This document shows positions 1-64,000 of a stretch of DNA of 64,000 nt, piece after piece. A model generated the notes under the pieces. The model did no database searches. It was not told the DNA's origin and worked only from the letters and a program-made list of their open reading frames with translations. Both the position numbers and the translations under genes were made by a program. The stretch is from an uncultured Endomicrobiia bacterium. GTDB lineage: Bacteria > Elusimicrobiota > Endomicrobiia > DTEH01. The stretch lies in assembly GCA_937936785.1 (NCBI GenBank), contig CALDDQ010000001.1, forward strand, positions 1-64,000, written 5' to 3'. Position 1 is the first letter of the stretch, and each line of letters begins with the position of its first letter.

Positions 1-1
1 T

Positions 2-1738
2 TTAGATAGAAGCTATGATGATCTTATTAATAATGCTGCGGGTGGTGTAATTGATTGGCAGGGACTCTATAATCAATTTAATAGTGGTCAACTGAGTTTA
101 TCTCAGATGTTAAATATGTTGTTTATGACTGCATTAGAATCGCAATTAGTTGCGCAATATGCAAAAGCATTAGAAGATTCTGGTCTAACAAAAGGGTCTG
201 ATGGATATAATTCAAAGATAGCAGCATTTAGAAAAGCGTTTAGAGAGGCATTTGTAGCAGGAAATTATGGCATTGATTCAACTGCAGGAAACATCAGAAC
301 ATTTATTCAAAGTTTTATGGGAGGACAAATTACTGCTTTAGGAGGAGATTTTGTCAATACTACTGGAGAAAAATATACCACTTTTATGACAAATCTAATG
401 GATAAAGTATTCACATCTTCTTATGTAACTGACTTAGCAAAGAGTTATAAAGATAAAAGGAGTGAGTATGAAAAATTATTGCCGATAATTCAAAAATTAG
501 CCCAAGGTAAATCTTTATCTTTAGCAGAGCTTACTTCTCTTACAAGTAACTTATCAAATTTTATGGGAGATGTTGCTGTGTATTTCCAAACACAGATAGA
601 ATTTATTTCAGGACTAAATGATTTAATACCTGACGATTGGAGGATTGCATTTGGGTGGTGGGATTACTTATTAAATGGTTATGATAGGAATGGAGATGGT
701 AATTTTGATGTTGCAGATGATTCAAAACCAATGGATCCAGCAGATGTTGTGAAAATTCTAACTAACATAATAAAAGCATTTCCAGAGTTATTTGGTGGTT
801 CGCAAAGTGCTAATAATTTAATTGCTACTTTAGAAGGACTTAAAAATGATAAATCAGGATTGTTGAACTTTCTTAAAAATAACCAATACTTTAAGAAAAC
901 TTCTGAAACCGGTAATAATACAAGAATTAGTGATGCAATAAGAAACAGACTAAATAGTATCACTGATGCAGTGGAGAAAATTTTTAAGTTTAAAATAGAA
1001 CGTGTCTGGAACTCTGGGAATTTGAACGGAGCTATAAAGCATAATAATGATGATGTAGACACAACTACAGATGTAGGATGGAATGTTGGTTTAAATAATG
1101 CATGGAAATCTGCAATGAAGGATATTTTAAGAAGTCTGAATACACAACTTACAACAAGAATTATGGCAATAGCAGATTGTATAAGAAGTGGAAATCTTTT
1201 AGGCATGAAAGATTTAAATCAAAAAATTACTCCTACAGCAGAAAATACATATAAATATTCTCATGACCCATCAATAGCAGGGACTTTACAGAACATAGTT
1301 AACATTGACGGGAAATATTATGCAGTAGTAAGTGCTGATTATATAGATATAATGGACGGTCTCGGAGCACAGGATGCAGGAGGTGAGTTAATTTATGTAG
1401 AAATTTCTGCAGAGTTAGCAGCACAAATTCAAGATAAAATAGGTGGTAGTGTGATGTTTATGGGCGATGTTGCAGCAGACACAAACGGACATTTGACAAT
1501 TACAATGAATGTTTCGTATGGTGCTGGATATAGAGATTTGGGAAATATGAAACCTGAACAGATGAAAAATGTAATGGATTCTTTAAAGAATGAGGCATGG
1601 TATGGTAAAGTTTTAGATTCAATGAAATCTGTTTGGTCGGACATTAAAGCACAGTATGGTGGATATTCTACTTGGAGACAAGGGTTTGAGTTTTTAAGAA
1701 ATTATGCAACTGGTGGTGGTAGTGTTGCGAATTTCTAA
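2..1738 (+). CDS. C-terminal part of a large protein with an EF-hand-like motif (5' end outside window)
   Basis: The reading frame is open from base 2, upstream of the first ATG at 107, so this is the 3' end (578 residues visible) of a gene that begins before the window. I do not recognise the family. One clear motif is an EF-hand/dockerin-type calcium loop, DRNGDGNFDVAD, encoded at 683-718, with acidic residues at loop positions 1, 5, 9 and 12. The rest is rich in Asn, Gly, Ser and Lys, has no obvious membrane segment, and ends in a Gly-rich tail (TGGGSVANF). Composition and the calcium loop fit an extracellular or surface protein, but that is inference because the signal region is not visible. 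The gene is followed 23 bases later by a strong hairpin terminator, so it ends a transcription unit. Confidence 0.8.
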   Translation, partial: LDRSYDDLINNAAGGVIDWQGLYNQFNSGQLSLSQMLNMLFMTALESQLVAQYAKALEDSGLTKGSDGYNSKIAAFRKAFREAFVAGNYGIDSTAGNIRTFIQSFMGGQITALGGDFVNTTGEKYTTFMTNLMDKVFTSSYVTDLAKSYKDKRSEYEKLLPIIQKLAQGKSLSLAELTSLTSNLSNFMGDVAVYFQTQIEFISGLNDLIPDDWRIAFGWWDYLLNGYDRNGDGNFDVADDSKPMDPADVVKILTNIIKAFPELFGGSQSANNLIATLEGLKNDKSGLLNFLKNNQYFKKTSETGNNTRISDAIRNRLNSITDAVEKIFKFKIERVWNSGNLNGAIKHNNDDVDTTTDVGWNVGLNNAWKSAMKDILRSLNTQLTTRIMAIADCIRSGNLLGMKDLNQKITPTAENTYKYSHDPSIAGTLQNIVNIDGKYYAVVSADYIDIMDGLGAQDAGGELIYVEISAELAAQIQDKIGGSVMFMGDVAADTNGHLTITMNVSYGAGYRDLGNMKPEQMKNVMDSLKNEAWYGKVLDSMKSVWSDIKAQYGGYSTWRQGFEFLRNYATGGGSVANF

Positions 1739-1761
1739 AATTAATTTGAAATGAAGTTTTT

Positions 1762-1810
1762 AAAGAACGACCTTTCAATTTAAAAGGTGAAAGGTCGTTC
1801 TTTTTTTTTT
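1762..1810 (+). terminator. Rho-independent terminator
   Basis: A perfect 16-bp inverted repeat (arms 1762-1777 and 1788-1803, loop of 10 bases) runs straight into an unbroken T tract to 1810. It closes the transcription unit of the large protein. It is the strongest intrinsic terminator I see in the window. Confidence 0.93.
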
Positions 1811-1816
1811 GTAATC

Positions 1817-1845
1817 TTGACAAAGGAAGGTGTTTTTTATATTAT
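1817..1845 (+). promoter_or_regulatory. Near-consensus sigma-70-type promoter
   Basis: TTGACA at 1817-1822, a 17-base spacer, then TATTAT at 1840-1845. The -35 is perfect and the -10 differs from TATAAT at one position. It lies just after the terminator and about 40 bases upstream of the next start codon, so it should drive the gene at 1884. Confidence 0.75.
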
Positions 1846-1883
1846 TTAACAGTATATTCAATTTTACTAAAAAAGGAGTTTTT

Positions 1884-2660
1884 ATGAAAAAAATATTTGA
1901 AGATAAGAAATTGGTGGTTGTATTCTCTATAATAATAATTATTATTTTAGTTTTTGGAGTAGGACCATTGTTTATATCTATGTTTATGAAAAGTGTAGAA
2001 AAGAAAGAACCTGTTGGTAAACTACAGACAGTTCCTCTAATGGCACAAGTCAAAGGTAAAATATCTATCACGGATGAAAAAGTGGTTTTAACAGGTGTTG
2101 AAAATAAAAAATATATTTTAGTAGGTAATAAAGAAGAAGAACTAAGAAAACTTGAAGGGAAAGAAATTTCTGTTTTTGGTAACATTATGAAAGCAGATCC
2201 GTTATCTATTGAAGGTAGATTAGTGAGATTTAATATTGATGTTCAAAAATATGGCGAGAATCTTGAATTAGGCAAAAAAGTTTCCGAGAACGAATTTGCA
2301 AAAATTAAAGAAAAAATTGAGCAAAAAAATAAGTTTAGAGATGAAATTTTAGCAAAGTTAAACAAAAAAGCTGCTTCTTTTGAAGTTTTGAAAGGAAAAA
2401 TAGTCATTGAAACAAAAGAAGTAGTTAAAGGTGGACCAAAGATTGATTATTTAATTTTATCTAATGATATAGGTGACAGGTACGTTTTAGTTGGTCCACT
2501 AAGTGATAAAATTAGAAAATCTTATAAAGAATATTCTGGAAAAACTTTAGTTTTGTTAGGTGAAATATCTCTGCCAACAAGGGCTTATCCTATAATAGAA
2601 ACCAATCTCATAACTTTTATAGTTAGAGAAATTTATGACGAAGATTTGAAATCGTTGTAA
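1884..2660 (+). CDS. Membrane-anchored protein with a duplicated domain, unknown function
   Basis: 258 residues. I chose the ATG at 1884 over an upstream start at 1830 because AAAAGGAGT sits just before it. An N-terminal basic stretch is followed by one strong transmembrane helix (about residues 10-35), so the rest is probably held outside the inner membrane. The soluble part seems to contain two copies of one domain of about 90 residues. Each copy begins with a KGKI strand, has a YILVG or YVLVG core, then a LEGKEISVFG or YSGKTLVLLG strand, and ends in a short IEGRLVRF or IETNLITF strand. The alternating strands look OB-fold-like, but this is inference. No known family is recognised. It has its own promoter and precedes the efflux operon by 124 bases. 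Confidence 0.8.
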   Translation: MKKIFEDKKLVVVFSIIIIIILVFGVGPLFISMFMKSVEKKEPVGKLQTVPLMAQVKGKISITDEKVVLTGVENKKYILVGNKEEELRKLEGKEISVFGNIMKADPLSIEGRLVRFNIDVQKYGENLELGKKVSENEFAKIKEKIEQKNKFRDEILAKLNKKAASFEVLKGKIVIETKEVVKGGPKIDYLILSNDIGDRYVLVGPLSDKIRKSYKEYSGKTLVLLGEISLPTRAYPIIETNLITFIVREIYDEDLKSL

Positions 2661-2721
2661 GAATGTTGTTTCTGTAACTTAACTAATCTTTTTTGTGTTG
2701 TGAAATATATTTTTTTAATTA

Positions 2722-2748
2722 TTGAAAATTAAGTAATAAATATATACT
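2722..2748 (+). promoter_or_regulatory. Possible promoter of the efflux operon
   Basis: TTGAAA at 2722-2727 and TATACT at 2743-2748, separated by only 15 bases. Both boxes are reasonable but the spacer is short. It lies 37 bases before the TolC-like gene. In such AT-rich DNA chance matches are common. Confidence 0.3.
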
Positions 2749-2784
2749 TCTATTCTTACATTAAATATGTTGTTGTAATAACTA

Positions 2785-4167
2785 ATGAAAAAGAAAATAG
2801 TAGTATTAATTATTTTTTTGTTGTTTTCACAATTATATTCAAGGGATGAATTTTTATATACTTCACTTAACATTGCTTCTGCAAGAAACAAAAAGTTATC
2901 AGCAAAAAAAGAAGAAATAGAACTTGCAAAAAGACAGTTATGGGCTGCAACAAGAACTTTTTTCCCTGCGTTATTAGCTCAAAGAAGATATTCTAAAGGT
3001 AAAACACTTTCATATGATGAATATCAAGGAGAAGATTTAGCTTTAAGAATATATCAACCGCTTTATGATGGTGGTAGAATTAGAGCTTCTCATAAATATT
3101 ATTCACTTGTTTTAGAAGATAGTAAGCTTAATTATACTAAATTAAGAGAAGAACTAATTTTTAATGTTAAAGTTGCATATTATGAATATTTATCTTCATT
3201 AATGGAAGTAAAAGAATTTGAATCTCTAATACCAGTGTTTGAACAATATTTTAAAAAACTTGAAAATGAATACAAAGTGAAAGCTATTTCCGAGATGGAC
3301 CTTGAAGAAGGAAGAATTTTTAAACAAAAAATTGAGAATATGTACGCGAAAGCTAAACTTAACAAAAGTTTGTTTGAAAACAAATTAATTCTTTTAATTG
3401 GTGTGAAAAGTTTAGATGAAATAATTTTTCCAATACCAGTAGAAAGTTTTAGTGAAGTTCCAAGAGAAATAGATTTTGATCTTGACAATTTAAAAAGTTT
3501 ATTGTTTGCAAATAATATAGATCTAAAAAAAGCAAAATTAGCTTTGCTTATGGCACAAGAAAAAGAAATAATGGTTTCTGGAAAAACTCATCCTAAACTT
3601 TATCTTGAAGGTTCTTATGGACAAAGTGGTGAAGCGTATGTTAAAGACCCGTTACAACTTACTACAGTTTGGAGTGGGATGTTAAGATTGGGTTGGATGT
3701 TTGGTGGAACTTCAATAGAGTCTTCTTACCAGAAAGATCAAACCGATCCAGGAAAAATTGTTGATATTTCAAATAGAATAGAAAGTACTGTTTTTGATAC
3801 AAAATTAAGTTTGTTTGATGATATGAAATATTTTATGGAAAAGAAAGAATCTGAGGTTTTATTGTTATCAACTCAAGGTGAGTATGAAGAAATTAGAAGT
3901 GCTTTGTTGCTTGAATTAGAAAAATATTATAATGAATATAGGCACTCATTACTAGATGCTAATACTGCAAGTAAAGAACTAAAGTTTAGAAAATGGAGAT
4001 TAGATGTGTTAAAAAAAAGAAATTCTTTATTTGAAGTACCTACTGTAGAAGTTATGAATGGAATATTTCAAGTGTCGGAAGCTTTGTTGTCATATTCTAA
4101 AGCTGTTTTACAAAATTATTCAGCAGTAAGTGCTATTGAAAGGTTTGTTTTAATACCACTTAGATGA
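2785..4167 (+). CDS. TolC-family outer membrane efflux protein
   Basis: 460 residues, the usual length of a TolC/OEP protein. It begins with a Sec signal peptide (Met, three Lys, hydrophobic core, cleavage near SQLYS). The mature part is almost entirely long alpha-helical segments rich in Lys, Glu and Leu, in two similar halves, with family-like features such as YQPLYDGGRIRAS and the helix FNVKVAYYEYL. TolC proteins form the trimeric outer-membrane channel that docks to an adaptor and an RND pump. The next three genes encode exactly those partners in the same direction, which supports the call. The substrate cannot be deduced. No lipobox Cys is seen, so it is probably not an OprM-type lipoprotein. 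Confidence 0.85.
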   Translation: MKKKIVVLIIFLLFSQLYSRDEFLYTSLNIASARNKKLSAKKEEIELAKRQLWAATRTFFPALLAQRRYSKGKTLSYDEYQGEDLALRIYQPLYDGGRIRASHKYYSLVLEDSKLNYTKLREELIFNVKVAYYEYLSSLMEVKEFESLIPVFEQYFKKLENEYKVKAISEMDLEEGRIFKQKIENMYAKAKLNKSLFENKLILLIGVKSLDEIIFPIPVESFSEVPREIDFDLDNLKSLLFANNIDLKKAKLALLMAQEKEIMVSGKTHPKLYLEGSYGQSGEAYVKDPLQLTTVWSGMLRLGWMFGGTSIESSYQKDQTDPGKIVDISNRIESTVFDTKLSLFDDMKYFMEKKESEVLLLSTQGEYEEIRSALLLELEKYYNEYRHSLLDANTASKELKFRKWRLDVLKKRNSLFEVPTVEVMNGIFQVSEALLSYSKAVLQNYSAVSAIERFVLIPLR

Positions 4168-4176
4168 GTATAGTTC

Positions 4177-4204
4177 AAAGTTAAAGGTGAAAAGTCAAAG
4201 GTTA
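4177..4204 (+). repeat. Imperfect 14-base tandem repeat
   Basis: Two adjacent 14-base units, AAAGTTAAAGGTGA (4177-4190) and AAAGTCAAAGGTTA (4191-4204), match at 12 of 14 positions. They lie in the 194-base gap between the TolC-like and adaptor genes. No function is evident. Confidence 0.5.
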
Positions 4205-4361
4205 AAATTATAAATTACTGATTAAAAAGATTAGAAAAGATTGAGAAACACTTTGAAATATAATAGAAATACGATGGAAATAAATGAAAATTTAGTTGAA
4301 AGTCATTTTTTCTGCCTTCGTAGACAGCGCCAAGGGCGAAAATTTTGAATTGGGGGATAAA

Positions 4362-5576
4362 ATGGAAATTTTTAATAAAATCAAAAGTTTAATTAGTAAA
4401 TTTAAACCACAAACAACAGATTCGTATGAATTCAAAAAAACGAAAAAAATTGTTATAATAATATTAAGTATAATTTTTTTAATAATAATATTTTTTGTAG
4501 TTAAAAAAATTTTTTTAAAACCAAAAGTAGTTGTTAAAGACACTCCTGCTATAAAAGTAAAAGTAGAGAAACTTGTTAGAGGAGATTATTCGCAAAAATA
4601 TACAGTAATGGGTTCTATAAAAGGTGCAATAGAAAACGATTTAAGGTTTGAAATTGAAGGAGTGTTAGCAAAATATAACTACAAAGAAGGTAAAAAACTT
4701 TTCAAGGGAGATGTTATAGCATATCTTGATCCTAAAGATGCAATGACAAAATTATCCTATGCAAAAAGTAAGTTTGAAAGCGAACGGTCAGCATATTATT
4801 CAGCTCAACAACGGTTAAAAGTCTATGAAGACTTGTTTAAACTTAAATCAATCTCGGAGTCAAAATTAATTGAATCGAGATATGAAGTAGAATCTATACG
4901 ACAACGTATGGAAACAGCTCAAGCAGAACTTCAACTTGCACAATCAAATCTTACCAAGACAAATTTAGTTGCTCCTTCAGAAGGTGTTTTGGCACAGATT
5001 ATTGTTCAGCCGGGCGAATTTATTACTCCAAATGACGTTGTTGCAAGGTTTGTTAGTTCGGGAGATGCTAATTTTGAGGTTGATGTCCCTGAAAAAGATG
5101 TTAATCAACTAAAATATGGCCTAAATTCTAAAGTATATTGTGATTCATATCCAGACAAAATTTTTGAAGGGCAGGTTTCAGAGATAGCACCTACTGTGAA
5201 AGAAAAAACAAGAACTGTTACAGTAAAAATAAGATTACCAAATGAAGAAGGATTGTTAAGGTCAGGGATGTTTGCAAGAGGCGAAATTTTAGTTATAGAA
5301 TCATCAAATACTATTGCCGTAAATTCTGATAGTGTTATAAGTTTAGGTGGAGATGTTAGGTTGTTGCCTATTTTAAAACCTTTATCTGACAAACAAGGAC
5401 AAGGTATGATAGAATTTAGACAGGTAAAAGTTGGTGGTAACATAGGGAAATCAGTTGTAGTTTTAGATGGAGTAGTGGAAGGCGAGTTTTATGTTACAGA
5501 AACATCAGGAGAATTAAGCGATGGTTTAGTGGTTGAGTATACAGAAACTTTTAGTGGTCAAATTATGTCCAGATAA
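4362..5576 (+). CDS. RND efflux periplasmic adaptor (membrane fusion protein)
   Basis: 404 residues. The ATG at 4362 is preferred over one at 4296 because TGGGGGAT precedes it and the upstream extension reads through an odd GC-rich patch. An N-terminal transmembrane anchor lies near residues 28-48. Then come a biotinyl-lipoyl-like half motif (FEIEGVLAKYNYKEGKKLFKG), an alpha-helical hairpin (roughly residues 130-195), the second lipoyl half (LVAPSEGVLAQIIVQPGEF), and beta-barrel and membrane-proximal domains. This is the standard order for AcrA/MdtA-type adaptors, which bridge the inner-membrane pump and the TolC channel. Its place between a TolC gene and two RND genes agrees. Confidence 0.9.
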   Translation: MEIFNKIKSLISKFKPQTTDSYEFKKTKKIVIIILSIIFLIIIFFVVKKIFLKPKVVVKDTPAIKVKVEKLVRGDYSQKYTVMGSIKGAIENDLRFEIEGVLAKYNYKEGKKLFKGDVIAYLDPKDAMTKLSYAKSKFESERSAYYSAQQRLKVYEDLFKLKSISESKLIESRYEVESIRQRMETAQAELQLAQSNLTKTNLVAPSEGVLAQIIVQPGEFITPNDVVARFVSSGDANFEVDVPEKDVNQLKYGLNSKVYCDSYPDKIFEGQVSEIAPTVKEKTRTVTVKIRLPNEEGLLRSGMFARGEILVIESSNTIAVNSDSVISLGGDVRLLPILKPLSDKQGQGMIEFRQVKVGGNIGKSVVVLDGVVEGEFYVTETSGELSDGLVVEYTETFSGQIMSR

Positions 5577-5600
5577 CTTAATTATTATTTAACAAACATA

Positions 5601-8600
5601 ATGTCTATTGTTAATTTAGGTATTAGAAAGCCAGTAACAACATTGATGCTTGCTTTTGCAATAATAGTCTTTTCTAGCATAGGAATAAAATTCATACCTG
5701 TAGAACTTTATCCTAATTACGAATTTGGTGAAATAAGTGTTATTTCACATTTAAGAGGTGGAGTTCCTGCAAGTGAAGTTGAAAAATATGTCACAAGGCC
5801 AATGGAAGAAGTTTTTAGTGAAGTTAATGGGGTAAAAGAAATTATCTCAGCGTCAAGAGAAGCTGAATCTACTATAGTAATAAAATTTTATCCTGGAACA
5901 AATCTTAATTTTGCAATACTTGATATTAGAGAAAAATTAGCTACTATACGTCACAAATTACCTCGTGAAATGGAAAGGCCAGTTATTGCAAAGTTTCAAC
6001 AACAAGATGTCCCGATAGTAATAATTGCTTTGTCATCAGATTTTTATACACCGGAACAATTAAGAGTTATTGCTGAAGACAAAATAAAAGAAAAATTTTT
6101 ACGTATTTCAGGTGTTGCAAATATAGAAATTGGCGGTGGTAGAGAAAGAAAAATTTTAATTGAAATAGATAATTCTAAGTTGATAGCATATAATTTGCCA
6201 ATATTAAGTGTTATTGAAAAAATAAATTTAAGTAACATTTCAATTTCTGCTGGAGAAATAAAACAAAGTAATGAACGGTTCCTTATTCGTGCTACAGGTG
6301 AATATACTAACGTTGAAGAGATAAAAGAAACTGCAGTCGGTATAACAGAAAAAGGTTCAATAATAACTTTAGGTGAAATTGCTGATGTTAGGGATAGTTT
6401 TTATGAACCATCATCATTTGCAAGGTTAAATTTAAGATCGGTAGTCAGTATATATGTCCAAAAAGAAACATCAGCAAATACATTGTTTGTTGCGGATAAT
6501 ATAGTAAAAGAAATTGAAGAATTAAGAAAAATTTTTAAAAAAGAAATTTTGTTTACAATAGTAAAAAATGATGCTGATTTTATAAAAGCATCAATAAAAT
6601 CGTTACAGAGTTCAATAATTTATAGTGGTATTTTAGTCGGAATAATATTAATACTTTTTTTAAGAAGTTTTAGAAGTATATTAGTTATAATGTTTACAAT
6701 ACCGGTTAGTTTGGGGTTGGCTGTTATACTGATTTACTTTACTAAGATGACATTTAATATTATGACATTAAGTGGTTTAGGTTTAGGTGTTGGTATGTTA
6801 GTAGACAATGCTATTATAATTTTACAAAATGTAGCACATAAATCAAAACTTAACATAAATAATATTAATACTAAAAAAGAAATAATTTCCAGTGCCACAA
6901 GTGAACTCTTAATGCCAATAATTGCATCAACTCTTACTACAATAATAGTTTTTTTACCATTAGTATTCTTAGAAGCTGAGGTTAAACGGTTATATGTACC
7001 ATTTGGTTTAGCAATAACTTTTGCTTTGTTAGCATCTTTAGTAGGAAGTTTAATCTTTTCACCTGCGTTAATTAATAAACTAATGAAAAATTTAGAATTT
7101 GAAGAACCTCATTGGATAAAAAAGTTAAATTTATATTTTGTTAAAAGTGTAAAATGGGTTTTTCGTAATCCAAAAAAAACAATTTTTATTACTTTAATAT
7201 GTATGTCTTTTGCAATATACGTTTTTATGACAAGAGAATCGGAATTTATGGAAACAACTGAACTTAATACTTTTAGGATTGGGATACAATTTCCACCTGC
7301 AACACGAATTGAACGGTCAAACAATATTGTAAAAGAAGTTGAGAAAGAGTTGTTAAAATATTCTCAAGTAGAACGTGTAACTTCAAAAGTAGAAAAATTA
7401 CATACTTTTATAGAGGTGAAAGTTAAATCAGATTTAGGTTATGTCATGGAAGATTTTAGAAAAAAGTTTGAAAAATTTATGCCAGCGTTTTTATATTATC
7501 AACCATCACAAAGTTTTGCTTCAAAAGAAGTTTTTGTAGATTTTTATGGGTATGATTATGCAACATTAAAACAGATAGCATTTCTTGCTTCAGGAAAATT
7601 TTCACAACTAAAAAATTTAACTGATGTTAAAATACGTATGCGAGAAGATGAACCTGAAGTTATTGTTAATGTTAATAGAAACAGGTTAGGTTTGTTTAAT
7701 TTGACTACGTTATATTTTGCAAACACATTACATGGAAAAATCAGAGGATTAGTTGCAACCTATTATCGTACAGAAGGTAAAGAAGTAGAAACTATTGCAA
7801 GATTGTTTCCTGATACAATAAAAAAAGTTGAAGATTTGCCTTTGTTAAGGTTTGTTACTCCAAATAGGGAAGTATTTGCTATAAATCAAGTTAGTGATAT
7901 TATGAAGGTTAATTCACAACAAGAGATTTGGCATAAAAATAAAAAAAGATTTATACAGATAAGTGGTAATAGAGGAAAAATTGGTTTATCTAAAATAGTA
8001 GAAAATATGGATAAAGAATTGAAAGTATTAAAATTTCCAAAAGATTACTTTTATAAATTTTCTGGAGAATATGAAGATATGGTTAAAAATAGTAAACAAT
8101 TTAAGTTAGCATTAGCATTAACACTTATTTTGATTTATATGACATTAGCTTCTTTATTTGAGTCATATTCACAACCTTTTATTATTATATTGTCAATACC
8201 TTTAGGATTAATAGGGGTTGCATTTTTATTGTGGTTATTTAAACGTAATTTAAGTTTAGGTGTTTGGATAGGTCTAATGATGTTAGGTGGCATAGTAGTT
8301 AATTCTGCAATAGTTATGGTAGAACAAATGAATATAATTCGCAGGAGTAAAAACTATAAATTAAAACGTGTAATTATTCAAGGAACAAGAGTTTATTTTA
8401 CAGAAGTTATTATGACTTCTATAACAACAATTCTTGGTGTGTTACCATTGATATTAAATTTTGATGAATCTTCTGTTATGTGGCGAACTTTAGGGTTAAC
8501 GATTTTTGGTGGAATGTTATTTTCTACTTTTTTTGTTTTGTATATAATACCTTTAGTTTATTATAGTTTTGCAAATTATAGAGAAATATTTTATGATATA

Positions 8601-8675
8601 AAAATTATTTTTAGAAATATTTACATAAAAATGTTTATGCGTAGACGGTTAAAACTTGTTTTAGTTGGGAAATAA
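5601..8675 (+). CDS. RND (AcrB/HAE1-type) efflux pump subunit, first of two
   Basis: 1024 residues, normal for an AcrB-like proton-driven pump. The layout is typical: one N-terminal helix, a large periplasmic loop with porter motifs (PVELYPNYEFGEISV, SREAESTIVIKFYPG), a block of membrane helices, a second periplasmic loop, and a second helix block. In TM4 the usual proton-relay Asp pair reads VDN (GMLVDNAIIIL), so the second acidic residue is Asn; this variant is familiar in many HAE1 proteins. Late motifs include GGIVVNSAIVMVEQ. The start is ATG 5601, 24 bases after the adaptor. The next gene encodes a different RND protein, suggesting a two-subunit pump of the MdtBC kind. Confidence 0.93.
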   Translation: MSIVNLGIRKPVTTLMLAFAIIVFSSIGIKFIPVELYPNYEFGEISVISHLRGGVPASEVEKYVTRPMEEVFSEVNGVKEIISASREAESTIVIKFYPGTNLNFAILDIREKLATIRHKLPREMERPVIAKFQQQDVPIVIIALSSDFYTPEQLRVIAEDKIKEKFLRISGVANIEIGGGRERKILIEIDNSKLIAYNLPILSVIEKINLSNISISAGEIKQSNERFLIRATGEYTNVEEIKETAVGITEKGSIITLGEIADVRDSFYEPSSFARLNLRSVVSIYVQKETSANTLFVADNIVKEIEELRKIFKKEILFTIVKNDADFIKASIKSLQSSIIYSGILVGIILILFLRSFRSILVIMFTIPVSLGLAVILIYFTKMTFNIMTLSGLGLGVGMLVDNAIIILQNVAHKSKLNINNINTKKEIISSATSELLMPIIASTLTTIIVFLPLVFLEAEVKRLYVPFGLAITFALLASLVGSLIFSPALINKLMKNLEFEEPHWIKKLNLYFVKSVKWVFRNPKKTIFITLICMSFAIYVFMTRESEFMETTELNTFRIGIQFPPATRIERSNNIVKEVEKELLKYSQVERVTSKVEKLHTFIEVKVKSDLGYVMEDFRKKFEKFMPAFLYYQPSQSFASKEVFVDFYGYDYATLKQIAFLASGKFSQLKNLTDVKIRMREDEPEVIVNVNRNRLGLFNLTTLYFANTLHGKIRGLVATYYRTEGKEVETIARLFPDTIKKVEDLPLLRFVTPNREVFAINQVSDIMKVNSQQEIWHKNKKRFIQISGNRGKIGLSKIVENMDKELKVLKFPKDYFYKFSGEYEDMVKNSKQFKLALALTLILIYMTLASLFESYSQPFIIILSIPLGLIGVAFLLWLFKRNLSLGVWIGLMMLGGIVVNSAIVMVEQMNIIRRSKNYKLKRVIIQGTRVYFTEVIMTSITTILGVLPLILNFDESSVMWRTLGLTIFGGMLFSTFFVLYIIPLVYYSFANYREIFYDIKIIFRNIYIKMFMRRRLKLVLVGK

Positions 8676-8679
8676 TTAT

Positions 8680-11600
8680 ATGTCATTATTAAGATTACCT
8701 GTAGATAGACCAACAACTACAACAATGTTGTTTGTAGCAATTTTTTTGTTTGGTGTTATATCATATCAAAGATTACCTCAAGAATTATATCCTTCGTTGG
8801 AATATCCACAGATTACTATAATTACTAAATATACAGGTGCTGGTCCGGAAGAATCTGAAAAACTTATTTCTAAAATGATAGAAGAAACAGTCGGTACTGC
8901 AAAAAATGTTAAAAGAGTGACTTCAATTTCAAAAGAAGGAACTTCTATTGTAATTTGTGAATTTTATTGGGGAACAGATGTAAACTTTGCAGCATTGGAA
9001 GTTAGAGAAAAAATAGATTTAATCAAGGAACGATTACCTAAAGATTCTCAAGAACCGGTTGTATTAAAATATAACCCGTTTCAGTTAGAAGCGATGAGTT
9101 TGTCGGTTAGTTATAAAGTTCCACAAGATGATCCGTGGAAACTCGCAGAACTTAGGATGTTGTGTAAAAAAAAATTGAAAGATGAGTTAGAAAGGTTAGA
9201 AGGTGTAGCAAAAGTTGAACTTTATGGCGGAACAGAAGAAGAAGTTTTGGTTGAAATTGATAAAGGTAGGTTATTGGCAAATCAATTGTCTTTGTTAGAT
9301 TTAATTAAAGCATTGCGTGAGACCAATATAACATATCCAGCTGGTACTATTAAAGAAGAGACAAATGAATATACAGTGAAAACTATTGGTGAGTTTAAAA
9401 CAATTGATGATATTAGACAAATGATTATTCCAGTAGAAAGAAGACAAGAATATGACCGGTACAGGCGTTATAGAAGAGTTAAGGAAGAAGAAACAAAACA
9501 AATTGTTTATTTGAATGACATTGCTGAAGTTAAACAGTCAATAAGAGATATTAGAGGTTATTCTAGGTATAATAGAAAAAATCATATATCAGTATCTATT
9601 TTTCCACAATCTAAGGCTAATCTTATAAAAACTTCAAAACTAATAAGAGAAAAATTAAATGAGGTTATAAAAACAAAATTACCACAAGATGTGGATGTGA
9701 AAATTATTTATGACCAGTCTTTGTTTATTAAAAGTTCGTTAAATAATATTTATTCTAATGCAATACAAGGTGGATTTTTGTCTTTTGTAATTTTATTTAT
9801 TTTTTTAAAAGACATTGTTGCATCTGTTATTATAGTAATTTCTATTCCTTTAGCAATATTGTTTACTTTTATGTTAATGTATTTTGGAGGAATTTCTTTA
9901 AACACAATGTCGTTGGGAGGATTAGCAATAGGTGTTGGTATGTTGGTGGACAATTCGGTAGTGGTGTTGGAAAAAATTTTTGCTGAAAAAGAAAAAAATC
10001 CACAGAAAAATAATAAAGAATTAATTTATCATGCAACAAGCCATGTTACCGGAGATGTTTTGTCCGGAACATTTACTACGGTAGCAATTTTTTTACCATT
10101 GGTATTTGTTGGTGGAGTAATGGGACAGTTGTTCAAAGAACTTGCTTTAACTGTAAGTTATTCTTTATTATCTTCGATTTTGGTTGCTATGTTTTTAGTC
10201 CCGAGATTAGCTTTAATGTTAAATTTGGATAAATATGTAAAAAACATGGTAAAGAAAGAACATGGTAGTCTACAAAAAACTTTTTCTGAAATTTTAAAAA
10301 ATGTGCTTGATATTCCATATTCAGAGACATATATTTTATTAGGAATATATTTATTTTTAGGGTTAGTAGTGTTTTACTATATACCTAAAGAATTTATGCC
10401 AAAATTAGATGAAAAAAAGTTTATTTTAAACATTACTTTACCTTCGGATACTATTCTTGAAAAAACTAATGAAATTATTTCTAAATTAGAAAATTATATA
10501 AGTTCAATGAGAGATGTAAGTGATGTTTTGGTAAATATAGGTTCTGCTGGTGAAGAAAAAACTACTCAAATTGAAACCTTAGGACAAAATCAAGCAAGAA
10601 TAATTGTTCAAATAAAACCTTCAGGGAGAAAAACAGATGAAGTAGTTTCTGCTGTTTCACAATATATTAGAAAAGAACTACCCACGAGTATAGAGGTAGA
10701 ATTTATCACACAACAAGGAATGTTTGGCACAGGTGGTGGGGCTGGTAGTGGACTTGTGGTTGAAGTCAAGGGTAAGGACTTGGATAAAATAAAAGGTTAT
10801 GCAGATGAATTAGTAAGTTTTATGAAAAAAATTAAGGATATTTATGGTATAAAAGTTATTCCTCAAGAACCTACTCCAGAGTTGAGATTGGAAATTTATA
10901 GAGATAGAGCATCTTTATATGGTTTATCAGTTCAAGATATTTCTGCAACAATTTTATCCGGAATAAAAGGTTATGTCGCAACAAAATTAAAAAAAGAAGA
11001 AGATGAGTTTGATATTAGAGTACGTTTAAGTCCTAAGGACAGAACAGAACTATCTCAAGTTGGTGAATTTACTATTTATTCTGCATTGTTAGATCAACAC
11101 ATTCGTATTGCACAATTAAGTGATTTACGGTTAGTTCAATCTTTGCCAGAGATTCGTCGGGCAGAGGGACAAAGGATGTATATAGTTTCAGCGAATGTAA
11201 AAAGAAATTTTGCTAAAATTGTTAAAAATTTGCGTGGTAGAATTGAGAAAATTACTAACAAAGATAGTGATGTTAATATTGATATTACAGGAGAAACGCT
11301 TGCATTACAAGAATCTTTATCTTCATCAGTTTTTGCTTTAATGTTAAGTATAATAATAATTTATATGATTTTAGCTTCACAGTTTGAATCTTTATCTTAC
11401 CCATTGATAGTTATGTTAACAATTCCATTAGGTTTAGTAGGTGCTATTTATTCTTTATTTATAACATTTAATTCCATAAACTCAATTTCTATGCAAGGAT
11501 TTATTATGTTAATAGGAATTGTGGTTAACAACGGTATTATGCTTGTTAGCGAATACAATTTTTCAAAAACTAATTTTCCAGAAAAAAAATTGGTTGATAT

Positions 11601-11820
11601 AATAATTGAAGTTACAACGGAACGTTTACGACCTATTCTTATGACAACTCTGACTACGATACTTGGACTTTTACCATTAGCAATTGGTATTGGAGGTAAT
11701 CCGAATTCTTCTATGGCAGTAGCAATGGTTGGTGGGCTTAGTTTTAGTTTAGTGTTAACATTATTTTTTGTTCCGATAAGTTATTTGTTGTTTACTCAAG
11801 TTTTTGTAAAAAAGTATTAA
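8680..11820 (+). CDS. RND (AcrB/HAE1-type) efflux pump subunit, second of two
   Basis: 1046 residues. I start at ATG 8680, four bases after the previous stop; an in-frame TTG at 8665 would overlap and has no better ribosome site. It has the same two-repeat RND architecture as the preceding gene but is clearly different in sequence, including a charged insert with alternating Arg and Tyr (RRQEYDRYRRYRRVK) in the first periplasmic loop. TM4 again carries VDN (GVGMLVDNSVVVLEK). C-terminal motifs include YMILASQFESL and GIVVNNGIMLVSEYN. The single adaptor and channel upstream probably serve both pumps, as a heterotrimer or as alternatives. The substrate is unknown. Confidence 0.93.
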   Translation: MSLLRLPVDRPTTTTMLFVAIFLFGVISYQRLPQELYPSLEYPQITIITKYTGAGPEESEKLISKMIEETVGTAKNVKRVTSISKEGTSIVICEFYWGTDVNFAALEVREKIDLIKERLPKDSQEPVVLKYNPFQLEAMSLSVSYKVPQDDPWKLAELRMLCKKKLKDELERLEGVAKVELYGGTEEEVLVEIDKGRLLANQLSLLDLIKALRETNITYPAGTIKEETNEYTVKTIGEFKTIDDIRQMIIPVERRQEYDRYRRYRRVKEEETKQIVYLNDIAEVKQSIRDIRGYSRYNRKNHISVSIFPQSKANLIKTSKLIREKLNEVIKTKLPQDVDVKIIYDQSLFIKSSLNNIYSNAIQGGFLSFVILFIFLKDIVASVIIVISIPLAILFTFMLMYFGGISLNTMSLGGLAIGVGMLVDNSVVVLEKIFAEKEKNPQKNNKELIYHATSHVTGDVLSGTFTTVAIFLPLVFVGGVMGQLFKELALTVSYSLLSSILVAMFLVPRLALMLNLDKYVKNMVKKEHGSLQKTFSEILKNVLDIPYSETYILLGIYLFLGLVVFYYIPKEFMPKLDEKKFILNITLPSDTILEKTNEIISKLENYISSMRDVSDVLVNIGSAGEEKTTQIETLGQNQARIIVQIKPSGRKTDEVVSAVSQYIRKELPTSIEVEFITQQGMFGTGGGAGSGLVVEVKGKDLDKIKGYADELVSFMKKIKDIYGIKVIPQEPTPELRLEIYRDRASLYGLSVQDISATILSGIKGYVATKLKKEEDEFDIRVRLSPKDRTELSQVGEFTIYSALLDQHIRIAQLSDLRLVQSLPEIRRAEGQRMYIVSANVKRNFAKIVKNLRGRIEKITNKDSDVNIDITGETLALQESLSSSVFALMLSIIIIYMILASQFESLSYPLIVMLTIPLGLVGAIYSLFITFNSINSISMQGFIMLIGIVVNNGIMLVSEYNFSKTNFPEKKLVDIIIEVTTERLRPILMTTLTTILGLLPLAIGIGGNPNSSMAVAMVGGLSFSLVLTLFFVPISYLLFTQVFVKKY

Positions 11821-11855
11821 TAAATTTTTTAGGTCAGGTCGTTTTAAAAAAAATG

Positions 11856-11884
11856 TTGACTTTTGATAAATAAAATTATAAAAT
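11856..11884 (+). promoter_or_regulatory. Sigma-70-type promoter for the small membrane protein
   Basis: TTGACT at 11856-11861, a 17-base spacer, then TAAAAT at 11879-11884. It lies in the 103-base gap after the RND operon and 39 bases before the next start codon. Both boxes are good matches with ideal spacing. Confidence 0.6.
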
Positions 11885-11923
11885 TTAAATGTAAATTACT
11901 AATAAAAAAGGGGGAATAAAAGC

Positions 11924-12217
11924 ATGATACAATATGCAATAAAAAAAATAGGAGTAAAGTGGATATTAACCACTATGTCATCAATTTTTGCAATAGTAGG
12001 AGTTGTGATAGGATTATTTACTTTCTTTTTATTTCCTACAGAAGCAGCGGTTGGATTAGGTTTTGGAGCAAAGGTGTTAGCATTTTTGATTTTTATCATA
12101 CTTTATACAATAATAATGGTTTTAGGAATTTTAATTATTGTGGGATTGTATAATAAATTGTGTAATTCTCTCGGAACTATTACATTTAGTGTAGAAGCAA
12201 AAGAAGAAGAAGAATAA
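11924..12217 (+). CDS. Small two-helix membrane protein, DUF3566-like
   Basis: 97 residues with a strong ribosome site (AAGGGGG) before ATG 11924. Two long hydrophobic segments, about residues 15-38 and 50-76, are joined by a small-residue loop (EAAVGLGFGAKVL). They are followed by a short polar tail with a beta-like GTITFSVEA and four terminal Glu. The layout, including a YNKLCNSLGTITF segment after the last helix, resembles the DUF3566 family of small membrane proteins, but I cannot confirm this by eye. It has its own promoter and is followed by a hairpin terminator, so it appears to be a single-gene unit. Function unknown. Confidence 0.75.
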   Translation: MIQYAIKKIGVKWILTTMSSIFAIVGVVIGLFTFFLFPTEAAVGLGFGAKVLAFLIFIILYTIIMVLGILIIVGLYNKLCNSLGTITFSVEAKEEEE

Positions 12218-12257
12218 TTTAGTAGTTTTATAGTTAAGCAAATAGTTAATAACAACT

Positions 12258-12290
12258 AATGCCTCATCGTAAAATGGTGAGGCATTTATA
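12258..12290 (+). terminator. Probable intrinsic terminator
   Basis: A 9-bp perfect stem (AATGCCTCA at 12258-12266 with TGAGGCATT at 12278-12286), extendable by a G-U and a C-G pair, is followed by a T-rich but broken tail. It separates the small membrane protein gene from the tRNA. Confidence 0.65.
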
Positions 12291-12315
12291 ATTTCTTTTC
12301 TTTAACAAAAAATCT

Positions 12316-12388
12316 GGGCGCGTAGCTCAGCCGGCAGAGCGGCGGACTCATAATCCGTTGGTCGGGGGTTCGAGCCCCTCCGCGCCCA
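12316..12388 (+). tRNA. tRNA with CAT anticodon (elongator Met or Ile2)
   Basis: A complete cloverleaf of 73 bases. The acceptor arms GGGCGCG (12316-12322) and CGCGCCC (12381-12387) pair fully and are followed by discriminator A. The D-arm contains AGCTCAG..CGGCAGAGC, the loop CTCATAA places anticodon CAT at 12349-12351, and the T-arm reads GGGGGTTCGAGCCCC. Position 1-72 is a G-C pair, unlike the unpaired end of bacterial initiator tRNA, so this is an elongator Met tRNA or the Ile2 tRNA whose C34 is changed to lysidine. CCA is not encoded. Confidence 0.93.
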
Positions 12389-12433
12389 AATAGTGTCAAA
12401 CGAAGTTTAATTTTATTTTTGAGGTTGTGATTA

Positions 12434-13198
12434 TTGTTGAAACAAAAAATTATTTTAATATCTTTGTTGATAGTTTTTTTAGGTTTTTGCTATTCTAAAA
12501 TTAATGAAATAAAATTTCCTTCTTCAGTAGGATTTGTTTCTGATTTTGCCAATGTTTTATTTGAAGACAATAAATTAATCCTTGAAAAAATTATTTTAGA
12601 AGTTGAACAAAAAACTTCCGCTGAAATTGTTGTGGTAACAGTTAAAGATTTATCTGGGACCACAATTGAAGATTATGCAGTAAAACTTTTTGAAAACTGG
12701 AGAATTGGAAAAAAAAACAAAAATAATGGAATACTATTCATAACTTCTATTAATGAAAAAAAAGTTAGGATAGAAGTTGGATATGGTCTTGAAGGTATAA
12801 TTAATGATGGTTTAGTAGGAGAAATACTTGATAAATACGTGTTGCCAAATTATAAAAAAGGTGATTATAATGCCGGGATACTTCTAGGAACCGTTGTAAT
12901 AGCAAATTTAGTTGCAAAAGAATATAATGTTTCTTTGACAAGTTTGGATTCTGCTAAAGAACAAGTCTTACGGTTTCAGGAAAATGAAAAATTAAGTTTA
13001 GGACAAATAATTATGGGTACTATAATTGTAGTATTTCTTTTATACATTTTTATTACAAATCCTATTCTGTTTTTATTATTTCTAAACATTGGTGGTCGTG
13101 GGGGTGGTTTTGGGAGAGGAGGGTTTGGTGGTGGTGGAAGGTTTGGTGGATTTGGAGGTGGAACAAGTGGTGGCGCTGGTGCGTCAAGAAGTTGGTAG
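12434..13198 (+). CDS. TPM-domain (YgcG-family) membrane protein
   Basis: 254 residues. The start is a TTG at 12434 with GAGG nine bases upstream; no ATG gives a complete signal peptide. An N-terminal hydrophobic signal segment is followed by a TPM_phosphatase domain (about residues 30-150) with typical motifs: FVSDFANVL, the strand SAEIVVVTVKDL, NGILFITS, KVRIEVGYGLEG and the helix YNAGILLG. A transmembrane helix (about 190-215) then leads into a Gly/Phe/Arg-rich tail (GGRGGGFGRGGFGGG) ending in SRSW, a hallmark of this family. Such proteins are often found next to LemA, which lies two genes downstream. The exact biochemical role is not established; one plant homologue (TLP18.3) has weak phosphatase activity. 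Confidence 0.88.
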   Translation: MLKQKIILISLLIVFLGFCYSKINEIKFPSSVGFVSDFANVLFEDNKLILEKIILEVEQKTSAEIVVVTVKDLSGTTIEDYAVKLFENWRIGKKNKNNGILFITSINEKKVRIEVGYGLEGIINDGLVGEILDKYVLPNYKKGDYNAGILLGTVVIANLVAKEYNVSLTSLDSAKEQVLRFQENEKLSLGQIIMGTIIVVFLLYIFITNPILFLLFLNIGGRGGGFGRGGFGGGGRFGGFGGGTSGGAGASRSW

Positions 13199-13244
13199 AT
13201 GTCAATAATTAAGAATTTATAAAAATTATAATGAGGTATAAAGT

Positions 13245-13958
13245 ATGGATGTTATATTAGAAAAGTTTGTTAATGAACTAAAAAATATATGTAAAGAAAA
13301 ATTATGTGCAGTTATATTATATGGTTCAAAAGCAAGTGGAGAAGCAATTGAAAAAAAGTCAGATTATAATATATTGATACTTATTAACAATATGATTTTT
13401 AATGACTTAAAAAATATTTCTAATGTTATAAAAAAATGGGTAAAAAAAGGAAATTCTATGCCAGTAATATTTTCTACTGATAGGTTTAAAATGTCTTCAG
13501 ATGTTTTCCCTATAGAATTTTTGGATATGAAAGAAAATCATAAAGTTTTATATGGAGAAGATATTTTGGCAGAAATTAAAATTGGGCTAAAAAATCTCAG
13601 GCATGAGTGTGAGTATGAACTAAAAAGTAATTTATTAAAACTTAGACAGATGTATATAATGAACAAAGATAATAGTAAAATGGTTAAAAACATAATTGTA
13701 GAATCACTAACTTCTTTTTTAGTAGTATTTAAAAGCATACTTATTCTAATTAACTCAACTGTACCACTAAAAAAGGTTGATGCATTAAAACTTTTGTCAG
13801 AAAAAGCAAATTTTAATCCAACAGTTTTTTTTGATGTGTTACGATTGAAAGAAAGTTCAGGTTATTTTAATAAAAACAAACTTAATTTGTTATTAGAAAG
13901 TTATGTAACTGAGATTGAAAAAGTTATAGATTTTGTTGATAAACTTGAAATTAGTTAA
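13245..13958 (+). CDS. Nucleotidyltransferase-fold protein with an altered active site
   Basis: 237 residues, start ATG 13245 preceded by AATGAGGT. The N-terminal part has the Pol-beta-type nucleotidyltransferase signature: GS at residues 27-28 (VILYGSKASGE) and then, 11 residues on, DYN at 40-42. Family members normally have Asp-X-Asp or Asp-X-Glu there, so the second metal ligand is Asn and the protein may be catalytically weak or inactive. The C-terminal half is helical and resembles the helical partners that often follow such domains. It lies between the TPM gene and lemA, all in one direction, which is an unusual place for it. No toxin or antitoxin partner is adjacent. Confidence 0.75.
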   Translation: MDVILEKFVNELKNICKEKLCAVILYGSKASGEAIEKKSDYNILILINNMIFNDLKNISNVIKKWVKKGNSMPVIFSTDRFKMSSDVFPIEFLDMKENHKVLYGEDILAEIKIGLKNLRHECEYELKSNLLKLRQMYIMNKDNSKMVKNIIVESLTSFLVVFKSILILINSTVPLKKVDALKLLSEKANFNPTVFFDVLRLKESSGYFNKNKLNLLLESYVTEIEKVIDFVDKLEIS

Positions 13959-14015
13959 AAAGTTATAGATAAAAAATATAAAAGTATAATAAAAAAATGG
14001 GAGGATATGTTTGAT

Positions 14016-14585
14016 ATGAAAAATAAAGGTTTAGTTATTATAAGTATTGTAATGATTTTTATATTAATTTTAATTGCTACTTATGTTACTAATTATAATA
14101 AGTTAGTAACTTTAAACGAAAGCATTGATAGTAGTTGGGCTCAGGTAGAAAACCAATATCAAAGAAGATTTGATTTAATACCTAATCTTGTAAATACAGT
14201 AAAAGGTTATGCAAAACATGAAACAGAAATTTTTACTCAGATTGCAGAAGCAAGAGCAAAACTTTCTGGTGCAAGGACTACCATAGAAAAAGTTCGTGCT
14301 ACTAATGAATTAGAAGGTGCTTTAGCTAGATTGTTAGCTATTGTAGAAAATTATCCAAATCTTAAAGCTAACGAAAATTTTATACGATTACAGGACGAAC
14401 TTTCAGGCACTGAAAATCGTATTACAGTTGAACGACAACGGTATAACGAAGTTGTAAGAATGTACAATATTATGATAAGACGTTTCCCGAGTAATATTAT
14501 AGCTTCAATGTCAGGGTTTGAAAAAAAAGATATTTACTTTAAATCTAAAGAAGCAGCAAAAACAACACCAAAAGTAGAATTTTAA
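14016..14585 (+). CDS. lemA: LemA family protein
   Basis: 189 residues from ATG 14016. An alternative ATG at 14007 is only two bases from the GGAGG at 14000-14004, while 14016 leaves 11, so the start is uncertain by three residues. One N-terminal transmembrane helix is followed by the LemA helical domain with its signatures NYNKLVTLNESIDSSWAQVE, QRRFDLIPNLVNTVKGYA, HETEIFTQIAEAR and ENFIRLQDELSGTENRI. LemA proteins are membrane-anchored helical-bundle proteins of unclear biochemical role, frequently paired with TPM-domain proteins, as here. A perfect TATAAT lies at 13985-13990 but without a convincing -35. Confidence 0.93.
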   Translation: MKNKGLVIISIVMIFILILIATYVTNYNKLVTLNESIDSSWAQVENQYQRRFDLIPNLVNTVKGYAKHETEIFTQIAEARAKLSGARTTIEKVRATNELEGALARLLAIVENYPNLKANENFIRLQDELSGTENRITVERQRYNEVVRMYNIMIRRFPSNIIASMSGFEKKDIYFKSKEAAKTTPKVEF

Positions 14586-14600
14586 TATTTGTTGTATCTA

Positions 14601-14630
14601 TTGATAAAAAAAATATAATTTTTGTAAAAT
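14601..14630 (+). promoter_or_regulatory. Candidate promoter for tRNA-Val
   Basis: TTGATA at 14601-14606, an 18-base spacer, then TAAAAT at 14625-14630, ending 32 bases before the tRNA. Plausible spacing and boxes in an otherwise non-coding gap. Confidence 0.45.
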
Positions 14631-14662
14631 AAATAATATTAAATTCTATTAAATACATTAAA

Positions 14663-14734
14663 GGACGGTTGGCTCAGCGGTAGAGCATCCGGTTCACATC
14701 CGGAGGGCCACAGGTTCAAATCCTGTACCGTCCA
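14663..14734 (+). tRNA. tRNA-Val (anticodon CAC)
   Basis: A complete 72-base cloverleaf. The acceptor arms GGACGGT (14663-14669) and ACCGTCC (14727-14733) pair fully and are followed by discriminator A. The D-arm is GGCTCAGCGGTAGAGC, the anticodon stem TCCGG/CCGGA encloses loop TTCACAT with anticodon CAC at 14695-14697, and the T-arm is CAGGTTCAAATCCTG. It decodes the Val codon GTG. CCA is not encoded. Confidence 0.95.
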
Positions 14735-14788
14735 TGTTCTTGTCAAGTTTAAAGTGAACAGAACTTAAAAAAGGAGGTATGTAAAATT

Positions 14789-15367
14789 ATGAGGAAAGTT
14801 TTCGTTGTTTTAGTTGGTGTTATAATATTATTTTCTTGTACAAGTGCACCAAAAAAACCGTGGTGGATAGAAAAGCGTTTGAATAAACCTGAAGTGTTGG
14901 AAGGGTTAGGATATGCTTATGGGTTAAAAGATAAAAAAGCGTTAAGAGATGCTGCAATAAATGATGCTATACAAAAATTGATATTGTCAAGTTCTATTGA
15001 AGTTAGCGGCTATATTGAAACAAGATTATTTTCAGAACGTGATTTAGGTGTGCCTAAATCTTCTGGAGGTGAATTGTTAGATAATGTTAATAAGACTATT
15101 TATAATACGGTTTTGGATAGAAAATATTTTGAAGAATTTTATGATAAAAAAAATGGAGAATATTGGGTCTATGTATGGATACCACAAAGTACAGTATCTA
15201 AAATTTCTGCAGAACAAACTTTAAAAACTTTAGATAAAGCTGCAACTGCAAGTAAAAAGATGCAAAGTGTAAGAGAAGATTTAGAAAAAGACTTAATGAA
15301 TTATCAGCAAAAAGAAAAACAAGATCTTGAAAATATTAAATCTTCAATGCCATTGTCAGCAGAATAA
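14789..15367 (+). CDS. LPP20-like lipoprotein
   Basis: 192 residues with a strong ribosome site (AAAGGAGGT) upstream of ATG 14789. The N-terminus is a lipoprotein signal with lipobox LFSC, so it should be lipid-anchored. The body matches the LPP20 pattern: a PWW near the mature start, a GLGYA strand, a helix with DAAINDAIQKLI, and a late aromatic strand GEYWVYVWIP. LPP20-like proteins are envelope lipoproteins, some of which occur beside LpoB-type PBP activators, as here. A larger paralogue lies at 17604-19058 with the same succession of motifs. The last 40 residues are a charged helix. Molecular function is not known. Confidence 0.8.
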   Translation: MRKVFVVLVGVIILFSCTSAPKKPWWIEKRLNKPEVLEGLGYAYGLKDKKALRDAAINDAIQKLILSSSIEVSGYIETRLFSERDLGVPKSSGGELLDNVNKTIYNTVLDRKYFEEFYDKKNGEYWVYVWIPQSTVSKISAEQTLKTLDKAATASKKMQSVREDLEKDLMNYQQKEKQDLENIKSSMPLSAE

Positions 15368-15405
15368 TGTTATAAAATTTAATAATAAATATGGAGGAAA
15401 AAGTT

Positions 15406-16032
15406 ATGAACAAAGAAAAAAAAATATTTAAAACCTATACTTTAATACCTTTTACTTTTTATTTGTTTGTTTTTGTTATAGGATGTTCTACTACACCTAA
15501 AATTACTCGTATTGATGCCGCAGCACAAGTAGATTTAAGTGGATATTGGAATGATACAGATTCACGTGAAGTTGCAATGGAAATGATAAAAGATGCTTTG
15601 TCAAGGCCATGGATTGATGATTTTATTTCGCAAAAAAAAGAAAAACCGCGTATTGTTGTTGGCACAATAAGAAACCGTTCTATGGAACATATAAACACTC
15701 AGACTTTTGTTAAAGATTTGGAACGAGAAGTTTTAAATAGTGGCAGGGCAAAATTTGTTGCTTCTATGGATGAACGACAAGAAATTAGAGAAGAAAAAAT
15801 TGATCAATCGTTTCATGCAGATGCTGCTACACAAAAATCTTTAGGACAAGAAAAAGGTGCTGATTTTATGATTCGTGGGCAGATAAATACTATTATGGAC
15901 GAAGCTGGGAATACACAATTAAAATATTATCAGGTAGAACTTGAAGCTATAAATATTTTAACTAATGAAAAAGTTTGGATAGGACAGAAAAAAATTAAAA
16001 AACTTGTCCAAAGAAGAGGAGCAAAGTTTTAG
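15406..16032 (+). CDS. lpoB: LpoB-like penicillin-binding protein activator (lipoprotein)
   Basis: 208 residues. ATG 15406 is chosen because GGAGG lies eight bases before it; the ATG at 15391 overlaps that site. The signal peptide ends in a lipobox-like VIGC. The mature region matches LpoB: YWNDTDSREVAMEMIKDAL, a PRIVVGTIRNRS strand, the helix FVKDLEREVLNSG, FVASMDERQEIR, then GADFMIRGQINTI and VELEAINILTNEKVW. LpoB in Escherichia coli reaches from the outer membrane to stimulate PBP1b. Here it is flanked by LPP20-like and COG3014-like lipoproteins, a neighbourhood known from other bacteria, so the group probably works together at the cell wall. The partner PBP is not in the window. Confidence 0.85.
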   Translation: MNKEKKIFKTYTLIPFTFYLFVFVIGCSTTPKITRIDAAAQVDLSGYWNDTDSREVAMEMIKDALSRPWIDDFISQKKEKPRIVVGTIRNRSMEHINTQTFVKDLEREVLNSGRAKFVASMDERQEIREEKIDQSFHADAATQKSLGQEKGADFMIRGQINTIMDEAGNTQLKYYQVELEAINILTNEKVWIGQKKIKKLVQRRGAKF

Positions 16033-16096
16033 TAAATACTGAATTTTAATAAAAATTATTTAAACCTCAATTAATGAACTGTTTTTGGTTTTTCTT

Positions 16097-17575
16097 ATGT
16101 TAATAAAATATAGTATATTACGAAGTTTAAGTTTGTCTATTTTATTTTTTTATTTGCTAATGTTTTTTACAGGATGTGCAACTCAGTTAACTTATTATAA
16201 CAACTTAAAAACTCTAATAAAAACTGATAACTATCCCAAAGCGATTTCTTTGCTAAAAGAAAATAAAGAAAAAGAATATGGTGAGAAAAATCTTTTATTA
16301 TATTATCTTGACGAAGGAATATTAAGTCATTACTCATGTAATTTTCAAGATTCTATTATATCTCTATCAAAAGCAGAAAAACTTGCAGAAGAATTATATA
16401 CAAAAAGTATTTCTCAAGAGGCAATGTCATTTCTAATTTCAGATAATGTAAAATCTTATTATGGAGAAGATTTTGAACGTATATTTATCAACGTGTTTCA
16501 ATCATTAAATTTTTTAATGCTTGGAGAATATGAGAATGCGTTGGTTGAGGCAAGAAAAGTTGATCATAAGTTAAAAACTTTAAAGGTAAACTATGGAAAT
16601 AAAAATGTTTATAAAGAAGATGCGTTTGTACGTTATATTACGGGTTTGATTTATGAAAATGAGAGAGAGTATAATGATGCTTTTATTTCATTTAGAAAAT
16701 CTATTAATGAATATACTACAAATAATTTAATTTATTCTTTTTCTATGCCTACGGATTTGTTGTATAGAAGTTGTAAAGTTGCAAAAAAAATTGGATTTAG
16801 AGATGAGTTTGAAGAAATTAATAAAAAGTATAATTTAAGTTTGTTTTGGGATAAAATAAAATATGACACAAATTTAGGAGAACTTATTTTGATCCATTAT
16901 AATGGTTTTGCTCCATACAAAATTGATCATTTTATAGAAGTATCTTTTGGAGAAGGATGGGCATATGTAGGTAGTGTAGAAGTTGGAAATGACGCTAAGA
17001 GCGATGTAGAAAAAGCTGGCCGTATTGCACGAAGTATTGCTTCAGAAGAACAATTTGTTGTAGCATTTCCAAAATTTGTAACAAGTGATTCTCAGATAAG
17101 TTATGCAAAAGTTGATATATACACAGTCCCAGTTTCTACAAATGAATTTTCTTATTTAGTAAGTTCTGTAGATACTTTTATAGTAGAAGATATTGATAGC
17201 ATCGCTATAAAAAGTCTTGAAGATAGAATTGCTAGTATAAGAATTAAATCTATTGCGCGTGCAACTATAAAATATGTTTTATCCAGGGCTATATCAGCAG
17301 AACTAGAACAAAAGACTAAAGATGAATTTACTAAGTGGTTAGCGAAAAAAGCTGTCCAAGTTGCATCTACTGCTACAGAAAAAGCTGATAAACGTTCATG
17401 GAGAACTTTACCTAAAAATATAAATTTTGCAGTAGAAAATTTGCCGCCAGGAACATATAAGTTAGAATTAAAATTTTACAATAATGCCAACCAAAAAATT
17501 TTATCAAAAACGATTGATAATATAAAAATTACAAAAAATAAAAAAACTTTTGTTACAATAAGAACTGGATATTGA
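16097..17575 (+). CDS. COG3014-like TPR lipoprotein
   Basis: 492 residues from ATG 16097; an upstream in-frame TTG at 16085 is less likely. The hydrophobic N-terminus ends in a lipobox-like FTGC. The first half is helical with TPR-like units (YPKAISLLKEN, LSHYSCNFQDSIISLSKAEKL, YENALVEARKVD, YNDAFISFRKSI). The second half is beta-rich, ending in PPGTYKLELKFYN and a last strand TFVTIRTGY. Order and length match the uncharacterised COG3014 family, which tends to occur with LpoB-like and LPP20-like genes as it does here. It is probably an outer-membrane lipoprotein facing the periplasm. Biochemical role unknown. Confidence 0.75.
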   Translation: MLIKYSILRSLSLSILFFYLLMFFTGCATQLTYYNNLKTLIKTDNYPKAISLLKENKEKEYGEKNLLLYYLDEGILSHYSCNFQDSIISLSKAEKLAEELYTKSISQEAMSFLISDNVKSYYGEDFERIFINVFQSLNFLMLGEYENALVEARKVDHKLKTLKVNYGNKNVYKEDAFVRYITGLIYENEREYNDAFISFRKSINEYTTNNLIYSFSMPTDLLYRSCKVAKKIGFRDEFEEINKKYNLSLFWDKIKYDTNLGELILIHYNGFAPYKIDHFIEVSFGEGWAYVGSVEVGNDAKSDVEKAGRIARSIASEEQFVVAFPKFVTSDSQISYAKVDIYTVPVSTNEFSYLVSSVDTFIVEDIDSIAIKSLEDRIASIRIKSIARATIKYVLSRAISAELEQKTKDEFTKWLAKKAVQVASTATEKADKRSWRTLPKNINFAVENLPPGTYKLELKFYNNANQKILSKTIDNIKITKNKKTFVTIRTGY

Positions 17576-17603
17576 TATGTATTACTAGGAGAAAAATTTT
17601 TTT

Positions 17604-19058
17604 ATGAATAAAAAATTTAAGTTGTTTGATATTTTAAGTTTTATTATTAGTTTTTTAATTTTTATTTCTAGCTGTGTTACTATAAAATCGTCAATGCCTT
17701 TGTGGGTAAAAGAATTTGGTACAAAAACTTTTTCAAAAGACGGTATTGAAGGTATCGGATTTGCCAGTTATGAACCTAGAAAACGTGATTCATATAAAAT
17801 TGCTAGAGATAACGCATATAATGATGCTATAAAAAATCTTGCATTAAAATTAAAGACAGAAGTTAAAGGTATAGTAGAACGTCAAATTAAGTCGCAATTA
17901 GATATTGTAGGTAAAAAACATAAAGAAGAATCACAAGAGATTTTAGATAGCATAACACAAGTAATGTTTGATACTGTTTTGGGAAGAAAGATGTTTGAAG
18001 AATACCAGGACGAAAAAACTAAACGTTGGTGGGTTTTTGTATGGATGAACAAAGAAGATGTTGATAAAACAATAGAGGAAGAATTAAAAAAACAAGAAAT
18101 AAAAAATAAAAATATTATGAAAGCATGCTTGGAATTGGAACGAAGTGCTAAACAATATTTATTTCCTTCACAAGGAAAACCTAAAGTTATTACTGCAATA
18201 AATATCTTTGAAAATATATTATCTCAGTTGCAACAAATAAAAGGTTTTGTAATAGAAAATGGTATTGACAGTATCTCATTTAAAATTGAAATTGAAAATA
18301 ATATAAAAATGTTATTAAATTCTATATTTATCCAACCTTTAGGTGAAACAAATTTTAATGTTTTAATAAATCAACCTTTAGACACTTTCTTGACTTTAAA
18401 AGTAAACGCAAAATATCAAAGTCGTAATTTAGATGTTGAAATGTTCCCTTTAAAACTTAGTTTTATAAAGGGAAATGGTAATATAGATTTAAATGTAAAA
18501 ACTGATGAGAATGGTATCGCAAAACCAAAAATATATAAATTAAATAACACAGATAACGAGATTGAAATTGTAGCAGATATTGAAGAGTTGGTTAAGTTTT
18601 CTGAAAGATTTAGATCTTTGGAGAATATAAGGATTCGTTATTATATTTTTGCTAAAAAAATACGCGAACTTAAAAAAGTTTATGTAGAAATAAAATCTTC
18701 TACAGAAAATATAGATTCAAGAATAGTAAATACTGAGATAATTTCAATTTTGAAAAAAGAAGGTTTTAATATAGTAGAAGAAAAAGATAATGCAGAATAT
18801 TTTTTATTAGGTGATTTTAGTATAGAATATTTAGGAAATAAAATTACACTTCCTGATGGTAAAATAATGGATTTTGGTGAAATGCATAGTGGAAATATAA
18901 ATGTAGAATTAAAAGATGTAAAAAAAAATGAAGTTGCTTTGAGCAAAAATTTTGTTGGTATAAAAGGATTCGGTAAAACAAAGATAGAGTCACAAAATAA
19001 TACAATAAAAAAACTTGGGACTTCTGCTGCAGATTATATAATTTCAACCTGGCAATAA
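17604..19058 (+). CDS. Large LPP20-like lipoprotein
   Basis: 484 residues, ATG 17604 preceded by AGGAGAAAAA. The signal peptide ends in FISSC, a plausible lipobox. Residues 30-160 are an LPP20-like domain paralogous to the gene at 14789: PLWVKEF, GIEGIGFASY, an Asn/Asp/Ala helix (NAYNDAIKNLALKL), VLGRKMFEEYQDE and the aromatic strand RWWVFVWM. Unlike the shorter paralogue it continues for more than 300 residues. The middle part is beta-rich and Ig-like (NVLINQPLDTFLTLKVNA, TDENGIAKPKIY). A C-terminal region resembles envelope-stress or CsgG-type alpha/beta modules (EIISILKKEGFNIVEE). It closes the four-lipoprotein cluster. Confidence 0.72.
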   Translation: MNKKFKLFDILSFIISFLIFISSCVTIKSSMPLWVKEFGTKTFSKDGIEGIGFASYEPRKRDSYKIARDNAYNDAIKNLALKLKTEVKGIVERQIKSQLDIVGKKHKEESQEILDSITQVMFDTVLGRKMFEEYQDEKTKRWWVFVWMNKEDVDKTIEEELKKQEIKNKNIMKACLELERSAKQYLFPSQGKPKVITAINIFENILSQLQQIKGFVIENGIDSISFKIEIENNIKMLLNSIFIQPLGETNFNVLINQPLDTFLTLKVNAKYQSRNLDVEMFPLKLSFIKGNGNIDLNVKTDENGIAKPKIYKLNNTDNEIEIVADIEELVKFSERFRSLENIRIRYYIFAKKIRELKKVYVEIKSSTENIDSRIVNTEIISILKKEGFNIVEEKDNAEYFLLGDFSIEYLGNKITLPDGKIMDFGEMHSGNINVELKDVKKNEVALSKNFVGIKGFGKTKIESQNNTIKKLGTSAADYIISTWQ

Positions 19059-19114
19059 AAAAATATTTTTTATTTCTTTAATTTTTCTCAAAATAAAGGA
19101 TCATAATATTACGT

Positions 19115-20302
19115 ATGCACAAAAAAAAATCTGAAACTATTTCATGGTATTTTGGAGATTTTGGTGGAAAATTTGTTCCTGAGACACTTTTTGAACCAGT
19201 GAATAAATTGGAAAAAGAATATTTTAAAATGTATAAAAGTAAAAAATTTATTTCGGAGTTAAGATATTATTATAAAAATTATGCAGGACGACCTACTCCG
19301 TTATATTATGCAGAAAAACTGTCACAATATTGTGGGTTTAAAATTTATCTTAAGAGAGAAGATCTGTGCCATACAGGAGCACATAAAATTAATAATACTA
19401 TAGGTCAAGTTATGTTAGCAAAAATAATAGGTAAGAAACGTATTATTGCAGAGACAGGTGCTGGTCAACATGGTGTTGCAACTGCGACTGCATGTGCGTT
19501 GTTTGGATTAAAATGTGTGATTTATATGGGTGAAGAAGATATGGTAAGACAAGAAATTAATGTATATAAAATGAAACTTTTAGGAGCAGAAGTTGTGTGT
19601 GTAAAATCAGGAACAAGAACTTTGAAAGATGCAATTAATGAATGTATGAGAGATTGGGTATCAAATGTTAAAGATACTTTTTATGTAATAGGATCTGTTG
19701 TAGGGCCTTTTCCTTATCCGCTTATGGTTAGAAATTTTCAGTCAGTTATAGGTTTTGAAACTAGAAACCAAATTTTGAATATTGAAAAACAATTACCAAG
19801 TTATCTTGTTGCTTGTGTTGGTGGTGGATCTAATTCTATGGGATTATTTAGTCCATTTTTTTATGACAAGAAAGTTAATATGATAGGAATCGAAGCTGCA
19901 GGTAAAGGAGTGAATTCTAAACACCACTCAGCTTCTCTTGCCAAAGGTAAAATAACTGTTTTACACGGTATGAAAACTTATGTTTTGGTAGATGATTATG
20001 GTCAGGTTCAACATACACATTCTATTTCAGCGGGGTTAGATTATCCAGCTGTTGGGCCGGAACATAGTTATTATAAAAGTATTTCAAGAGCAAGGTATGT
20101 TTCTTGTGATGATGATGGCGCTATTTTTGGATATGATTTGTTATCAAGGATGGAAGGAATTTTGCCAGCATTAGAACCTGCTCATGCAATTGGTTATATC
20201 GCTAAAAATAGGGAAAAGTTTAGTAGCAAAGATGTTGTTGTTATATGTCTCTCTGGGAGAGGAGATAAAGATGTTGGTATTATTAAAAATTATGGAATAT
20301 GA
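19115..20302 (+). CDS. trpB: Tryptophan synthase beta subunit
   Basis: 395 residues, the normal length of the major TrpB type. It catalyses the PLP-dependent joining of indole and serine to give tryptophan. Visible features are the N-terminal [15 protein letters not shown], the PLP lysine at about residue 91 in [10 protein letters not shown], the catalytic Glu at about 113 in [11 protein letters not shown], the phosphate-binding loop [10 protein letters not shown], and the C-terminal LSGRGDKD. No trpA or other trp gene lies in the window; upstream is the lipoprotein cluster and downstream, after 231 bases, folC. It may therefore pair with a TrpA encoded elsewhere or salvage free indole. Confidence 0.96.
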
Positions 20303-20533
20303 TTTTTAAAATTTATTTAGAGTAAAACAAAAATATTTAATGTGTTTAGCAGATAAATAAAAGTGTAGATTTTTTTTAGCAAGTAATATGTTTTTTTGAA
20401 TTTTTCGTGGTTTTTAATAAAAATTTAATAGTAATCAAAAAGTTAACAATTTTTTTGTTAATAAAATTTTTCTATAAACTTCAAATTCATATCAAATAAT
20501 CAATCTGCAAAAAAATAATAATGTTCAAATAAA
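20303..20533 (+). other. 231-base AT-rich gap, no gene seen
   Basis: The longest stretch with neither a gene nor an RNA. It holds one all-A/T-plus-C hairpin (TTAACAA ... TTGTTAA) without a clear T tract after it, and no convincing promoter or RNA motif. A promoter for folC is expected here but I cannot pick one out of the AT-rich background. Confidence 0.5.
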
Positions 20534-21904
20534 ATGAATTATATAATAAAATTTCTTAATAAGTTTGAAAAAAAAGAATATGTAGTAAAAAATAATTATT
20601 CATTAGAAAATATAAAGTATGTTTTGCATAAGTTGGGCAATCCACAAGATAAAATAAAAAATGTAATTCATATTGCTGGAACAAATGGTAAAGGATCAGT
20701 CGCAAGTTATATCGCAAGAATATTGTTAAATCATGGATACAAGGTAGGATTATATACATCGCCACATATTTTTAATGTTAATGAGAGAATTAGTATAAAT
20801 GATGAACCAATCTCAAATAAAGATTTAAACAAGTACTTAGAAAAAATTTATAATATAAGTTTAAATTTGGGAAATACAAAAAGATTAACTTATTTTGAAA
20901 TTTTAACATGTGTAATGTTTTTATATTTTAATGAACAAAATAATGATTTTAATGTTTTAGAAGTTGGATTGGGCGGAAAACTTGATGCAACAAATGTGGT
21001 TAGAAAAACAATAATTTCTGTTATTACAAAAATTGATCTTGATCATACAGAAATTTTAGGTAATAGTATAAGAGAAATAACTTTAGATAAATCACAAATC
21101 ATTAAACCGAACAGTTTTTGTGTAGTATCTAAAAATTTTAATCAAGTAAATAAAATAATTGAAAGTGTATGTAAAAAAAATAGTGTTAAACTAAAATTCT
21201 TTGGTAAAGATTTTAATATAAAAAATGTTGAATATAATTTTGAAAAAAAATTTTTACGTTTTGATTATTATGGGAATAAAAAAATTAAAGGTGTTAAATT
21301 AAATATAATGTATCCAGCACAAGTTGAAAATGCATCAACTGCAATTGCTATAGCTGAAACTTTAATAGAGTTAGGTAAAATAAAAAAAATTAGTATAAAA
21401 AAAGTTTTGACTGCTATGTTATTAAAACTTCCTTCAAGATTTGAGATAGTTAATATATCATCAAAAATAATGAAAGTTAAAAATTCAAAATATAAAAATA
21501 AAATTTATAAATTATTTAATAAAAAAATGGAATTGATTTTTGATGGGACGCATAATCCTTCTGGATTTAAAAATTTTGTTAAGTTAATAAATAGGTCACC
21601 TTACAAAAATATAATATTATGTTTTACTATGATGAAAGAAAAAGATTATAAATCTTCTATCAAAATCTTGAGTAAAATAAAAAATAAAATAAATAAGGTT
21701 TTAGTTTATAAGATTGGTTCTTACAGATGTCAGAATGAAAAAATTTTGTATAATGAATTTAATAAATATTTTATAAAAAATGTATTAAAATTTAATAACA
21801 TTAAAAATTTATTGAACTTCTTGATAAATTTTAGTAAAAATAATTCTCATACAGTAATTTTTACAGGTTCATTATATGCACAAAAGGAGTTGTTTGAAAA
21901 ATGA
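20534..21904 (+). CDS. folC: Folylpolyglutamate synthase / dihydrofolate synthase
   Basis: 456 residues. It adds glutamate to folates (and to dihydropteroate in bifunctional members) using ATP. Mur-ligase-type motifs are present: the P-loop HIAGTNGKGSVASYI near residue 50, SPHIFNVNERI, EVGLGGKLDATNVV, the DLDHTEILG loop, ENASTAIAIAE, PSRFEIV and the C-terminal FDGTHNPSGFKNF. Protein composition is extremely Lys/Asn/Ile-rich even for this window. The stop overlaps the trxB start by ATGA, so the two are translationally coupled. Whether it also acts as dihydrofolate synthase cannot be read from the sequence alone. Confidence 0.93.
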   Translation: MNYIIKFLNKFEKKEYVVKNNYSLENIKYVLHKLGNPQDKIKNVIHIAGTNGKGSVASYIARILLNHGYKVGLYTSPHIFNVNERISINDEPISNKDLNKYLEKIYNISLNLGNTKRLTYFEILTCVMFLYFNEQNNDFNVLEVGLGGKLDATNVVRKTIISVITKIDLDHTEILGNSIREITLDKSQIIKPNSFCVVSKNFNQVNKIIESVCKKNSVKLKFFGKDFNIKNVEYNFEKKFLRFDYYGNKKIKGVKLNIMYPAQVENASTAIAIAETLIELGKIKKISIKKVLTAMLLKLPSRFEIVNISSKIMKVKNSKYKNKIYKLFNKKMELIFDGTHNPSGFKNFVKLINRSPYKNIILCFTMMKEKDYKSSIKILSKIKNKINKVLVYKIGSYRCQNEKILYNEFNKYFIKNVLKFNNIKNLLNFLINFSKNNSHTVIFTGSLYAQKELFEK

Positions 21905-22839
21905 ATTATGAAACCATAATATTAGGAAGTGGTCCTGCAGGTTTGACTTGTGGAATATACACCTCCCGGGCAAAACTGAAAACTTTAATTATAGATTTTC
22001 CTTTAATACCTACACAAATTGTTTTAACAGATATAATAGAAAATTATCCTGGTTTTCCTGAAGGAATAAGTGGGTTTGATTTATACAGTAAACTTAAAGC
22101 ACAATCTGAGAAGTTTGGATGTGAACATATTTCTGCACAAGCAGAGCCATCTTTTAAAGTTAAGGACAATAAAATTATCTTAGAAGTTGATAATAAATTA
22201 TATAAAACTGAAACATTAGTTTTAGCTACAGGGAGAAGATGGAAATCATTAGGCTTAGAAAACGAAACAAAATTTGTTGGTAATGGTATTTCATATTGTG
22301 GCACTTGTGATGCTGCATTTTTTAAAGAAAAAATTGTCTGTGTAATAGGAGGAGGAGACACAGCACTGCAAGAAACATTATTTATAAGTAAATTTGTTAA
22401 AAAAATATATTTAATTCATAGAAGAAAAGAATTTAGAGGAACAAAAATATTGCAAGAAAAAGTTTTTGCTAAAGATAATGTGGAAGTAATTACTCCTGCA
22501 ATAGTTGAAAAGTTTTTAGGTGATAAAAAAATTCAAGCAGTAGAAATTAAGTTCGTAGATTCTGAAAAAAAACAAATAATAAAATGTGATGGAATATTTA
22601 TTTTTGTAGGTGCAAGACCAAATACAGATTTTGTTAAAAAAAATCTTACAGAAACAAAAATTGATTTAGATGATGAAGGATATGTTATTACAAATAATAA
22701 AATGGAAACAAATATTGAAGGAATATATGCTTGTGGTGATTGTAGAAAAAATTTAGTAAAACAAGTTGTATCAGCATGCGGAGAAGCTGCTATAGCAGCT
22801 ATTTCGATAACAAATTATTTAGAACATAGAAAAATTTAA
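21901..22839 (+). CDS. trxB: Thioredoxin reductase
   Basis: 312 residues, typical for the low-molecular-weight enzyme. It transfers electrons from NADPH via FAD to thioredoxin. It shows the FAD-binding GSGPAGLTCGIY at the N-terminus, the redox pair CGTC (Cys 133 and 136), the NAD(P)H-binding GGGDTALQE, and the C-terminal GIYACGDCRKN with the AACGEAA-like helix. The usual basic HRRKEFR segment expected for NADPH preference is present. It follows folC with an ATGA overlap and is followed after 11 bases by the amidase gene. Confidence 0.95.
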   Translation: MNYETIILGSGPAGLTCGIYTSRAKLKTLIIDFPLIPTQIVLTDIIENYPGFPEGISGFDLYSKLKAQSEKFGCEHISAQAEPSFKVKDNKIILEVDNKLYKTETLVLATGRRWKSLGLENETKFVGNGISYCGTCDAAFFKEKIVCVIGGGDTALQETLFISKFVKKIYLIHRRKEFRGTKILQEKVFAKDNVEVITPAIVEKFLGDKKIQAVEIKFVDSEKKQIIKCDGIFIFVGARPNTDFVKKNLTETKIDLDDEGYVITNNKMETNIEGIYACGDCRKNLVKQVVSACGEAAIAAISITNYLEHRKI

Positions 22840-22850
22840 ATTTGTTTTTT

Positions 22851-24389
22851 ATGAGAACAATAAAATTATTTTTGATATTCATTTTTTTAATAAATGCTAC
22901 TACAAAAAAAAATGTACTTGAAATAAAACCTAGTAATAAAATAGAAACTTTAATAAACGCTCAGAAAATGTTTGAGTTGCAAACATATAGAATAAAAGGT
23001 AAAATTGATGATTATGTGCTATTAAAAGATTTATCTAAAATATTTTCTGCTACATTAACATATCATCCTAAATCTGGGTATATAAGTTTTAATTATAGAG
23101 GAGAAAAATTATATTTTTATACAAACAAAAATTTTTTTGTGAACAAAAAAAAAAGAGTTTATCTGTCTGCTGAAAATGTTATGCTTAATAATAAAGTTTA
23201 TGTCCCAATTACAATATTAAATCTTTCAGAATTTTCTGCTATTTTAGATGCTGAAATAAATTATCAAAAATCAAAAAATTTTTTAATAATAAATTTTATT
23301 GATAATGTTATTTTAGACTATTATGTTAGTGAAAGTTATGCTAAAATAAATATATATTTTAAACAACAGATTCATCATGAACAGTATTATAAAGATAAAA
23401 CGTTAATAGTGACAGTTTTTGGAGCAAAAATTTCTCCCCGGGAATATAATATAGTAAACGGTGTTGTAAACAAAATTTCTATAGAAACACAAAATAATAC
23501 AGGAAATATAAAATTATTTTTTTCAGAAACTAATATTCATATTAAAAAAGAAGATTATGGAGACAGAGTTTCTTATGAGATAATTAAAAGTCCTAACATA
23601 GATGTTTCTTCAGGTCCAATTTTTACTGAAACTGATAAGTCAAAATTATATGAAATAGATGCATCGTCAGAAATTGTAGAAAATATAATATTACCAGAAA
23701 AAGGTTCAAAATTTGTAATAGTCATTGATCCTGGACACGGTGGTGAAGATCCCGGGGCAATAGGACCTAATGGTACTTTGGAAAAAAACGTTAACTTAAG
23801 TATTGCAAAATATTTACAAACAATGTTGTTAAAGGAAAATTATGTGGTTTTTATAACCAGAGAAGATGATACATTTATTCCTCTGGTAGAAAGGACAAAA
23901 TTTGCAAATGATAGAAACGCAGATGTTTTTATCTCTATACACTGTAATGCTGCTATGAAAAGATCTGGAACTGATAATGGTGTTGAAGTATATTTTTTGT
24001 CAGAAAACGCTACAGATCCGCAGGCAGTTGCTACAGAAAAACTTGAGAATGAAGTCATAAAATTTGAAAAACAGACTCCTGAGTTAAATAAATTACAAAA
24101 AATTTTATGGTCTATGGTAGTTAATGAATTTATGAACGAATCATCCAAATTGTCAACATTAATTTTAAAAGAAGTTGTTCAAAGAACAGATCTTGCTAAT
24201 AGAGGAGTAAAACAAGCTGGTTTTTATGTTTTACGTGGTGCACAAATGCCTGCTGTGTTGGTAGAATGTGGTTTTATTTCAAATCCTTATGAAGAGATAA
24301 AATTAAATAGAGAAGATTTTCAAAAAGCAATTGCAAGTGGTATATTTGCTGGGATAAAAAATTATGAAGAATATAAAAATAATAAATAA
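22851..24389 (+). CDS. N-acetylmuramoyl-L-alanine amidase (Amidase_3)
   Basis: 512 residues from ATG 22851; a TTG nine bases earlier is less likely. An N-terminal signal segment is followed by about 270 residues of beta-rich sequence containing a copper-amine-oxidase-like or AMIN-like wall-binding region (YVLLKDLSKIF, KVYVPITILNL). The zinc amidase domain starts near residue 290: IDPGHGGEDPG (first zinc His at about 296), NLSIAKYL, SIHCNAA, and the closing VLVECGFISNPYE with the catalytic Glu. It cleaves the bond between muramic acid and the stem peptide, usually during septum splitting. Its end overlaps murI by 26 bases. Confidence 0.92.
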   Translation: MRTIKLFLIFIFLINATTKKNVLEIKPSNKIETLINAQKMFELQTYRIKGKIDDYVLLKDLSKIFSATLTYHPKSGYISFNYRGEKLYFYTNKNFFVNKKKRVYLSAENVMLNNKVYVPITILNLSEFSAILDAEINYQKSKNFLIINFIDNVILDYYVSESYAKINIYFKQQIHHEQYYKDKTLIVTVFGAKISPREYNIVNGVVNKISIETQNNTGNIKLFFSETNIHIKKEDYGDRVSYEIIKSPNIDVSSGPIFTETDKSKLYEIDASSEIVENIILPEKGSKFVIVIDPGHGGEDPGAIGPNGTLEKNVNLSIAKYLQTMLLKENYVVFITREDDTFIPLVERTKFANDRNADVFISIHCNAAMKRSGTDNGVEVYFLSENATDPQAVATEKLENEVIKFEKQTPELNKLQKILWSMVVNEFMNESSKLSTLILKEVVQRTDLANRGVKQAGFYVLRGAQMPAVLVECGFISNPYEEIKLNREDFQKAIASGIFAGIKNYEEYKNNK

Positions 24390-25272
24390 AAAATCTATAG
24401 GAATATTTGACTCTGGCATAGGAGGGTTGACTGTAGTTAAAGAAATAATGAATTTATTGCCTAATGAAAATATTGTTTATCTTGGTGATACTGCAAGAGT
24501 GCCTTATGGAACAAAGTCTAAAGAAACTATCATTAAATATTCTTTAGAGAATACAAAATTTTTGTTAAATCACAATGTTAAAATGATAGTAGTTGCATGT
24601 AATAGTGCTTCTTCCTATTCAATAGAACCATTAAAAAAAATTTTAAAAAAAATTCCTGTTATTGGAGTTATAGAACCTGGAGCAAAAACTGTTTGTGAAA
24701 AAACTAAAACAAATATAATTGGTGTAATAGGCACTACTGCTACTATAAAAAGTAATTCTTACAAAAAAACTATACTTAAATATTCTAAATCTAAAAAAGT
24801 TAAAATTTATTCTGTAGCATGTCCATTGTTTGTACCTTTAATTGAAGAAGGATGGATGGACAAAATTTATCAAGAAAAATATTATCAAAAACTTAGGTTA
24901 AAAAGAGTTGATTATGAAAATTATTATAACCGAATAATTAATCATGAAAAGATTTTAAAATATGTAGCATCTGAATATTTGTCTGTGTTAAAACAAAAAA
25001 ATATAGATTCTTTAGTTTTAGGATGTACACATTATCCTGCAATAAAAAAAGTTTTACAGGATGTTGTTGGAAAAAAAGTTGTTTTGATAGATTCAGCTAA
25101 AGAAACAGCTAAGAAAGTATATGAAATACTTAAATTAAAAAATTGGTTGAATGATAGTTTTAAATCTGGTTCAATAGAATATTATGTAACTGATTATCCA
25201 GATAAGTTTAAACTTGTAGGTTCATGGTTATTACAAAAAAATATAAAAAATGTAAAAAAAATCAGTTTGTAA
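24364..25272 (+). CDS. murI: Glutamate racemase
   Basis: 302 residues, slightly longer than usual because of a Lys/Tyr-rich insert near residue 170. It supplies D-glutamate for peptidoglycan. Signature motifs are IGIFDSGIGGLTV (catalytic-region Asp/Ser), YLGDTARVPYG, the first catalytic Cys in VVACNSASS, GVIEPGAK, GTTAT and the second catalytic Cys in LGCTHYP. The start ATG 24364 lies inside the amidase gene. Cell-wall synthesis genes murC, murB and ddl follow about 4 kb on. Confidence 0.95.
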   Translation: MKNIKIINKKSIGIFDSGIGGLTVVKEIMNLLPNENIVYLGDTARVPYGTKSKETIIKYSLENTKFLLNHNVKMIVVACNSASSYSIEPLKKILKKIPVIGVIEPGAKTVCEKTKTNIIGVIGTTATIKSNSYKKTILKYSKSKKVKIYSVACPLFVPLIEEGWMDKIYQEKYYQKLRLKRVDYENYYNRIINHEKILKYVASEYLSVLKQKNIDSLVLGCTHYPAIKKVLQDVVGKKVVLIDSAKETAKKVYEILKLKNWLNDSFKSGSIEYYVTDYPDKFKLVGSWLLQKNIKNVKKISL

Positions 25273-25293
25273 ATACATTATAAAAATTAAAAC

Positions 25294-25671
25294 ATGAAAT
25301 CACAAATGTATGAAGTTTATGTAGAAACATTTTTTTCTTCAGCACATAAACTTAAAAATTATAAAGGGAAATGTGAGCATTTGCATGGACACAATTGGAA
25401 AATAGGTGTTATGGTAAGAAGTAAAAATTTAAATAGTGAAGATATGGTAATAGATTTTAAAATTTTAAAAAATATAATAAATAAAGTTTTAATGAATATT
25501 GATCATAAATATTTAAATGATATTGATTATTTTAAAAAAAATCAGCCTACAGCAGAGAATATTGCTAAATATTTACACTTACAAATATCAAAACAGATAA
25601 AAATAAAAATTTTTTCTTTGAAGATTATTGTTTGGGAAACACCTATACAATATGCAAGTTATGAAAAATAG
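25294..25671 (+). CDS. queD: 6-carboxy-5,6,7,8-tetrahydropterin synthase (QueD)
   Basis: 125 residues, the usual size. It converts dihydroneopterin triphosphate to carboxytetrahydropterin, the second step to preQ0 and queuosine. Visible are the zinc His in FFSSAHKL, the catalytic Cys and two zinc His in GKCEHLHGHNW, VIDFKILK, and the NIDHKYLND and PTAENIAKYLH segments typical of the QueD/PTPS fold. It is the first gene of a queD-queC-queE-x-x-queF run, which makes QueD more likely than eukaryote-type PTPS. Confidence 0.94.
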   Translation: MKSQMYEVYVETFFSSAHKLKNYKGKCEHLHGHNWKIGVMVRSKNLNSEDMVIDFKILKNIINKVLMNIDHKYLNDIDYFKKNQPTAENIAKYLHLQISKQIKIKIFSLKIIVWETPIQYASYEK

Positions 25672-26338
25672 AAATAATAAAAAGAAATGTGTTGTGCTGC
25701 TTTCAGGTGGGTTAGATTCTTCTACTTTGCTTTATCTTGTAATTAAAAAGAAATATTTACCTACTTGCTTAATATTTGATTATGGTCAAAAACATAAGAA
25801 AGAAATTGAATCAGCAAAAAAAATTGCAAAATCTGTTAAAGTTAAATATTTTTTAGTTAAAACAAACTTTCCTTGGAAAGGGAGTGCTTTGGTTGATAAT
25901 AAAATCAATATTCCTGAAAATAGACTGTTTAATGATAAAAAAATTCCTTCCACCTATGTCCCAGCAAGAAATATAATATTTTTAAGTTATGCAGTATCCC
26001 TTGCAGAAGTTATTGGTGCAAAATATATTTTCTATGGTGCAAATCAAATTGATTATTCAGGATATCCAGATTGTAGAAATAATTTTATAAAAAAATTCCA
26101 AAATATAATAAATGTGGGGACAAAATCTGCTGTTGAGAACAAAAAAATAAAATTAGTAGCTCCACTAATAAACTTTTCCAAAAGTGAAATTGTAAAACTT
26201 GCACATAAACTTAATGTTCCTTTAAAATATACTTGGAGTTGTTATAAAGGAACAAAAAAACCTTGTGGTGTATGTGATGCATGTAAACTAAGAAATGAAG
26301 GATTTAGAAATGCTAAGTTAAAAGATTTTTATGATTAA
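25661..26338 (+). CDS. queC: 7-cyano-7-deazaguanine synthase (QueC)
   Basis: 225 residues from ATG 25661 (alternative ATG at 25652), overlapping queD by 11 bases. QueC makes preQ0 from carboxydeazaguanine, ammonia and ATP. The PP-loop SGGLDSSTLLY sits at the N-terminus, followed by FDYGQKH, the STYVPARNIIFLS segment typical of QueC, GANQIDYSGYPDCR, and a C-terminal zinc site with four Cys (CYKGTKKPCGVCDAC). Confidence 0.95.
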   Translation: MKNRNNKKKCVVLLSGGLDSSTLLYLVIKKKYLPTCLIFDYGQKHKKEIESAKKIAKSVKVKYFLVKTNFPWKGSALVDNKINIPENRLFNDKKIPSTYVPARNIIFLSYAVSLAEVIGAKYIFYGANQIDYSGYPDCRNNFIKKFQNIINVGTKSAVENKKIKLVAPLINFSKSEIVKLAHKLNVPLKYTWSCYKGTKKPCGVCDACKLRNEGFRNAKLKDFYD

Positions 26339-27032
26339 AAAAAATGATTTGTTTCAAATAAATGAAATATTTTTCTCGTATCAGGGTGAAGGGAAATATA
26401 TTGGTGAACCAACAATATTTATACGGTTTGCTGGATGTAATCTAAGATGTTTATATTGTGACACGAAAAGTTCTCTAAAAATAAAAAAGATGGTTAATAG
26501 TGATTATATTTATAAAAAAATTTTGTTTTTATCAAAAAAATATTTTGTTAAATATATATCATTTACAGGTGGTGAACCTTTGTTTCAACAAAATGATTTA
26601 GATGTTTTAGTAAAAAAAATAAAAAATCTTAAAATTAAACTTTATTTAGAAACAAATTCAACTATTCCTGAAAAATTAAGTAAAGTAATAAAATATTTTG
26701 ATACTATATGTCTTAATTTTAAATCTGAAAATAAAATTATAAAAAATATTTTTGATTCTATTGAATTGTGTAGAGAATATAAAAAAAGATATTTTATTAA
26801 AATTGTTGTTACAGATACTAAATATAAAATTAGAGATTTATCTAAAATTGCTAAAGAGTTTCTTAAAAAAAAAGTTGATTATGTTATATTACAGCCTGAA
26901 AGTTTTCTTTATAAAAATAGAGACAAATGTTTATTTAAAAATATATCTCTATGGTACAAATATTTATCTAAAAATGTGAAAACTATAAATATTGTTCCTC
27001 AGTTACACAGGTTTGTATGGAAAATAAAATAA
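26331..27032 (+). CDS. queE: 7-carboxy-7-deazaguanine synthase (QueE), radical SAM
   Basis: 233 residues, overlapping queC by eight bases. QueE rearranges carboxytetrahydropterin to carboxydeazaguanine using a 4Fe-4S cluster and S-adenosylmethionine. The cluster motif is CX3CX2C in FAGCNLRCLYCD, preceded by the family signature FFSYQGEGKYIGEPT and followed by the SAM-binding FTGGEPLFQ. Later landmarks include LYLETNST and VILQPES. It completes the QueD-QueC-QueE set for preQ0 synthesis. Confidence 0.95.
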   Translation: MIKKNDLFQINEIFFSYQGEGKYIGEPTIFIRFAGCNLRCLYCDTKSSLKIKKMVNSDYIYKKILFLSKKYFVKYISFTGGEPLFQQNDLDVLVKKIKNLKIKLYLETNSTIPEKLSKVIKYFDTICLNFKSENKIIKNIFDSIELCREYKKRYFIKIVVTDTKYKIRDLSKIAKEFLKKKVDYVILQPESFLYKNRDKCLFKNISLWYKYLSKNVKTINIVPQLHRFVWKIK

Positions 27033-27616
27033 GTGATATTTTTATAAAAAATGTTTTTATAACTGGATTACCTAAAACTGGTAAAACATATTTAATAAAG
27101 AAAGTGTTAGAAAGATATTCAAAAAAAATTTTTGGTTTTTATACTCAAGAGATAATTTTTGAAAATAAAAGAGTGGGATTTAGTATAATAAATGATTATG
27201 GAGATAAAGAAATATTTGCATTAAAGCACGAATATATAAAAAATAAAGATATTTTTATTAAAGAAAAATATAATGGTTTAATAAAACATTACAAAAAATA
27301 TGATGTTTTAATAGATAATTTTGAAAAAATAGCTGTTAATTATTTGGAAAATAAAATTTTAAACGAAAATATTTCTTATAAAAATATTTTTATAATTGAT
27401 GAAATAGGTTCTATTGAATTGTTATCAGAGAGATTTTGTCATTTAGTTATAAAAATATTAAACTCAAATAATTATTTATTAGCTACCTTAAGGTATAACA
27501 CATATCCATTTGTAGATGATATAAAAAAATTTAGAAATAGCAAAATATTTAAATTAGAAAAAAATAATTTCAACAAAATATATTCATCTGTAATAAATTG
27601 GATTGAAAAAATTTAG
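27017..27616 (+). CDS. THEP1-like nucleoside-triphosphatase
   Basis: 199 residues, starting 16 bases inside queE. It has a Walker A motif FITGLPKTGKTYLI, GFYTQEI, a long Lys/Tyr/Ile-rich middle, and a Walker B IFIIDEIGSIELL. The arrangement matches the THEP1/NTPase_1 (DUF265) family of small nucleoside-triphosphatases. One caution is the P-loop GLPKTGKT, slightly off the family's usual G-P-G-x-G-K-T. Why it sits inside the queuosine operon is not known. The protein is exceptionally rich in Lys, Ile and Asn. Confidence 0.8.
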   Translation: MENKISDIFIKNVFITGLPKTGKTYLIKKVLERYSKKIFGFYTQEIIFENKRVGFSIINDYGDKEIFALKHEYIKNKDIFIKEKYNGLIKHYKKYDVLIDNFEKIAVNYLENKILNENISYKNIFIIDEIGSIELLSERFCHLVIKILNSNNYLLATLRYNTYPFVDDIKKFRNSKIFKLEKNNFNKIYSSVINWIEKI

Positions 27617-27626
27617 TTATAAAATT

Positions 27627-28814
27627 ATGATTCAACAAAAAATTATTGTAAATACTGATGCCTGGACAAAAATAAAACAGGGATATTTATGGATTTTTTC
27701 TAATCAGATATTAAATAATAACGAGTTAGAAAAACAAATTTCATTAGTAAAGATTTACAGTCAGAAAAATGATTTTTTATCAATTGGGGTATATAATCCA
27801 AACTCGTTAATTTCGGTAAGAATATTATCTAATAATAAAGATATAAAGTTTGATGAAGATTTTTTTAGTAAAAAAATTTATAATGCTATAAATTATAGAA
27901 ATATGTTAGGTATAGATACAAAATACTGTAGAATAATTTATGGTGAAAGTGATTTTTTACCAGGTCTTATAATTGATAGATATGATGATGTGGTTGTAGT
28001 ACAATTTTATTGTTTAGGTATGGAGTTATTTTTAACTGAGATAAAAAATTCTTTGATAGATATTTTAAATCCAAGTTGTATAATTGTTAGAAATGATTTT
28101 TCATTGCGCAAGTATGAAAATGCAAAAGAAAACAAAGAAATAATTTATATAAAAAAACCGTTTACAGAAAATGAATTAAAAGGAGGTATTGTAATTGAAC
28201 ATTTAAACAAAAAATATGTTGTTGATGTATTAGAAGGACAGAAAACAGGTTTTTTTTATGATCAGAAAAATAATCGTGAATATGTTTCTAAAATTGTAAA
28301 AAACAAGTCGGTATTAGATTTGTGTTGTTATACTGGTTCTTTTAGCATAATGGCAAAATCATTTGGTGCAAAAGATGTTTTAGGATTAGATACTTCTCAA
28401 AAAGCAATAGATATTGCAAAAAAAAATGCATTATTGAATAAGTTAAGTATAGATTTCGTGAAAGAGGATGTAGAAGAGTTTATAAAAAATGAAAAAAACA
28501 AGTATGATGTTATAGTTTTTGATCCTCCATCGTATTGCAAATCAAAAAAAGATAAAATTAAATCTATAAAAAAATATATAAAAATATGTTCTGAATTATT
28601 AAACTTATTAAATAATAATGGTATTTTATGTTTTTCAGTTTGTTCTTATCATATTACTTGGGAAGATGTAAAAAATATAATACATGCTTCTATTGTTAGG
28701 TCTAAAAAAAGTGGTTACATAATAAATTATGGTATGCAGTCTTTAGACCATCCTGTGTATAGTATAATGAAAGAAACAGAATATTTAAAATTTGTTTCTA
28801 CTTTAATAAAATGA
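27627..28814 (+). CDS. RlmI-type SAM-dependent methyltransferase (PUA + MTase)
   Basis: 395 residues from ATG 27627; the longer frame from TTG 27603 overlaps the previous gene. The N-terminal PUA-like domain (GYLWIFSNQI, SIGVYNPNSLISVRIL) is followed by an RlmI-family linker (DFLPGLIIDRYDDVVVVQF, YEGQKTGFFYDQKNNR-like VLEGQKTGFFYDQK) and a class I methyltransferase fold: VLDLCCYTGSFSI for SAM, the acidic strand LGLDTS, and the catalytic-site VFDPPSYCK. This family includes RlmI (23S rRNA m5C1962 in E. coli). The exact target base here is not certain. Confidence 0.88.
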   Translation: MIQQKIIVNTDAWTKIKQGYLWIFSNQILNNNELEKQISLVKIYSQKNDFLSIGVYNPNSLISVRILSNNKDIKFDEDFFSKKIYNAINYRNMLGIDTKYCRIIYGESDFLPGLIIDRYDDVVVVQFYCLGMELFLTEIKNSLIDILNPSCIIVRNDFSLRKYENAKENKEIIYIKKPFTENELKGGIVIEHLNKKYVVDVLEGQKTGFFYDQKNNREYVSKIVKNKSVLDLCCYTGSFSIMAKSFGAKDVLGLDTSQKAIDIAKKNALLNKLSIDFVKEDVEEFIKNEKNKYDVIVFDPPSYCKSKKDKIKSIKKYIKICSELLNLLNNNGILCFSVCSYHITWEDVKNIIHASIVRSKKSGYIINYGMQSLDHPVYSIMKETEYLKFVSTLIK

Positions 28815-28829
28815 GGTATATTTTTAAAA

Positions 28830-29198
28830 ATGAAAAAACTAAATGTTATTTTTGACAAAATATCACCTGAATTACTAATTTCTATGCCTTATGAATATAA
28901 AGGCAAAGATATAAATGTTGAAATCGAAACACATGAGTTTACCTGTATTTGTCCTTGGAGCAAATTGCCTGATTATGCAAATTTAAAAATAAAATATGTG
29001 CCTAAAAGATATTGTGTTGAACTGAAATCGTTAAAATATTATTTACAAAGTTTTCGCAATGTTGGAATTGTTCATGAATCTGTGGTTAATAGAATATTTG
29101 ATGATATTAATAAATCTATAAAACCTAAGAAATTGCTGGTAGAATTAGAATTTTACTTGCGTGGAGGAATAAAAACTACTGTTAGACGAGAAAAATAG
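28830..29198 (+). CDS. queF: NADPH-dependent preQ0 reductase (QueF)
   Basis: 122 residues, the short single-domain type. It reduces preQ0 to preQ1 with NADPH. The active-site region reads EFTCICPWSKLPDYA, with the thioimide-forming Cys and, seven residues on, the conserved Asp; the NADPH-associated helix ELKSLKYYLQSFRN and the HES segment after it are intact. Its presence shows the pathway here runs to queuosine rather than archaeosine or DNA preQ0 modification. The following gene is murC, 22 bases away. Confidence 0.95.
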   Translation: MKKLNVIFDKISPELLISMPYEYKGKDINVEIETHEFTCICPWSKLPDYANLKIKYVPKRYCVELKSLKYYLQSFRNVGIVHESVVNRIFDDINKSIKPKKLLVELEFYLRGGIKTTVRREK

Positions 29199-29220
29199 TT
29201 TTCTAATAGGAGCAAATTTA

Positions 29221-30594
29221 ATGAATGATTTGTTCAAAAAGGTAAAAAAAATACACTTTATAGGGATAGGTGGCAGTGGTATGAGTGGTATTGCAGAAGT
29301 TTTATTAAACTTAGGATATAAAATTAGTGGTTCGGACTTGAAAAAAAGTGAAATTACATCAAGATTAAAAAAGTTAGGTGCAAAAATTTATTTTGTACAT
29401 AAAGAAACAAATGTAAAAGAAGTTGATGTTGTAGTTACTTCAACTGCTATAAAACCTAACAATCCAGAAGTTTTATCTGCCAAAAAACGCAATATTCCAA
29501 CAATTCCAAGAATTGAAATGTTAGCAGAAATTGCGAGGTTAAAATATACTCTTAGTGTATGTGGAACTCATGGAAAAACTACAACTACTTCTATGTTAGG
29601 TTTGTTATTAGACACTTGTGGATATGATCCGACAATAGTTGTAGGTGGGAAGTTCAACAATATTGGGACTGGGGCAAAAATTGGTAATGGGAAATATATT
29701 GTAGTTGAATCAGATGAAAGTGATGGGTCATTTTTAAAACTTTCTCCATATATAGTTGTTTGTACTAATATTGATAATGATCATTTGGATTATTATGGGA
29801 CTTTTGATAATTTAAAAAAATCATTTTTACAACATTATAATTCTGTGCCTTTCTATGGATTTAATATTTTGTGTGGAGATGATAAAAATATTTTAAGTTT
29901 AATACCAAATGTTCATAGAAAATATTTTACTTATGGCTTGAATCAGTATAATGATTTTATAGCAAAAGACATTGAACAAAATGATGAGTTTATGACATAC
30001 AAAATTTATTTTAAAAATAAATATGCAGGGAAAATATTTTTGAAAGTTTTTGGTATACATAATGTACTAAATTCTTTGTCAGTTACAAGTTTAGGATTAG
30101 AGTGTGGTTTTGAATTTAAAAAAATAAAAATTGCATTGGAAAATTTTGATGGAGTGGCAAGAAGATTAGAATATAAAGGAAAAATTATTGTTAATGGTAA
30201 AAGTATAGAAGTATATGATGATTACGGACATCATCCAACTGAAATGTACAACACAATAAACACATTGCGTAATAAAACAAAAAAAGATGTTGTTATAATT
30301 TTTCAACCACATAGATATTCAAGAACAAAAATTTTGTATAGAGAATTTGCATCAGCATTCTCTAAAAAAGATAAAATTTTTTTAACTGAAATATATCCCG
30401 CAACAGAAAAACCTATAAAAGGTATAAGTTCAAAACTTATTTATGATGATATGCTTTACAAGGGTTTAAATGTTTCCTGGTACAAAATGGATAATGTGAT
30501 AAAATCTTTAAACGAAAATACTGTATTATTAACTTTAGGAGCAGGAAATATTGTCAATATATGTGATAGTTTCATAAAAAAATATGGAAAATAA
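29221..30594 (+). CDS. murC: UDP-N-acetylmuramate-L-alanine ligase
   Basis: 457 residues. It adds L-Ala to UDP-MurNAc with ATP. N-terminal IGIGGSGMSGIAEVL (UDP-binding Rossmann), TSTAIKPNNPE, the ATP P-loop CGTHGKTTTTSML, ESDESDGSF, NIDNDHLDYYG, the metal-binding HNVLNS, and YDDYGHHPTE then FQPHRYSRT are all present in order. It opens the murC-murB-ddl-ftsQ-ftsA-ftsZ division and wall cluster, which resembles the classical dcw order. It overlaps murB by 11 bases. Confidence 0.97.
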   Translation: MNDLFKKVKKIHFIGIGGSGMSGIAEVLLNLGYKISGSDLKKSEITSRLKKLGAKIYFVHKETNVKEVDVVVTSTAIKPNNPEVLSAKKRNIPTIPRIEMLAEIARLKYTLSVCGTHGKTTTTSMLGLLLDTCGYDPTIVVGGKFNNIGTGAKIGNGKYIVVESDESDGSFLKLSPYIVVCTNIDNDHLDYYGTFDNLKKSFLQHYNSVPFYGFNILCGDDKNILSLIPNVHRKYFTYGLNQYNDFIAKDIEQNDEFMTYKIYFKNKYAGKIFLKVFGIHNVLNSLSVTSLGLECGFEFKKIKIALENFDGVARRLEYKGKIIVNGKSIEVYDDYGHHPTEMYNTINTLRNKTKKDVVIIFQPHRYSRTKILYREFASAFSKKDKIFLTEIYPATEKPIKGISSKLIYDDMLYKGLNVSWYKMDNVIKSLNENTVLLTLGAGNIVNICDSFIKKYGK

Positions 30595-31510
30595 AATATT
30601 CTCTGAATTAAAGAACGAAGGTGTTGAAATAATTTTTAATGAAGAATTGAAGAAACATACTACGTTAAAAATCGGTGGACCTGCAAAATGTTTTTTAACA
30701 ATAAAAAGTAAACAACAACTTGTTAAAGTATTAAAAATTTTAAATTATTACAAAGAAAAATATTTTATAATTGGTGCTGGTTCTAATTTGTTAGTTTCAG
30801 ATGAAGGATATGATGGTTTTATATTAAAACTTGCAGGTGATTTTGTTAGTATAAAAACTATTTCAAATAATGGCACACACGTATATTCTGGTGCAGGAAC
30901 GATGCTTGCAATGTTGACGAAATATTGTATTGAAAATTCGTTGGGTGGGTTAGAGAAATTGTTTGGTATACCTGGAACTATAGGTGGAGCGATATGGATG
31001 AATGCTGGTGTAAAAGATTGTAATATATCAGACAGACTAGAGTTTGTTGAAATAATAAATTTTTTTGATGATAAGTGTGAAATATCAAATATAAAAAAAA
31101 ATGAAATAAAATTCCAATATAGAAGTTCAGGTTTAAAAAATTGTATAATTTTAGGTGCTGGATTTAATTTCAAGAAAACTGATAAAAAAATTTTAGAAAA
31201 AGAAGTTTCTGAAACATTATTAAATAGAACATTGACACAACCATTAGAAAATTTTAATGCAGGATGTGTGTTTAAAAATCCACAAAATTCAAATTTATCT
31301 GCTGGTGCTTTAATTGAACAATGTGGTTTGAAAGGTTATAAAATTGGTGATGCTGTTGTTTCAGAAAAACATGCAAATTTTATTATAAATATAAAAAATG
31401 CTACAGCAAAAGATTTTATAAGTGTTATAAAACATGTACATGAAACTGTAAAACAAAAGTTTAACATAAGTCTTGAGTTAGAACTTGAATTGTTAAATAT
31501 TAAAATATGA
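30584..31510 (+). CDS. murB: UDP-N-acetylenolpyruvoylglucosamine reductase
   Basis: 308 residues, type II MurB length. It reduces enolpyruvyl-UDP-GlcNAc to UDP-MurNAc using FAD and NADPH. Motifs: TTLKIGGPA, the FAD loop IGAGSNLLVSDEG, GIPGTIGGAIWMNAG, FQYRSSGLK, and the C-terminal SEKHANFIIN with the proton-relay Glu in LELELELL. The residue that is usually the proton-donating Ser (GSxFKNP) is Cys 228 here (AGCVFKNP). Ser-to-Cys is chemically tolerable and occurs in some MurB proteins. It ends with an ATGA overlap to ddl. Confidence 0.96.
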   Translation: MENKIFSELKNEGVEIIFNEELKKHTTLKIGGPAKCFLTIKSKQQLVKVLKILNYYKEKYFIIGAGSNLLVSDEGYDGFILKLAGDFVSIKTISNNGTHVYSGAGTMLAMLTKYCIENSLGGLEKLFGIPGTIGGAIWMNAGVKDCNISDRLEFVEIINFFDDKCEISNIKKNEIKFQYRSSGLKNCIILGAGFNFKKTDKKILEKEVSETLLNRTLTQPLENFNAGCVFKNPQNSNLSAGALIEQCGLKGYKIGDAVVSEKHANFIINIKNATAKDFISVIKHVHETVKQKFNISLELELELLNIKI

Positions 31511-32457
31511 AAAGTACAAATAAACTTAAATTAGCAGTTTTATATGGTGGATTTTCGTCAGAAAGACAAATTAGTTTAAAAACTGGAAAAGCTGTATATG
31601 CTACATTATTAGAGAATAAAAAGTATAAAGTTACACTAATAGATTTAAAAAAAAATAATTATATAAAGAAGTTATTAGAATTAAAGAAAGATAAAGTTGG
31701 TTTAATATTTAATGCTCTTCATGGTAAGTTTGGTGAAGATGGGAAATTACAATCTTTGTTAGACATTTTAGGATTAAAATATACAGGAGCAAATGCATTA
31801 TCAAGTGCAATTGCCATGAATAAAGTGTTAACAAAAGGTCTATTATTAAAAAATAAAATTTTAACTCCTAAATATTGGGTTTTAAACGATGAAAAGAATG
31901 CTTTAAATTTAATAAAAAAATATAATATAACTTTTCCTTTAGTTGTTAAACCGGTAAGTGAAGGTTCTGCAATTGGTGTTTCTGTAATAAAATCTAATAA
32001 CGAATTAAATGAAGCATTAAAATTGGCTTTTAAATATAACAGTAGTGTTTTGGTAGAAAAATATATAAGTGGTAGAGAACTAAGTGTACCAATTTTAGGA
32101 AATGAAGTTTTACCAATAATAGAAATAAAGCCAAATTATAATATGTTTTATGATTATGAATCAAAATATAAAAATGGTGGTTCTATACATACAATTCCTG
32201 CACGGTTAAATAAAAATTTATACCATAAAATTTCTAATATAGCAATTAAATCTATGAAAGTTATTGGTTGTGAGGTTATGTGTAGAGTAGATATTATTGT
32301 TGATGAAAATAATGAACCTTATGTTTTAGAAATAAATACAATTCCCGGAATGACAGAAACTTCTTTATTTCCAGAAGCTGCAAAAGAGTATGGGATAGAA
32401 TTTCCTTGTTTGTTAGATAAAATAATAGATTTATCTATTAAAAAATATTGTGTATAA
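31507..32457 (+). CDS. ddl: D-alanine-D-alanine ligase
   Basis: 316 residues, ATP-grasp. It joins two D-alanines for the peptidoglycan stem. Seen are LYGGFSSERQISLKTG at the N-terminus, ALHGKFGEDGKLQ, YTGANALSSAIAMNK, the ATP-binding VVKPVSEGSAIGVS, VEKYISGRELSVP, and the metal site CRVDIIVDE with EINTIPGMTETSL. The omega-loop segment MFYDYESKY carries Tyr, consistent with D-Ala-D-Ala rather than D-Ala-D-Lac activity, though this is inferred. ATGA overlap with murB. Confidence 0.96.
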   Translation: MKSTNKLKLAVLYGGFSSERQISLKTGKAVYATLLENKKYKVTLIDLKKNNYIKKLLELKKDKVGLIFNALHGKFGEDGKLQSLLDILGLKYTGANALSSAIAMNKVLTKGLLLKNKILTPKYWVLNDEKNALNLIKKYNITFPLVVKPVSEGSAIGVSVIKSNNELNEALKLAFKYNSSVLVEKYISGRELSVPILGNEVLPIIEIKPNYNMFYDYESKYKNGGSIHTIPARLNKNLYHKISNIAIKSMKVIGCEVMCRVDIIVDENNEPYVLEINTIPGMTETSLFPEAAKEYGIEFPCLLDKIIDLSIKKYCV

Positions 32458-32481
32458 TGATATTTGGTTTTTTGAATTTTT

Positions 32482-33285
32482 ATGCGAAAATATTATAGCA
32501 GAAATAAAAAATATAAATTTAAAAAGAATAAATATTATAAAGTATTTTATACCAAAAAAAAATATTATAAAAAAAATAATTTTAGAAAAGTTTTTGTAAT
32601 TTTTTTATCTTTAGTCAACTTGGTGAGTATAGTAACAATAATTTTTTATTTTGTTTTATATCTAAAAACAATAGACTTACATTCTATAATTGGAATCAAT
32701 CAAATTTCAATTTTAAAAAATGAAACGACAATACCTTCTGAATTGGTTATAAAAAAATTTTTTGAGGAAAAAATTAATATATTTAATCTAAATAGGGTGA
32801 AACACAATATTATTAGAATATTGCCAGAAATAAAAAATATAGAATTTAAGATTCGTTTGATTAATAATTGTTCATCTGAAATAAAAAAACAAGAACCAGT
32901 TTTTGTAGTAGATAATAAAAAACAAAAAATATTTTATTCAGCAAACGGGGCGAAATTTTGGGTTTATGATATATCAAAGAGTAATATTGATAACTTAATT
33001 GAATTAAACATAGAAAAATCTGTTAATGCAAAATTTTTAACAAGTTTTTATAAACATATAGATATTACACAAAAAAAATATTTAATAAAAAAAGTTTATT
33101 TTAAACATAATGATGAAATTATAATAGAAACTATTTCAGGAAACAAAATAATTGTAGATAAAAATTTAATTAATGTAGAACCAGAGTTATTTGCTAAGAC
33201 TCTTGAAATTGCAGAGAAAGAAAATGTTGATATTTATGGTAGGAATTTAGAGGATGGAAAATTATATATTAGGAAACGAAATTAG
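32482..33285 (+). CDS. ftsQ: FtsQ/DivIB-like cell division protein
   Basis: 267 residues. The first 35 residues are a very basic Lys/Tyr cytoplasmic tail. A transmembrane helix (about 39-62) follows, then a region matching a POTRA domain (GINQISILKNETTIPSELVIKKFFE, NIFNLNRVKHNIIRILPEIKNIEFKI) and a beta domain (QEPVFVVD). FtsQ-type proteins are single-pass division factors that link early and late divisomal proteins. Sequence conservation in this family is low, so position between ddl and ftsA carries much of the weight. Confidence 0.8.
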   Translation: MRKYYSRNKKYKFKKNKYYKVFYTKKKYYKKNNFRKVFVIFLSLVNLVSIVTIIFYFVLYLKTIDLHSIIGINQISILKNETTIPSELVIKKFFEEKINIFNLNRVKHNIIRILPEIKNIEFKIRLINNCSSEIKKQEPVFVVDNKKQKIFYSANGAKFWVYDISKSNIDNLIELNIEKSVNAKFLTSFYKHIDITQKKYLIKKVYFKHNDEIIIETISGNKIIVDKNLINVEPELFAKTLEIAEKENVDIYGRNLEDGKLYIRKRN

Positions 33286-33314
33286 TTTGAGTTTAAGTAT
33301 ATAGCAATTTAATA

Positions 33315-34350
33315 ATGAAAAGTAATTTTAAAAATATTTTTTATACTATATTTTTTAAATTTTTTTTTTGTTTTATTTGGTATTATTTTTGCAATAAGTA
33401 TAATAGAATTGTTTCTAAGAGTTTTACAAAAATATAGTTTTAGTTCTATGACTCATATGCATCACATATATTCAGGAAATTTTTTTAAAAGATATAGACC
33501 ATCTAAATTATTTGGTTATGAACTTGTTCCAAATTTGTTCTTTGAAGAAGATAGTAATTCCAACACAAATTCTTTTGGTATGAGGGATAAAGAGTATATT
33601 ATAGAAAAACCAACAGATACTTTTAGAATTCTTTTATTAGGAGATTCAACTTCAGAAACGCCTATTTGGCATGTTAAATTAGAAGAAAATTTAAATAAAG
33701 ATTTTAAATGTGAGATATTAAATGCTGCTGTATCAGGATGGAACATATATCAATATTGGCAGTATGTTAAGAACAAAACCAAAATTTTTAAACCAGATCT
33801 TATATTAATAGCATTTTGTTTAAATGATTTAAATGGTACATCTTATGTTCCTACTATACTTTTTGAACAAGATAAAATTATATTTTTTTCTATAAAAAGT
33901 AATAATATATGTTCAACCATTACTAAAACAACTTCTATAAATCCTTATATTTTTAAACATTCATATGTTTATAGATTTTTAGTAAATAGATTTATTATTT
34001 CAAAAGCTGAAAAGTATCCTTTTAGTCAAGATATGGATGAAAAAGAAATAGTTAAAGATATGTTATTAGAGATTAAACAAATTGCTAATAATAAGATTTT
34101 AGCAATAATATTTCCTTATTTAAAACCTTTGGAACAATATAATGAAACTCAAAATAGACAATATGTGTTTACTAAGGAAATGTTAAATTTAACTTCAATA
34201 AAATTTTTAGATTTAACAGAATATTTTAATAGTTTTGGAAAAGATATAATTAAATTCAGAGATAAACCAACAGATGAAATTCATTTTAATGAAAAAGCAA
34301 ATAACTTAAAATCAGAAATAATTTATAAATGGTTGAAAGAAAATTTATAA
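33315..34350 (+). CDS. SGNH/GDSL-type hydrolase, single-pass, frameshifted at a T10 tract
   Basis: The frame that ends at 34350 is clearly an SGNH-fold protein: block I LLLGDSTSE, block II AAVSGWNIYQY, block III AFCLNDLNG and block V DEIHFNEKAN. In that frame the only start is a TTG at 33409, yet the coding sequence continues upstream as a membrane helix (VLFGIIFAISIIELFL) back to about 33361 with no ATG. The ATG at 33315 opens a different frame (MKSNFKNIFYTIFFKFFF) that joins it exactly if one T is removed from the ten T at 33360-33369. The intact product would be about 345 residues with an N-terminal anchor. Such proteins act as esterases or O-acetyl-group hydrolases/transferases; being between ftsQ and ftsA, a cell-wall role is possible. 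The frameshift may be an assembly error, slippage or a real mutation. Confidence 0.75.
33360..33369 (+). other. T10 homopolymer at a predicted +1 frameshift
   Basis: Ten consecutive T within the SGNH-type hydrolase gene. With nine T, the frame from ATG 33315 becomes continuous with the downstream domain. Runs of this length are prone to polymerase slippage and to sequencing error. Confidence 0.7.
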
Positions 34351-34401
34351 TATGTAAATGAAAAATAATTTTTAAAATAATGTATTTTATATTATAAAAT
34401 A

Positions 34402-34430
34402 TTGAATTTTGTTGAAAACAATTATATAAA
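34402..34430 (+). promoter_or_regulatory. Candidate promoter for ftsA-ftsZ-pilT
   Basis: TTGAAT at 34402-34407, a 17-base spacer, then TATAAA at 34425-34430, ending 33 bases before the ftsA start, in a 113-base gap. Ideal spacing and one to two mismatches per box. Confidence 0.5.
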
Positions 34431-34463
34431 TAATTTGAGAGTCTTTTTGTGAGGTATATAATT

Positions 34464-35744
34464 ATGCCAAAAGATGAAATATATTGTGGGTTAGATATAG
34501 GTTCAGGTAGGATAACTGTTGTTTTAGGTAAATATAATGAAGAAACAGATGAAATAGAAGTTTTAGCAGGGAAACAATCTATAGATAGAGATGCTTTTAC
34601 AGCAGGAGTGGTAAAAGATGTTGAGAAAGCTAGTAATATAATTTCAGAAACTATAAATGAAGTAGAAGAATCTGCCAAAACTAATAAGACTAACATTATT
34701 GTTGGTGTTCGTGGAAGGTTTGTTCAGACATATGATATCAAAGCTCAAATACCAATAACTTCTGCAGATAAAACTATTACTGTTGAGGACCAAGAAAAAG
34801 TTGAAGATTTAGCTGTGAAAAGTCTAAGAATATCTTCTGAACGGGAAATTATAGATGTAATTCCTAAAGATTATATTATAGATGGACAACCTGGTATAAA
34901 CAATCCTGTAGGCATGGAAGGTAGTATGTTAGAAATTGATGCACATGTAGTTGTTGCATATTCAACTTTTTTACGTAACATAGAACGTACCCTGGCGAAT
35001 GCGAACTATGCACCAGAAAAAATTATATATTCATTAATACCAGTAAGTGAAATAGTTACAGAAAGTGAAGAAAGAAAGCTTGGGACTTTAGTAATAGATT
35101 TCAATGGTCAAACTATTGGTGCAGTAATTTATAATGATGGATATATTAAATACAGTAAAGAATTCTATGATAACGAAATAGATATTGGAAGTGATATGAT
35201 AACACGAGATATTTCTTCTTATTATAAAACCTCTTGGAACATTGCAGAAAATATTAAACAACAATATGGAATAGCAAAACCATCTTTGGTCAAAAAAGAT
35301 GAACAGATAGAAATTCCTTCCAGAGATGGTAAAACAATGAAAACTACCAATAGAAAAGGATTATCACAAGTGATAGCAGCACGGTTGGAAGATTTGTTTG
35401 TATCCAGAGTTATACCTGATCTAAAAAATACAAATTTGTTAGAAATAGTTTTACGTTCCGGTGATATAGTTTTAACTGGTGGTGGTGCAAATATGTCTGG
35501 TATAATTAATGCTATTGAAGATTTATTTTCTCACGAATGTGGTATTGAAGTTGAGGCTAGAATTGGAACTGTAGGTTTAGAAACTGGGATTGTCGGTCCT
35601 GAAGATATAATTTCGAATTTTTCATATACAACAGCAATAAGTTTGATAAAATATGAAATTACACATATGCGAAGGAATATGTTTACAAAACGTGGTTCGA
35701 GAAAAACTAATATATTTAAAAAATTATGGGACTTATTTGAATAA
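34464..35744 (+). CDS. ftsA: Cell division protein FtsA
   Basis: 426 residues from ATG 34464, with GAGG upstream; the in-frame GTG at 34449 overlaps that site. FtsA is an actin-like ATPase that tethers FtsZ to the membrane. Landmarks: phosphate-1 YCGLDIGSGRITVVLG, the SHS2-type 1C domain (GVVKDVEKASNIISETIN, FVQTYDIKAQIPI, EREIIDVIPKDYIIDG), phosphate-2 LVIDFNGQTIGAVIY, the adenosine loop IVLTGGGANMSGI, and a C-terminal amphipathic helix NIFKKLWDLFE that fits the membrane-targeting sequence. FtsZ follows 12 bases later. Confidence 0.96.
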   Translation: MPKDEIYCGLDIGSGRITVVLGKYNEETDEIEVLAGKQSIDRDAFTAGVVKDVEKASNIISETINEVEESAKTNKTNIIVGVRGRFVQTYDIKAQIPITSADKTITVEDQEKVEDLAVKSLRISSEREIIDVIPKDYIIDGQPGINNPVGMEGSMLEIDAHVVVAYSTFLRNIERTLANANYAPEKIIYSLIPVSEIVTESEERKLGTLVIDFNGQTIGAVIYNDGYIKYSKEFYDNEIDIGSDMITRDISSYYKTSWNIAENIKQQYGIAKPSLVKKDEQIEIPSRDGKTMKTTNRKGLSQVIAARLEDLFVSRVIPDLKNTNLLEIVLRSGDIVLTGGGANMSGIINAIEDLFSHECGIEVEARIGTVGLETGIVGPEDIISNFSYTTAISLIKYEITHMRRNMFTKRGSRKTNIFKKLWDLFE

Positions 35745-35756
35745 TTAAATAATATT

Positions 35757-36866
35757 ATGAACAATACTATAATAAATCCTGTAAAAATAAAAATTATTGG
35801 AGTAGGAGGAGGTGGCGGTAATGCAGTAAACAGGATGATTTCTTCAGGACTTATTGATGCGAATGGAGTTGAGTTTATAACAATGAACACTGATGTGCAA
35901 GCATTGAGAAATTCTTCTTCACATATAACAATACAGTTGGGAGTAAAAACTACCAAAGGACAAGGTTCAGGTGGAGATCCAAAGATAGGTCAAGCTTCAG
36001 CAGAAGAATCTATAGAAATTATTAAGGAACTCTTATCAAATACTGATCTTGTATTTCTAACTTGTGGAATGGGTGGTGGAACAGGAACAGGTGCAACACC
36101 TGTTATTGCGAAAGTGGCAAAATCGTTAGGTGTTCTAACTGTAGGTATTGTAACAAAACCGTTTAGTAAATTGGAAGGAAAAGACCGAACACATAAAGCA
36201 GAACTTGGAATTACAGAACTTAGAAAGTATGTAGATGCTTTACTTGTGATTCAAAATGATAGGTTTTTAGAAATATATCCTGATGTAAGTTTTTTGGATA
36301 TATTATGTCGGTTTTCTGATGATGTGATTTATAAGGCAGTATTAAGTATATGGAATGTTGTAACAAGACCTGGTCATGTAAATGTAGATTTTGCTGATGC
36401 GAAATCAGTTTTAAAGGATGCTGGAGATATAATAATGACAGTAGGTTCTATTGATGAAGATACGGAAAATAAAGTTATAAAAACAATAAAAAAAGCATTA
36501 AATAATCCTTTGATTGAGAATATTTCAATTGAAGGAGCTAGAAAATTATTAGTAAACATATGTGGAGTAGACATTGTAGCAAGTGATATGAAAATGGTAG
36601 GAGAATTTTTGTCACAAACAATTGCTCCTGATGCACATGTTTTTGTTGGGTATGTCCCAGATCCTAGTTATGGTAAAAAGGTAGAAATTACACTTATAGC
36701 GAGCGGATTTCCAACAACTGTTAAACAGCGTAAAAATATTAAAAAACGACGAGAAGATAATAGAAGTATAGACAACTTAAATATTTCTGCAATTAATACT
36801 GGGAACAATAATATTGATATTAGTAAAATACCTGCTATAGAACGTGGGTTAAGAATTTTGAAATAA
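35757..36866 (+). CDS. ftsZ: Cell division protein FtsZ
   Basis: 369 residues. It is the tubulin-like GTPase forming the division ring. Motifs: GVGGGGGNAVNRMI, NTDVQALRNS, the tubulin signature GMGGGTGTGATPVIA, the synergy loop NVDFADAKSVL that completes the active site of the next subunit, and a C-terminal peptide (ISKIPAIERGLRIL) resembling the conserved FtsA-binding tail. The linker between core and tail is short (about 30 residues). It is followed by pilT after three bases. Confidence 0.97.
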   Translation: MNNTIINPVKIKIIGVGGGGGNAVNRMISSGLIDANGVEFITMNTDVQALRNSSSHITIQLGVKTTKGQGSGGDPKIGQASAEESIEIIKELLSNTDLVFLTCGMGGGTGTGATPVIAKVAKSLGVLTVGIVTKPFSKLEGKDRTHKAELGITELRKYVDALLVIQNDRFLEIYPDVSFLDILCRFSDDVIYKAVLSIWNVVTRPGHVNVDFADAKSVLKDAGDIIMTVGSIDEDTENKVIKTIKKALNNPLIENISIEGARKLLVNICGVDIVASDMKMVGEFLSQTIAPDAHVFVGYVPDPSYGKKVEITLIASGFPTTVKQRKNIKKRREDNRSIDNLNISAINTGNNNIDISKIPAIERGLRILK

Positions 36867-36869
36867 AAA

Positions 36870-37997
36870 ATGAAACAAGATTTAGATAAGTTAAACAATA
36901 TTTTAGAAAAATTTATACAAAATGGTGGTAGTGATTTACATCTTCGTTCAAATGCAGTGCCTTATATAAGAGTCAAAAATAAATTAATACCTTTAGATGA
37001 TAAAATTTTTTCTGAACAAGAAGTTTTCAACTTTGCATATATAATGATGACTGAAGAACAAAAAAAACAGTTTGAAACAAAAAAAGAATGTGATTTAGCA
37101 TATGATTTTAATGAAATTTCAAGGTTAAGAGTGAATGTTTTTTATCAGAGAGGTATTGTAAACATAGCAATAAGATATATACCTAAAATTATTCCCAAAA
37201 AAGAACAATTAAATTTACCTGATATTGTATACAAATTAGCAGAAAATACTCGTGGATTATTGTTAGTTACAGGACCTGCAGGTTCTGGAAAATCTACTAC
37301 TTTGGCAAGTTTAATTGATCATATAAATACTGTTCGTTCAGCACATATTATTACAATTGAAGATCCAATAGAATTTGTTCATAAAGAAAACAAATCAATA
37401 ATAGCGCAGCGCGAAATTGGAATTGATACTTTAAGTTTCCCTGATGCGTTAAGACATGTAGTACGACAAAATCCAGATGTTATTTTAATTGGCGAAATGC
37501 GTGATTTAGAAACTATGCAAGCAGCACTTACTGCAGCACAATTAGGACACTTTGTATTGTCAACTTTACATACAATAGATGCTGTTCAAACAATAAATCG
37601 AATTATAGATTTGTTTCCACCACATCAACAAGAACAAGTAAGATTACAGTTAGCAGATACTTTAAAAGGTATAATTGCACAAAGATTGGTCCCATTAAAA
37701 TCTGCAGAAGGATTAATTCCTGCAGTGGAAGTTTTAGTTGCAACACCATCTATAAAAAAATCTATTGAAGAAAAAAATTTTTCAGATATAGTTTCAAATA
37801 TGAAACAAGGGAAATTTTATGGTATGCAAACTTTTAATCAAGCATTGTTAGAATTATACAAAAAAGATAAAATAGCCATAAATGATGCTTTGCAATCAGC
37901 TACAAGCCCAGAAGATTTGATGCTTGCAATAAAGGGTATAGAAGGAACTTCGACATGTTCACCAACACAGTTGTTTGAACGATTTGAAAAAAAATAG
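36870..37997 (+). CDS. pilT: Type IV pilus retraction ATPase PilT
   Basis: 375 residues, standard for PilT. It is a hexameric ATPase that powers pilus retraction in twitching and DNA uptake. N-terminal PAS-like region (GGSDLHLRSNAVPYIRV), Walker A TGPAGSGKST at about residues 134-143, ITIEDPIEFVH (Asp box), the Walker B region VILIGEMRDLETM, His box GHFVLSTLHTIDA, and C-terminal MQTFNQAL as in PilT. No other pilus gene is in the window. Its place directly behind ftsZ suggests cotranscription with division genes. Confidence 0.93.
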   Translation: MKQDLDKLNNILEKFIQNGGSDLHLRSNAVPYIRVKNKLIPLDDKIFSEQEVFNFAYIMMTEEQKKQFETKKECDLAYDFNEISRLRVNVFYQRGIVNIAIRYIPKIIPKKEQLNLPDIVYKLAENTRGLLLVTGPAGSGKSTTLASLIDHINTVRSAHIITIEDPIEFVHKENKSIIAQREIGIDTLSFPDALRHVVRQNPDVILIGEMRDLETMQAALTAAQLGHFVLSTLHTIDAVQTINRIIDLFPPHQQEQVRLQLADTLKGIIAQRLVPLKSAEGLIPAVEVLVATPSIKKSIEEKNFSDIVSNMKQGKFYGMQTFNQALLELYKKDKIAINDALQSATSPEDLMLAIKGIEGTSTCSPTQLFERFEKK

Positions 37998-38009
37998 TTC
38001 TTATCTATT

Positions 38010-38708
38010 ATGTGGAAATCAAAGAATAATATTTTATTATTTGAAAACAAAAAATTCTTAATTATTACCACAACAAAAAAAATTTTTTGTAACAAAAACA
38101 ATTTAATTAAAGTTTTAAGAAAAATAAATATTAATAAAAATTATACTATTCTTGTTTGTGAACAAGTTCATGGAAATAAAATTAAGTTTGTCTCAAAAAC
38201 TAATTCAATTAAAAAATTAGAATATAAAATTTCATTTTATAAAAATGTTGATGGTATTGTTACTGATAATATTAACAATTTAATTTGTATCTTTACTGCA
38301 GATTGTGTCCCGCTATTTGTTTTTAACGAAGAAAAAAGTATTTTTGGGCTAATACATGTGGGTAGAAAAGGTGTATTGTCTGGTATAGTAGAAAAATTAT
38401 TAACAAAAATTGAAAAATATGAAATAAGAAATTTTAAGTTTGTTTTGGGTCCACATATATGTGAAAAATGTTATAAAGTTGATGTTGGTTGTGTTAAAAA
38501 TGCATTATTTGGATTTGATAATCAGAAAAATATGTTCTCTTTAGAAAAAGAGATTTTAGGACGGTTAATAAAAAGAGGAGTTAATAAAAAACAAGTAATT
38601 AAAACTAAATACTGTACAAGTCATAACTATTCAAAATTTTATTCTTATCGCAGAGGTGATAAAGAAAAACGGCTTGTGTCATTGATCTTGAAGAAAATCA
38701 AATATTAA
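38010..38708 (+). CDS. pgeF: YfiH/PgeF-type laccase-domain protein
   Basis: 232 residues. Family members (YlmD, YfiH, PgeF) are described as purine nucleoside phosphorylases or peptidoglycan editing factors that remove wrongly incorporated amino acids from UDP-MurNAc precursors. Visible motifs are VHGNKIKFV, the ADCVP Cys, FGLIHVGRKGVLSGIV (the usual HAGWRG-like site, here HVGRKG), GPHICEKCYKVD, and a C-terminal YSYRRGDK. The zinc site should be formed by the His and Cys of those motifs. It follows pilT closely. The link to peptidoglycan fits the mur genes nearby. Confidence 0.85.
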   Translation: MWKSKNNILLFENKKFLIITTTKKIFCNKNNLIKVLRKININKNYTILVCEQVHGNKIKFVSKTNSIKKLEYKISFYKNVDGIVTDNINNLICIFTADCVPLFVFNEEKSIFGLIHVGRKGVLSGIVEKLLTKIEKYEIRNFKFVLGPHICEKCYKVDVGCVKNALFGFDNQKNMFSLEKEILGRLIKRGVNKKQVIKTKYCTSHNYSKFYSYRRGDKEKRLVSLILKKIKY

Positions 38709-38711
38709 AAA

Positions 38712-39008
38712 ATGAAGAATATTGAAACTGAAAAAAAGATAGTTAGTCTTATGATTAAGTATTATTGTAAAATAAAACATAAAAGAAAAATGTCAGATTT
38801 ATGCACAATTTGTAATGAACTAATAGAATATTCTTTGAAAAAACTTAGTTTGTGCAGATACGGTGATAATAAACCACAATGTAATAAATGTAGTATACAT
38901 TGTTATTCAGCAGATAAAAGAATACAAATAAAAGATGTAATGAAAACTGTTGGTCCGATTATGTTAATTTTTCATCCAATAAAAACTTTACGCCATTTTT
39001 TTAAGTAA
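38712..39008 (+). CDS. Nitrous-oxide-stimulated-promoter family protein (PF11756-like)
   Basis: 98 residues, four bases after the previous gene. It is Cys-rich: CTICNELIEYS and the CNKCSIHCYSADKR pattern, with the final PIMLIFHPIKTLRHF helix. This matches my recollection of the PF11756 family (named from a nitrous-oxide-stimulated promoter region); the Cys residues suggest a metal site. Function is not known. It precedes a YbaN-like gene. Confidence 0.8.
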   Translation: MKNIETEKKIVSLMIKYYCKIKHKRKMSDLCTICNELIEYSLKKLSLCRYGDNKPQCNKCSIHCYSADKRIQIKDVMKTVGPIMLIFHPIKTLRHFFK

Positions 39009-39046
39009 TATAATAAAATTTTGATAAATAATTTTTTTAAAGTATA

Positions 39047-39427
39047 ATGAATTTAATAAAAAAATTTTTACTAATTACAATAGGTTATGTTTCAATTGGA
39101 TTAGGAATTTTAGGAATTTTTTTACCTTTGTTACCTACAACACCATTTGTTTTACTTGCAGGATATTGTTTTTTGAAAAGTTCTAATCGTCTGTATATGT
39201 GGATTATAACTCATAAAATTTTTGGAAAATATATCTATAATTATATGCATCATAGAACAATTACATTAAAAACAAAAATTACTTCTATTTTATTGTTGTG
39301 GATAAGCATAATTACTTCATTATTTTTTGTTAAAAATTTATTAGTAAAAATTCTATTAATTTTTGTAGCTATTGGAGTAACAATACATTTATTTTTATTA
39401 AAAACATTTGATTTGAAAAAAAAATGA
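39047..39427 (+). CDS. YbaN-type small membrane protein (DUF454)
   Basis: 126 residues with three to four membrane helices. Strong family motif IGLGILGIFLPLLPTTPFVLLAGYCF near the N-terminus (given here in two parts: GLGILGIFLPLLPTTPF, then VLLAGYCFLKSS), followed by KIFGKYIYNY and two further helices. The biochemical role of the family is unknown. It ends the run that begins with pgeF. Confidence 0.9.
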   Translation: MNLIKKFLLITIGYVSIGLGILGIFLPLLPTTPFVLLAGYCFLKSSNRLYMWIITHKIFGKYIYNYMHHRTITLKTKITSILLLWISIITSLFFVKNLLVKILLIFVAIGVTIHLFLLKTFDLKKK

Positions 39428-39459
39428 TATAATTTATGACACAGAAATATCTAACAACT

Positions 39460-39485
39460 AACAAAAATTTATTTTTGTTTTTTTT
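39460..39485 (+). terminator. Possible AT-only terminator
   Basis: Nine-base arms AACAAAAAT (39460-39468) and ATTTTTGTT (39471-39479) with a tiny loop, running into T to 39485. The stem has one G-C pair only, so strength is doubtful, but it sits in the 198-base gap after the YbaN-like gene, where a terminator is expected. Confidence 0.4.
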
Positions 39486-39571
39486 CAAATTATTATTACA
39501 AAAACCGTTGTAAAAATAAACTTATTTTAGTATAATTTTTTAGTTAATTTTTATTAAATAAAAATGTTATT

Positions 39572-39599
39572 TTGTGTATTTTAAACAATTTGTTATTAT
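39572..39599 (+). promoter_or_regulatory. Possible promoter for the aromatic operon
   Basis: TTGTGT at 39572-39577, a 16-base spacer and TATTAT at 39594-39599, ending 26 bases before pheA. The -35 is weak. No leader peptide rich in Phe or Tyr is seen in the 198-base gap. Confidence 0.3.
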
Positions 39600-39625
39600 T
39601 AAAAAGTTAATTATGAGAGGTAAAA

Positions 39626-40693
39626 ATGGATACTTTAAAAATTCTACGAAATAAAATTAATTACATAGATATAAAAATATTAAATTTATTAAACCAAAGA
39701 GCAATGATTGCAAAAAAAATTGGAGAAATAAAAAAAAATAATGGTGACTATATCTATTCACCCGGGAGAGAAAAAGCTGTAATTAATCGGATAATGTCGT
39801 TAAATAAAGGTCCAATAAAAAATAATGAAATAAAAGACATTTTTATTAACATAATGCAAGCATGCCGTATTCAACAAAAAGTTTTGTCAATAGCATACTT
39901 TGGTGCAGAAGCTTCCTATACACATCTCGCTGCACTAAAAATTTTTGGTTCTGGGAATAAATTTGTTTCAAAAGATACTATAACAGATGTTTTTTATGAT
40001 ATAGAAAAAGATATTATAGAGTTCGGTGTTGTGCCAGTAGAAAACACTACTGAAGGTGTTGTTTCACATACTTTAGATATGTTCTTGGAAACTAATTTGT
40101 ATATATGTGGTGAATTAAACATGAAAATATCACATTGTTTGGTTTCTAGATTAAAAGATATTAAAAAAATTAAAACTATATATTCTCATCCTCAAGCAAT
40201 TGCGCAGTGTAGAAATTATCTATACAAAAATTTTAAATTTGTAAAAATTATTGAATCGTCGTCAACATCACAAGCAGCAAAACTTGCTAAAAAAGATAAA
40301 TATTCTGCCGCTATATCATCAGAAGTGGCAGCAAAAATTTATGACTTGAACATAATTTCTAAAAACATTGAAGATTTAGATGAAAATTATACAAGGTTTA
40401 TTGTTATAGGAAAACATTTAGCAGAGCATTCTGGTAGTGATAAAACTTCAATTGCATTTACTTTAAAAGACAAATCTGGAATTCTACATGATGCATTAAC
40501 ACCGTTTAAAAAATATAAAATTAATTTATCTAAAATAGAATCTCGGCCATATAAAAAACATCCTTGGGAATATGTTTTTTTTGTAGATTTTGTTGGGCAT
40601 ATAAAGGAAAAAAAAGTCTTATGTGCAATAAAAGAATTAAACGATATGTGTACTTATTATAAATTTTTAGGTTCATATCCATCAGCTAAATAG
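39626..40693 (+). CDS. pheA: Bifunctional chorismate mutase / prephenate dehydratase
   Basis: 355 residues, preceded by AGAGGTAAAA. Residues 1-80 are an AroQ-type chorismate mutase (LRNKINYIDIKILNLLNQRAMIAKKIGEIK; quoted in parts: RNKINYIDIKIL, RAMIAKKIGEIK). Then comes the prephenate dehydratase (AYFGAEASYTHLAA, FGVVPVENTTEGVVS, SHPQAIAQC, AAISSEVAAKIY) and a C-terminal ACT domain that senses Phe (GILHDALTPFKKYKINLSKIESRP, i.e. LHDALTPF and NLSKIESRP). It turns chorismate into phenylpyruvate with feedback control by phenylalanine. Confidence 0.96.
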   Translation: MDTLKILRNKINYIDIKILNLLNQRAMIAKKIGEIKKNNGDYIYSPGREKAVINRIMSLNKGPIKNNEIKDIFINIMQACRIQQKVLSIAYFGAEASYTHLAALKIFGSGNKFVSKDTITDVFYDIEKDIIEFGVVPVENTTEGVVSHTLDMFLETNLYICGELNMKISHCLVSRLKDIKKIKTIYSHPQAIAQCRNYLYKNFKFVKIIESSSTSQAAKLAKKDKYSAAISSEVAAKIYDLNIISKNIEDLDENYTRFIVIGKHLAEHSGSDKTSIAFTLKDKSGILHDALTPFKKYKINLSKIESRPYKKHPWEYVFFVDFVGHIKEKKVLCAIKELNDMCTYYKFLGSYPSAK

Positions 40694-40736
40694 TAATGTA
40701 ATAAAATTTTTTCTATGAAAAACTGGAGTTTTTAAA

Positions 40737-41870
40737 ATGAAACAAAATAGTTTTCCTTTACCAAAATCAAGGCAAGAAATACGCAGTTTTGAACCATATA
40801 TACCAGGTAAATCTATTGACGAAATTAAAAAAAAATATAATTTAAAATCAGTTATAAAACTAGCTTCCAACGAAAATCCATTAGGTAGTTCAAAAAAAAT
40901 AGTAAAAAATATTAATTCAATAGCAAAAAATATTTATCGTTATCCAGAAAGTTCAAGTTTAATTTTAAGAAAAAAAATTGCTCAAAGATATAATGTTAAA
41001 ATAGAACAAGTCATAATCGGTTGCGGAACAGATGAATTGATAGAAATTATTGCTAAAACTTATTTGTCGAAAGAAGATAATATTGTAGTCTCAAAGCATG
41101 CTTTTATTAGATATAAAATGTCAGGTGAACTTATGGGATGTAGTGTTATAGAAGTACCAATGAAAAATTTTACTCATGATCTGTATTCTATGTCAGGATA
41201 TGTAAATAATAGAACAAAAATAATTTTTATAGCAAATCCTAATAATCCGACTGGAACATATAATACTCACAAGGATATTTTACAATTTTTATCAATTTTA
41301 TTTAAAAAAAATTTTTATCCAATAGTTGTGATAGATGAAGCATACTATGAATATGCTATTAGAGAAAAAAATTATGCAGATAGTTTAAAATTGTTAAAGT
41401 ATTACCCGAACATTATAATTTTGAGGACATTTTCAAAAGTTTACGGATTAGCAGGATTACGTGTGGGATATGGTATTTCCAGAAAAGAAATAATTAGTGA
41501 ACTTGACAGAGTTAGACCGCCATTTAATGTAACATCTTTTGGACAATATTTAGCCTCAAATGCTTTTGAAGACACAGCACATATAAAAAAATCTGTAAAT
41601 TTGGTTATAAGAGAAAAAGAATTTTTGTACCAACAATTAGAAATAATGGGATTAAATTATGTTAAAACAGCAGGAAATTTTATTTTAGTAAATGTTACAC
41701 CATACAGAGGAAAACAAATTTTTTTGGAATTACTAAAGTTAGGTATAATTGTTCGTGCAATGGATGAATACGAACTACCGTATCATTTTCGTGTAACTAT
41801 TAGTACACATAAAGAAAATATAGCGTTTTTAAATTCTTTAGAAAAAGTTTTAAAGAAAATACAAATATAA
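40737..41870 (+). CDS. hisC: HisC-family aminotransferase (histidinol-phosphate or aromatic)
   Basis: 377 residues, PLP fold type I. Motifs: IKLASNENPLGSS, YRYPESSS, GCGTDELIEII, ANPNNPTGT, VVIDEAYYEY and the PLP-lysine region RTFSKVYGLAGLRVGYG. These are HisC family features. The gene lies inside a Phe/Tyr biosynthesis operon and no his genes are nearby, so it may act mainly on phenylpyruvate and hydroxyphenylpyruvate (aromatic aminotransferase), or on both kinds of substrate. Sequence alone cannot decide this. Confidence 0.88.
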   Translation: MKQNSFPLPKSRQEIRSFEPYIPGKSIDEIKKKYNLKSVIKLASNENPLGSSKKIVKNINSIAKNIYRYPESSSLILRKKIAQRYNVKIEQVIIGCGTDELIEIIAKTYLSKEDNIVVSKHAFIRYKMSGELMGCSVIEVPMKNFTHDLYSMSGYVNNRTKIIFIANPNNPTGTYNTHKDILQFLSILFKKNFYPIVVIDEAYYEYAIREKNYADSLKLLKYYPNIIILRTFSKVYGLAGLRVGYGISRKEIISELDRVRPPFNVTSFGQYLASNAFEDTAHIKKSVNLVIREKEFLYQQLEIMGLNYVKTAGNFILVNVTPYRGKQIFLELLKLGIIVRAMDEYELPYHFRVTISTHKENIAFLNSLEKVLKKIQI

Positions 41871-41900
41871 TTTTATAAAATTATTTAATTGGAGAAAAAA

Positions 41901-42914
41901 ATGATTTTAGTAATAAACAACAAAATCTCAGAAGAACAGTTTAATAATATAATAAACAAAATTAAAGAATTAGGTTTTAAACCTCACATATCTCGTGGAG
42001 TGAAAAAGACTGTTGTTGGCATGATTGGGGAACAAGCAGAAAGGTATGAAGAATTGTTTGAATCAATGGAAGGTGTAGAACATATCTCTGAAATAGAGAA
42101 ACCATTTAAACTTGCTAGCCGTGAGTTCAAAGAAGAAAATACTGTTATAAAAATTAATAATATAGAAATTGGTTCTAATAATGTGGTTATAATCGCAGGT
42201 CCTTGTGCTGTAGAAACAAAGGAGAGTATAGTAGAAATTGCAAAACTTGTAAAATCTGCGGGGGCACACTTTTTACGAGGAGGAGCTTACAAACCAAGAA
42301 CATCACCATATTCGTTTCAAGGCCTAGGGGAAGAAGGATTAAAATATCTGCAAGAAGCTAAAAATATTACAGGGTTAGGAATAGTAACAGAAGTAATGAG
42401 TATGGAACAAATTCCAATAATATTAAATTATGCTGACATTGTTCAAATAGGAGCAAGAAATATTCAAAATTTTGATTTGTTGAAAGAAGTTGGAAAAATT
42501 AATAAACCAGTACTATTAAAACGTGGGATGGCAACAACTGTAAAAGAACTCTTAATGTCAGCAGAATATATTATGTCTCAAGGAAATTATAATGTAATTT
42601 TATGTGAGCGAGGAATAAGAACATTTGAAGATTCAACTAGATTTACACTAGATTTAAATGCAATACCTGTTATAAAAAGTTTGTCTCACTTGCCTGTTAT
42701 AGTAGATCCGAGCCACGGTATAGGAATTAGAAATCATGTTCCAACAATGGCAAAAGCATCAGTTGTTGCAGGTGCAGATGGTCTAATAATTGAAGTGCAT
42801 ACAAATCCTGAAAAAGCATTGTCTGACGGAGCACAAAGTTTGTTACCAGAACAGTTTATAAAACTTATGCAAGAATTAAGAAAAATAGTTAATGTTATCG
42901 GAAGAGACATATAA
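41901..42914 (+). CDS. aroF: 3-deoxy-7-phosphoheptulonate (DAHP) synthase
   Basis: 337 residues from ATG 41901 with GGAGAAA upstream; the TTG at 41889 overlaps that site. An N-terminal ferredoxin-like regulatory domain (about residues 1-75: [20 protein letters not shown]) is followed by the class I beta KDSA-like TIM barrel: [71 protein letters not shown] and [13 protein letters not shown]. It condenses PEP with erythrose 4-phosphate, the first shikimate step. The N-terminal domain is usually the site of Phe/Tyr feedback. Confidence 0.96.
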
Positions 42915-42917
42915 TCT

Positions 42918-43757
42918 ATGCCTGAATTTAAAAATATTGCAATTGTAGGACCAGGGCTTATTGGTGGTTCTATTGGATTAGTATTAAAAAACAAATTTAA
43001 TAATAAAATTAAAATAACTGGAATAGGACGCAATGTTGAACGGTTAAAACTTGCAAAAAAACTTAAAGCAATAGATGATTATTCTACTAACTTAATTTCA
43101 GGAATAAAAAATAAAGATCTTGTGATAATATGCACTCCAGTAGAACAAATTGTTGATATAATAAAAAAAATTGTGCCTTATATAGACAAGAATACTCTAA
43201 TTACTGATGTTGGTAGTGTTAAAGGATATATTTTAAGAGAGGTTAATAAATTAGTTTATAGTACTAATTATGGTAAAAACATAAATTTTATCGGTTCTCA
43301 TCCTATTGCTGGTTCTGATAAGACAGGAATAATTAATGCTCGTGCAGATCTTTTTAATAATTCTGTGTGTGTAATTTGTTATGAAAAAAATTTGTCTACA
43401 AAACAAATGTTGTTTAAATTAAAAAAATTTTGGCAAGAAACTAATTCTAAAACTGTATTATTAAACTATTTAGAACATGACAAAATTTTAGCTGCAACAA
43501 GTCATCTTTTACATATATTGGCATTTGTAATTGTAAAACAGATTACTAAAAGAAAAAAATATATCAATTTCGTTGGTGGAGCTTATAAAGATATGACACG
43601 GATTGCTAACTCTAGCCCAGAATTATGGAGCCAAATATGTAGTTTAAATAGTAAATTTATTAAAAAAGAGTTGGATATTTATATTAATTATCTTAAATAT
43701 GTAAAAAAAATAATTAATAAAAAAAATCTGTTAGAAAAATTTTTTGTAAAAAGATGA
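42918..43757 (+). CDS. tyrA: Prephenate (or arogenate) dehydrogenase
   Basis: 279 residues. It oxidatively decarboxylates prephenate towards tyrosine. N-terminal NAD-binding Rossmann motif IVGPGLIGGSIGLVLK, CTPVEQI, TDVGSVKGYI, the substrate segment GSHPIAGSDKTGIINA, the helical domain with HDKILAATSHLLHIL, and FVGGAYKDMTRIANSSPELW. No ACT domain follows, so feedback probably falls on the DAHP synthase instead. ATGA overlap with aroA. Confidence 0.95.
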   Translation: MPEFKNIAIVGPGLIGGSIGLVLKNKFNNKIKITGIGRNVERLKLAKKLKAIDDYSTNLISGIKNKDLVIICTPVEQIVDIIKKIVPYIDKNTLITDVGSVKGYILREVNKLVYSTNYGKNINFIGSHPIAGSDKTGIINARADLFNNSVCVICYEKNLSTKQMLFKLKKFWQETNSKTVLLNYLEHDKILAATSHLLHILAFVIVKQITKRKKYINFVGGAYKDMTRIANSSPELWSQICSLNSKFIKKELDIYINYLKYVKKIINKKNLLEKFFVKR

Positions 43758-45037
43758 AAGAAATTAAATTATTTAAAAAATCAAAAATTAATGCTGAAAT
43801 AGAAGTTGTTCCTGATAAATCTATAACACATAGAGCAATAATGCTTGCTTCATTGGCCAGTGGAGATTGTGTAATAAAAAATTTTCTTTCTAGTGCTGAT
43901 TGTTATTCTACAATAAATGCATTTAGAAATTTAGGTGTAAGTATAACTGATACGGAAAATGAATTATTAATAAAAGGAACAGGTATAAATTGTTTAAAGA
44001 ATCCAACCGCTCAAATAGATGCTGAAAATTCTGGTACAACAGCGAGATTGTTATCAGGTATACTGGCAGGACAAAATTTTGTTTCAACAATTGTTGGTGA
44101 TGAGAGTTTATCAAAACGTCCTATGAAACGAATTATTGAACCTCTAAGACAAATGAATGTTGAAATAAGTGCAGTTGAAGATAATTATTTACCAATGACA
44201 ATAAAAGGCAACCCTTTTTTGAAACCACTTTTGTACAATTCTAAAATTTCTTCTGCTCAAGTAAAATCTTGTATTTTATTTGCAGGAATGTTTGCTGATG
44301 GTATAACAACCTACAAAGAACCAATTTTGTCAAGAGATCATACAGAACGTATGATGAAATATTTAAACTTACCTATTGAAATAAAAAATAAAAAAATTAG
44401 TTTAAAAGGTCCGGTGAAAAAAATTGAACCTTTTGAAATAGAGATTCCAAACGATCCATCATCAGCAAGCTATTTTATAGCATTAGCTTTGTTGTTAGAA
44501 AATTCTAATATAATTATAAAAAATGTCTGTATAAATCCTACCAGGATAGGGTTTATAAATGTTTTAATAAAAATGGGTGCTAAAATAACATTTTTAAATC
44601 AAAGAATATTATATAACGAACCTGTAGCAGATGTTTTAGTTAAAAGTAGTAGGTTAAGAAGCATAAAATTAAACAAAGAAGATGTACCATCAACAATTGA
44701 TGAAATACCATTGTTAGCAACTGTAGCAACTCAGGCTGTTGGAGTTACTGAAATTCGTGATGCAAAAGAGTTACGATTAAAAGAATCAGATAGAATTAAA
44801 ACTATTTGTAGTCAGCTTACTGAAATGGGAGCAAAAATTATTGAACAAGAAGATGGTATGATAATTATGGGAGGGACAAAGTTAAAACCATCTAAAGTAA
44901 ATTCTTTTAATGATCACAGAATAGCTATGAGTTTAGCTGTTGCAAGCAGTGTTGTTGATGGGAAAACTGTTTTGTTAAATCCTGATTGTGTAAAAATATC
45001 TTTTCCAAACTTTTGGGAATTATTTAAGAGTGTATAA
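43754..45037 (+). CDS. aroA: 3-phosphoshikimate 1-carboxyvinyltransferase (EPSP synthase)
   Basis: 427 residues. It transfers enolpyruvate from PEP to shikimate 3-phosphate. Landmarks: VPDKSITHRAIMLASLA, AENSGTTARLLSG, DESLSKRPMKRIIEPLRQM, SAQVKSCILFAG, SRDHTERMM, PNDPSSASYFIA, DEIPLLA, the LRLKESDRI loop, and the closing NDHRIAMSLAVA. The order and length are standard. The active-site loop SGTTARLL differs from the E. coli-type NAGTAMRPL and is closer to the class II-like arrangement, an observation I cannot turn into an inhibitor prediction. Confidence 0.96.
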   Translation: MKEIKLFKKSKINAEIEVVPDKSITHRAIMLASLASGDCVIKNFLSSADCYSTINAFRNLGVSITDTENELLIKGTGINCLKNPTAQIDAENSGTTARLLSGILAGQNFVSTIVGDESLSKRPMKRIIEPLRQMNVEISAVEDNYLPMTIKGNPFLKPLLYNSKISSAQVKSCILFAGMFADGITTYKEPILSRDHTERMMKYLNLPIEIKNKKISLKGPVKKIEPFEIEIPNDPSSASYFIALALLLENSNIIIKNVCINPTRIGFINVLIKMGAKITFLNQRILYNEPVADVLVKSSRLRSIKLNKEDVPSTIDEIPLLATVATQAVGVTEIRDAKELRLKESDRIKTICSQLTEMGAKIIEQEDGMIIMGGTKLKPSKVNSFNDHRIAMSLAVASSVVDGKTVLLNPDCVKISFPNFWELFKSV

Positions 45038-45039
45038 AT

Positions 45040-45711
45040 ATGAAAACAACAGTAATTGCAATTGACGGACCTGCTGGTTCAGGAAAATCTACAGTTAGTA
45101 AAATAGTAGCAAAAAAACTCGGTATCGCAAATGTTGATACAGGAGCAATGTATCGCGCAATAACATATAAGTTGTTAAAATCTAACATTTCATTAGATGA
45201 TTTGGATGCTATTAAAAAAGTATTAGATGAAACAAAGATAACATTTGAACAAAATGAAAATGATTTTAGAATGTTTATTGATGGAGATGATGTGTCAAAA
45301 AAAATTCGCTCAGAATATATATCAGCAAATGTTAACATTATAGCCGCCATCCCAGAAGTAAGGAATAAATTAAGAGAAATACAACGATCTATAGGACTTA
45401 AAACAAGTTGTGTAATTGAAGGTCGTGATATTACTACTGTAGTGTTTCCTGATACCAAATATAAATTTTATTTAGATGCGCCAATAGAAGAACGAGTAAA
45501 ACGTAGATATGCCGAGTTAAAACAGAAAGGAGAGGAAATAAATTTTGATTCTTTAAAAGAATCCATTGCCAGACGTGATAAACTTGATCAGACAAGAGGT
45601 ATAAACCCCTTGCGAATAGATAAGGATGCTATTGTGATAAATACTATGGGCCTTTCTGCACAACAAGTTGCAGAAAAAATTATTGATTATATAAAATATA
45701 TTGGACAATGA
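45040..45711 (+). CDS. cmk: Cytidylate kinase
   Basis: 223 residues. It phosphorylates CMP and dCMP with ATP. N-terminal P-loop IDGPAGSGKSTVSKIVAKK, then VDTGAMYRAITYKL for substrate binding, an inserted CMP-binding domain, CVIEGRDITTVVFPD, YLDAPIEERVKRRYAEL and SIARRDKLDQTR lid residues. The cmk-plsC-ispH-rpsA order that follows is seen in several bacterial groups. It overlaps plsC by ATGA. Confidence 0.96.
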   Translation: MKTTVIAIDGPAGSGKSTVSKIVAKKLGIANVDTGAMYRAITYKLLKSNISLDDLDAIKKVLDETKITFEQNENDFRMFIDGDDVSKKIRSEYISANVNIIAAIPEVRNKLREIQRSIGLKTSCVIEGRDITTVVFPDTKYKFYLDAPIEERVKRRYAELKQKGEEINFDSLKESIARRDKLDQTRGINPLRIDKDAIVINTMGLSAQQVAEKIIDYIKYIGQ

Positions 45712-46277
45712 AACCATTTTATTTTATCGGATGGTTGATAATTAGAACATTTGTAAAATTGTTTTATAGGTTGAAAGTTGTCGGAATAGAAAATTTTCCA
45801 AAAGGAAAAGTTCTTGTAGCACCTAATCATATTAGTTTAGCTGATCCACCTATATTAGGTTGTTCAATTAAGCAAGAATTAAATTATATGGCAAAAAAAG
45901 AGTTGTTTGAAAATAAAGTTTTGGATTTCTTTTTAAGAAAAGTTAATGTTTTTCCTGTTACAAGAGAAAATGTTGAACCATCTTCTATAAAAAATGCAGT
46001 AAAAATTTTAAACCAAAACAAACCATTAGTGTTGTTTCCGCAAGGTACAAGGTCTAAAAATTTTAATCCAGAAAAAATAAAAACTGGATTTATTAAAATA
46101 GCTAAAATGGCAAAAGCAAATATTTTACCTGTGGCAATAATAAATACCGACAAAATGATAAAGTTTAAACAAATAAAGATAATAATTTCAAAACCTATTT
46201 TTCAAGAGTTAACAGAAAAAGATATATTAAATAAATATATCCTTGCTATGAAAGAGATGTTATGTAATTATCAATAA
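45708..46277 (+). CDS. plsC: 1-acyl-sn-glycerol-3-phosphate acyltransferase
   Basis: 189 residues. It adds the second acyl chain of phosphatidic acid at the inner membrane. An N-terminal hydrophobic anchor is followed by the catalytic HX4D motif in APNHISLADPPIL, LNYMAKKELFE, VNVFPVTRENV, and the FPQGTRS motif that binds glycerol phosphate. Slightly shorter than average. It lies between cmk and ispH. Confidence 0.93.
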   Translation: MKPFYFIGWLIIRTFVKLFYRLKVVGIENFPKGKVLVAPNHISLADPPILGCSIKQELNYMAKKELFENKVLDFFLRKVNVFPVTRENVEPSSIKNAVKILNQNKPLVLFPQGTRSKNFNPEKIKTGFIKIAKMAKANILPVAIINTDKMIKFKQIKIIISKPIFQELTEKDILNKYILAMKEMLCNYQ

Positions 46278-46283
46278 AATAAT

Positions 46284-47141
46284 ATGAAAATAATTTTATC
46301 AAAATGTATTGGTTTTTGTAGTGGTGTTAATAGATGTGTTAGGTTAACAGAACAATTATTGAAAAAACATTCAAGAGTATATGCTATAGGACAGCTTTTA
46401 CATAATGATCAAGAGATGAATAGGTTAAAAAAACTTGGATTAATAACTGTAGATAATCCTGGTGAAATAAAAGATAATTCTTGTGCAATAATACGGACTC
46501 ATGGTATAGAAAAAAGTTTTTTAAAAAAAATTAAAGAAAGTAATAAAGAGATTATTGATGGCACTTGTCCTATTGTAAAAAAAAATCAACGATTAGCAAT
46601 AGAATATTCACAAAAAAGATATAATATTATAATTTATGGAGATATTAAACATCCTGAAATAAAAGCTTTGTTGTCATATATAAATCCAGATGTTAAAACT
46701 GTAATTATAAATTCTGAGGAAGAAGCACAAAAAATTAACATAAACCGTGATTCTAAAATAATTCTTATTGCTCAAACAACTAAAGAATTAAAAAAATATA
46801 AAACTATTGCAAAAATTTTAAAACAAAAATTTAATAATTTATGTGTTCTAGATACTATATGTAAAGAAACTATAACAAGAGAAAATTGTGTAAAAGATAT
46901 CTCAAAATCTGTTAATGTTGTAATAATTGTTGGAGGTAAAAATTCTGCTAATACAAAAAAATTAGTTAATATTGCAGAAAGTAAAGTTGAAAAAATTTTT
47001 CACATAAATAATGTATCAGAACTACCGTTAAATCAAATATCTACAAGAGACACTATTGGGATAGCTTCTGGAGCTTCTACTCCTATATGGCTTGTAGAAG
47101 ATGTTGTTAAAAAATTAAAGAGTTGTAAAAATTTAAGATAG
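46284..47141 (+). CDS. ispH: 4-hydroxy-3-methylbut-2-enyl diphosphate reductase (IspH)
   Basis: 285 residues. It carries the last step of the MEP isoprenoid pathway with a 4Fe-4S cluster. The three cluster-binding Cys are in CIGFCSGVNRC near the start, DGTCPIVKKNQ in the middle, and DTICKETITREN at about residue 195. IRTHGIEK and the C-terminal GIASGASTPIWL, with Ser/Thr contacts to substrate, are typical. It precedes rpsA by 20 bases, a linkage known from several phyla. Confidence 0.95.
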   Translation: MKIILSKCIGFCSGVNRCVRLTEQLLKKHSRVYAIGQLLHNDQEMNRLKKLGLITVDNPGEIKDNSCAIIRTHGIEKSFLKKIKESNKEIIDGTCPIVKKNQRLAIEYSQKRYNIIIYGDIKHPEIKALLSYINPDVKTVIINSEEEAQKININRDSKIILIAQTTKELKKYKTIAKILKQKFNNLCVLDTICKETITRENCVKDISKSVNVVIIVGGKNSANTKKLVNIAESKVEKIFHINNVSELPLNQISTRDTIGIASGASTPIWLVEDVVKKLKSCKNLR

Positions 47142-47161
47142 TTTATTTAGGGGGAATTTTT

Positions 47162-48838
47162 ATGGAAAAAAATAATATTGAAGAGATGGACTATATAGAA
47201 GACATAAATCCTGATGAGATATATAAATATGTAGAGAAAATTAAAGTAGGAGATATTGTAGATGGAAAAATTATTCAAATAACTCGTGATGGGGTGTATG
47301 TGGACATAGGTTCAAAAACTGATGGTTTGATACCGATAGAAGAATTTAATAATTATAAAGATATTAATAAACTGTTTAAACCGTCGGAAGTTATTAAAGT
47401 TTTGGTTATAAAAATTGACCAAAACAATGTTCATATAGTTTCATTCAGACAAGCAAAACAGTTAGAACTTATGAAAAGTTTTCAAGAAGCTTTTAAAAAC
47501 AGGACTATTTTAGAAGCAAAAGTTTTAACTTTGACAGATTTTGGTGCTATAGTAGATATTGGTATAGATGTTGGTCTTTCTTTTAGAGAAATGACAAAAG
47601 ATTTTAAATTAAAATTAAAAAGTGAACCAAACATAACTGTTCCAGTAATAATTAAAGAAATAAAAGAAAATTTTGGTAGAATAGATATTATAATTTCTCA
47701 AAAAGATGTTGTTGAAATAGAACAACAACAAAAAAAAGTTAAATTGTTTGAAAATATAAAAGAGGGAAATATTGTAGTTGGAATTGTAAAATCTTTTACT
47801 AATTTTGGTGCTTTTATAGACATAGGAGGAATTGATGCTTTGTTACATATAAGTGATATTGCATGGTATAGAGTTGATAAACCGGAAGATGTTTTACATG
47901 TTGGTGATAAAATAAAAGTTAAAATTCTTAGAATTGATTATCAAAATGAAAAAATATCTGTTGGATTAAAACAGTTATTTCCACATCCCTGGGATAATGT
48001 TGAAAATAAATATAATAAAGGTAAAGTTGTTAAATGTAGAATTGTAAATATAACAAACTTTGGTTTATTTTTAGAGTTAGAACCTGGTATTGACGGATTT
48101 GTGCATATATCAGAAGTAGATTGGAAAAATGAAAATGAAAATTTAATTAAAAAATACAAAATAGGACAAATAATAAATGCAAAAATTCTTGAAGTTAATA
48201 AGGAAGATAAAAAAATTGCTCTATCAATAAAAAAAACATTAAATAATCCCTGGGAAAATATTAAATTAAAATATCCTTCAGGAACAAGAATTAAAGCAAA
48301 AGTTGTTAAAGTTGTACCTTTTGGGATATTTGCAAATATCGAACCTGGGTATGATGGACTTATACATATATCAAACATCTCCTGGACAAGAGAAGTTAGA
48401 AATATAAAAGAGATTGCTAAAGTTGGAGATGAAATAGAATGTATAGTGTTAGATGTTATTCCAGATGAAGAACGAGCTTTTTTGTCTATAAAACATTTGA
48501 TACCAAATCCTTATGAAAAGTTTAAAGAAGGAACAATTGTTAGATGTAAAGTAAAAAAACTGTTAAAAAATTTAATGGTAGTAGAGTTAGAAGAAAATTT
48601 AGAAGGTATTATCCGTGCCAGGGATGCTTTTGTTGATGAAAAAGATAGTGGAAAAAATGTTAATCAGTTATACAAAGTTGGACAAGAATTAGATGCTGTG
48701 GTAATAATTTCGGATGAAAAAGTTCGCAGAATTGAGTTGTCAATTAAATCTTTAGAAAAAGAAACAAGAAAACAACTTATAAAGAAATATTCTAACATTA
48801 AACTTCCAAGTTTAAAGGATATTTTGGAAGAAAATTAA
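47162..48838 (+). CDS. rpsA: 30S ribosomal protein S1
   Basis: 558 residues, matching the six-domain form. A GGGGG ribosome site precedes ATG 47162. Six S1-type OB domains can be followed: GDIVDGKIIQITRDGVYVDIG (domain 1; begins near residue 30), then RTILEAKVLTLTDFGAIVD, EGNIVVGIVKSFTNFGAFID, KGKVVKCRIVNITNFGLFLE, SGTRIKAKVVKVVPFGIFA and EGTIVRCKVKKLLKN. The third to fifth have the strongest HISDI/HISEV/HISNI signatures that bind RNA. S1 recruits mRNA to the ribosome and is expected to be important for the many weak ribosome sites here. Confidence 0.93.
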   Translation: MEKNNIEEMDYIEDINPDEIYKYVEKIKVGDIVDGKIIQITRDGVYVDIGSKTDGLIPIEEFNNYKDINKLFKPSEVIKVLVIKIDQNNVHIVSFRQAKQLELMKSFQEAFKNRTILEAKVLTLTDFGAIVDIGIDVGLSFREMTKDFKLKLKSEPNITVPVIIKEIKENFGRIDIIISQKDVVEIEQQQKKVKLFENIKEGNIVVGIVKSFTNFGAFIDIGGIDALLHISDIAWYRVDKPEDVLHVGDKIKVKILRIDYQNEKISVGLKQLFPHPWDNVENKYNKGKVVKCRIVNITNFGLFLELEPGIDGFVHISEVDWKNENENLIKKYKIGQIINAKILEVNKEDKKIALSIKKTLNNPWENIKLKYPSGTRIKAKVVKVVPFGIFANIEPGYDGLIHISNISWTREVRNIKEIAKVGDEIECIVLDVIPDEERAFLSIKHLIPNPYEKFKEGTIVRCKVKKLLKNLMVVELEENLEGIIRARDAFVDEKDSGKNVNQLYKVGQELDAVVIISDEKVRRIELSIKSLEKETRKQLIKKYSNIKLPSLKDILEEN

Positions 48839-48854
48839 CTTAAGATTTTTAAAA

Positions 48855-49739
48855 ATGATAAAGAGTAAGTATTTTTATTATATAATTTTGATTCTTGTAA
48901 TTTTTATAACTTTTTTTAATTTTTTTATACTAAAACCAATTTTTTATACAAAAGAACAAAAATTTTTTCCAAGAATAAATGTTAGTAAAATAGAAATTAC
49001 AGAATCAGAAATAGATCAAAAAATTCAGGAATTAGAAGAAAACATTAAAATATCATCAGCAGATCTAACAAAAAATGTAGATTTAGGCATATACTATTAT
49101 TTAAAAGGTCAAAAATTTTATGATAAAGCAATTAATATATTAGATAACGCATGGCGAATGGGTGCTTTAGATGAAAGAATATTTTATTATTTGGGCAATA
49201 TGTATAGTTTCTTAAAGTTATACAACTTTGCAATTATAGAATATAGAAAGTTTTTAAATAATCATCCAGATGATCTTGAAGTACAAATTCAATTAGCTAA
49301 TACTTACTATTTTGCAAAAAAATTTGATGATGCAATTATGATGTATGAAAACATAATTAATACTGATAAAGAAAATGTTGTTGCAATGACAAATTTAGCA
49401 ACAATTTATTTTGAAAAAGAAAATTATTCAGAAGCACAAAATTTGTTCTTGAAAGTTAAGGAAATATGTAATAAAAAAAATATAATTGAACCCAAAAATG
49501 TTAATTTGTATATAGGTAAGATATATTATTTAAACAAAAATTATTCCTTGGCTTTAGAATATTTTAAAAATGAATTAGATCTTTATCAAGAAAAAAATCT
49601 TGAAGCACAGATTTATTTGGCAAAAACGTATTTTGAATTAAAGGATGATTTTAATACACAACAATATGCAAAAGAAGTATTAAAAATTATTCCTGATAAC
49701 AAAGAAATGAAATTTTTATTATCAAAAATAAAAAAATGA
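48855..49739 (+). CDS. Membrane-anchored TPR protein
   Basis: 294 residues. An N-terminal transmembrane helix (about residues 6-28) is followed by a linker and then tandem TPR units (DKAINILDNAWRMG, YNFAIIEYRKFLNNHPDDLE, FDDAIMMYENIINTDKENV, YSEAQNLFLKVKEI, YSLALEYFKNELDLYQEK), ending in a DNKEMKFLLSK tail. TPR solenoids bind proteins; no partner can be named. It overlaps the next gene by ATGA, so the two are likely coexpressed. Confidence 0.85.
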   Translation: MIKSKYFYYIILILVIFITFFNFFILKPIFYTKEQKFFPRINVSKIEITESEIDQKIQELEENIKISSADLTKNVDLGIYYYLKGQKFYDKAINILDNAWRMGALDERIFYYLGNMYSFLKLYNFAIIEYRKFLNNHPDDLEVQIQLANTYYFAKKFDDAIMMYENIINTDKENVVAMTNLATIYFEKENYSEAQNLFLKVKEICNKKNIIEPKNVNLYIGKIYYLNKNYSLALEYFKNELDLYQEKNLEAQIYLAKTYFELKDDFNTQQYAKEVLKIIPDNKEMKFLLSKIKK

Positions 49740-51253
49740 TTTCAAAAATATATTCTGGAACGGTATATGGCATAGAAGGTTTTTTGATTGAAGTAGAAAT
49801 TGACATTGCAAAAGGATTACCATCTTTTTCAATAGTAGGATTACCGGATGCTGCAGTTAAAGAATCTAAAGAACGTGTTATGGCAGCGATACGTAATTCA
49901 GGGTATGATTTCCCAGCAAAAAAAATTACAGTAAATCTTGCACCCGCAGATTTAAAAAAGGAAGGTGCTGGATTTGACCTGCCAATAGCTATAGGCATTT
50001 TAGTAGCATGTGGCATAGCAAAAAAAGAAAAAATAGAAAATTATTGTATAATAGGAGAACTTGCTTTAGATGGAACGGTAAGGTCAGTGAAAGGTATTTT
50101 ATCATTAGCACTAAAATTAAATAAAAAAAATAAAATGATAATATTACCAGATGAAAATGCTAAAGAAGCTGTTATTGCAAATATTAAAGTTTTTCCTGTC
50201 AAACATTTAAATGATGTGGTAAAATTTTTAAACAATGAACAAGAAATTTTACCTTATAGTGAAGATTTAGAGAAAATATATGATGAAAATTTTTTTTATG
50301 AACATGATTTTTTGGATGTGAAAGGACAACAGTATACAAAACGTGCAATTGAAGTTGCAGCTTGTGGTGGACATAATATTCTAATGGTAGGACCTCCAGG
50401 ATCAGGAAAAACTATGATAGCATCAAGAGTCCCTACTATATTACCAAGACTGACTTTTGAAGAAGCAATTGAAACTACTCGTATTTATTCTGTCGCAGGA
50501 TTGTTAAAATCAGGATTTATTTCCATTAGACCTTTTAGAGCACCACATCATACCATTTCTGATGTAGCACTTGTTGGTGGTGGACAAACACCAAAACCAG
50601 GTGAAATATCTTTAGCACATAATGGAGTTTTGTTTTTAGACGAATTACCTGAATTTGATAGGAATGTTATTGAAGTTTTAAGACAACCGTTGGAAAATGG
50701 AACAATTATTGTTTCAAGAGCAACATTTAAATGTGAATTTCCTGCAAATATTATGTTAATAGCAGCGTGTAATCCATGTCCGTGTGGTTTTTATGGTCAT
50801 CCTAAAAAAGAGTGTGTTTGTACACCATACCAAATTCAAAAATATGTCTCTAAAATATCAGGACCTTTACTTGATAGAATTGACATACATATTGAAGTTC
50901 CACCAGTAGATATTGCAGATTTATCATCTACCACTATGACAGAATCTTCAAAAGATATTAGATTAAGGGTGGAGAATGTTCGTAAAATACAATACAAAAG
51001 ATACAAAAATAAAAAAATATATACTAATTCTCAATTAACTTCAAAATTAATAAAAGAATTTTGTCCAATGACAGATGAAGCAAAAAATATTTTAAAATTA
51101 AGTATTGAAAAACTTGGTCTTTCAGCACGAGCTTATGATAGAATTATTAAAGTTTCAAGAACTATAGCTGATATGGATAATAAAGATGTCATAGATTCTA
51201 TTCACATAACAGAGGCCGTGCAATATCGTAGTATGGATAGGTGGTTAAAATGA
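49736..51253 (+). CDS. comM: YifB/ComM-family AAA+ ATPase
   Basis: 505 residues, standard for this family. ComM is a hexameric helicase that promotes branch migration in natural transformation. N-terminal Lon-like domain (GIEGFLIEVEIDIAKGLPSFSIVGLPDAAVKES; key part GLPSFSIVGLPD), KITVNLAPADLKKEG, then the AAA+ core with Walker A MVGPPGSGKTMIA, APHHTISDVALVGGG, Walker B VLFLDELPEFD, a zinc-type Cys cluster CNPCPCGFYG, and a C-terminal region ARAYDRIIKVSRTIADM. dprA lies 5 kb downstream and pilT 12 kb upstream. Confidence 0.92.
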   Translation: MISKIYSGTVYGIEGFLIEVEIDIAKGLPSFSIVGLPDAAVKESKERVMAAIRNSGYDFPAKKITVNLAPADLKKEGAGFDLPIAIGILVACGIAKKEKIENYCIIGELALDGTVRSVKGILSLALKLNKKNKMIILPDENAKEAVIANIKVFPVKHLNDVVKFLNNEQEILPYSEDLEKIYDENFFYEHDFLDVKGQQYTKRAIEVAACGGHNILMVGPPGSGKTMIASRVPTILPRLTFEEAIETTRIYSVAGLLKSGFISIRPFRAPHHTISDVALVGGGQTPKPGEISLAHNGVLFLDELPEFDRNVIEVLRQPLENGTIIVSRATFKCEFPANIMLIAACNPCPCGFYGHPKKECVCTPYQIQKYVSKISGPLLDRIDIHIEVPPVDIADLSSTTMTESSKDIRLRVENVRKIQYKRYKNKKIYTNSQLTSKLIKEFCPMTDEAKNILKLSIEKLGLSARAYDRIIKVSRTIADMDNKDVIDSIHITEAVQYRSMDRWLK

Positions 51254-54069
51254 CAATGTGGAATAATAACAAAATTGTAATTTTAGTCCCAACATATAAC
51301 GAGTCTGAAAACATAGAGTTACTTATAAAACAGTTAAATGAATCTTTACCAGAGGTAAAAATCTTGATAGTAGATGACAATTCTCCTGATGGAACTTCTG
51401 AGATAGTTAAAAATTTACAACATAAATACAGAAACTTAATTTTAATCACAAGAAAAGAAAATCGTGGTCGAGGTTACGCAGGTATTGAAGGGTTTAAAAA
51501 ATGTTTAGAACTTGGTGCTGAAATAATTGTAGAAATGGATGCTGATTTATCTCATTCTCCGTATGAGATAAACAAAATGATTGAAGAGTTGAAAAATTCT
51601 GATGCTGATATTGTTGTAGGTTCTAGATACATAGAAGGTGGTGAAGATGTTGAAAGAAGTTTCTTAAGAAAACTTATAAGTTTTTTTGCAAGAGTTTATA
51701 TAAATTTTTTTACTGGTATAAATTTAAAAGATATAACATCAGGATTTAAAGTTTATAAAAGTAATGTTATAAAAACTATACTTCCATATTTAAAATCTTC
51801 AGATCCGTTCATTGTTACAGAAGTAAACTTTTTTTCTAAAATAAACAATTTTAAATTTAAAGAAGTTCCAATAAAATTTCACAAACGATATAAAGGAAAA
51901 AGTAAGTTGACTTCAGGCAAACTTATAAAATATTTGTTTAAAGTTGCCAAATTAGTTTGGGATAATTTTGTCTGTGAATCATACAATCTAAGATTCGTTC
52001 AATTTATGTTATTGACTAACATTTTGAGGTTAATGTTAATACCACTTTTTGGTCTAACAGATGACGAAGCACATTATTGGCAATATTCACAATATTTAGA
52101 TTTTTCATACTATGACCATCCACCAATGGTAGGATATATGATATATTTTTTTACAAGAATTTTTGGTAACACATTATACGGTGTTAGGTTACCAGCAGTG
52201 TTTTGTTTTATAATTGCTAGTATTTATTTTTATTTGTTAATCAAAAAAATGTTTAATTCAAAAATTGCTTTTTATTCAGTTATACTTTTAAATTCTGTGC
52301 CAATATTTTTTGTTGGTTCTATAATTACAATTCCTGATGCGTCTCTTGGTATGTTTTGGATGATGTATATGTATTATTTTTATAAATTTGTTAAAACTTA
52401 TAATTACAAAATATTATATTTTTCAGCAACTTTATTAGGTTTCGCACTTTTAAGTAAGTATACTGCATTATTGTTGGTTTTTAGTACTGTAATAATATTT
52501 TTATATAAAAAAGAACTAAAAAAATATTTTTTAAAGAAAGAATTTTATATTTTTTTAAGTATAATTATTATTTTATTTTTACCAGTAATTTTGTGGAATT
52601 TTGCTAATAATTTTGTTTCTTTCAAATACCAGTTTTACCATGGTATGGGAAACAAATTAAATTTTTCTATAAATACATTTTTACAAAATTTTGGTTCTCA
52701 ATCAATTTATTTATCACCCCTGTTGTTTGTCTTTTTATGGTACTATGTTATTACTTTCTGGAAAAAACAAACAACATTTGAAGAAAATTATTTGTTATCG
52801 TTTTCATTGGTAGGTGTTATAGGTTTTAATTTGATAGGGTTTAATAATCAAATATTACCTCACTGGCCAGCAATATCGTACATACCTTTGTTACCAAGTA
52901 TAATTTTTTATTATAAAAATAATTGGCAATATATTTCTTCTATAACAGTTGCATCTTTATTAACAATATCAGTTTTAGTTATAACAATATTTGGTTTGAT
53001 TAAAATACCAAAAAATATTGAAAATGCAGATACTCCGGATAAACTTTTTGGCTGGGACATTGCAGCAAAAGAAACTATTAGGTTTATTTCAGAAAACAAT
53101 AATTTTTTTATACTAACACATAAACATTATACTGCAGGTCAGTTACGGTTTGCACTGGCAAAATATTATCCAAAAAATGAAAAAAATATTCCTAAAGTTT
53201 ATTGTGTTAACGATTATCTTGATCAGTATGATTTTTGGAACAAAGAACTTTGTTCATTAAATGGTATGGATATACTTTTTGTTGTCGAAGGTAGGTTCCC
53301 AATAGATGATATATTTAAAAAATATTCTTTTAAAAATTATAATCTTAAATCTTCAATTAGATTTATTAAAAGTAAAAATTGGCCTTCAAGAGTTTTTGAA
53401 TTTTATTACATAAAAAATTTTAATTGCAAAGAGTTGGCTTCAGAATTAATTCAGTTAGATTATAATAATGTAAATAGCGTGTCTGATTATTTAAATAATT
53501 ATGACAAAAAAATTTTTTTAAAAATAAATAGTTTGTCAGGAAAATTTAAAATTTTAGACTATGCTATGATCATATTTACTTTTTTTGGTGATGGATTGTT
53601 TATAATTCCAGTATCGTTTGTTACATTGTTTCTTATAAATAATTTTAAAATTAGACCAACACTTAATGATTTTTTTGTGTCTTGTATAATATTATTAACA
53701 GGAGGAGTCATAATACAATTTTTAAAAAATTTTTTTAATTTACCACGACCTGTTAGATATTTCACTCCTATGATTATGAACAACCAAGTAAATGTCCGTA
53801 TTTTATTGCAACAACTTGATGTGAATGGTTTTCCATCAGGACACACTTTTACTATATTTTGTTTTGCTACTTTTTTATATTATAAAATAACAAATTTTAA
53901 TAAAACAAGTAAGTTTTGGTTAACTGTTTTATTTTTTACAGTAGCTTTTTTGGTTGGAATAAGTAGAATTTATGTTAGTGCACATTTCCCAAGTGATGTA
54001 TTAGGTGGTATAATTGTTGGAGTTTTTTACACTTACTTTTGTTTAAAGTTTAAAAGATTATTAAGTTAG
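51250..54069 (+). CDS. Three-domain fusion: GT2 polyprenyl-phosphate glycosyltransferase + GT-C transferase + PAP2 phosphatase
   Basis: 939 residues from ATG 51250 (ATGA overlap with comM). Residues about 10-235 are a DPM1/GT2 domain: VLVPTYNESENIELL, VDDNSPDGTS, EMDADLSH and KRYKGKSKLTSGK. Residues about 250-600 are a multi-helix GT-C unit of the ArnT/PMT kind with DDEAHYWQYSQYLDFSYYDHPP (short form DDEAHYWQYS), GVRLPAV and further helices. The last 190 residues are a PAP2 phosphatase with all three signatures: KNFFNLPRP (KX6RP), PSGH in GFPSGHTF, and SRIYVSAHFPSD (SRX5HX3D). A GT2 loads a sugar on polyprenyl phosphate, a GT-C transfers it outside the membrane, and PAP2 proteins dephosphorylate polyprenyl diphosphates or lipid A. 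All three in one chain suggest an integrated lipid-linked sugar cycle, for example for lipid A or glycoprotein; that is inference. Confidence 0.9.
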   Translation: MTMWNNNKIVILVPTYNESENIELLIKQLNESLPEVKILIVDDNSPDGTSEIVKNLQHKYRNLILITRKENRGRGYAGIEGFKKCLELGAEIIVEMDADLSHSPYEINKMIEELKNSDADIVVGSRYIEGGEDVERSFLRKLISFFARVYINFFTGINLKDITSGFKVYKSNVIKTILPYLKSSDPFIVTEVNFFSKINNFKFKEVPIKFHKRYKGKSKLTSGKLIKYLFKVAKLVWDNFVCESYNLRFVQFMLLTNILRLMLIPLFGLTDDEAHYWQYSQYLDFSYYDHPPMVGYMIYFFTRIFGNTLYGVRLPAVFCFIIASIYFYLLIKKMFNSKIAFYSVILLNSVPIFFVGSIITIPDASLGMFWMMYMYYFYKFVKTYNYKILYFSATLLGFALLSKYTALLLVFSTVIIFLYKKELKKYFLKKEFYIFLSIIIILFLPVILWNFANNFVSFKYQFYHGMGNKLNFSINTFLQNFGSQSIYLSPLLFVFLWYYVITFWKKQTTFEENYLLSFSLVGVIGFNLIGFNNQILPHWPAISYIPLLPSIIFYYKNNWQYISSITVASLLTISVLVITIFGLIKIPKNIENADTPDKLFGWDIAAKETIRFISENNNFFILTHKHYTAGQLRFALAKYYPKNEKNIPKVYCVNDYLDQYDFWNKELCSLNGMDILFVVEGRFPIDDIFKKYSFKNYNLKSSIRFIKSKNWPSRVFEFYYIKNFNCKELASELIQLDYNNVNSVSDYLNNYDKKIFLKINSLSGKFKILDYAMIIFTFFGDGLFIIPVSFVTLFLINNFKIRPTLNDFFVSCIILLTGGVIIQFLKNFFNLPRPVRYFTPMIMNNQVNVRILLQQLDVNGFPSGHTFTIFCFATFLYYKITNFNKTSKFWLTVLFFTVAFLVGISRIYVSAHFPSDVLGGIIVGVFYTYFCLKFKRLLS

Positions 54070-54092
54070 GTTTTTAGTAAAACTATAAATTT

Positions 54093-54764
54093 ATGAAAAA
54101 AACTTTTTTATTTTTAGTTATAATTATTTTTACTACAATAACAATTGCTAAAGAATATGAAGTCGTTAAAGGAGATACTTTATGGAAAATATCTAGAATT
54201 TTTTATAATAACTCTTTTTTGTGGAAAAATATATTTGATGCAAATTTGGATAAGATTAAAAACCCAGACTTAATTTATCCAGGACAAATATTTGTAATAC
54301 CAGATAGTGATGATATGGGAATAAGAGATCAGTTATTGAATAATGACAAAGAGAATGTTTCAAAAGTTGAATCAGAAGTAGAAACAGAAATGTTAAATGA
54401 AAAAAAAGAATATTTTCAAAATAAAATTGAGTATACGTTATCTGAAAAAGAACTATTTATTTATGATGAAACAAAATTTATTGGAGAAATAATTTCTTCA
54501 GAAAGAGAAAATATTTTATTTACTGATGGGGATATAGTATTTTTTAAGATAACAAAAAATGATGTGCCTATTTTTATAGATGAGGTATTGTATGTATCTC
54601 ACAAAGGTCCAACTAAGTATGACTTGACATTTAAAAATATTCCAAATAATGAAGTTATATTATTAGGGAAAATTAAAGTTAAAGAAATTAAAGATAAAGT
54701 TGTAAAATCTATTATAATTCGTTCTTATTCTCCAATAACAGTCGGTGCTTTTATTACAAAATGA
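54093..54764 (+). CDS. LysM-domain envelope protein
   Basis: 223 residues. A signal peptide (FLVIIIFTTITIA) is followed directly by one LysM domain, YEVVKGDTLWKISRIFYNN..NPDLIYPGQIFVIP, that binds peptidoglycan sugars. A charged linker and a beta-rich C-terminal domain of about 100 residues follow (IFIDEVLYVSHKG, KYDLTFKNIPNNEV), similar to the tails of other secreted LysM proteins. No catalytic domain is seen. It forms a tightly packed group with the TPR and NlpC/P60 genes (ATGA overlaps). Confidence 0.85.
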   Translation: MKKTFLFLVIIIFTTITIAKEYEVVKGDTLWKISRIFYNNSFLWKNIFDANLDKIKNPDLIYPGQIFVIPDSDDMGIRDQLLNNDKENVSKVESEVETEMLNEKKEYFQNKIEYTLSEKELFIYDETKFIGEIISSERENILFTDGDIVFFKITKNDVPIFIDEVLYVSHKGPTKYDLTFKNIPNNEVILLGKIKVKEIKDKVVKSIIIRSYSPITVGAFITK

Positions 54765-55150
54765 AAAAGATAGTAATATTTTTTATTTTAATTTTTCTAA
54801 CTGGATTATTTATGTACAATTATATATTTAATTCAAAAAGAATAGATTTTTATCTTGATAAGTATCCAAATTCTCAAATAGCTCAGTTTATTGATTTAGT
54901 TATAGGAAAAATAAATTATTTAAAAGGTGATTATGAAAATGCAATTATAAGATTTAATAGAGTGATAAACAATTATTATATTGAAAATTATAAGTTACAA
55001 GCGTATTTTTATATAGCACAAACTTATGAAAAAAGGAATGATAAAAAAAATGCAATTGAAACTTATTTTTTTCTTAAACAATATTATCCGGACACTAATT
55101 ATGGGCAAGATGCTGCTAAAAGATTAGAATTTTTAGATTCATTTAAATGA
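54761..55150 (+). CDS. Small membrane-anchored TPR protein
   Basis: 129 residues. One N-terminal transmembrane helix (about residues 3-24) and then two to three TPR-like helices (LKGDYENAIIRFNRVINN, LQAYFYIAQTYEKRNDKKNAIETYFFLKQYYPDT; quoted in part as YFYIAQTYEKRND). It resembles the YfgM/BamD class of short TPR anchors. It sits between a LysM and an NlpC/P60 gene with ATGA overlaps on both sides, so probably helps organise wall hydrolysis. No specific function is known. Confidence 0.78.
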   Translation: MKKIVIFFILIFLTGLFMYNYIFNSKRIDFYLDKYPNSQIAQFIDLVIGKINYLKGDYENAIIRFNRVINNYYIENYKLQAYFYIAQTYEKRNDKKNAIETYFFLKQYYPDTNYGQDAAKRLEFLDSFK

Positions 55151-55959
55151 AAAAAGTATTATATATATTATTTTTCATATTTATAATTCCTGCGATATCT
55201 TTTGCACAACATTATATAGAAGTAACTTGCGATTTAGTGCAAGATTGTTTTATCGTAGAAGAAATGTTAAAAAAAAATTACGAAAATAAAGATATTTTTA
55301 TTCAAGATACAATGGTATATTTAGGTCCTTATGATATGGATGAAATTGAAAGTGTTAAAAATAATATTATACAGGAGATGAACTTATCAGCAAGAATTGT
55401 TTCAGTAAAAGATGTAACATTTATTAAGCCTATAGATGATATAATGTTTTTTGATACGAGTTTACAACAAGATGATTTTGTTATAGAAACTACTTCAAAT
55501 ACTAAGTTTTTAGACAATAACACTATAGAACTTTATTCAGATCCTAAAATAAAAAAAATTATTTCTTATGCAGCAGAATTATATGCTACAACACCATATA
55601 AATTTGGTGGTGAAAATATTAGCAAAGGGTTAGATTGTTCTTTTTTTGTAAAATATATATATTCAAAATTAGGAATAAATTTGCCTAGGACTTCAAGAGA
55701 ACAAATTAAAGTTGGTAAATTTATTGCCTATAACGAATTACGAGTAGGAGATCTAGTGTTTTTTAAAAAAATTTATTATAGAAAATATAAAAATAAAACT
55801 CATAAATATGAGATGGTAAATCATGTAGGTATATATTTAACCAATGGAGAATTTATTCATGCAGCAAGAAGTAGTAAAAAAGTAACAATTTCATCTTTGA
55901 ATGAAGATTATTATAAAAAACATTATGCTGGTGCAAGAAGGATATTGAATGATATATAA
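55147..55959 (+). CDS. NlpC/P60 peptidoglycan hydrolase with N-terminal SPOR-like domain
   Basis: 270 residues. Signal peptide (IIPAISFA), then residues 20-100 with the look of a SPOR domain (YIEVTCDLVQDCFIVEEML, VYLGPYDMDEIESVK, LSARIVSV), and a C-terminal NlpC/P60 cysteine peptidase: catalytic Cys in GLDCSFFVKYIYSKLG, LPRTSREQ, RVGDLVFFKK, His in NHVGIYL, then FIHAARSS. Such enzymes cut within the peptide stems of peptidoglycan. The SPOR identification is tentative; if right, it would target the protein to denuded septal glycan. It overlaps the next gene by 11 bases. Confidence 0.88.
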   Translation: MKKVLYILFFIFIIPAISFAQHYIEVTCDLVQDCFIVEEMLKKNYENKDIFIQDTMVYLGPYDMDEIESVKNNIIQEMNLSARIVSVKDVTFIKPIDDIMFFDTSLQQDDFVIETTSNTKFLDNNTIELYSDPKIKKIISYAAELYATTPYKFGGENISKGLDCSFFVKYIYSKLGINLPRTSREQIKVGKFIAYNELRVGDLVFFKKIYYRKYKNKTHKYEMVNHVGIYLTNGEFIHAARSSKKVTISSLNEDYYKKHYAGARRILNDI

Positions 55960-56317
55960 AGATTTTATTGAAAAAATAATTTTAGCGATAAATAATAAAA
56001 AATTAACTTTAAAAAAAGTTTCTGAATATGCTGGTATTGATATATCGTATCTGTCAAAAATACTTTCTGGTAAAAGAAATCCTCCTAATGACGAAATTAT
56101 AATCACAAAAATTGCAAAGATATTAGAACTTGATGCAAATGAACTTTTATTTTTATCTGGAAAAATTCCACAAAAATATCAAAAATATTTTTCCAAAAAA
56201 TATTTCTTGGAAAAATTTTATAAAATAACACAAGAAAAATATAGTAAAACAAAAAAAAATAATTCAACAAACATAGTGTGCTCTGATAAGAAAGAAATCT
56301 TAGATGAACTTTTATAA
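55949..56317 (+). CDS. XRE-type helix-turn-helix regulator
   Basis: 122 residues. The first 65 form a classic HTH_3 domain: KLTLKKVSEYAGIDISYLSKILSGKR, with NPPNDEIIITKIAKILELDANELLFLSG completing it. The tail of about 45 residues is basic and poorly structured. It begins inside the NlpC/P60 gene, so it is probably coexpressed with that wall-hydrolase group and may be its autoregulator. A prophage or toxin-antitoxin origin cannot be excluded but no such genes are beside it. Confidence 0.88.
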   Translation: MIYKDFIEKIILAINNKKLTLKKVSEYAGIDISYLSKILSGKRNPPNDEIIITKIAKILELDANELLFLSGKIPQKYQKYFSKKYFLEKFYKITQEKYSKTKKNNSTNIVCSDKKEILDELL

Positions 56318-56320
56318 TTT

Positions 56321-57442
56321 ATGAACAAAGAATTAGAATCTTTAATAATATTAAACAATATTCCAGACTTAGGTCCGGTAAGAATTAATAGTTTAATAAA
56401 TTTTTTCTCTACCGCAGAAAATGTTTTAAATGCTTCTTATGAAGAATTAAAACAGGTAGAGAACATTGGTCCTCTTATTGCAAAAAATATTTTATATTGG
56501 AAAACTAAAATTGATCCTAAAAAAGAAATTGATATCGCAACAAAAAATAAGACTAAAATAATAACATATCAAGATCCTGAATTTCCAGAAATGTTAAAAT
56601 ATCTATCTGATTCACCCAGACTTATTTATGTCAAAGGAGAAATTAAAAAATGTGATTTGTTATCTATATCAATAGTTGGCACTCGCAAACCTACAAATTA
56701 TGGTAAACTTGTGGTAGAAAATTTAATAAAAGATTTATCTAAATATAAGATCACAATTGTAAGTGGATTAGCTTATGGGATTGACACTTTATCTCATAAT
56801 TTAGCTATAAAAAATGGTTTAAGGACAATTGCTGTTTTAGGTAATGGTATTGGAGTATATTATCCAAAAGTTAACAAAAGGTTGCAAGATACTATCCCAG
56901 ATTATGGAGCTTTAATCTCAGAATTTTCATACAAAACTAACCCATCAAAAACAACTTTTCCTCAAAGAAATAGAATTATTGCAGCATTGTCGTTAGGAAC
57001 AGTTGTTATTGAAGCAGATATAAGAAGTGGAGCAATTATTACTGCAAAATTTGCATTAGATCTTGGTAAAGATATTTTTGCAGTTCCTGGTAGTGTGTTT
57101 TCAACACAAAGTAAGGGAACTAATTATTTGATAAAAACAGGAGCAAAAATTGTTACTTGTGCACAGGATATTGTTGAAGAAATTGAACCATTAGCGAAAT
57201 TTATCTTAAAAGAAGAAGCAAAAAAATCAACAGAAAAGTTGAATTTAAACCTGAAACTTGATATTGAAAAAACAAAGATATTAGACATTATAAAATCAGA
57301 ACCAGATGGTGTTCACATTGATAAAATACAAAGTTATACAAACTATGATTTAAAAAAATTGATGAATATACTATATTTTTTAGAGGTTAATTCATATATA
57401 AAATCTTTACCTGGAAAAATTTATATAAGTGTTGAGGAATAA
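56321..57442 (+). CDS. dprA: DNA-processing protein DprA
   Basis: 373 residues. It loads RecA on incoming single-stranded DNA in transformation. N-terminal helix-hairpin-helix/SAM-like region (IPDLGPVRINSLINFFST, ENIGPLIAKNIL), the Rossmann core: ISIVGTRKPTNYG, IVSGLAYGIDTLSH, TIAVLGNGIGVYYP, SEFSYKTNP, FPQRNRIIAALS, and VPGSVFSTQSKGTNYLIKTGA (in parts), then a C-terminal winged-helix-like domain of about 70 residues. The order and length are canonical. It is directly followed by topA, as in many bacteria. Confidence 0.95.
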   Translation: MNKELESLIILNNIPDLGPVRINSLINFFSTAENVLNASYEELKQVENIGPLIAKNILYWKTKIDPKKEIDIATKNKTKIITYQDPEFPEMLKYLSDSPRLIYVKGEIKKCDLLSISIVGTRKPTNYGKLVVENLIKDLSKYKITIVSGLAYGIDTLSHNLAIKNGLRTIAVLGNGIGVYYPKVNKRLQDTIPDYGALISEFSYKTNPSKTTFPQRNRIIAALSLGTVVIEADIRSGAIITAKFALDLGKDIFAVPGSVFSTQSKGTNYLIKTGAKIVTCAQDIVEEIEPLAKFILKEEAKKSTEKLNLNLKLDIEKTKILDIIKSEPDGVHIDKIQSYTNYDLKKLMNILYFLEVNSYIKSLPGKIYISVEE

Positions 57443-57445
57443 TTT

Positions 57446-59338
57446 ATGGATCTAATTATAGTAGAATCTCCAACAAAAGAAAAAACTATTTCTAAATTTT
57501 TAGATAAAGGAAATTTTAAAAATAAGTATATTGTAAAAAGTTCTTATGGTCATATTCGTGACTTACCAAAACATAATATTGGTGTTGATGAAAACAATAA
57601 TTTTAAACCTACCTACATACTTTTGCCAAAAGCGAAAAAAATTTTGCCTATGTTAAAAAACTTGGCAGAACAATCTTCTTTTGTATATTTAGCAACTGAT
57701 TTTGACCGTGAGGGTGAAGCAATAGCATGGCATTTGGTAGAATCTTTAAAATTAGATGCTAACAAAATAAAAAGAATAACTTTCCATGAAATTACTCCTC
57801 AAGCTATTGAAGAATCGTTAAAAAATCCAAGACAAATTGAACAAAATCTTGTTAATTCACAACAATCAAGACGTATAATAGATCGTTTGGTTGGGTATAA
57901 ACTTTCACCGTTGCTATGGAAAAAAATTGCAAATAAACTTTCTGCAGGTAGAGTACAATCTGTGGCATTAAAAATTATTTATGACCGCGAACTTGAGATA
58001 GAAAAGTTTGTCCCAGAAGAATTTTGGACCATAGAAGCACAGTTTTATAAAACAGATTTTAGTGATAAAATAATAAAATCAAAACTAAAATATATTAACA
58101 ATAAAAAAATTGATAAATTAGAAATAAAAACAGCTCAACAAGCAGAAAAAATTGTTAGTGAAATAAAACAGATAAATTTAGGCAATGTGCTTGATTTAAA
58201 AAAAGAGTTGAAACAAAAACAGCCTTCGGCACCTTTTGTAACATCTTCATTACAACAAGAAGCATCACGAAAGTTAAGATTTTCTCCATCAAAAACTATG
58301 CTGATAGCACAAAGTTTATATGAAGGAGTAGAATTAGGTGGTAAGGAACGTATCGGTTTAATAACTTATATGAGGACTGATTCTGTATTTATATCACAAA
58401 CTGCAATTGAAGAAGTACGAAAATATATTGAACAAAAATATACTGTAAAATATTTGCCACAACAACCAAATAAATTTAAAAATAAAATTAAAAATGCACA
58501 AGAAGCTCATGAATCTATTCGACCAACAAGTGTGTTTAGAGATTTAGAAAATGTAAAACGGTATTTAACAGAGGATCAATTTAAACTTTACAAACTTATT
58601 TGGGAACGTTTTGTTGCTTCACAAATGAAAGAAATGAAGTATGAGCATACTATACTAAAAATTGCTGTTGGAGATAATTACATTTTTGAATCAGAGGGGA
58701 AAAAAGTTATTTTTGATGGTTTTACTGTTTTGTATCAGGAAGATGTTATTGATGAAGAAAGTAATTTTTTACCAGAAATTAATATTAATGAAAAATTAAA
58801 TTTAAAAGATTGTACTACAAAACAAAATTTTACTGAACCACCAGCAAGATATAATGAAGCATCTTTAATAAAAGAGTTAGAAAAAAATGGTATTGGCAGA
58901 CCTTCAACTTATGCAACTATTGTTGATACTTTAAAGATTCGTGGATATGTATTGTTGAAAGAACGCAAATTTTATATTTCACCAATTGGGCGTGAAGTTA
59001 TTGAACTTTTGTCAAAATATTTTCCTGAGATTGTAGCAAAAAATTATACTGCACAAGTTGAAAAATTGTTAGACAAAATTTCTGAAGGAAAAGAGGATTG
59101 GATTAAAGTAATAAAATTGTTTTATGAACCAATAAAAAAAGATTTACTTTTAGCACTAAAAGAAATACAATCCAAGAAAATAGAAAAAACTGAGGTAAAC
59201 TGCAAATTGTGCAATGGTAAAATGGTTATTCGTAATAGTAAATTTGGAAAATTTTTGTCATGTGAAAATTTTCCTAAATGTAAGTTTAAAATGAAATATG
59301 AACAACCTAAAACAATTAATGACACTTCCACTAAGTGA
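57446..59338 (+). CDS. topA: DNA topoisomerase I
   Basis: 630 residues. It relaxes negative supercoils. N-terminal Toprim with VESPTKEKTISKF and ATDFDREGEAIAWHL (metal Asp residues), RIDRLVGYKLSPLLW-type segment (IIDRLVGYKLSP), SAGRVQSVAL, the catalytic Tyr 308 in GLITYMRTDS, AHESIRPTS, and YNEASLIKELEKNGIGRPSTYA. Only one C-terminal C4 zinc motif follows (CKLCNGKMV..CENFPKC), so the tail is shorter than in E. coli (865 residues). The end overlaps the next gene. Confidence 0.96.
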   Translation: MDLIIVESPTKEKTISKFLDKGNFKNKYIVKSSYGHIRDLPKHNIGVDENNNFKPTYILLPKAKKILPMLKNLAEQSSFVYLATDFDREGEAIAWHLVESLKLDANKIKRITFHEITPQAIEESLKNPRQIEQNLVNSQQSRRIIDRLVGYKLSPLLWKKIANKLSAGRVQSVALKIIYDRELEIEKFVPEEFWTIEAQFYKTDFSDKIIKSKLKYINNKKIDKLEIKTAQQAEKIVSEIKQINLGNVLDLKKELKQKQPSAPFVTSSLQQEASRKLRFSPSKTMLIAQSLYEGVELGGKERIGLITYMRTDSVFISQTAIEEVRKYIEQKYTVKYLPQQPNKFKNKIKNAQEAHESIRPTSVFRDLENVKRYLTEDQFKLYKLIWERFVASQMKEMKYEHTILKIAVGDNYIFESEGKKVIFDGFTVLYQEDVIDEESNFLPEININEKLNLKDCTTKQNFTEPPARYNEASLIKELEKNGIGRPSTYATIVDTLKIRGYVLLKERKFYISPIGREVIELLSKYFPEIVAKNYTAQVEKLLDKISEGKEDWIKVIKLFYEPIKKDLLLALKEIQSKKIEKTEVNCKLCNGKMVIRNSKFGKFLSCENFPKCKFKMKYEQPKTINDTSTK

Positions 59339-60224
59339 ACAAAATAATAAATATATTTTAATTTTTAAAACTTATTTACTTGGAGAAAAGGGGTTTCCAA
59401 GAACTACAATAAGTGCATATTTGTTAGATGTGGAAGAATTTTTTATGTACATTGAACAAAAGTTAAAATTAACTGATATTAAACTTGTAAACAGAACTGC
59501 TATTAGAAGTTTTATGTCACAGCTGCAAGAGTTAGGTTATAAAAAATCATCTATATCAAGAAAAGTTAGTGCATTAAAAATTTTTTTTAAACTTATGATA
59601 AGAAAAAATATAATTAATTCAAATCCTTTACAATATACTACTACTATAAAAAAAGATAGATTATTGCCTACGTTTCTCACTAAAGAAGAGGTTACTAAAT
59701 TATTAGATCTTATAAGTTCAAATAATTTAACAAATTCACGAGATAGAGCAATATTGGAATTGATGTATTCTTCAGGATTAAGAATATCAGAACTTGCATC
59801 ATTAAATGAATCAGATTTGGATATTTACGAAGGTTTAGTAACTGTTTTGGGAAAAGGTTCAAAAGAACGAATAGTTCCTGTGGGTGATGTAGCACTAAAT
59901 TTTTTAAGAAATTATTTAAAGTTTAAATCACAATCAAAGTTTAACGAAAAAGCATTGTTTATAAATAGATATGGGAGACGTTTAAGTGTTCGTGGAATAC
60001 GTAAAATTGTTGCTCATTGGGTAAAAACAGCATCTTTGCACAAAAAAGTTTCTCCACATACTTTTAGACATACATTTGCGACTCATCTTTTAGAATCAGG
60101 ATGTGATTTAAGAAGTATACAAGAAATGTTAGGACACAAAAGTTTGTCTACAACAAATGTTTACACACATGTAACTTTAGAACGGTTAAAAAATGTATAT
60201 GAAAAAACACATCCAAGAAGATAA
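59319..60224 (+). CDS. xerD: Xer-type tyrosine site-specific recombinase
   Basis: 301 residues from ATG 59319; an ATG at 59298 would add seven residues and more overlap with topA. N-terminal SAM-like core-binding domain (FKTYLLGEKGFPRTTISAYLLDVEEF in parts: TTISAYLLDVEEFF, VSALKIFFKLM), then the catalytic domain with Arg in YSSGLRISELASL, Lys in GKGSKERIVPVG, HTFRH (His-X-X-Arg) in SPHTFRHTFATHLLE, His in MLGHKSLSTT and Tyr in NVYTHV. Topology and position after topA suggest chromosome dimer resolution rather than an integron or phage integrase. XerC versus XerD cannot be decided; the symbol is provisional. Confidence 0.9.
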   Translation: MTLPLSEQNNKYILIFKTYLLGEKGFPRTTISAYLLDVEEFFMYIEQKLKLTDIKLVNRTAIRSFMSQLQELGYKKSSISRKVSALKIFFKLMIRKNIINSNPLQYTTTIKKDRLLPTFLTKEEVTKLLDLISSNNLTNSRDRAILELMYSSGLRISELASLNESDLDIYEGLVTVLGKGSKERIVPVGDVALNFLRNYLKFKSQSKFNEKALFINRYGRRLSVRGIRKIVAHWVKTASLHKKVSPHTFRHTFATHLLESGCDLRSIQEMLGHKSLSTTNVYTHVTLERLKNVYEKTHPRR

Positions 60225-60963
60225 CATTAAAATATTTAAATATAAGTTTTATATTCCAGGAAAACATTATTATGGCTGTAGTTTGATAGTTATTAATGTT
60301 GAAAAATTTCAGATAATAAAATATTCTTCAGTAATATCGTTAAATCCTGCTGTATATGAAATAGATTTAACACAAAGTCTGGATAAAATTGAAAAATTGA
60401 TTTATAAATATAAATTAGAAAAAGGCGCACTGTTTGAGTTTACGAAAAATTTGTATTTAAAAATTTATGAGTATGAGAAAAAAATTGTTTCATTTATAGA
60501 TGAAGAAAAAATTGGAAATTTGATTGATATAATATTTAATATATTAAATATATCCAATTATGGAGAAGAAAAAATTAAATTTATATATAAAATTAACAAG
60601 AATCTAAAAGATATTGAAGAAGAAATAAAGACTGTTAGTGCAAATAGTTTAAATAAAGTAATAAATTATATTGATGAAAAAATTTTTTTTATAAAAACAA
60701 AACCTGTTTTTGATAAAGATAAAGGAATTTTTGTTTACAAACTTAAACAAAAGATGAATTTACAATGCATTATTATTGATAATAGAGAATTAGTTAAACA
60801 GATAATAAAAATACTTTATGGAAAAGAAGAAAAATATATTAATGGAAAAATTTCAACTATAACAAGAAAAAATAAAGGTTATTTTGAAATTGTTGTCAAT
60901 ATTACACCTGTTATATTAACAAAATTCATAGTACATAAACTACAAAAAATTAAATTAGTTTAA
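60193..60963 (+). CDS. Unknown protein between xer and coiled-coil genes
   Basis: 256 residues (start ATG 60193, alternative 60199), overlapping the recombinase by 32 bases. I recognise no domain. There is no signal peptide or membrane helix. It begins with short strands (KIFKYKFYIPGK, CSLIVINVEKFQIIKYSSV), a helical middle region (TQSLDKIEKLIYKYKLEKGAL, NLIDIIFNILNISNY) and a C-terminal alpha/beta part (LQCIIIDNRELVKQIIKILYG, NKGYFEIVVNITP). It is Lys/Ile/Asn-rich like its neighbours, so there is no sign of recent transfer. The gene order hints at a function with the coiled-coil protein that follows 10 bases later. Confidence 0.75.
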   Translation: MYMKKHIQEDNIKIFKYKFYIPGKHYYGCSLIVINVEKFQIIKYSSVISLNPAVYEIDLTQSLDKIEKLIYKYKLEKGALFEFTKNLYLKIYEYEKKIVSFIDEEKIGNLIDIIFNILNISNYGEEKIKFIYKINKNLKDIEEEIKTVSANSLNKVINYIDEKIFFIKTKPVFDKDKGIFVYKLKQKMNLQCIIIDNRELVKQIIKILYGKEEKYINGKISTITRKNKGYFEIVVNITPVILTKFIVHKLQKIKLV

Positions 60964-60973
60964 GAATTATATT

Positions 60974-63469
60974 ATGGAAGAACATAATCACGACATAACA
61001 GATCAGGACTCGTTTAGTAAGGAACTTTCTAATGCACAAAAAGAAGCAAAGGAACAAGTTTTACAATTGTTAAAAAACAAACTCAATGCACAAAAAGAGC
61101 ACTGGAATAAAATTTTTGATACTAAACAACAAGAAGTTGCTACTTTACAATCAAAGTTAAAAGATACTGAATTAAAGCTTAAAGAAGTACAAAAAACTTT
61201 AGAAATATCTCAAGAAATAGAACTTGAAAAATTAAAAAAAACAACCGAAGAACTACAACGTAAAAAAGAAAAAGAAATTGAGAAATGGCAACAAATAGAA
61301 AATGAAATTAAAACTTTTAAAGAAATATCATACACTGCAGAAAAAAGACTTAAAGAAGAATTACATAAGTATCAGGAATTGCGTAAATTACACGAAGATA
61401 AATTAAAAGAATGGCAAGAAAAATATAATCAACAAGAAATAGAATTCCAAAAATTCAAAGAGATAGTTAAACAGAAAGAAGAATTTTATGCTAAAGAAAA
61501 AGGGGCTTATGAAACAACAATTAACGAATTAAAAGAACAAATTTTAAAATTACAAAACACTTTGTCACAACAAAAAGTTTCTTATGAAACACAAATAGTT
61601 GATTATCAAAAAGATTTAGAAAAAGTCCAGAGTGTGTTAAACCAAACTGTTTTACAGCTTCAACAATATAAATTTGAAACAAACAAGTTAACAGAAAATT
61701 TACAACAAAAGAATATTGAAATAGAACAACTACAGTTAAATATAAAACATTTAAATGAAAATTTTGATTTAGAACGTAAAAAGTATGAAGAAACAATAAA
61801 TTTACAAAAAAATGAATATGACCAATTTAAAACATTTACAGAAAATAAACTATCCGAACAAAAGCAGTCATACGAAACTAAAATTTTAGAATTAAATAAT
61901 TTAATTTTAGAATTAAAAACTGATTTAAACAACAAAAATCTTAAAATAACTGAATTAGATGATGTAATAAAACAAAAAGATGAACTGATAAAATCATTAG
62001 AAACAAAAACAAATGAATTTGAATCACAAAAAAATAAAGAGTTTGAACAATTAAATTTACAGTTGTCTGCTTCAAACGACCGTGTAAAAGAACTTAATAT
62101 AAACTTAAACCAACTTCAACATAACTTTGAATTAGAACATAAAAATCGTCTCTTGCTTGAACAAAAAATATTACAATTAGATGAAGAAAAAAATATAGTT
62201 ATTACTCAATTAAATAAAGAAATTAACCAATGGAAAAGTGCATTTGACGAAGAACTGCAACGTAATGAAGATAGACTAAAAGACATTTCTCAACGGCATC
62301 AAAATATTTTGTCTTCAAGAAATAAAGAAATAGAAAAGTTACAAACTGAGTTATCAAACTTGGAGAATGAAAATGCTACTTTACGTAAAACTAACCAAGA
62401 AATAAGTATATATACATCACAACTTGAAAACAAAATAGCATCTTTAGAAACAGAGCTTAATGATGTTAAAGATAAATTACAAACAGAACGTGATCAATGG
62501 TCTGAAATATTGGCTAAAGAACGGTTGAGCTGGGAAGAACAAAATAAGTTACAGGTGTTAGAAATTGAAAAAGAAACTCAAAAATATAAACAAGAAATAC
62601 AAGAATTAAAAAATGTTTCAGAAGAGATGTTGTCCAAATTCAATGAAACAGAAATAGAAAAAAAACAGTTGGAAAGTATAAATTCAGACCTTGCTTCAAA
62701 AATAATATTGTTAGAAACTGAAAACAAACAACTACAATCTCAAATATTAAAATCACAAGAAGATTTACAACAAAAAGTTTCAGAAATTAAAATTTTTTAT
62801 GAAACTAATATAAAAAATCTTGAAACAGAGTTGGCTGTTGCAAGAGAGGAAGTTGTTAATTATAAGACTAAAAAAGATTTAGAGATAAAAACTTTAATTG
62901 ATAAACATGAAACTCAAAAAAATGAACAACAAAATATATTATCTAAAGAACGTGAAAATTTCGAAATTGCAAAATCAGAACTAATGAAAAAGATTGATTT
63001 GTTAAATTTAGAAATATTAAATTTTAAAAGAGAAAATGATATATTAAAAAATACAATAATAAGTCTTGAACAACAAATTAAACAAAATAATGATGAATTT
63101 AAAGAAAAATTATCTAAAAAAGAACAATATATATTACAATTAAATAATCTTATAGAAGAAGAAAAGAAACGTAAAACTCCAGAGTTGTCAGAGTTTATAA
63201 TTAAATCTGAACAAGAAAATGCTGAATCAAGAAAATTGTTAATTAACACAAGAAATAGTTATGAAACAAAAATTAAAGAAATGCTTGAACATGAAAAAAT
63301 GTTGCGAGAAAAGTTTGAAAAAGAAATTTCTTCTTTGCATAAAGAAATCAATCTTGTAAAAGAACAGTTATATAAAACACAACAGTTAAATGATTCTCTC
63401 AATCAACAACTAAAACTTTTACAAGAAATGAATACTCTTCCTGAAAAACAAAATAATAGTTCTGAATAA
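60974..63469 (+). CDS. Long coiled-coil protein, 831 residues
   Basis: 831 residues, nearly all predicted coiled coil by eye: dense Gln, Glu, Lys and Leu with heptad-like spacing (e.g. KLKDTELKLKEVQKTLE, LQEMNTLP at the end) from about residue 20 to 820, with no signal peptide, membrane helix, Walker motif or hinge. It is therefore not an SMC or RecN ATPase, which have nucleotide-binding heads. Many repeats carry similar short segments (SYETKI, QSYETKILELN, TELAVAREEV), suggesting growth by internal duplication. It may be a cytoskeletal or scaffold protein. It sits between a gene of unknown function and polA. Confidence 0.85.
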   Translation: MEEHNHDITDQDSFSKELSNAQKEAKEQVLQLLKNKLNAQKEHWNKIFDTKQQEVATLQSKLKDTELKLKEVQKTLEISQEIELEKLKKTTEELQRKKEKEIEKWQQIENEIKTFKEISYTAEKRLKEELHKYQELRKLHEDKLKEWQEKYNQQEIEFQKFKEIVKQKEEFYAKEKGAYETTINELKEQILKLQNTLSQQKVSYETQIVDYQKDLEKVQSVLNQTVLQLQQYKFETNKLTENLQQKNIEIEQLQLNIKHLNENFDLERKKYEETINLQKNEYDQFKTFTENKLSEQKQSYETKILELNNLILELKTDLNNKNLKITELDDVIKQKDELIKSLETKTNEFESQKNKEFEQLNLQLSASNDRVKELNINLNQLQHNFELEHKNRLLLEQKILQLDEEKNIVITQLNKEINQWKSAFDEELQRNEDRLKDISQRHQNILSSRNKEIEKLQTELSNLENENATLRKTNQEISIYTSQLENKIASLETELNDVKDKLQTERDQWSEILAKERLSWEEQNKLQVLEIEKETQKYKQEIQELKNVSEEMLSKFNETEIEKKQLESINSDLASKIILLETENKQLQSQILKSQEDLQQKVSEIKIFYETNIKNLETELAVAREEVVNYKTKKDLEIKTLIDKHETQKNEQQNILSKERENFEIAKSELMKKIDLLNLEILNFKRENDILKNTIISLEQQIKQNNDEFKEKLSKKEQYILQLNNLIEEEKKRKTPELSEFIIKSEQENAESRKLLINTRNSYETKIKEMLEHEKMLREKFEKEISSLHKEINLVKEQLYKTQQLNDSLNQQLKLLQEMNTLPEKQNNSSE

Positions 63470-63478
63470 TTTTTATAA

Positions 63479-64000
63479 ATGAAACACCTTGATATTGATA
63501 AAACAATTTTTTTAGTAGATGGAAATGCTTATATTCATCGTGCATACCATGCGTTACCTCCATTAACAACTTCAAAACATTTGTCAATAAATGCAGTATA
63601 TGGTTTTACACGAATGATATTAAAATTGATAAAAAATTATAACCCAAAATATTTAGGTATATGTTTTGATTCTTCAAAACCAACCTTTAGACACAAAATG
63701 TTTCCAGAATATAAAGCAACTCGTAAAAAAATTGATGAAGAATTAAAAGTTCAATTTCCTTTAGTTAATGAAATGGTATTGTCTGCAAATATTAGTCAAT
63801 TGGTTTTAGATGGATATGAAGCAGATGATATTATTAGTGCACTGGCAAATAAGTTTGCAGACAGTAATTACAAAATTATTATAATCAGTGCAGATAAAGA
63901 TATTTTACAAATAGTGGATAAAAATATTATTGTATACAATGAACCAAAAGATATTTTGTTTGATGAAAAAAAAGTTGTAGAAAAATATGGTTTTAAACCG
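63479..64000 (+). CDS. polA: DNA polymerase I, N-terminal part (3' end outside window)
   Basis: The first 174 codons are visible and the frame is open to the window edge. The sequence is the 5'-3' exonuclease (FEN-like) domain of Pol I: IFLVDGNAYIHRAYHALPPL (first metal Asp), AVYGFTRMILKLIK, GICFDSSKPTFRHKMFPEYKATRK, GYEADDIISALA and SADKDILQIV (further metal Asp residues). The start ATG 63479 is ten bases after the coiled-coil gene. Whether a 3'-5' proofreading domain is present cannot be seen. Confidence 0.95.
   Translation, partial: MKHLDIDKTIFLVDGNAYIHRAYHALPPLTTSKHLSINAVYGFTRMILKLIKNYNPKYLGICFDSSKPTFRHKMFPEYKATRKKIDEELKVQFPLVNEMVLSANISQLVLDGYEADDIISALANKFADSNYKIIIISADKDILQIVDKNIIVYNEPKDILFDEKKVVEKYGFKP

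Follow-up and report, generated by a model that had tools for sequence, protein, structure and literature searches.

Three enzymes of membrane-lipid metabolism appear to be encoded by a single frame in the window, that is, in the whole 64,000-nucleotide stretch of Endomicrobiia DNA analysed here. The first-pass annotation saw in this chain a GT2 glycosyltransferase, a GT-C transferase and a PAP2 phosphatase that could together run an entire carrier cycle. Is the fusion real, how did it arise, and what would join these activities?

Three enzymes in one open reading frame

The features of the frame are as follows.

51250..54069, + strand: GT2–GT-C–PAP2 triple fusion, 939 aa
51280..51780, + strand: GT2 domain (residues 11-177 by Pfam), comparable to dolichol-P-mannose synthase and thus of the polyprenyl-phosphate sugar synthase type
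51967..51990, + strand: GT2/GT-C junction (about residues 240-247); in relatives a stop codon and the GT-C start codon stand here
51982..53454, + strand: GT-C unit (about residues 245-735), predicted to have ~11 membrane segments and a periplasmic C-terminal domain
52060..52080, + strand: GT-C signature DDEAHYW (residues 271-277), which hydropathy places in the first periplasmic loop
52114..52596, + strand: PMT_2 (GT-C) Pfam match (residues 289-449)
53467..54066, + strand: PAP2 unit (residues 740-939; Pfam 812-934), with five predicted membrane segments
53725..53751, + strand: PAP2 motif C1, KX6RP (residues 826-834)
53833..53844, + strand: PAP2 motif C2, PSGH (residues 862-865)
53962..53997, + strand: PAP2 motif C3, SRX5HX3D (residues 905-916)

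We confirm the three-domain fusion. The frame is open throughout from the ATG at 51250, or from an alternative upstream GTG at 51241 that would give 942 aa, to its stop at 54069, and many stops lie on the opposite strand. A Pfam search of the protein recovers Glycos_transf_2 (residues 11-177, 1.9e-30, above gathering score), PMT_2 (PF13231; residues 289-449, 1.8e-32, 113 bits against a gathering score of 26.1) and PAP2 (PF01569; residues 812-934, 1.3e-24, 86.8 bits against 27.2), all three far above their cut-offs. The earlier description of an uninterrupted chain of three domains, each with its catalytic signature intact, therefore holds.

The GT2 part carries PF00535 with DDN at residues 42-44 and DAD at 97-99, the DxD element, which by sequence marks it as a putative polyprenyl-phosphate sugar synthase; R213 and SKL at 218-220 follow. 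The GT2 profile of the class matches dolichol-P-mannose synthase 5mlz at 5.9e-43. In the GT-C part, the DDEAHYW signature sits in the loop behind the first membrane segment, and its D-E-x-H-Y is invariant among 22 sequences. Nine membrane segments are called by hydropathy threshold and two more by helix prediction in a low-confidence model; AlphaFold2 on the whole chain, built on only 3 admissible sequences, gave a mean pLDDT of 48.6 and did not confirm the GT-C fold. Assignment of the middle region to GT-C is borne out by family and profile evidence: it has the PMT_2 score, the acidic loop motif and the many predicted membrane segments of that family, and hhalign links it at 98% probability to the ArnT-like proteins of the class, which in turn match ArnT 5ezm at 1.4e-57 (profile). 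The ArnT equivalog NF009784 is absent among the NCBIfam matches of the window protein, which is thus not classed as ArnT; it is matched below cut-off by partner proteins in families f2, f4 and f5.

All three parts of the PAP2 signature KX6RP / PSGH / SRX5HX3D, as defined previously (PMC6581854), are present letter for letter, placing this part in the PAP2 superfamily. The closest solved structure by profile is Aquifex LpxE 6ebu (3.3e-26), and the window protein has no match to the NCBIfam LpxE equivalog NF007159 at E 0.01, so that it is not classed as LpxE. Aquifex LpxE itself accepts lipid A, C55-PP and PGP as substrates, and it substitutes for C55-PP phosphatases in E. coli (PMC6581854).

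Conservation and stepwise assembly of the fusion

The triple fusion is found in all five genomes examined of the window's family, f1 (Endomicrobia, Elusimicrobiota), with 51-57% identity end to end, and two of these are the separately named MAGs SKYB98 and SKYB53. The search for the same domain order in related genomes suggested by the first-pass annotation thus finds it conserved within the family. The immediate neighbours, named from their sequences, are:

49736..51253, + strand: comM (Mg-chelatase/YifB type), conserved upstream neighbour, whose stop overlaps the 5' end of the fusion by 4 bases
54093..54764, + strand: LysM protein, conserved downstream neighbour

Genes for a TPR protein, NlpC/P60, dprA and topA, likewise named from sequence, lie 3' of the LysM gene, and the comM-LysM-dprA-topA locus is common to all three f1 genomes whose flanks were read. 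An assembly or binning artefact might be suspected in a draft genome of 25 contigs, but the full-length fusion recurs in five genomes and its neighbours agree between the two named records, so that an artefact is practically excluded. An assembly join in particular is ruled out by this recurrence together with the common flanks.

Gene orders across the class suggest how the chain was built. In f5 the ArnT-type GT-C, the GT2 and the PAP2 are separate genes, and in f2 the PAP2 adjoins the ArnT-type gene. Most of the class has a fused GT-C-PAP2, usually with GT2 as the gene directly upstream, as in f3 and f7-f11, and only in f1 are all three one chain. In the Endomicrobium-like genus g5, the last base of the GT2 gene immediately precedes the GT-C-PAP2 start codon, which is in the same frame; in five g5 genomes the two genes are separated in this way by one stop. 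We propose a stepwise joining of neighbouring genes, in which GT-C and PAP2 would have fused early in the class and GT2 would have been added in f1 through loss of a stop codon; loss of a g5-type stop between GT2 and GT-C yields the triple chain. The first-pass annotation had held that homologues occurring as three separate genes, with an assembly join, would undo the fusion. GT2 is indeed a separate neighbour in other families, but GT-C-PAP2 is already fused there and no assembly join is involved.

A single scan of genome contigs with patterns from the window protein matched only close relatives. In plasmid records no place covered 80% of the fusion query, and the best of those listed were genes for GT2 or for family-39 glycosyltransferases that lacked a PAP2. 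The papers searched contained no description of a GT-C-PAP2 or triple fusion.

Retention of the PAP2 part in BacA-less relatives

Endomicrobium species, including the cultured E. proavitum, lack BacA, and an alternate phosphatase has been proposed for them (PMC8809381). BacA is absent from all 42 g5 genomes examined, and 35 of these have exactly one PAP2 above cut-off, which belongs to the PAP2 family of the fusion. Six g5 genomes have no PAP2 at all, including G028 (94% complete), and in G173 the sole PAP2 is below cut-off. On the strength of the 35 genomes, this PAP2 is a candidate C55-PP phosphatase and a candidate for the alternate phosphatase of PMC8809381. It would serve related insect-gut symbionts, in which the usual enzyme is missing, to recycle the lipid carrier of cell-wall sugars.

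Symbiont genomes undergoing reduction contain decayed versions of the locus. In 10 of 10 such loci read, the GT-C motif has been lost but the PAP2 motifs persist, with no GT2 found near any of the ten. One genome, G017, keeps the PAP2 with lpxC, lpxK and kdtA broken, and lipid A cannot therefore be its only substrate there. These three genes are nearly universal in the class, and their co-occurrence with the fusion discriminates nothing except in G017. In G006 the PAP2 frame lacks an ATG 5' of the domain, and dN/dS by halves in a decayed pair makes both halves look accelerated without separating them from each other. The comparative evidence as a whole points to a PAP2 part with a job of its own, recycling undecaprenyl-PP (Und-PP), that outlives the two transferases; the PAP2-less g5 genomes, G173, the G006 frame and the dN/dS result count against it. 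In f1, moreover, BacA and another, stand-alone PAP2 are present, so that the fused PAP2 there is redundant as far as Und-PP is concerned and might be specialised.

Proposed function and alternative explanations

We consider a real, conserved fusion of envelope enzymes working around the Und-P pool the best reading, with a probability of about 0.58, on the basis of the domains, motifs, conservation, gene orders and loss patterns observed. Its substrates, membrane sidedness, acceptor and any benefit of coupling we infer, as sugar, acceptor and phosphatase substrate cannot be read from sequence. In the cytoplasm, GT2 would load a hexose on Und-P, and a separate protein would flip the loaded carrier. 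On the periplasmic side, GT-C would transfer the sugar, with lipid A or the LPS core as the likeliest acceptor, and release Und-P. A periplasm-facing PAP2 would convert Und-PP from peptidoglycan and O-antigen assembly to Und-P, feeding the common pool while staying outside GT2/GT-C turnover; like LpxE, it may in addition have lipid A 1-phosphate as a substrate. The LPS acceptor is suggested by gene neighbourhood: a heptosyltransferase-family gene lies immediately 5' of GT2 in f3, f7, f10 and f11, and f2, f4 and f5 have an ArnT-type partner. No LPS gene adjoins the fusion at the f1 locus; the genome of the window contains lpxC, lpxK, a Kdo transferase and an O-antigen ligase.

GT-C enzymes that use polyprenyl-P-sugars release polyprenyl-P and need no phosphatase (ArnT/PMT chemistry), and PAP2 is for this reason not a step of GT2/GT-C turnover. 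That chemistry speaks against the original proposal, in which a single chain would load, use and dephosphorylate the same carrier molecule. All three activities do touch Und-P, and hydropathy predicts a periplasmic orientation for GT-C as well as PAP2. The GT-C, however, releases Und-P and not Und-PP, the chain contains no flippase, and PAP2 is retained without GT2 and GT-C. The domains, motifs and fusion behind the proposal stand, but the entire carrier cycle within one protein is highly improbable. Coupling of another kind could come from remodelling of lipid A, where PAP2 would remove the 1-phosphate as LpxE does, GT2 would make the polyprenyl-P-sugar and GT-C would cap the bared position, as RgtE makes such a donor and RgtF caps the bared lipid A position. 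The similarity to Aquifex LpxE, the ArnT-type partners in f2, f4 and f5 and the heptosyltransferase-family neighbours fit such a one-protein unit, which gives a direct reason for GT-C and PAP2 to join and has a parallel in a second PAP2/GT-C pair of opposite order. It is at odds with the survival of PAP2 in G017 and beside inactivated GT-C sequences, and with the missing LpxE equivalog match, and we regard it as unlikely.

Alternatively, stop codons may simply have been lost between neighbours, leaving three unrelated activities without functional coupling. The single stop between in-frame genes in five g5 genomes fits this explanation, as do the discarding of two of the three parts by reduced genomes and the placement of PAP2 and GT-C on different contigs in G012. 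Neutral joining accounts less well for the GT-C/PAP2 junction, where the distance from the YDFW site to PSGH is nearly constant across the class (189-202 residues), or for the separate, opposite-order pair, whose two members lie next to each other in f8 and f10 and form one open frame in G042. We judge it somewhat unlikely.

Returning to the Und-P reading, its most far-reaching form would make the three fused sites one unit tying carrier recycling to glycosylation of LPS or lipid A. The family's PAP2 end would then be the Und-PP phosphatase of BacA-less Endomicrobium and, in symbionts with shrinking genomes, all that remains of the fusion; we put this forward tentatively, as a doubtful extension. 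The protein family nonetheless supplies a concrete candidate for the BacA-replacing phosphatase in Endomicrobium, hidden behind a glycosyltransferase. Its series from three genes to two to one documents stepwise fusion, and genome reduction here shows which part of a fusion is kept and which parts can be dispensed with.

Comparison with known systems

Each part of the protein resembles a known enzyme and departs from it in context. The GT2 domain matches DPMS 5mlz and ArnC structures, as expected of DPM1/ArnC-type dolichol/undecaprenyl-phosphate sugar synthases, but has no membrane domain of its own and is joined to GT-C in f1. Like ArnT and RgtF-type GT-C enzymes, the protein matches PMT_2; unlike them, it has a C-terminal PAP2 and no ArnT equivalog match. 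The phosphatase motif is shared with LpxE (Aquifex 6ebu), SepP, YbjG and PgpB, whereas the PAP2 of the fusion sits behind GT-C and falls below the NCBIfam equivalog cut-offs. A parallel to the joined pair is the LpxT-ArnT complex of Pseudomonas aeruginosa, formed by two enzymes that work at lipid A, one of the PAP2 and one of the GT-C type; LpxT is a phosphotransferase whose binding is reported to restrain ArnT (PMC13142001). That association of PAP2 with GT-C resembles the fusion, but is made there by separate proteins.

A conserved three-domain open reading frame

The triple fusion joins GT2, GT-C, and PAP2 parts in one chain:

51250 (ATG; or GTG at 51241) to 54069, + strand, triple fusion open frame, from sequence reading

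Pfam places Glycos_transf_2 at residues 11-177, PMT_2 at 289-449, and PAP2 at 812-934, each well over its curated score. The PAP2 part carries the complete motif KX6RP/PSGH/SRX5HX3D, as defined in PMC6581854, and relatives share GT2 DDN and DAD and GT-C DDEAHYW with small variations. Domain search, motif reading, and relatives thus bear out the first-pass annotation of a single open frame with three domains and their motifs.

The host genome is a 1.56-Mb draft in 25 contigs. We identify the same fusion in all five genomes examined of the window's own family, f1 (922-942 residues, 51-57% identity over the full length), and the nearest named records, SKYB98 and SKYB53 ('Endomicrobia bacterium'), match the window in neighbor order: S1-like, TPR, comM, fusion, LysM, TPR, NlpC/P60, dprA, and topA. 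Together these observations rule out an assembly artefact; the triple fusion is real and conserved. In the window, as at locus L038, the start of the fusion gene and the stop of comM share a four-base overlap.

Stepwise origin of the fusion

Most genomes of the class outside f1 encode a GT-C-PAP2 fusion of ~700 residues, and in many GT2 is the gene just upstream. In five genomes of g5, an Endomicrobium-like genus, GT-C-PAP2 starts directly after the GT2 stop codon and in frame, so that one lost stop would yield the triple chain. A stepwise origin is clear; among the 248 Elusimicrobiota genomes examined, the fusion was not found outside class Endomicrobia.

In families f2, f4, and f5, a separate PAP2 gene adjoins an ArnT-type GT-C, with GT2 also present in f4 and f5; in f2 and f5 this pair sits at the comM/dprA/topA locus of f1. 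The PAP2 tree groups f1 with f2, f5, and f4, away from f3 and f7-f11, with some forks lacking firm support, and the TopA tree roughly agrees. In the GT-C tree, f1 stays with the f3-type GT-C, not the ArnT type. An independent join in f1 is possible. The spacing from YDFW in GT-C to PSGH is nearly constant (196-202; 189 in two families), which favors a GT-C-PAP2 junction that formed once and later came apart in f2, f4, and f5.

Several genomes depart from these arrangements. Of contigs C13 and C21 of G012, one carries a GT-C ending without PAP2 and the other GT2 and PAP2 together, an apparent fusion split. At G023:C28 and G191:C96, where the GT-C-PAP2 frames reach 783 and 836 residues, two stretches match overlapping profile positions 370-435, which looks like partial duplication of the predicted periplasmic domain. 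G034 (L020) has a tandem pair, with a GT-C of 482 residues immediately before the GT-C-PAP2 gene.

A second pairing occurs in f8 and f10, where a different PAP2 adjoins a paralogous GT-C, PAP2 first; related PAP2 and GT-C genes sit side by side in G024, G038, and G058, and one genome has a reverse-order fusion:

L125:3078-5192 (G042), PAP2 then GT-C, single 704-residue frame

Recurrence in both orders suggests, without proving, that PAP2 and GT-C are functionally linked. In Pseudomonas aeruginosa, LpxT and ArnT are reported to interact physically (PMC13142001).

Putative roles of the three parts

The GT2 part resembles dolichol-P-mannose synthase and ArnC. The GT-C part belongs to PMT_2, and profile comparison pairs it with ArnT-like proteins from this bacterial class (98% probability), which in turn match ArnT 5ezm. 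In f3, f7, f10, and f11, the gene immediately upstream of GT2 is of the heptosyltransferase family, which points to LPS as the likely target of GT2 and GT-C. The host genome has lpxC, lpxK, Kdo transferase, heptosyltransferase-family genes, and O-antigen ligase, and a paralogous GT-C lies inside its LPS cluster. This cluster (L128, contig 5) comprises lpxK, an acyltransferase, two GT-C genes, O-antigen ligase, two heptosyltransferase-family genes, and Kdo transferase.

By profile comparison, the nearest solved relative of the PAP2 part is Aquifex LpxE (3.3e-26). That enzyme takes lipid A, C55-PP, and PGP as substrates and rescues an E. coli deprived of its C55-PP phosphatases (PMC6581854). BacA, the usual undecaprenyl-diphosphate (Und-PP) phosphatase, was found in none of the 42 g5 genomes, and 35 of these have exactly one PAP2 over the Pfam cut-off, from the fusion's PAP2 family; G019 likewise has one PAP2 without BacA. 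The missing BacA of Endomicrobium was noted earlier and an alternate phosphatase proposed (PMC8809381), for which the PAP2 part is a candidate. Six g5 genomes, among them G028 (94% complete), show neither BacA nor a recognized PAP2, possibly because these genes lie in assembly gaps. Family f1 has BacA and an additional PAP2, and its fused PAP2 may therefore be specialized in part, for example toward lipid A.

In all ten decayed g5 loci the PAP2 motif is complete; the GT-C DEAHYW motif is gone from each, and GT2 is absent from the stretches read. The GT-C half can still be followed as one frame (~610 residues) in G017 and G059, but without DEAHYW, the PD and SKY motifs, and a portion of the C-terminal domain. 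Comparing dN/dS by halves gave no clear separation. In G017, PAP2 is intact despite broken lpxC, lpxK, and kdtA, and judging from these genes lipid A cannot be its sole substrate there. LPS genes are also interrupted in the published relative Rs-D17 (PMC4505116).

Predicted topology and a proposed shared carrier pool

In the topology predicted from hydropathy and positively charged loops, GT2 is cytoplasmic and the GT-C part crosses the membrane an odd number of times (nine segments over threshold, ~11 when two further helices are counted). A domain at about 584-777 would be periplasmic, and the PAP2 part has five segments, which would place all three of its motifs in the periplasm. The AlphaFold2 model of the fusion was too low in quality for use alone. 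We propose that GT2 would consume undecaprenyl phosphate (Und-P), GT-C would return it, and PAP2 would make it from Und-PP of other origin, so that the three sites would have a pool in common with no single molecule traversing all three. The earlier suggestion of an entire carrier cycle in one chain therefore holds only in part: all three parts are tied to the Und-P pool, but the Und-PP for PAP2 would come from elsewhere, not from GT-C turnover. Channelling between the sites is possible.

Collectively, the fusion family provides Endomicrobium with a testable candidate for its missing Und-PP phosphatase, and the stepwise origin of the triple fusion is clear.
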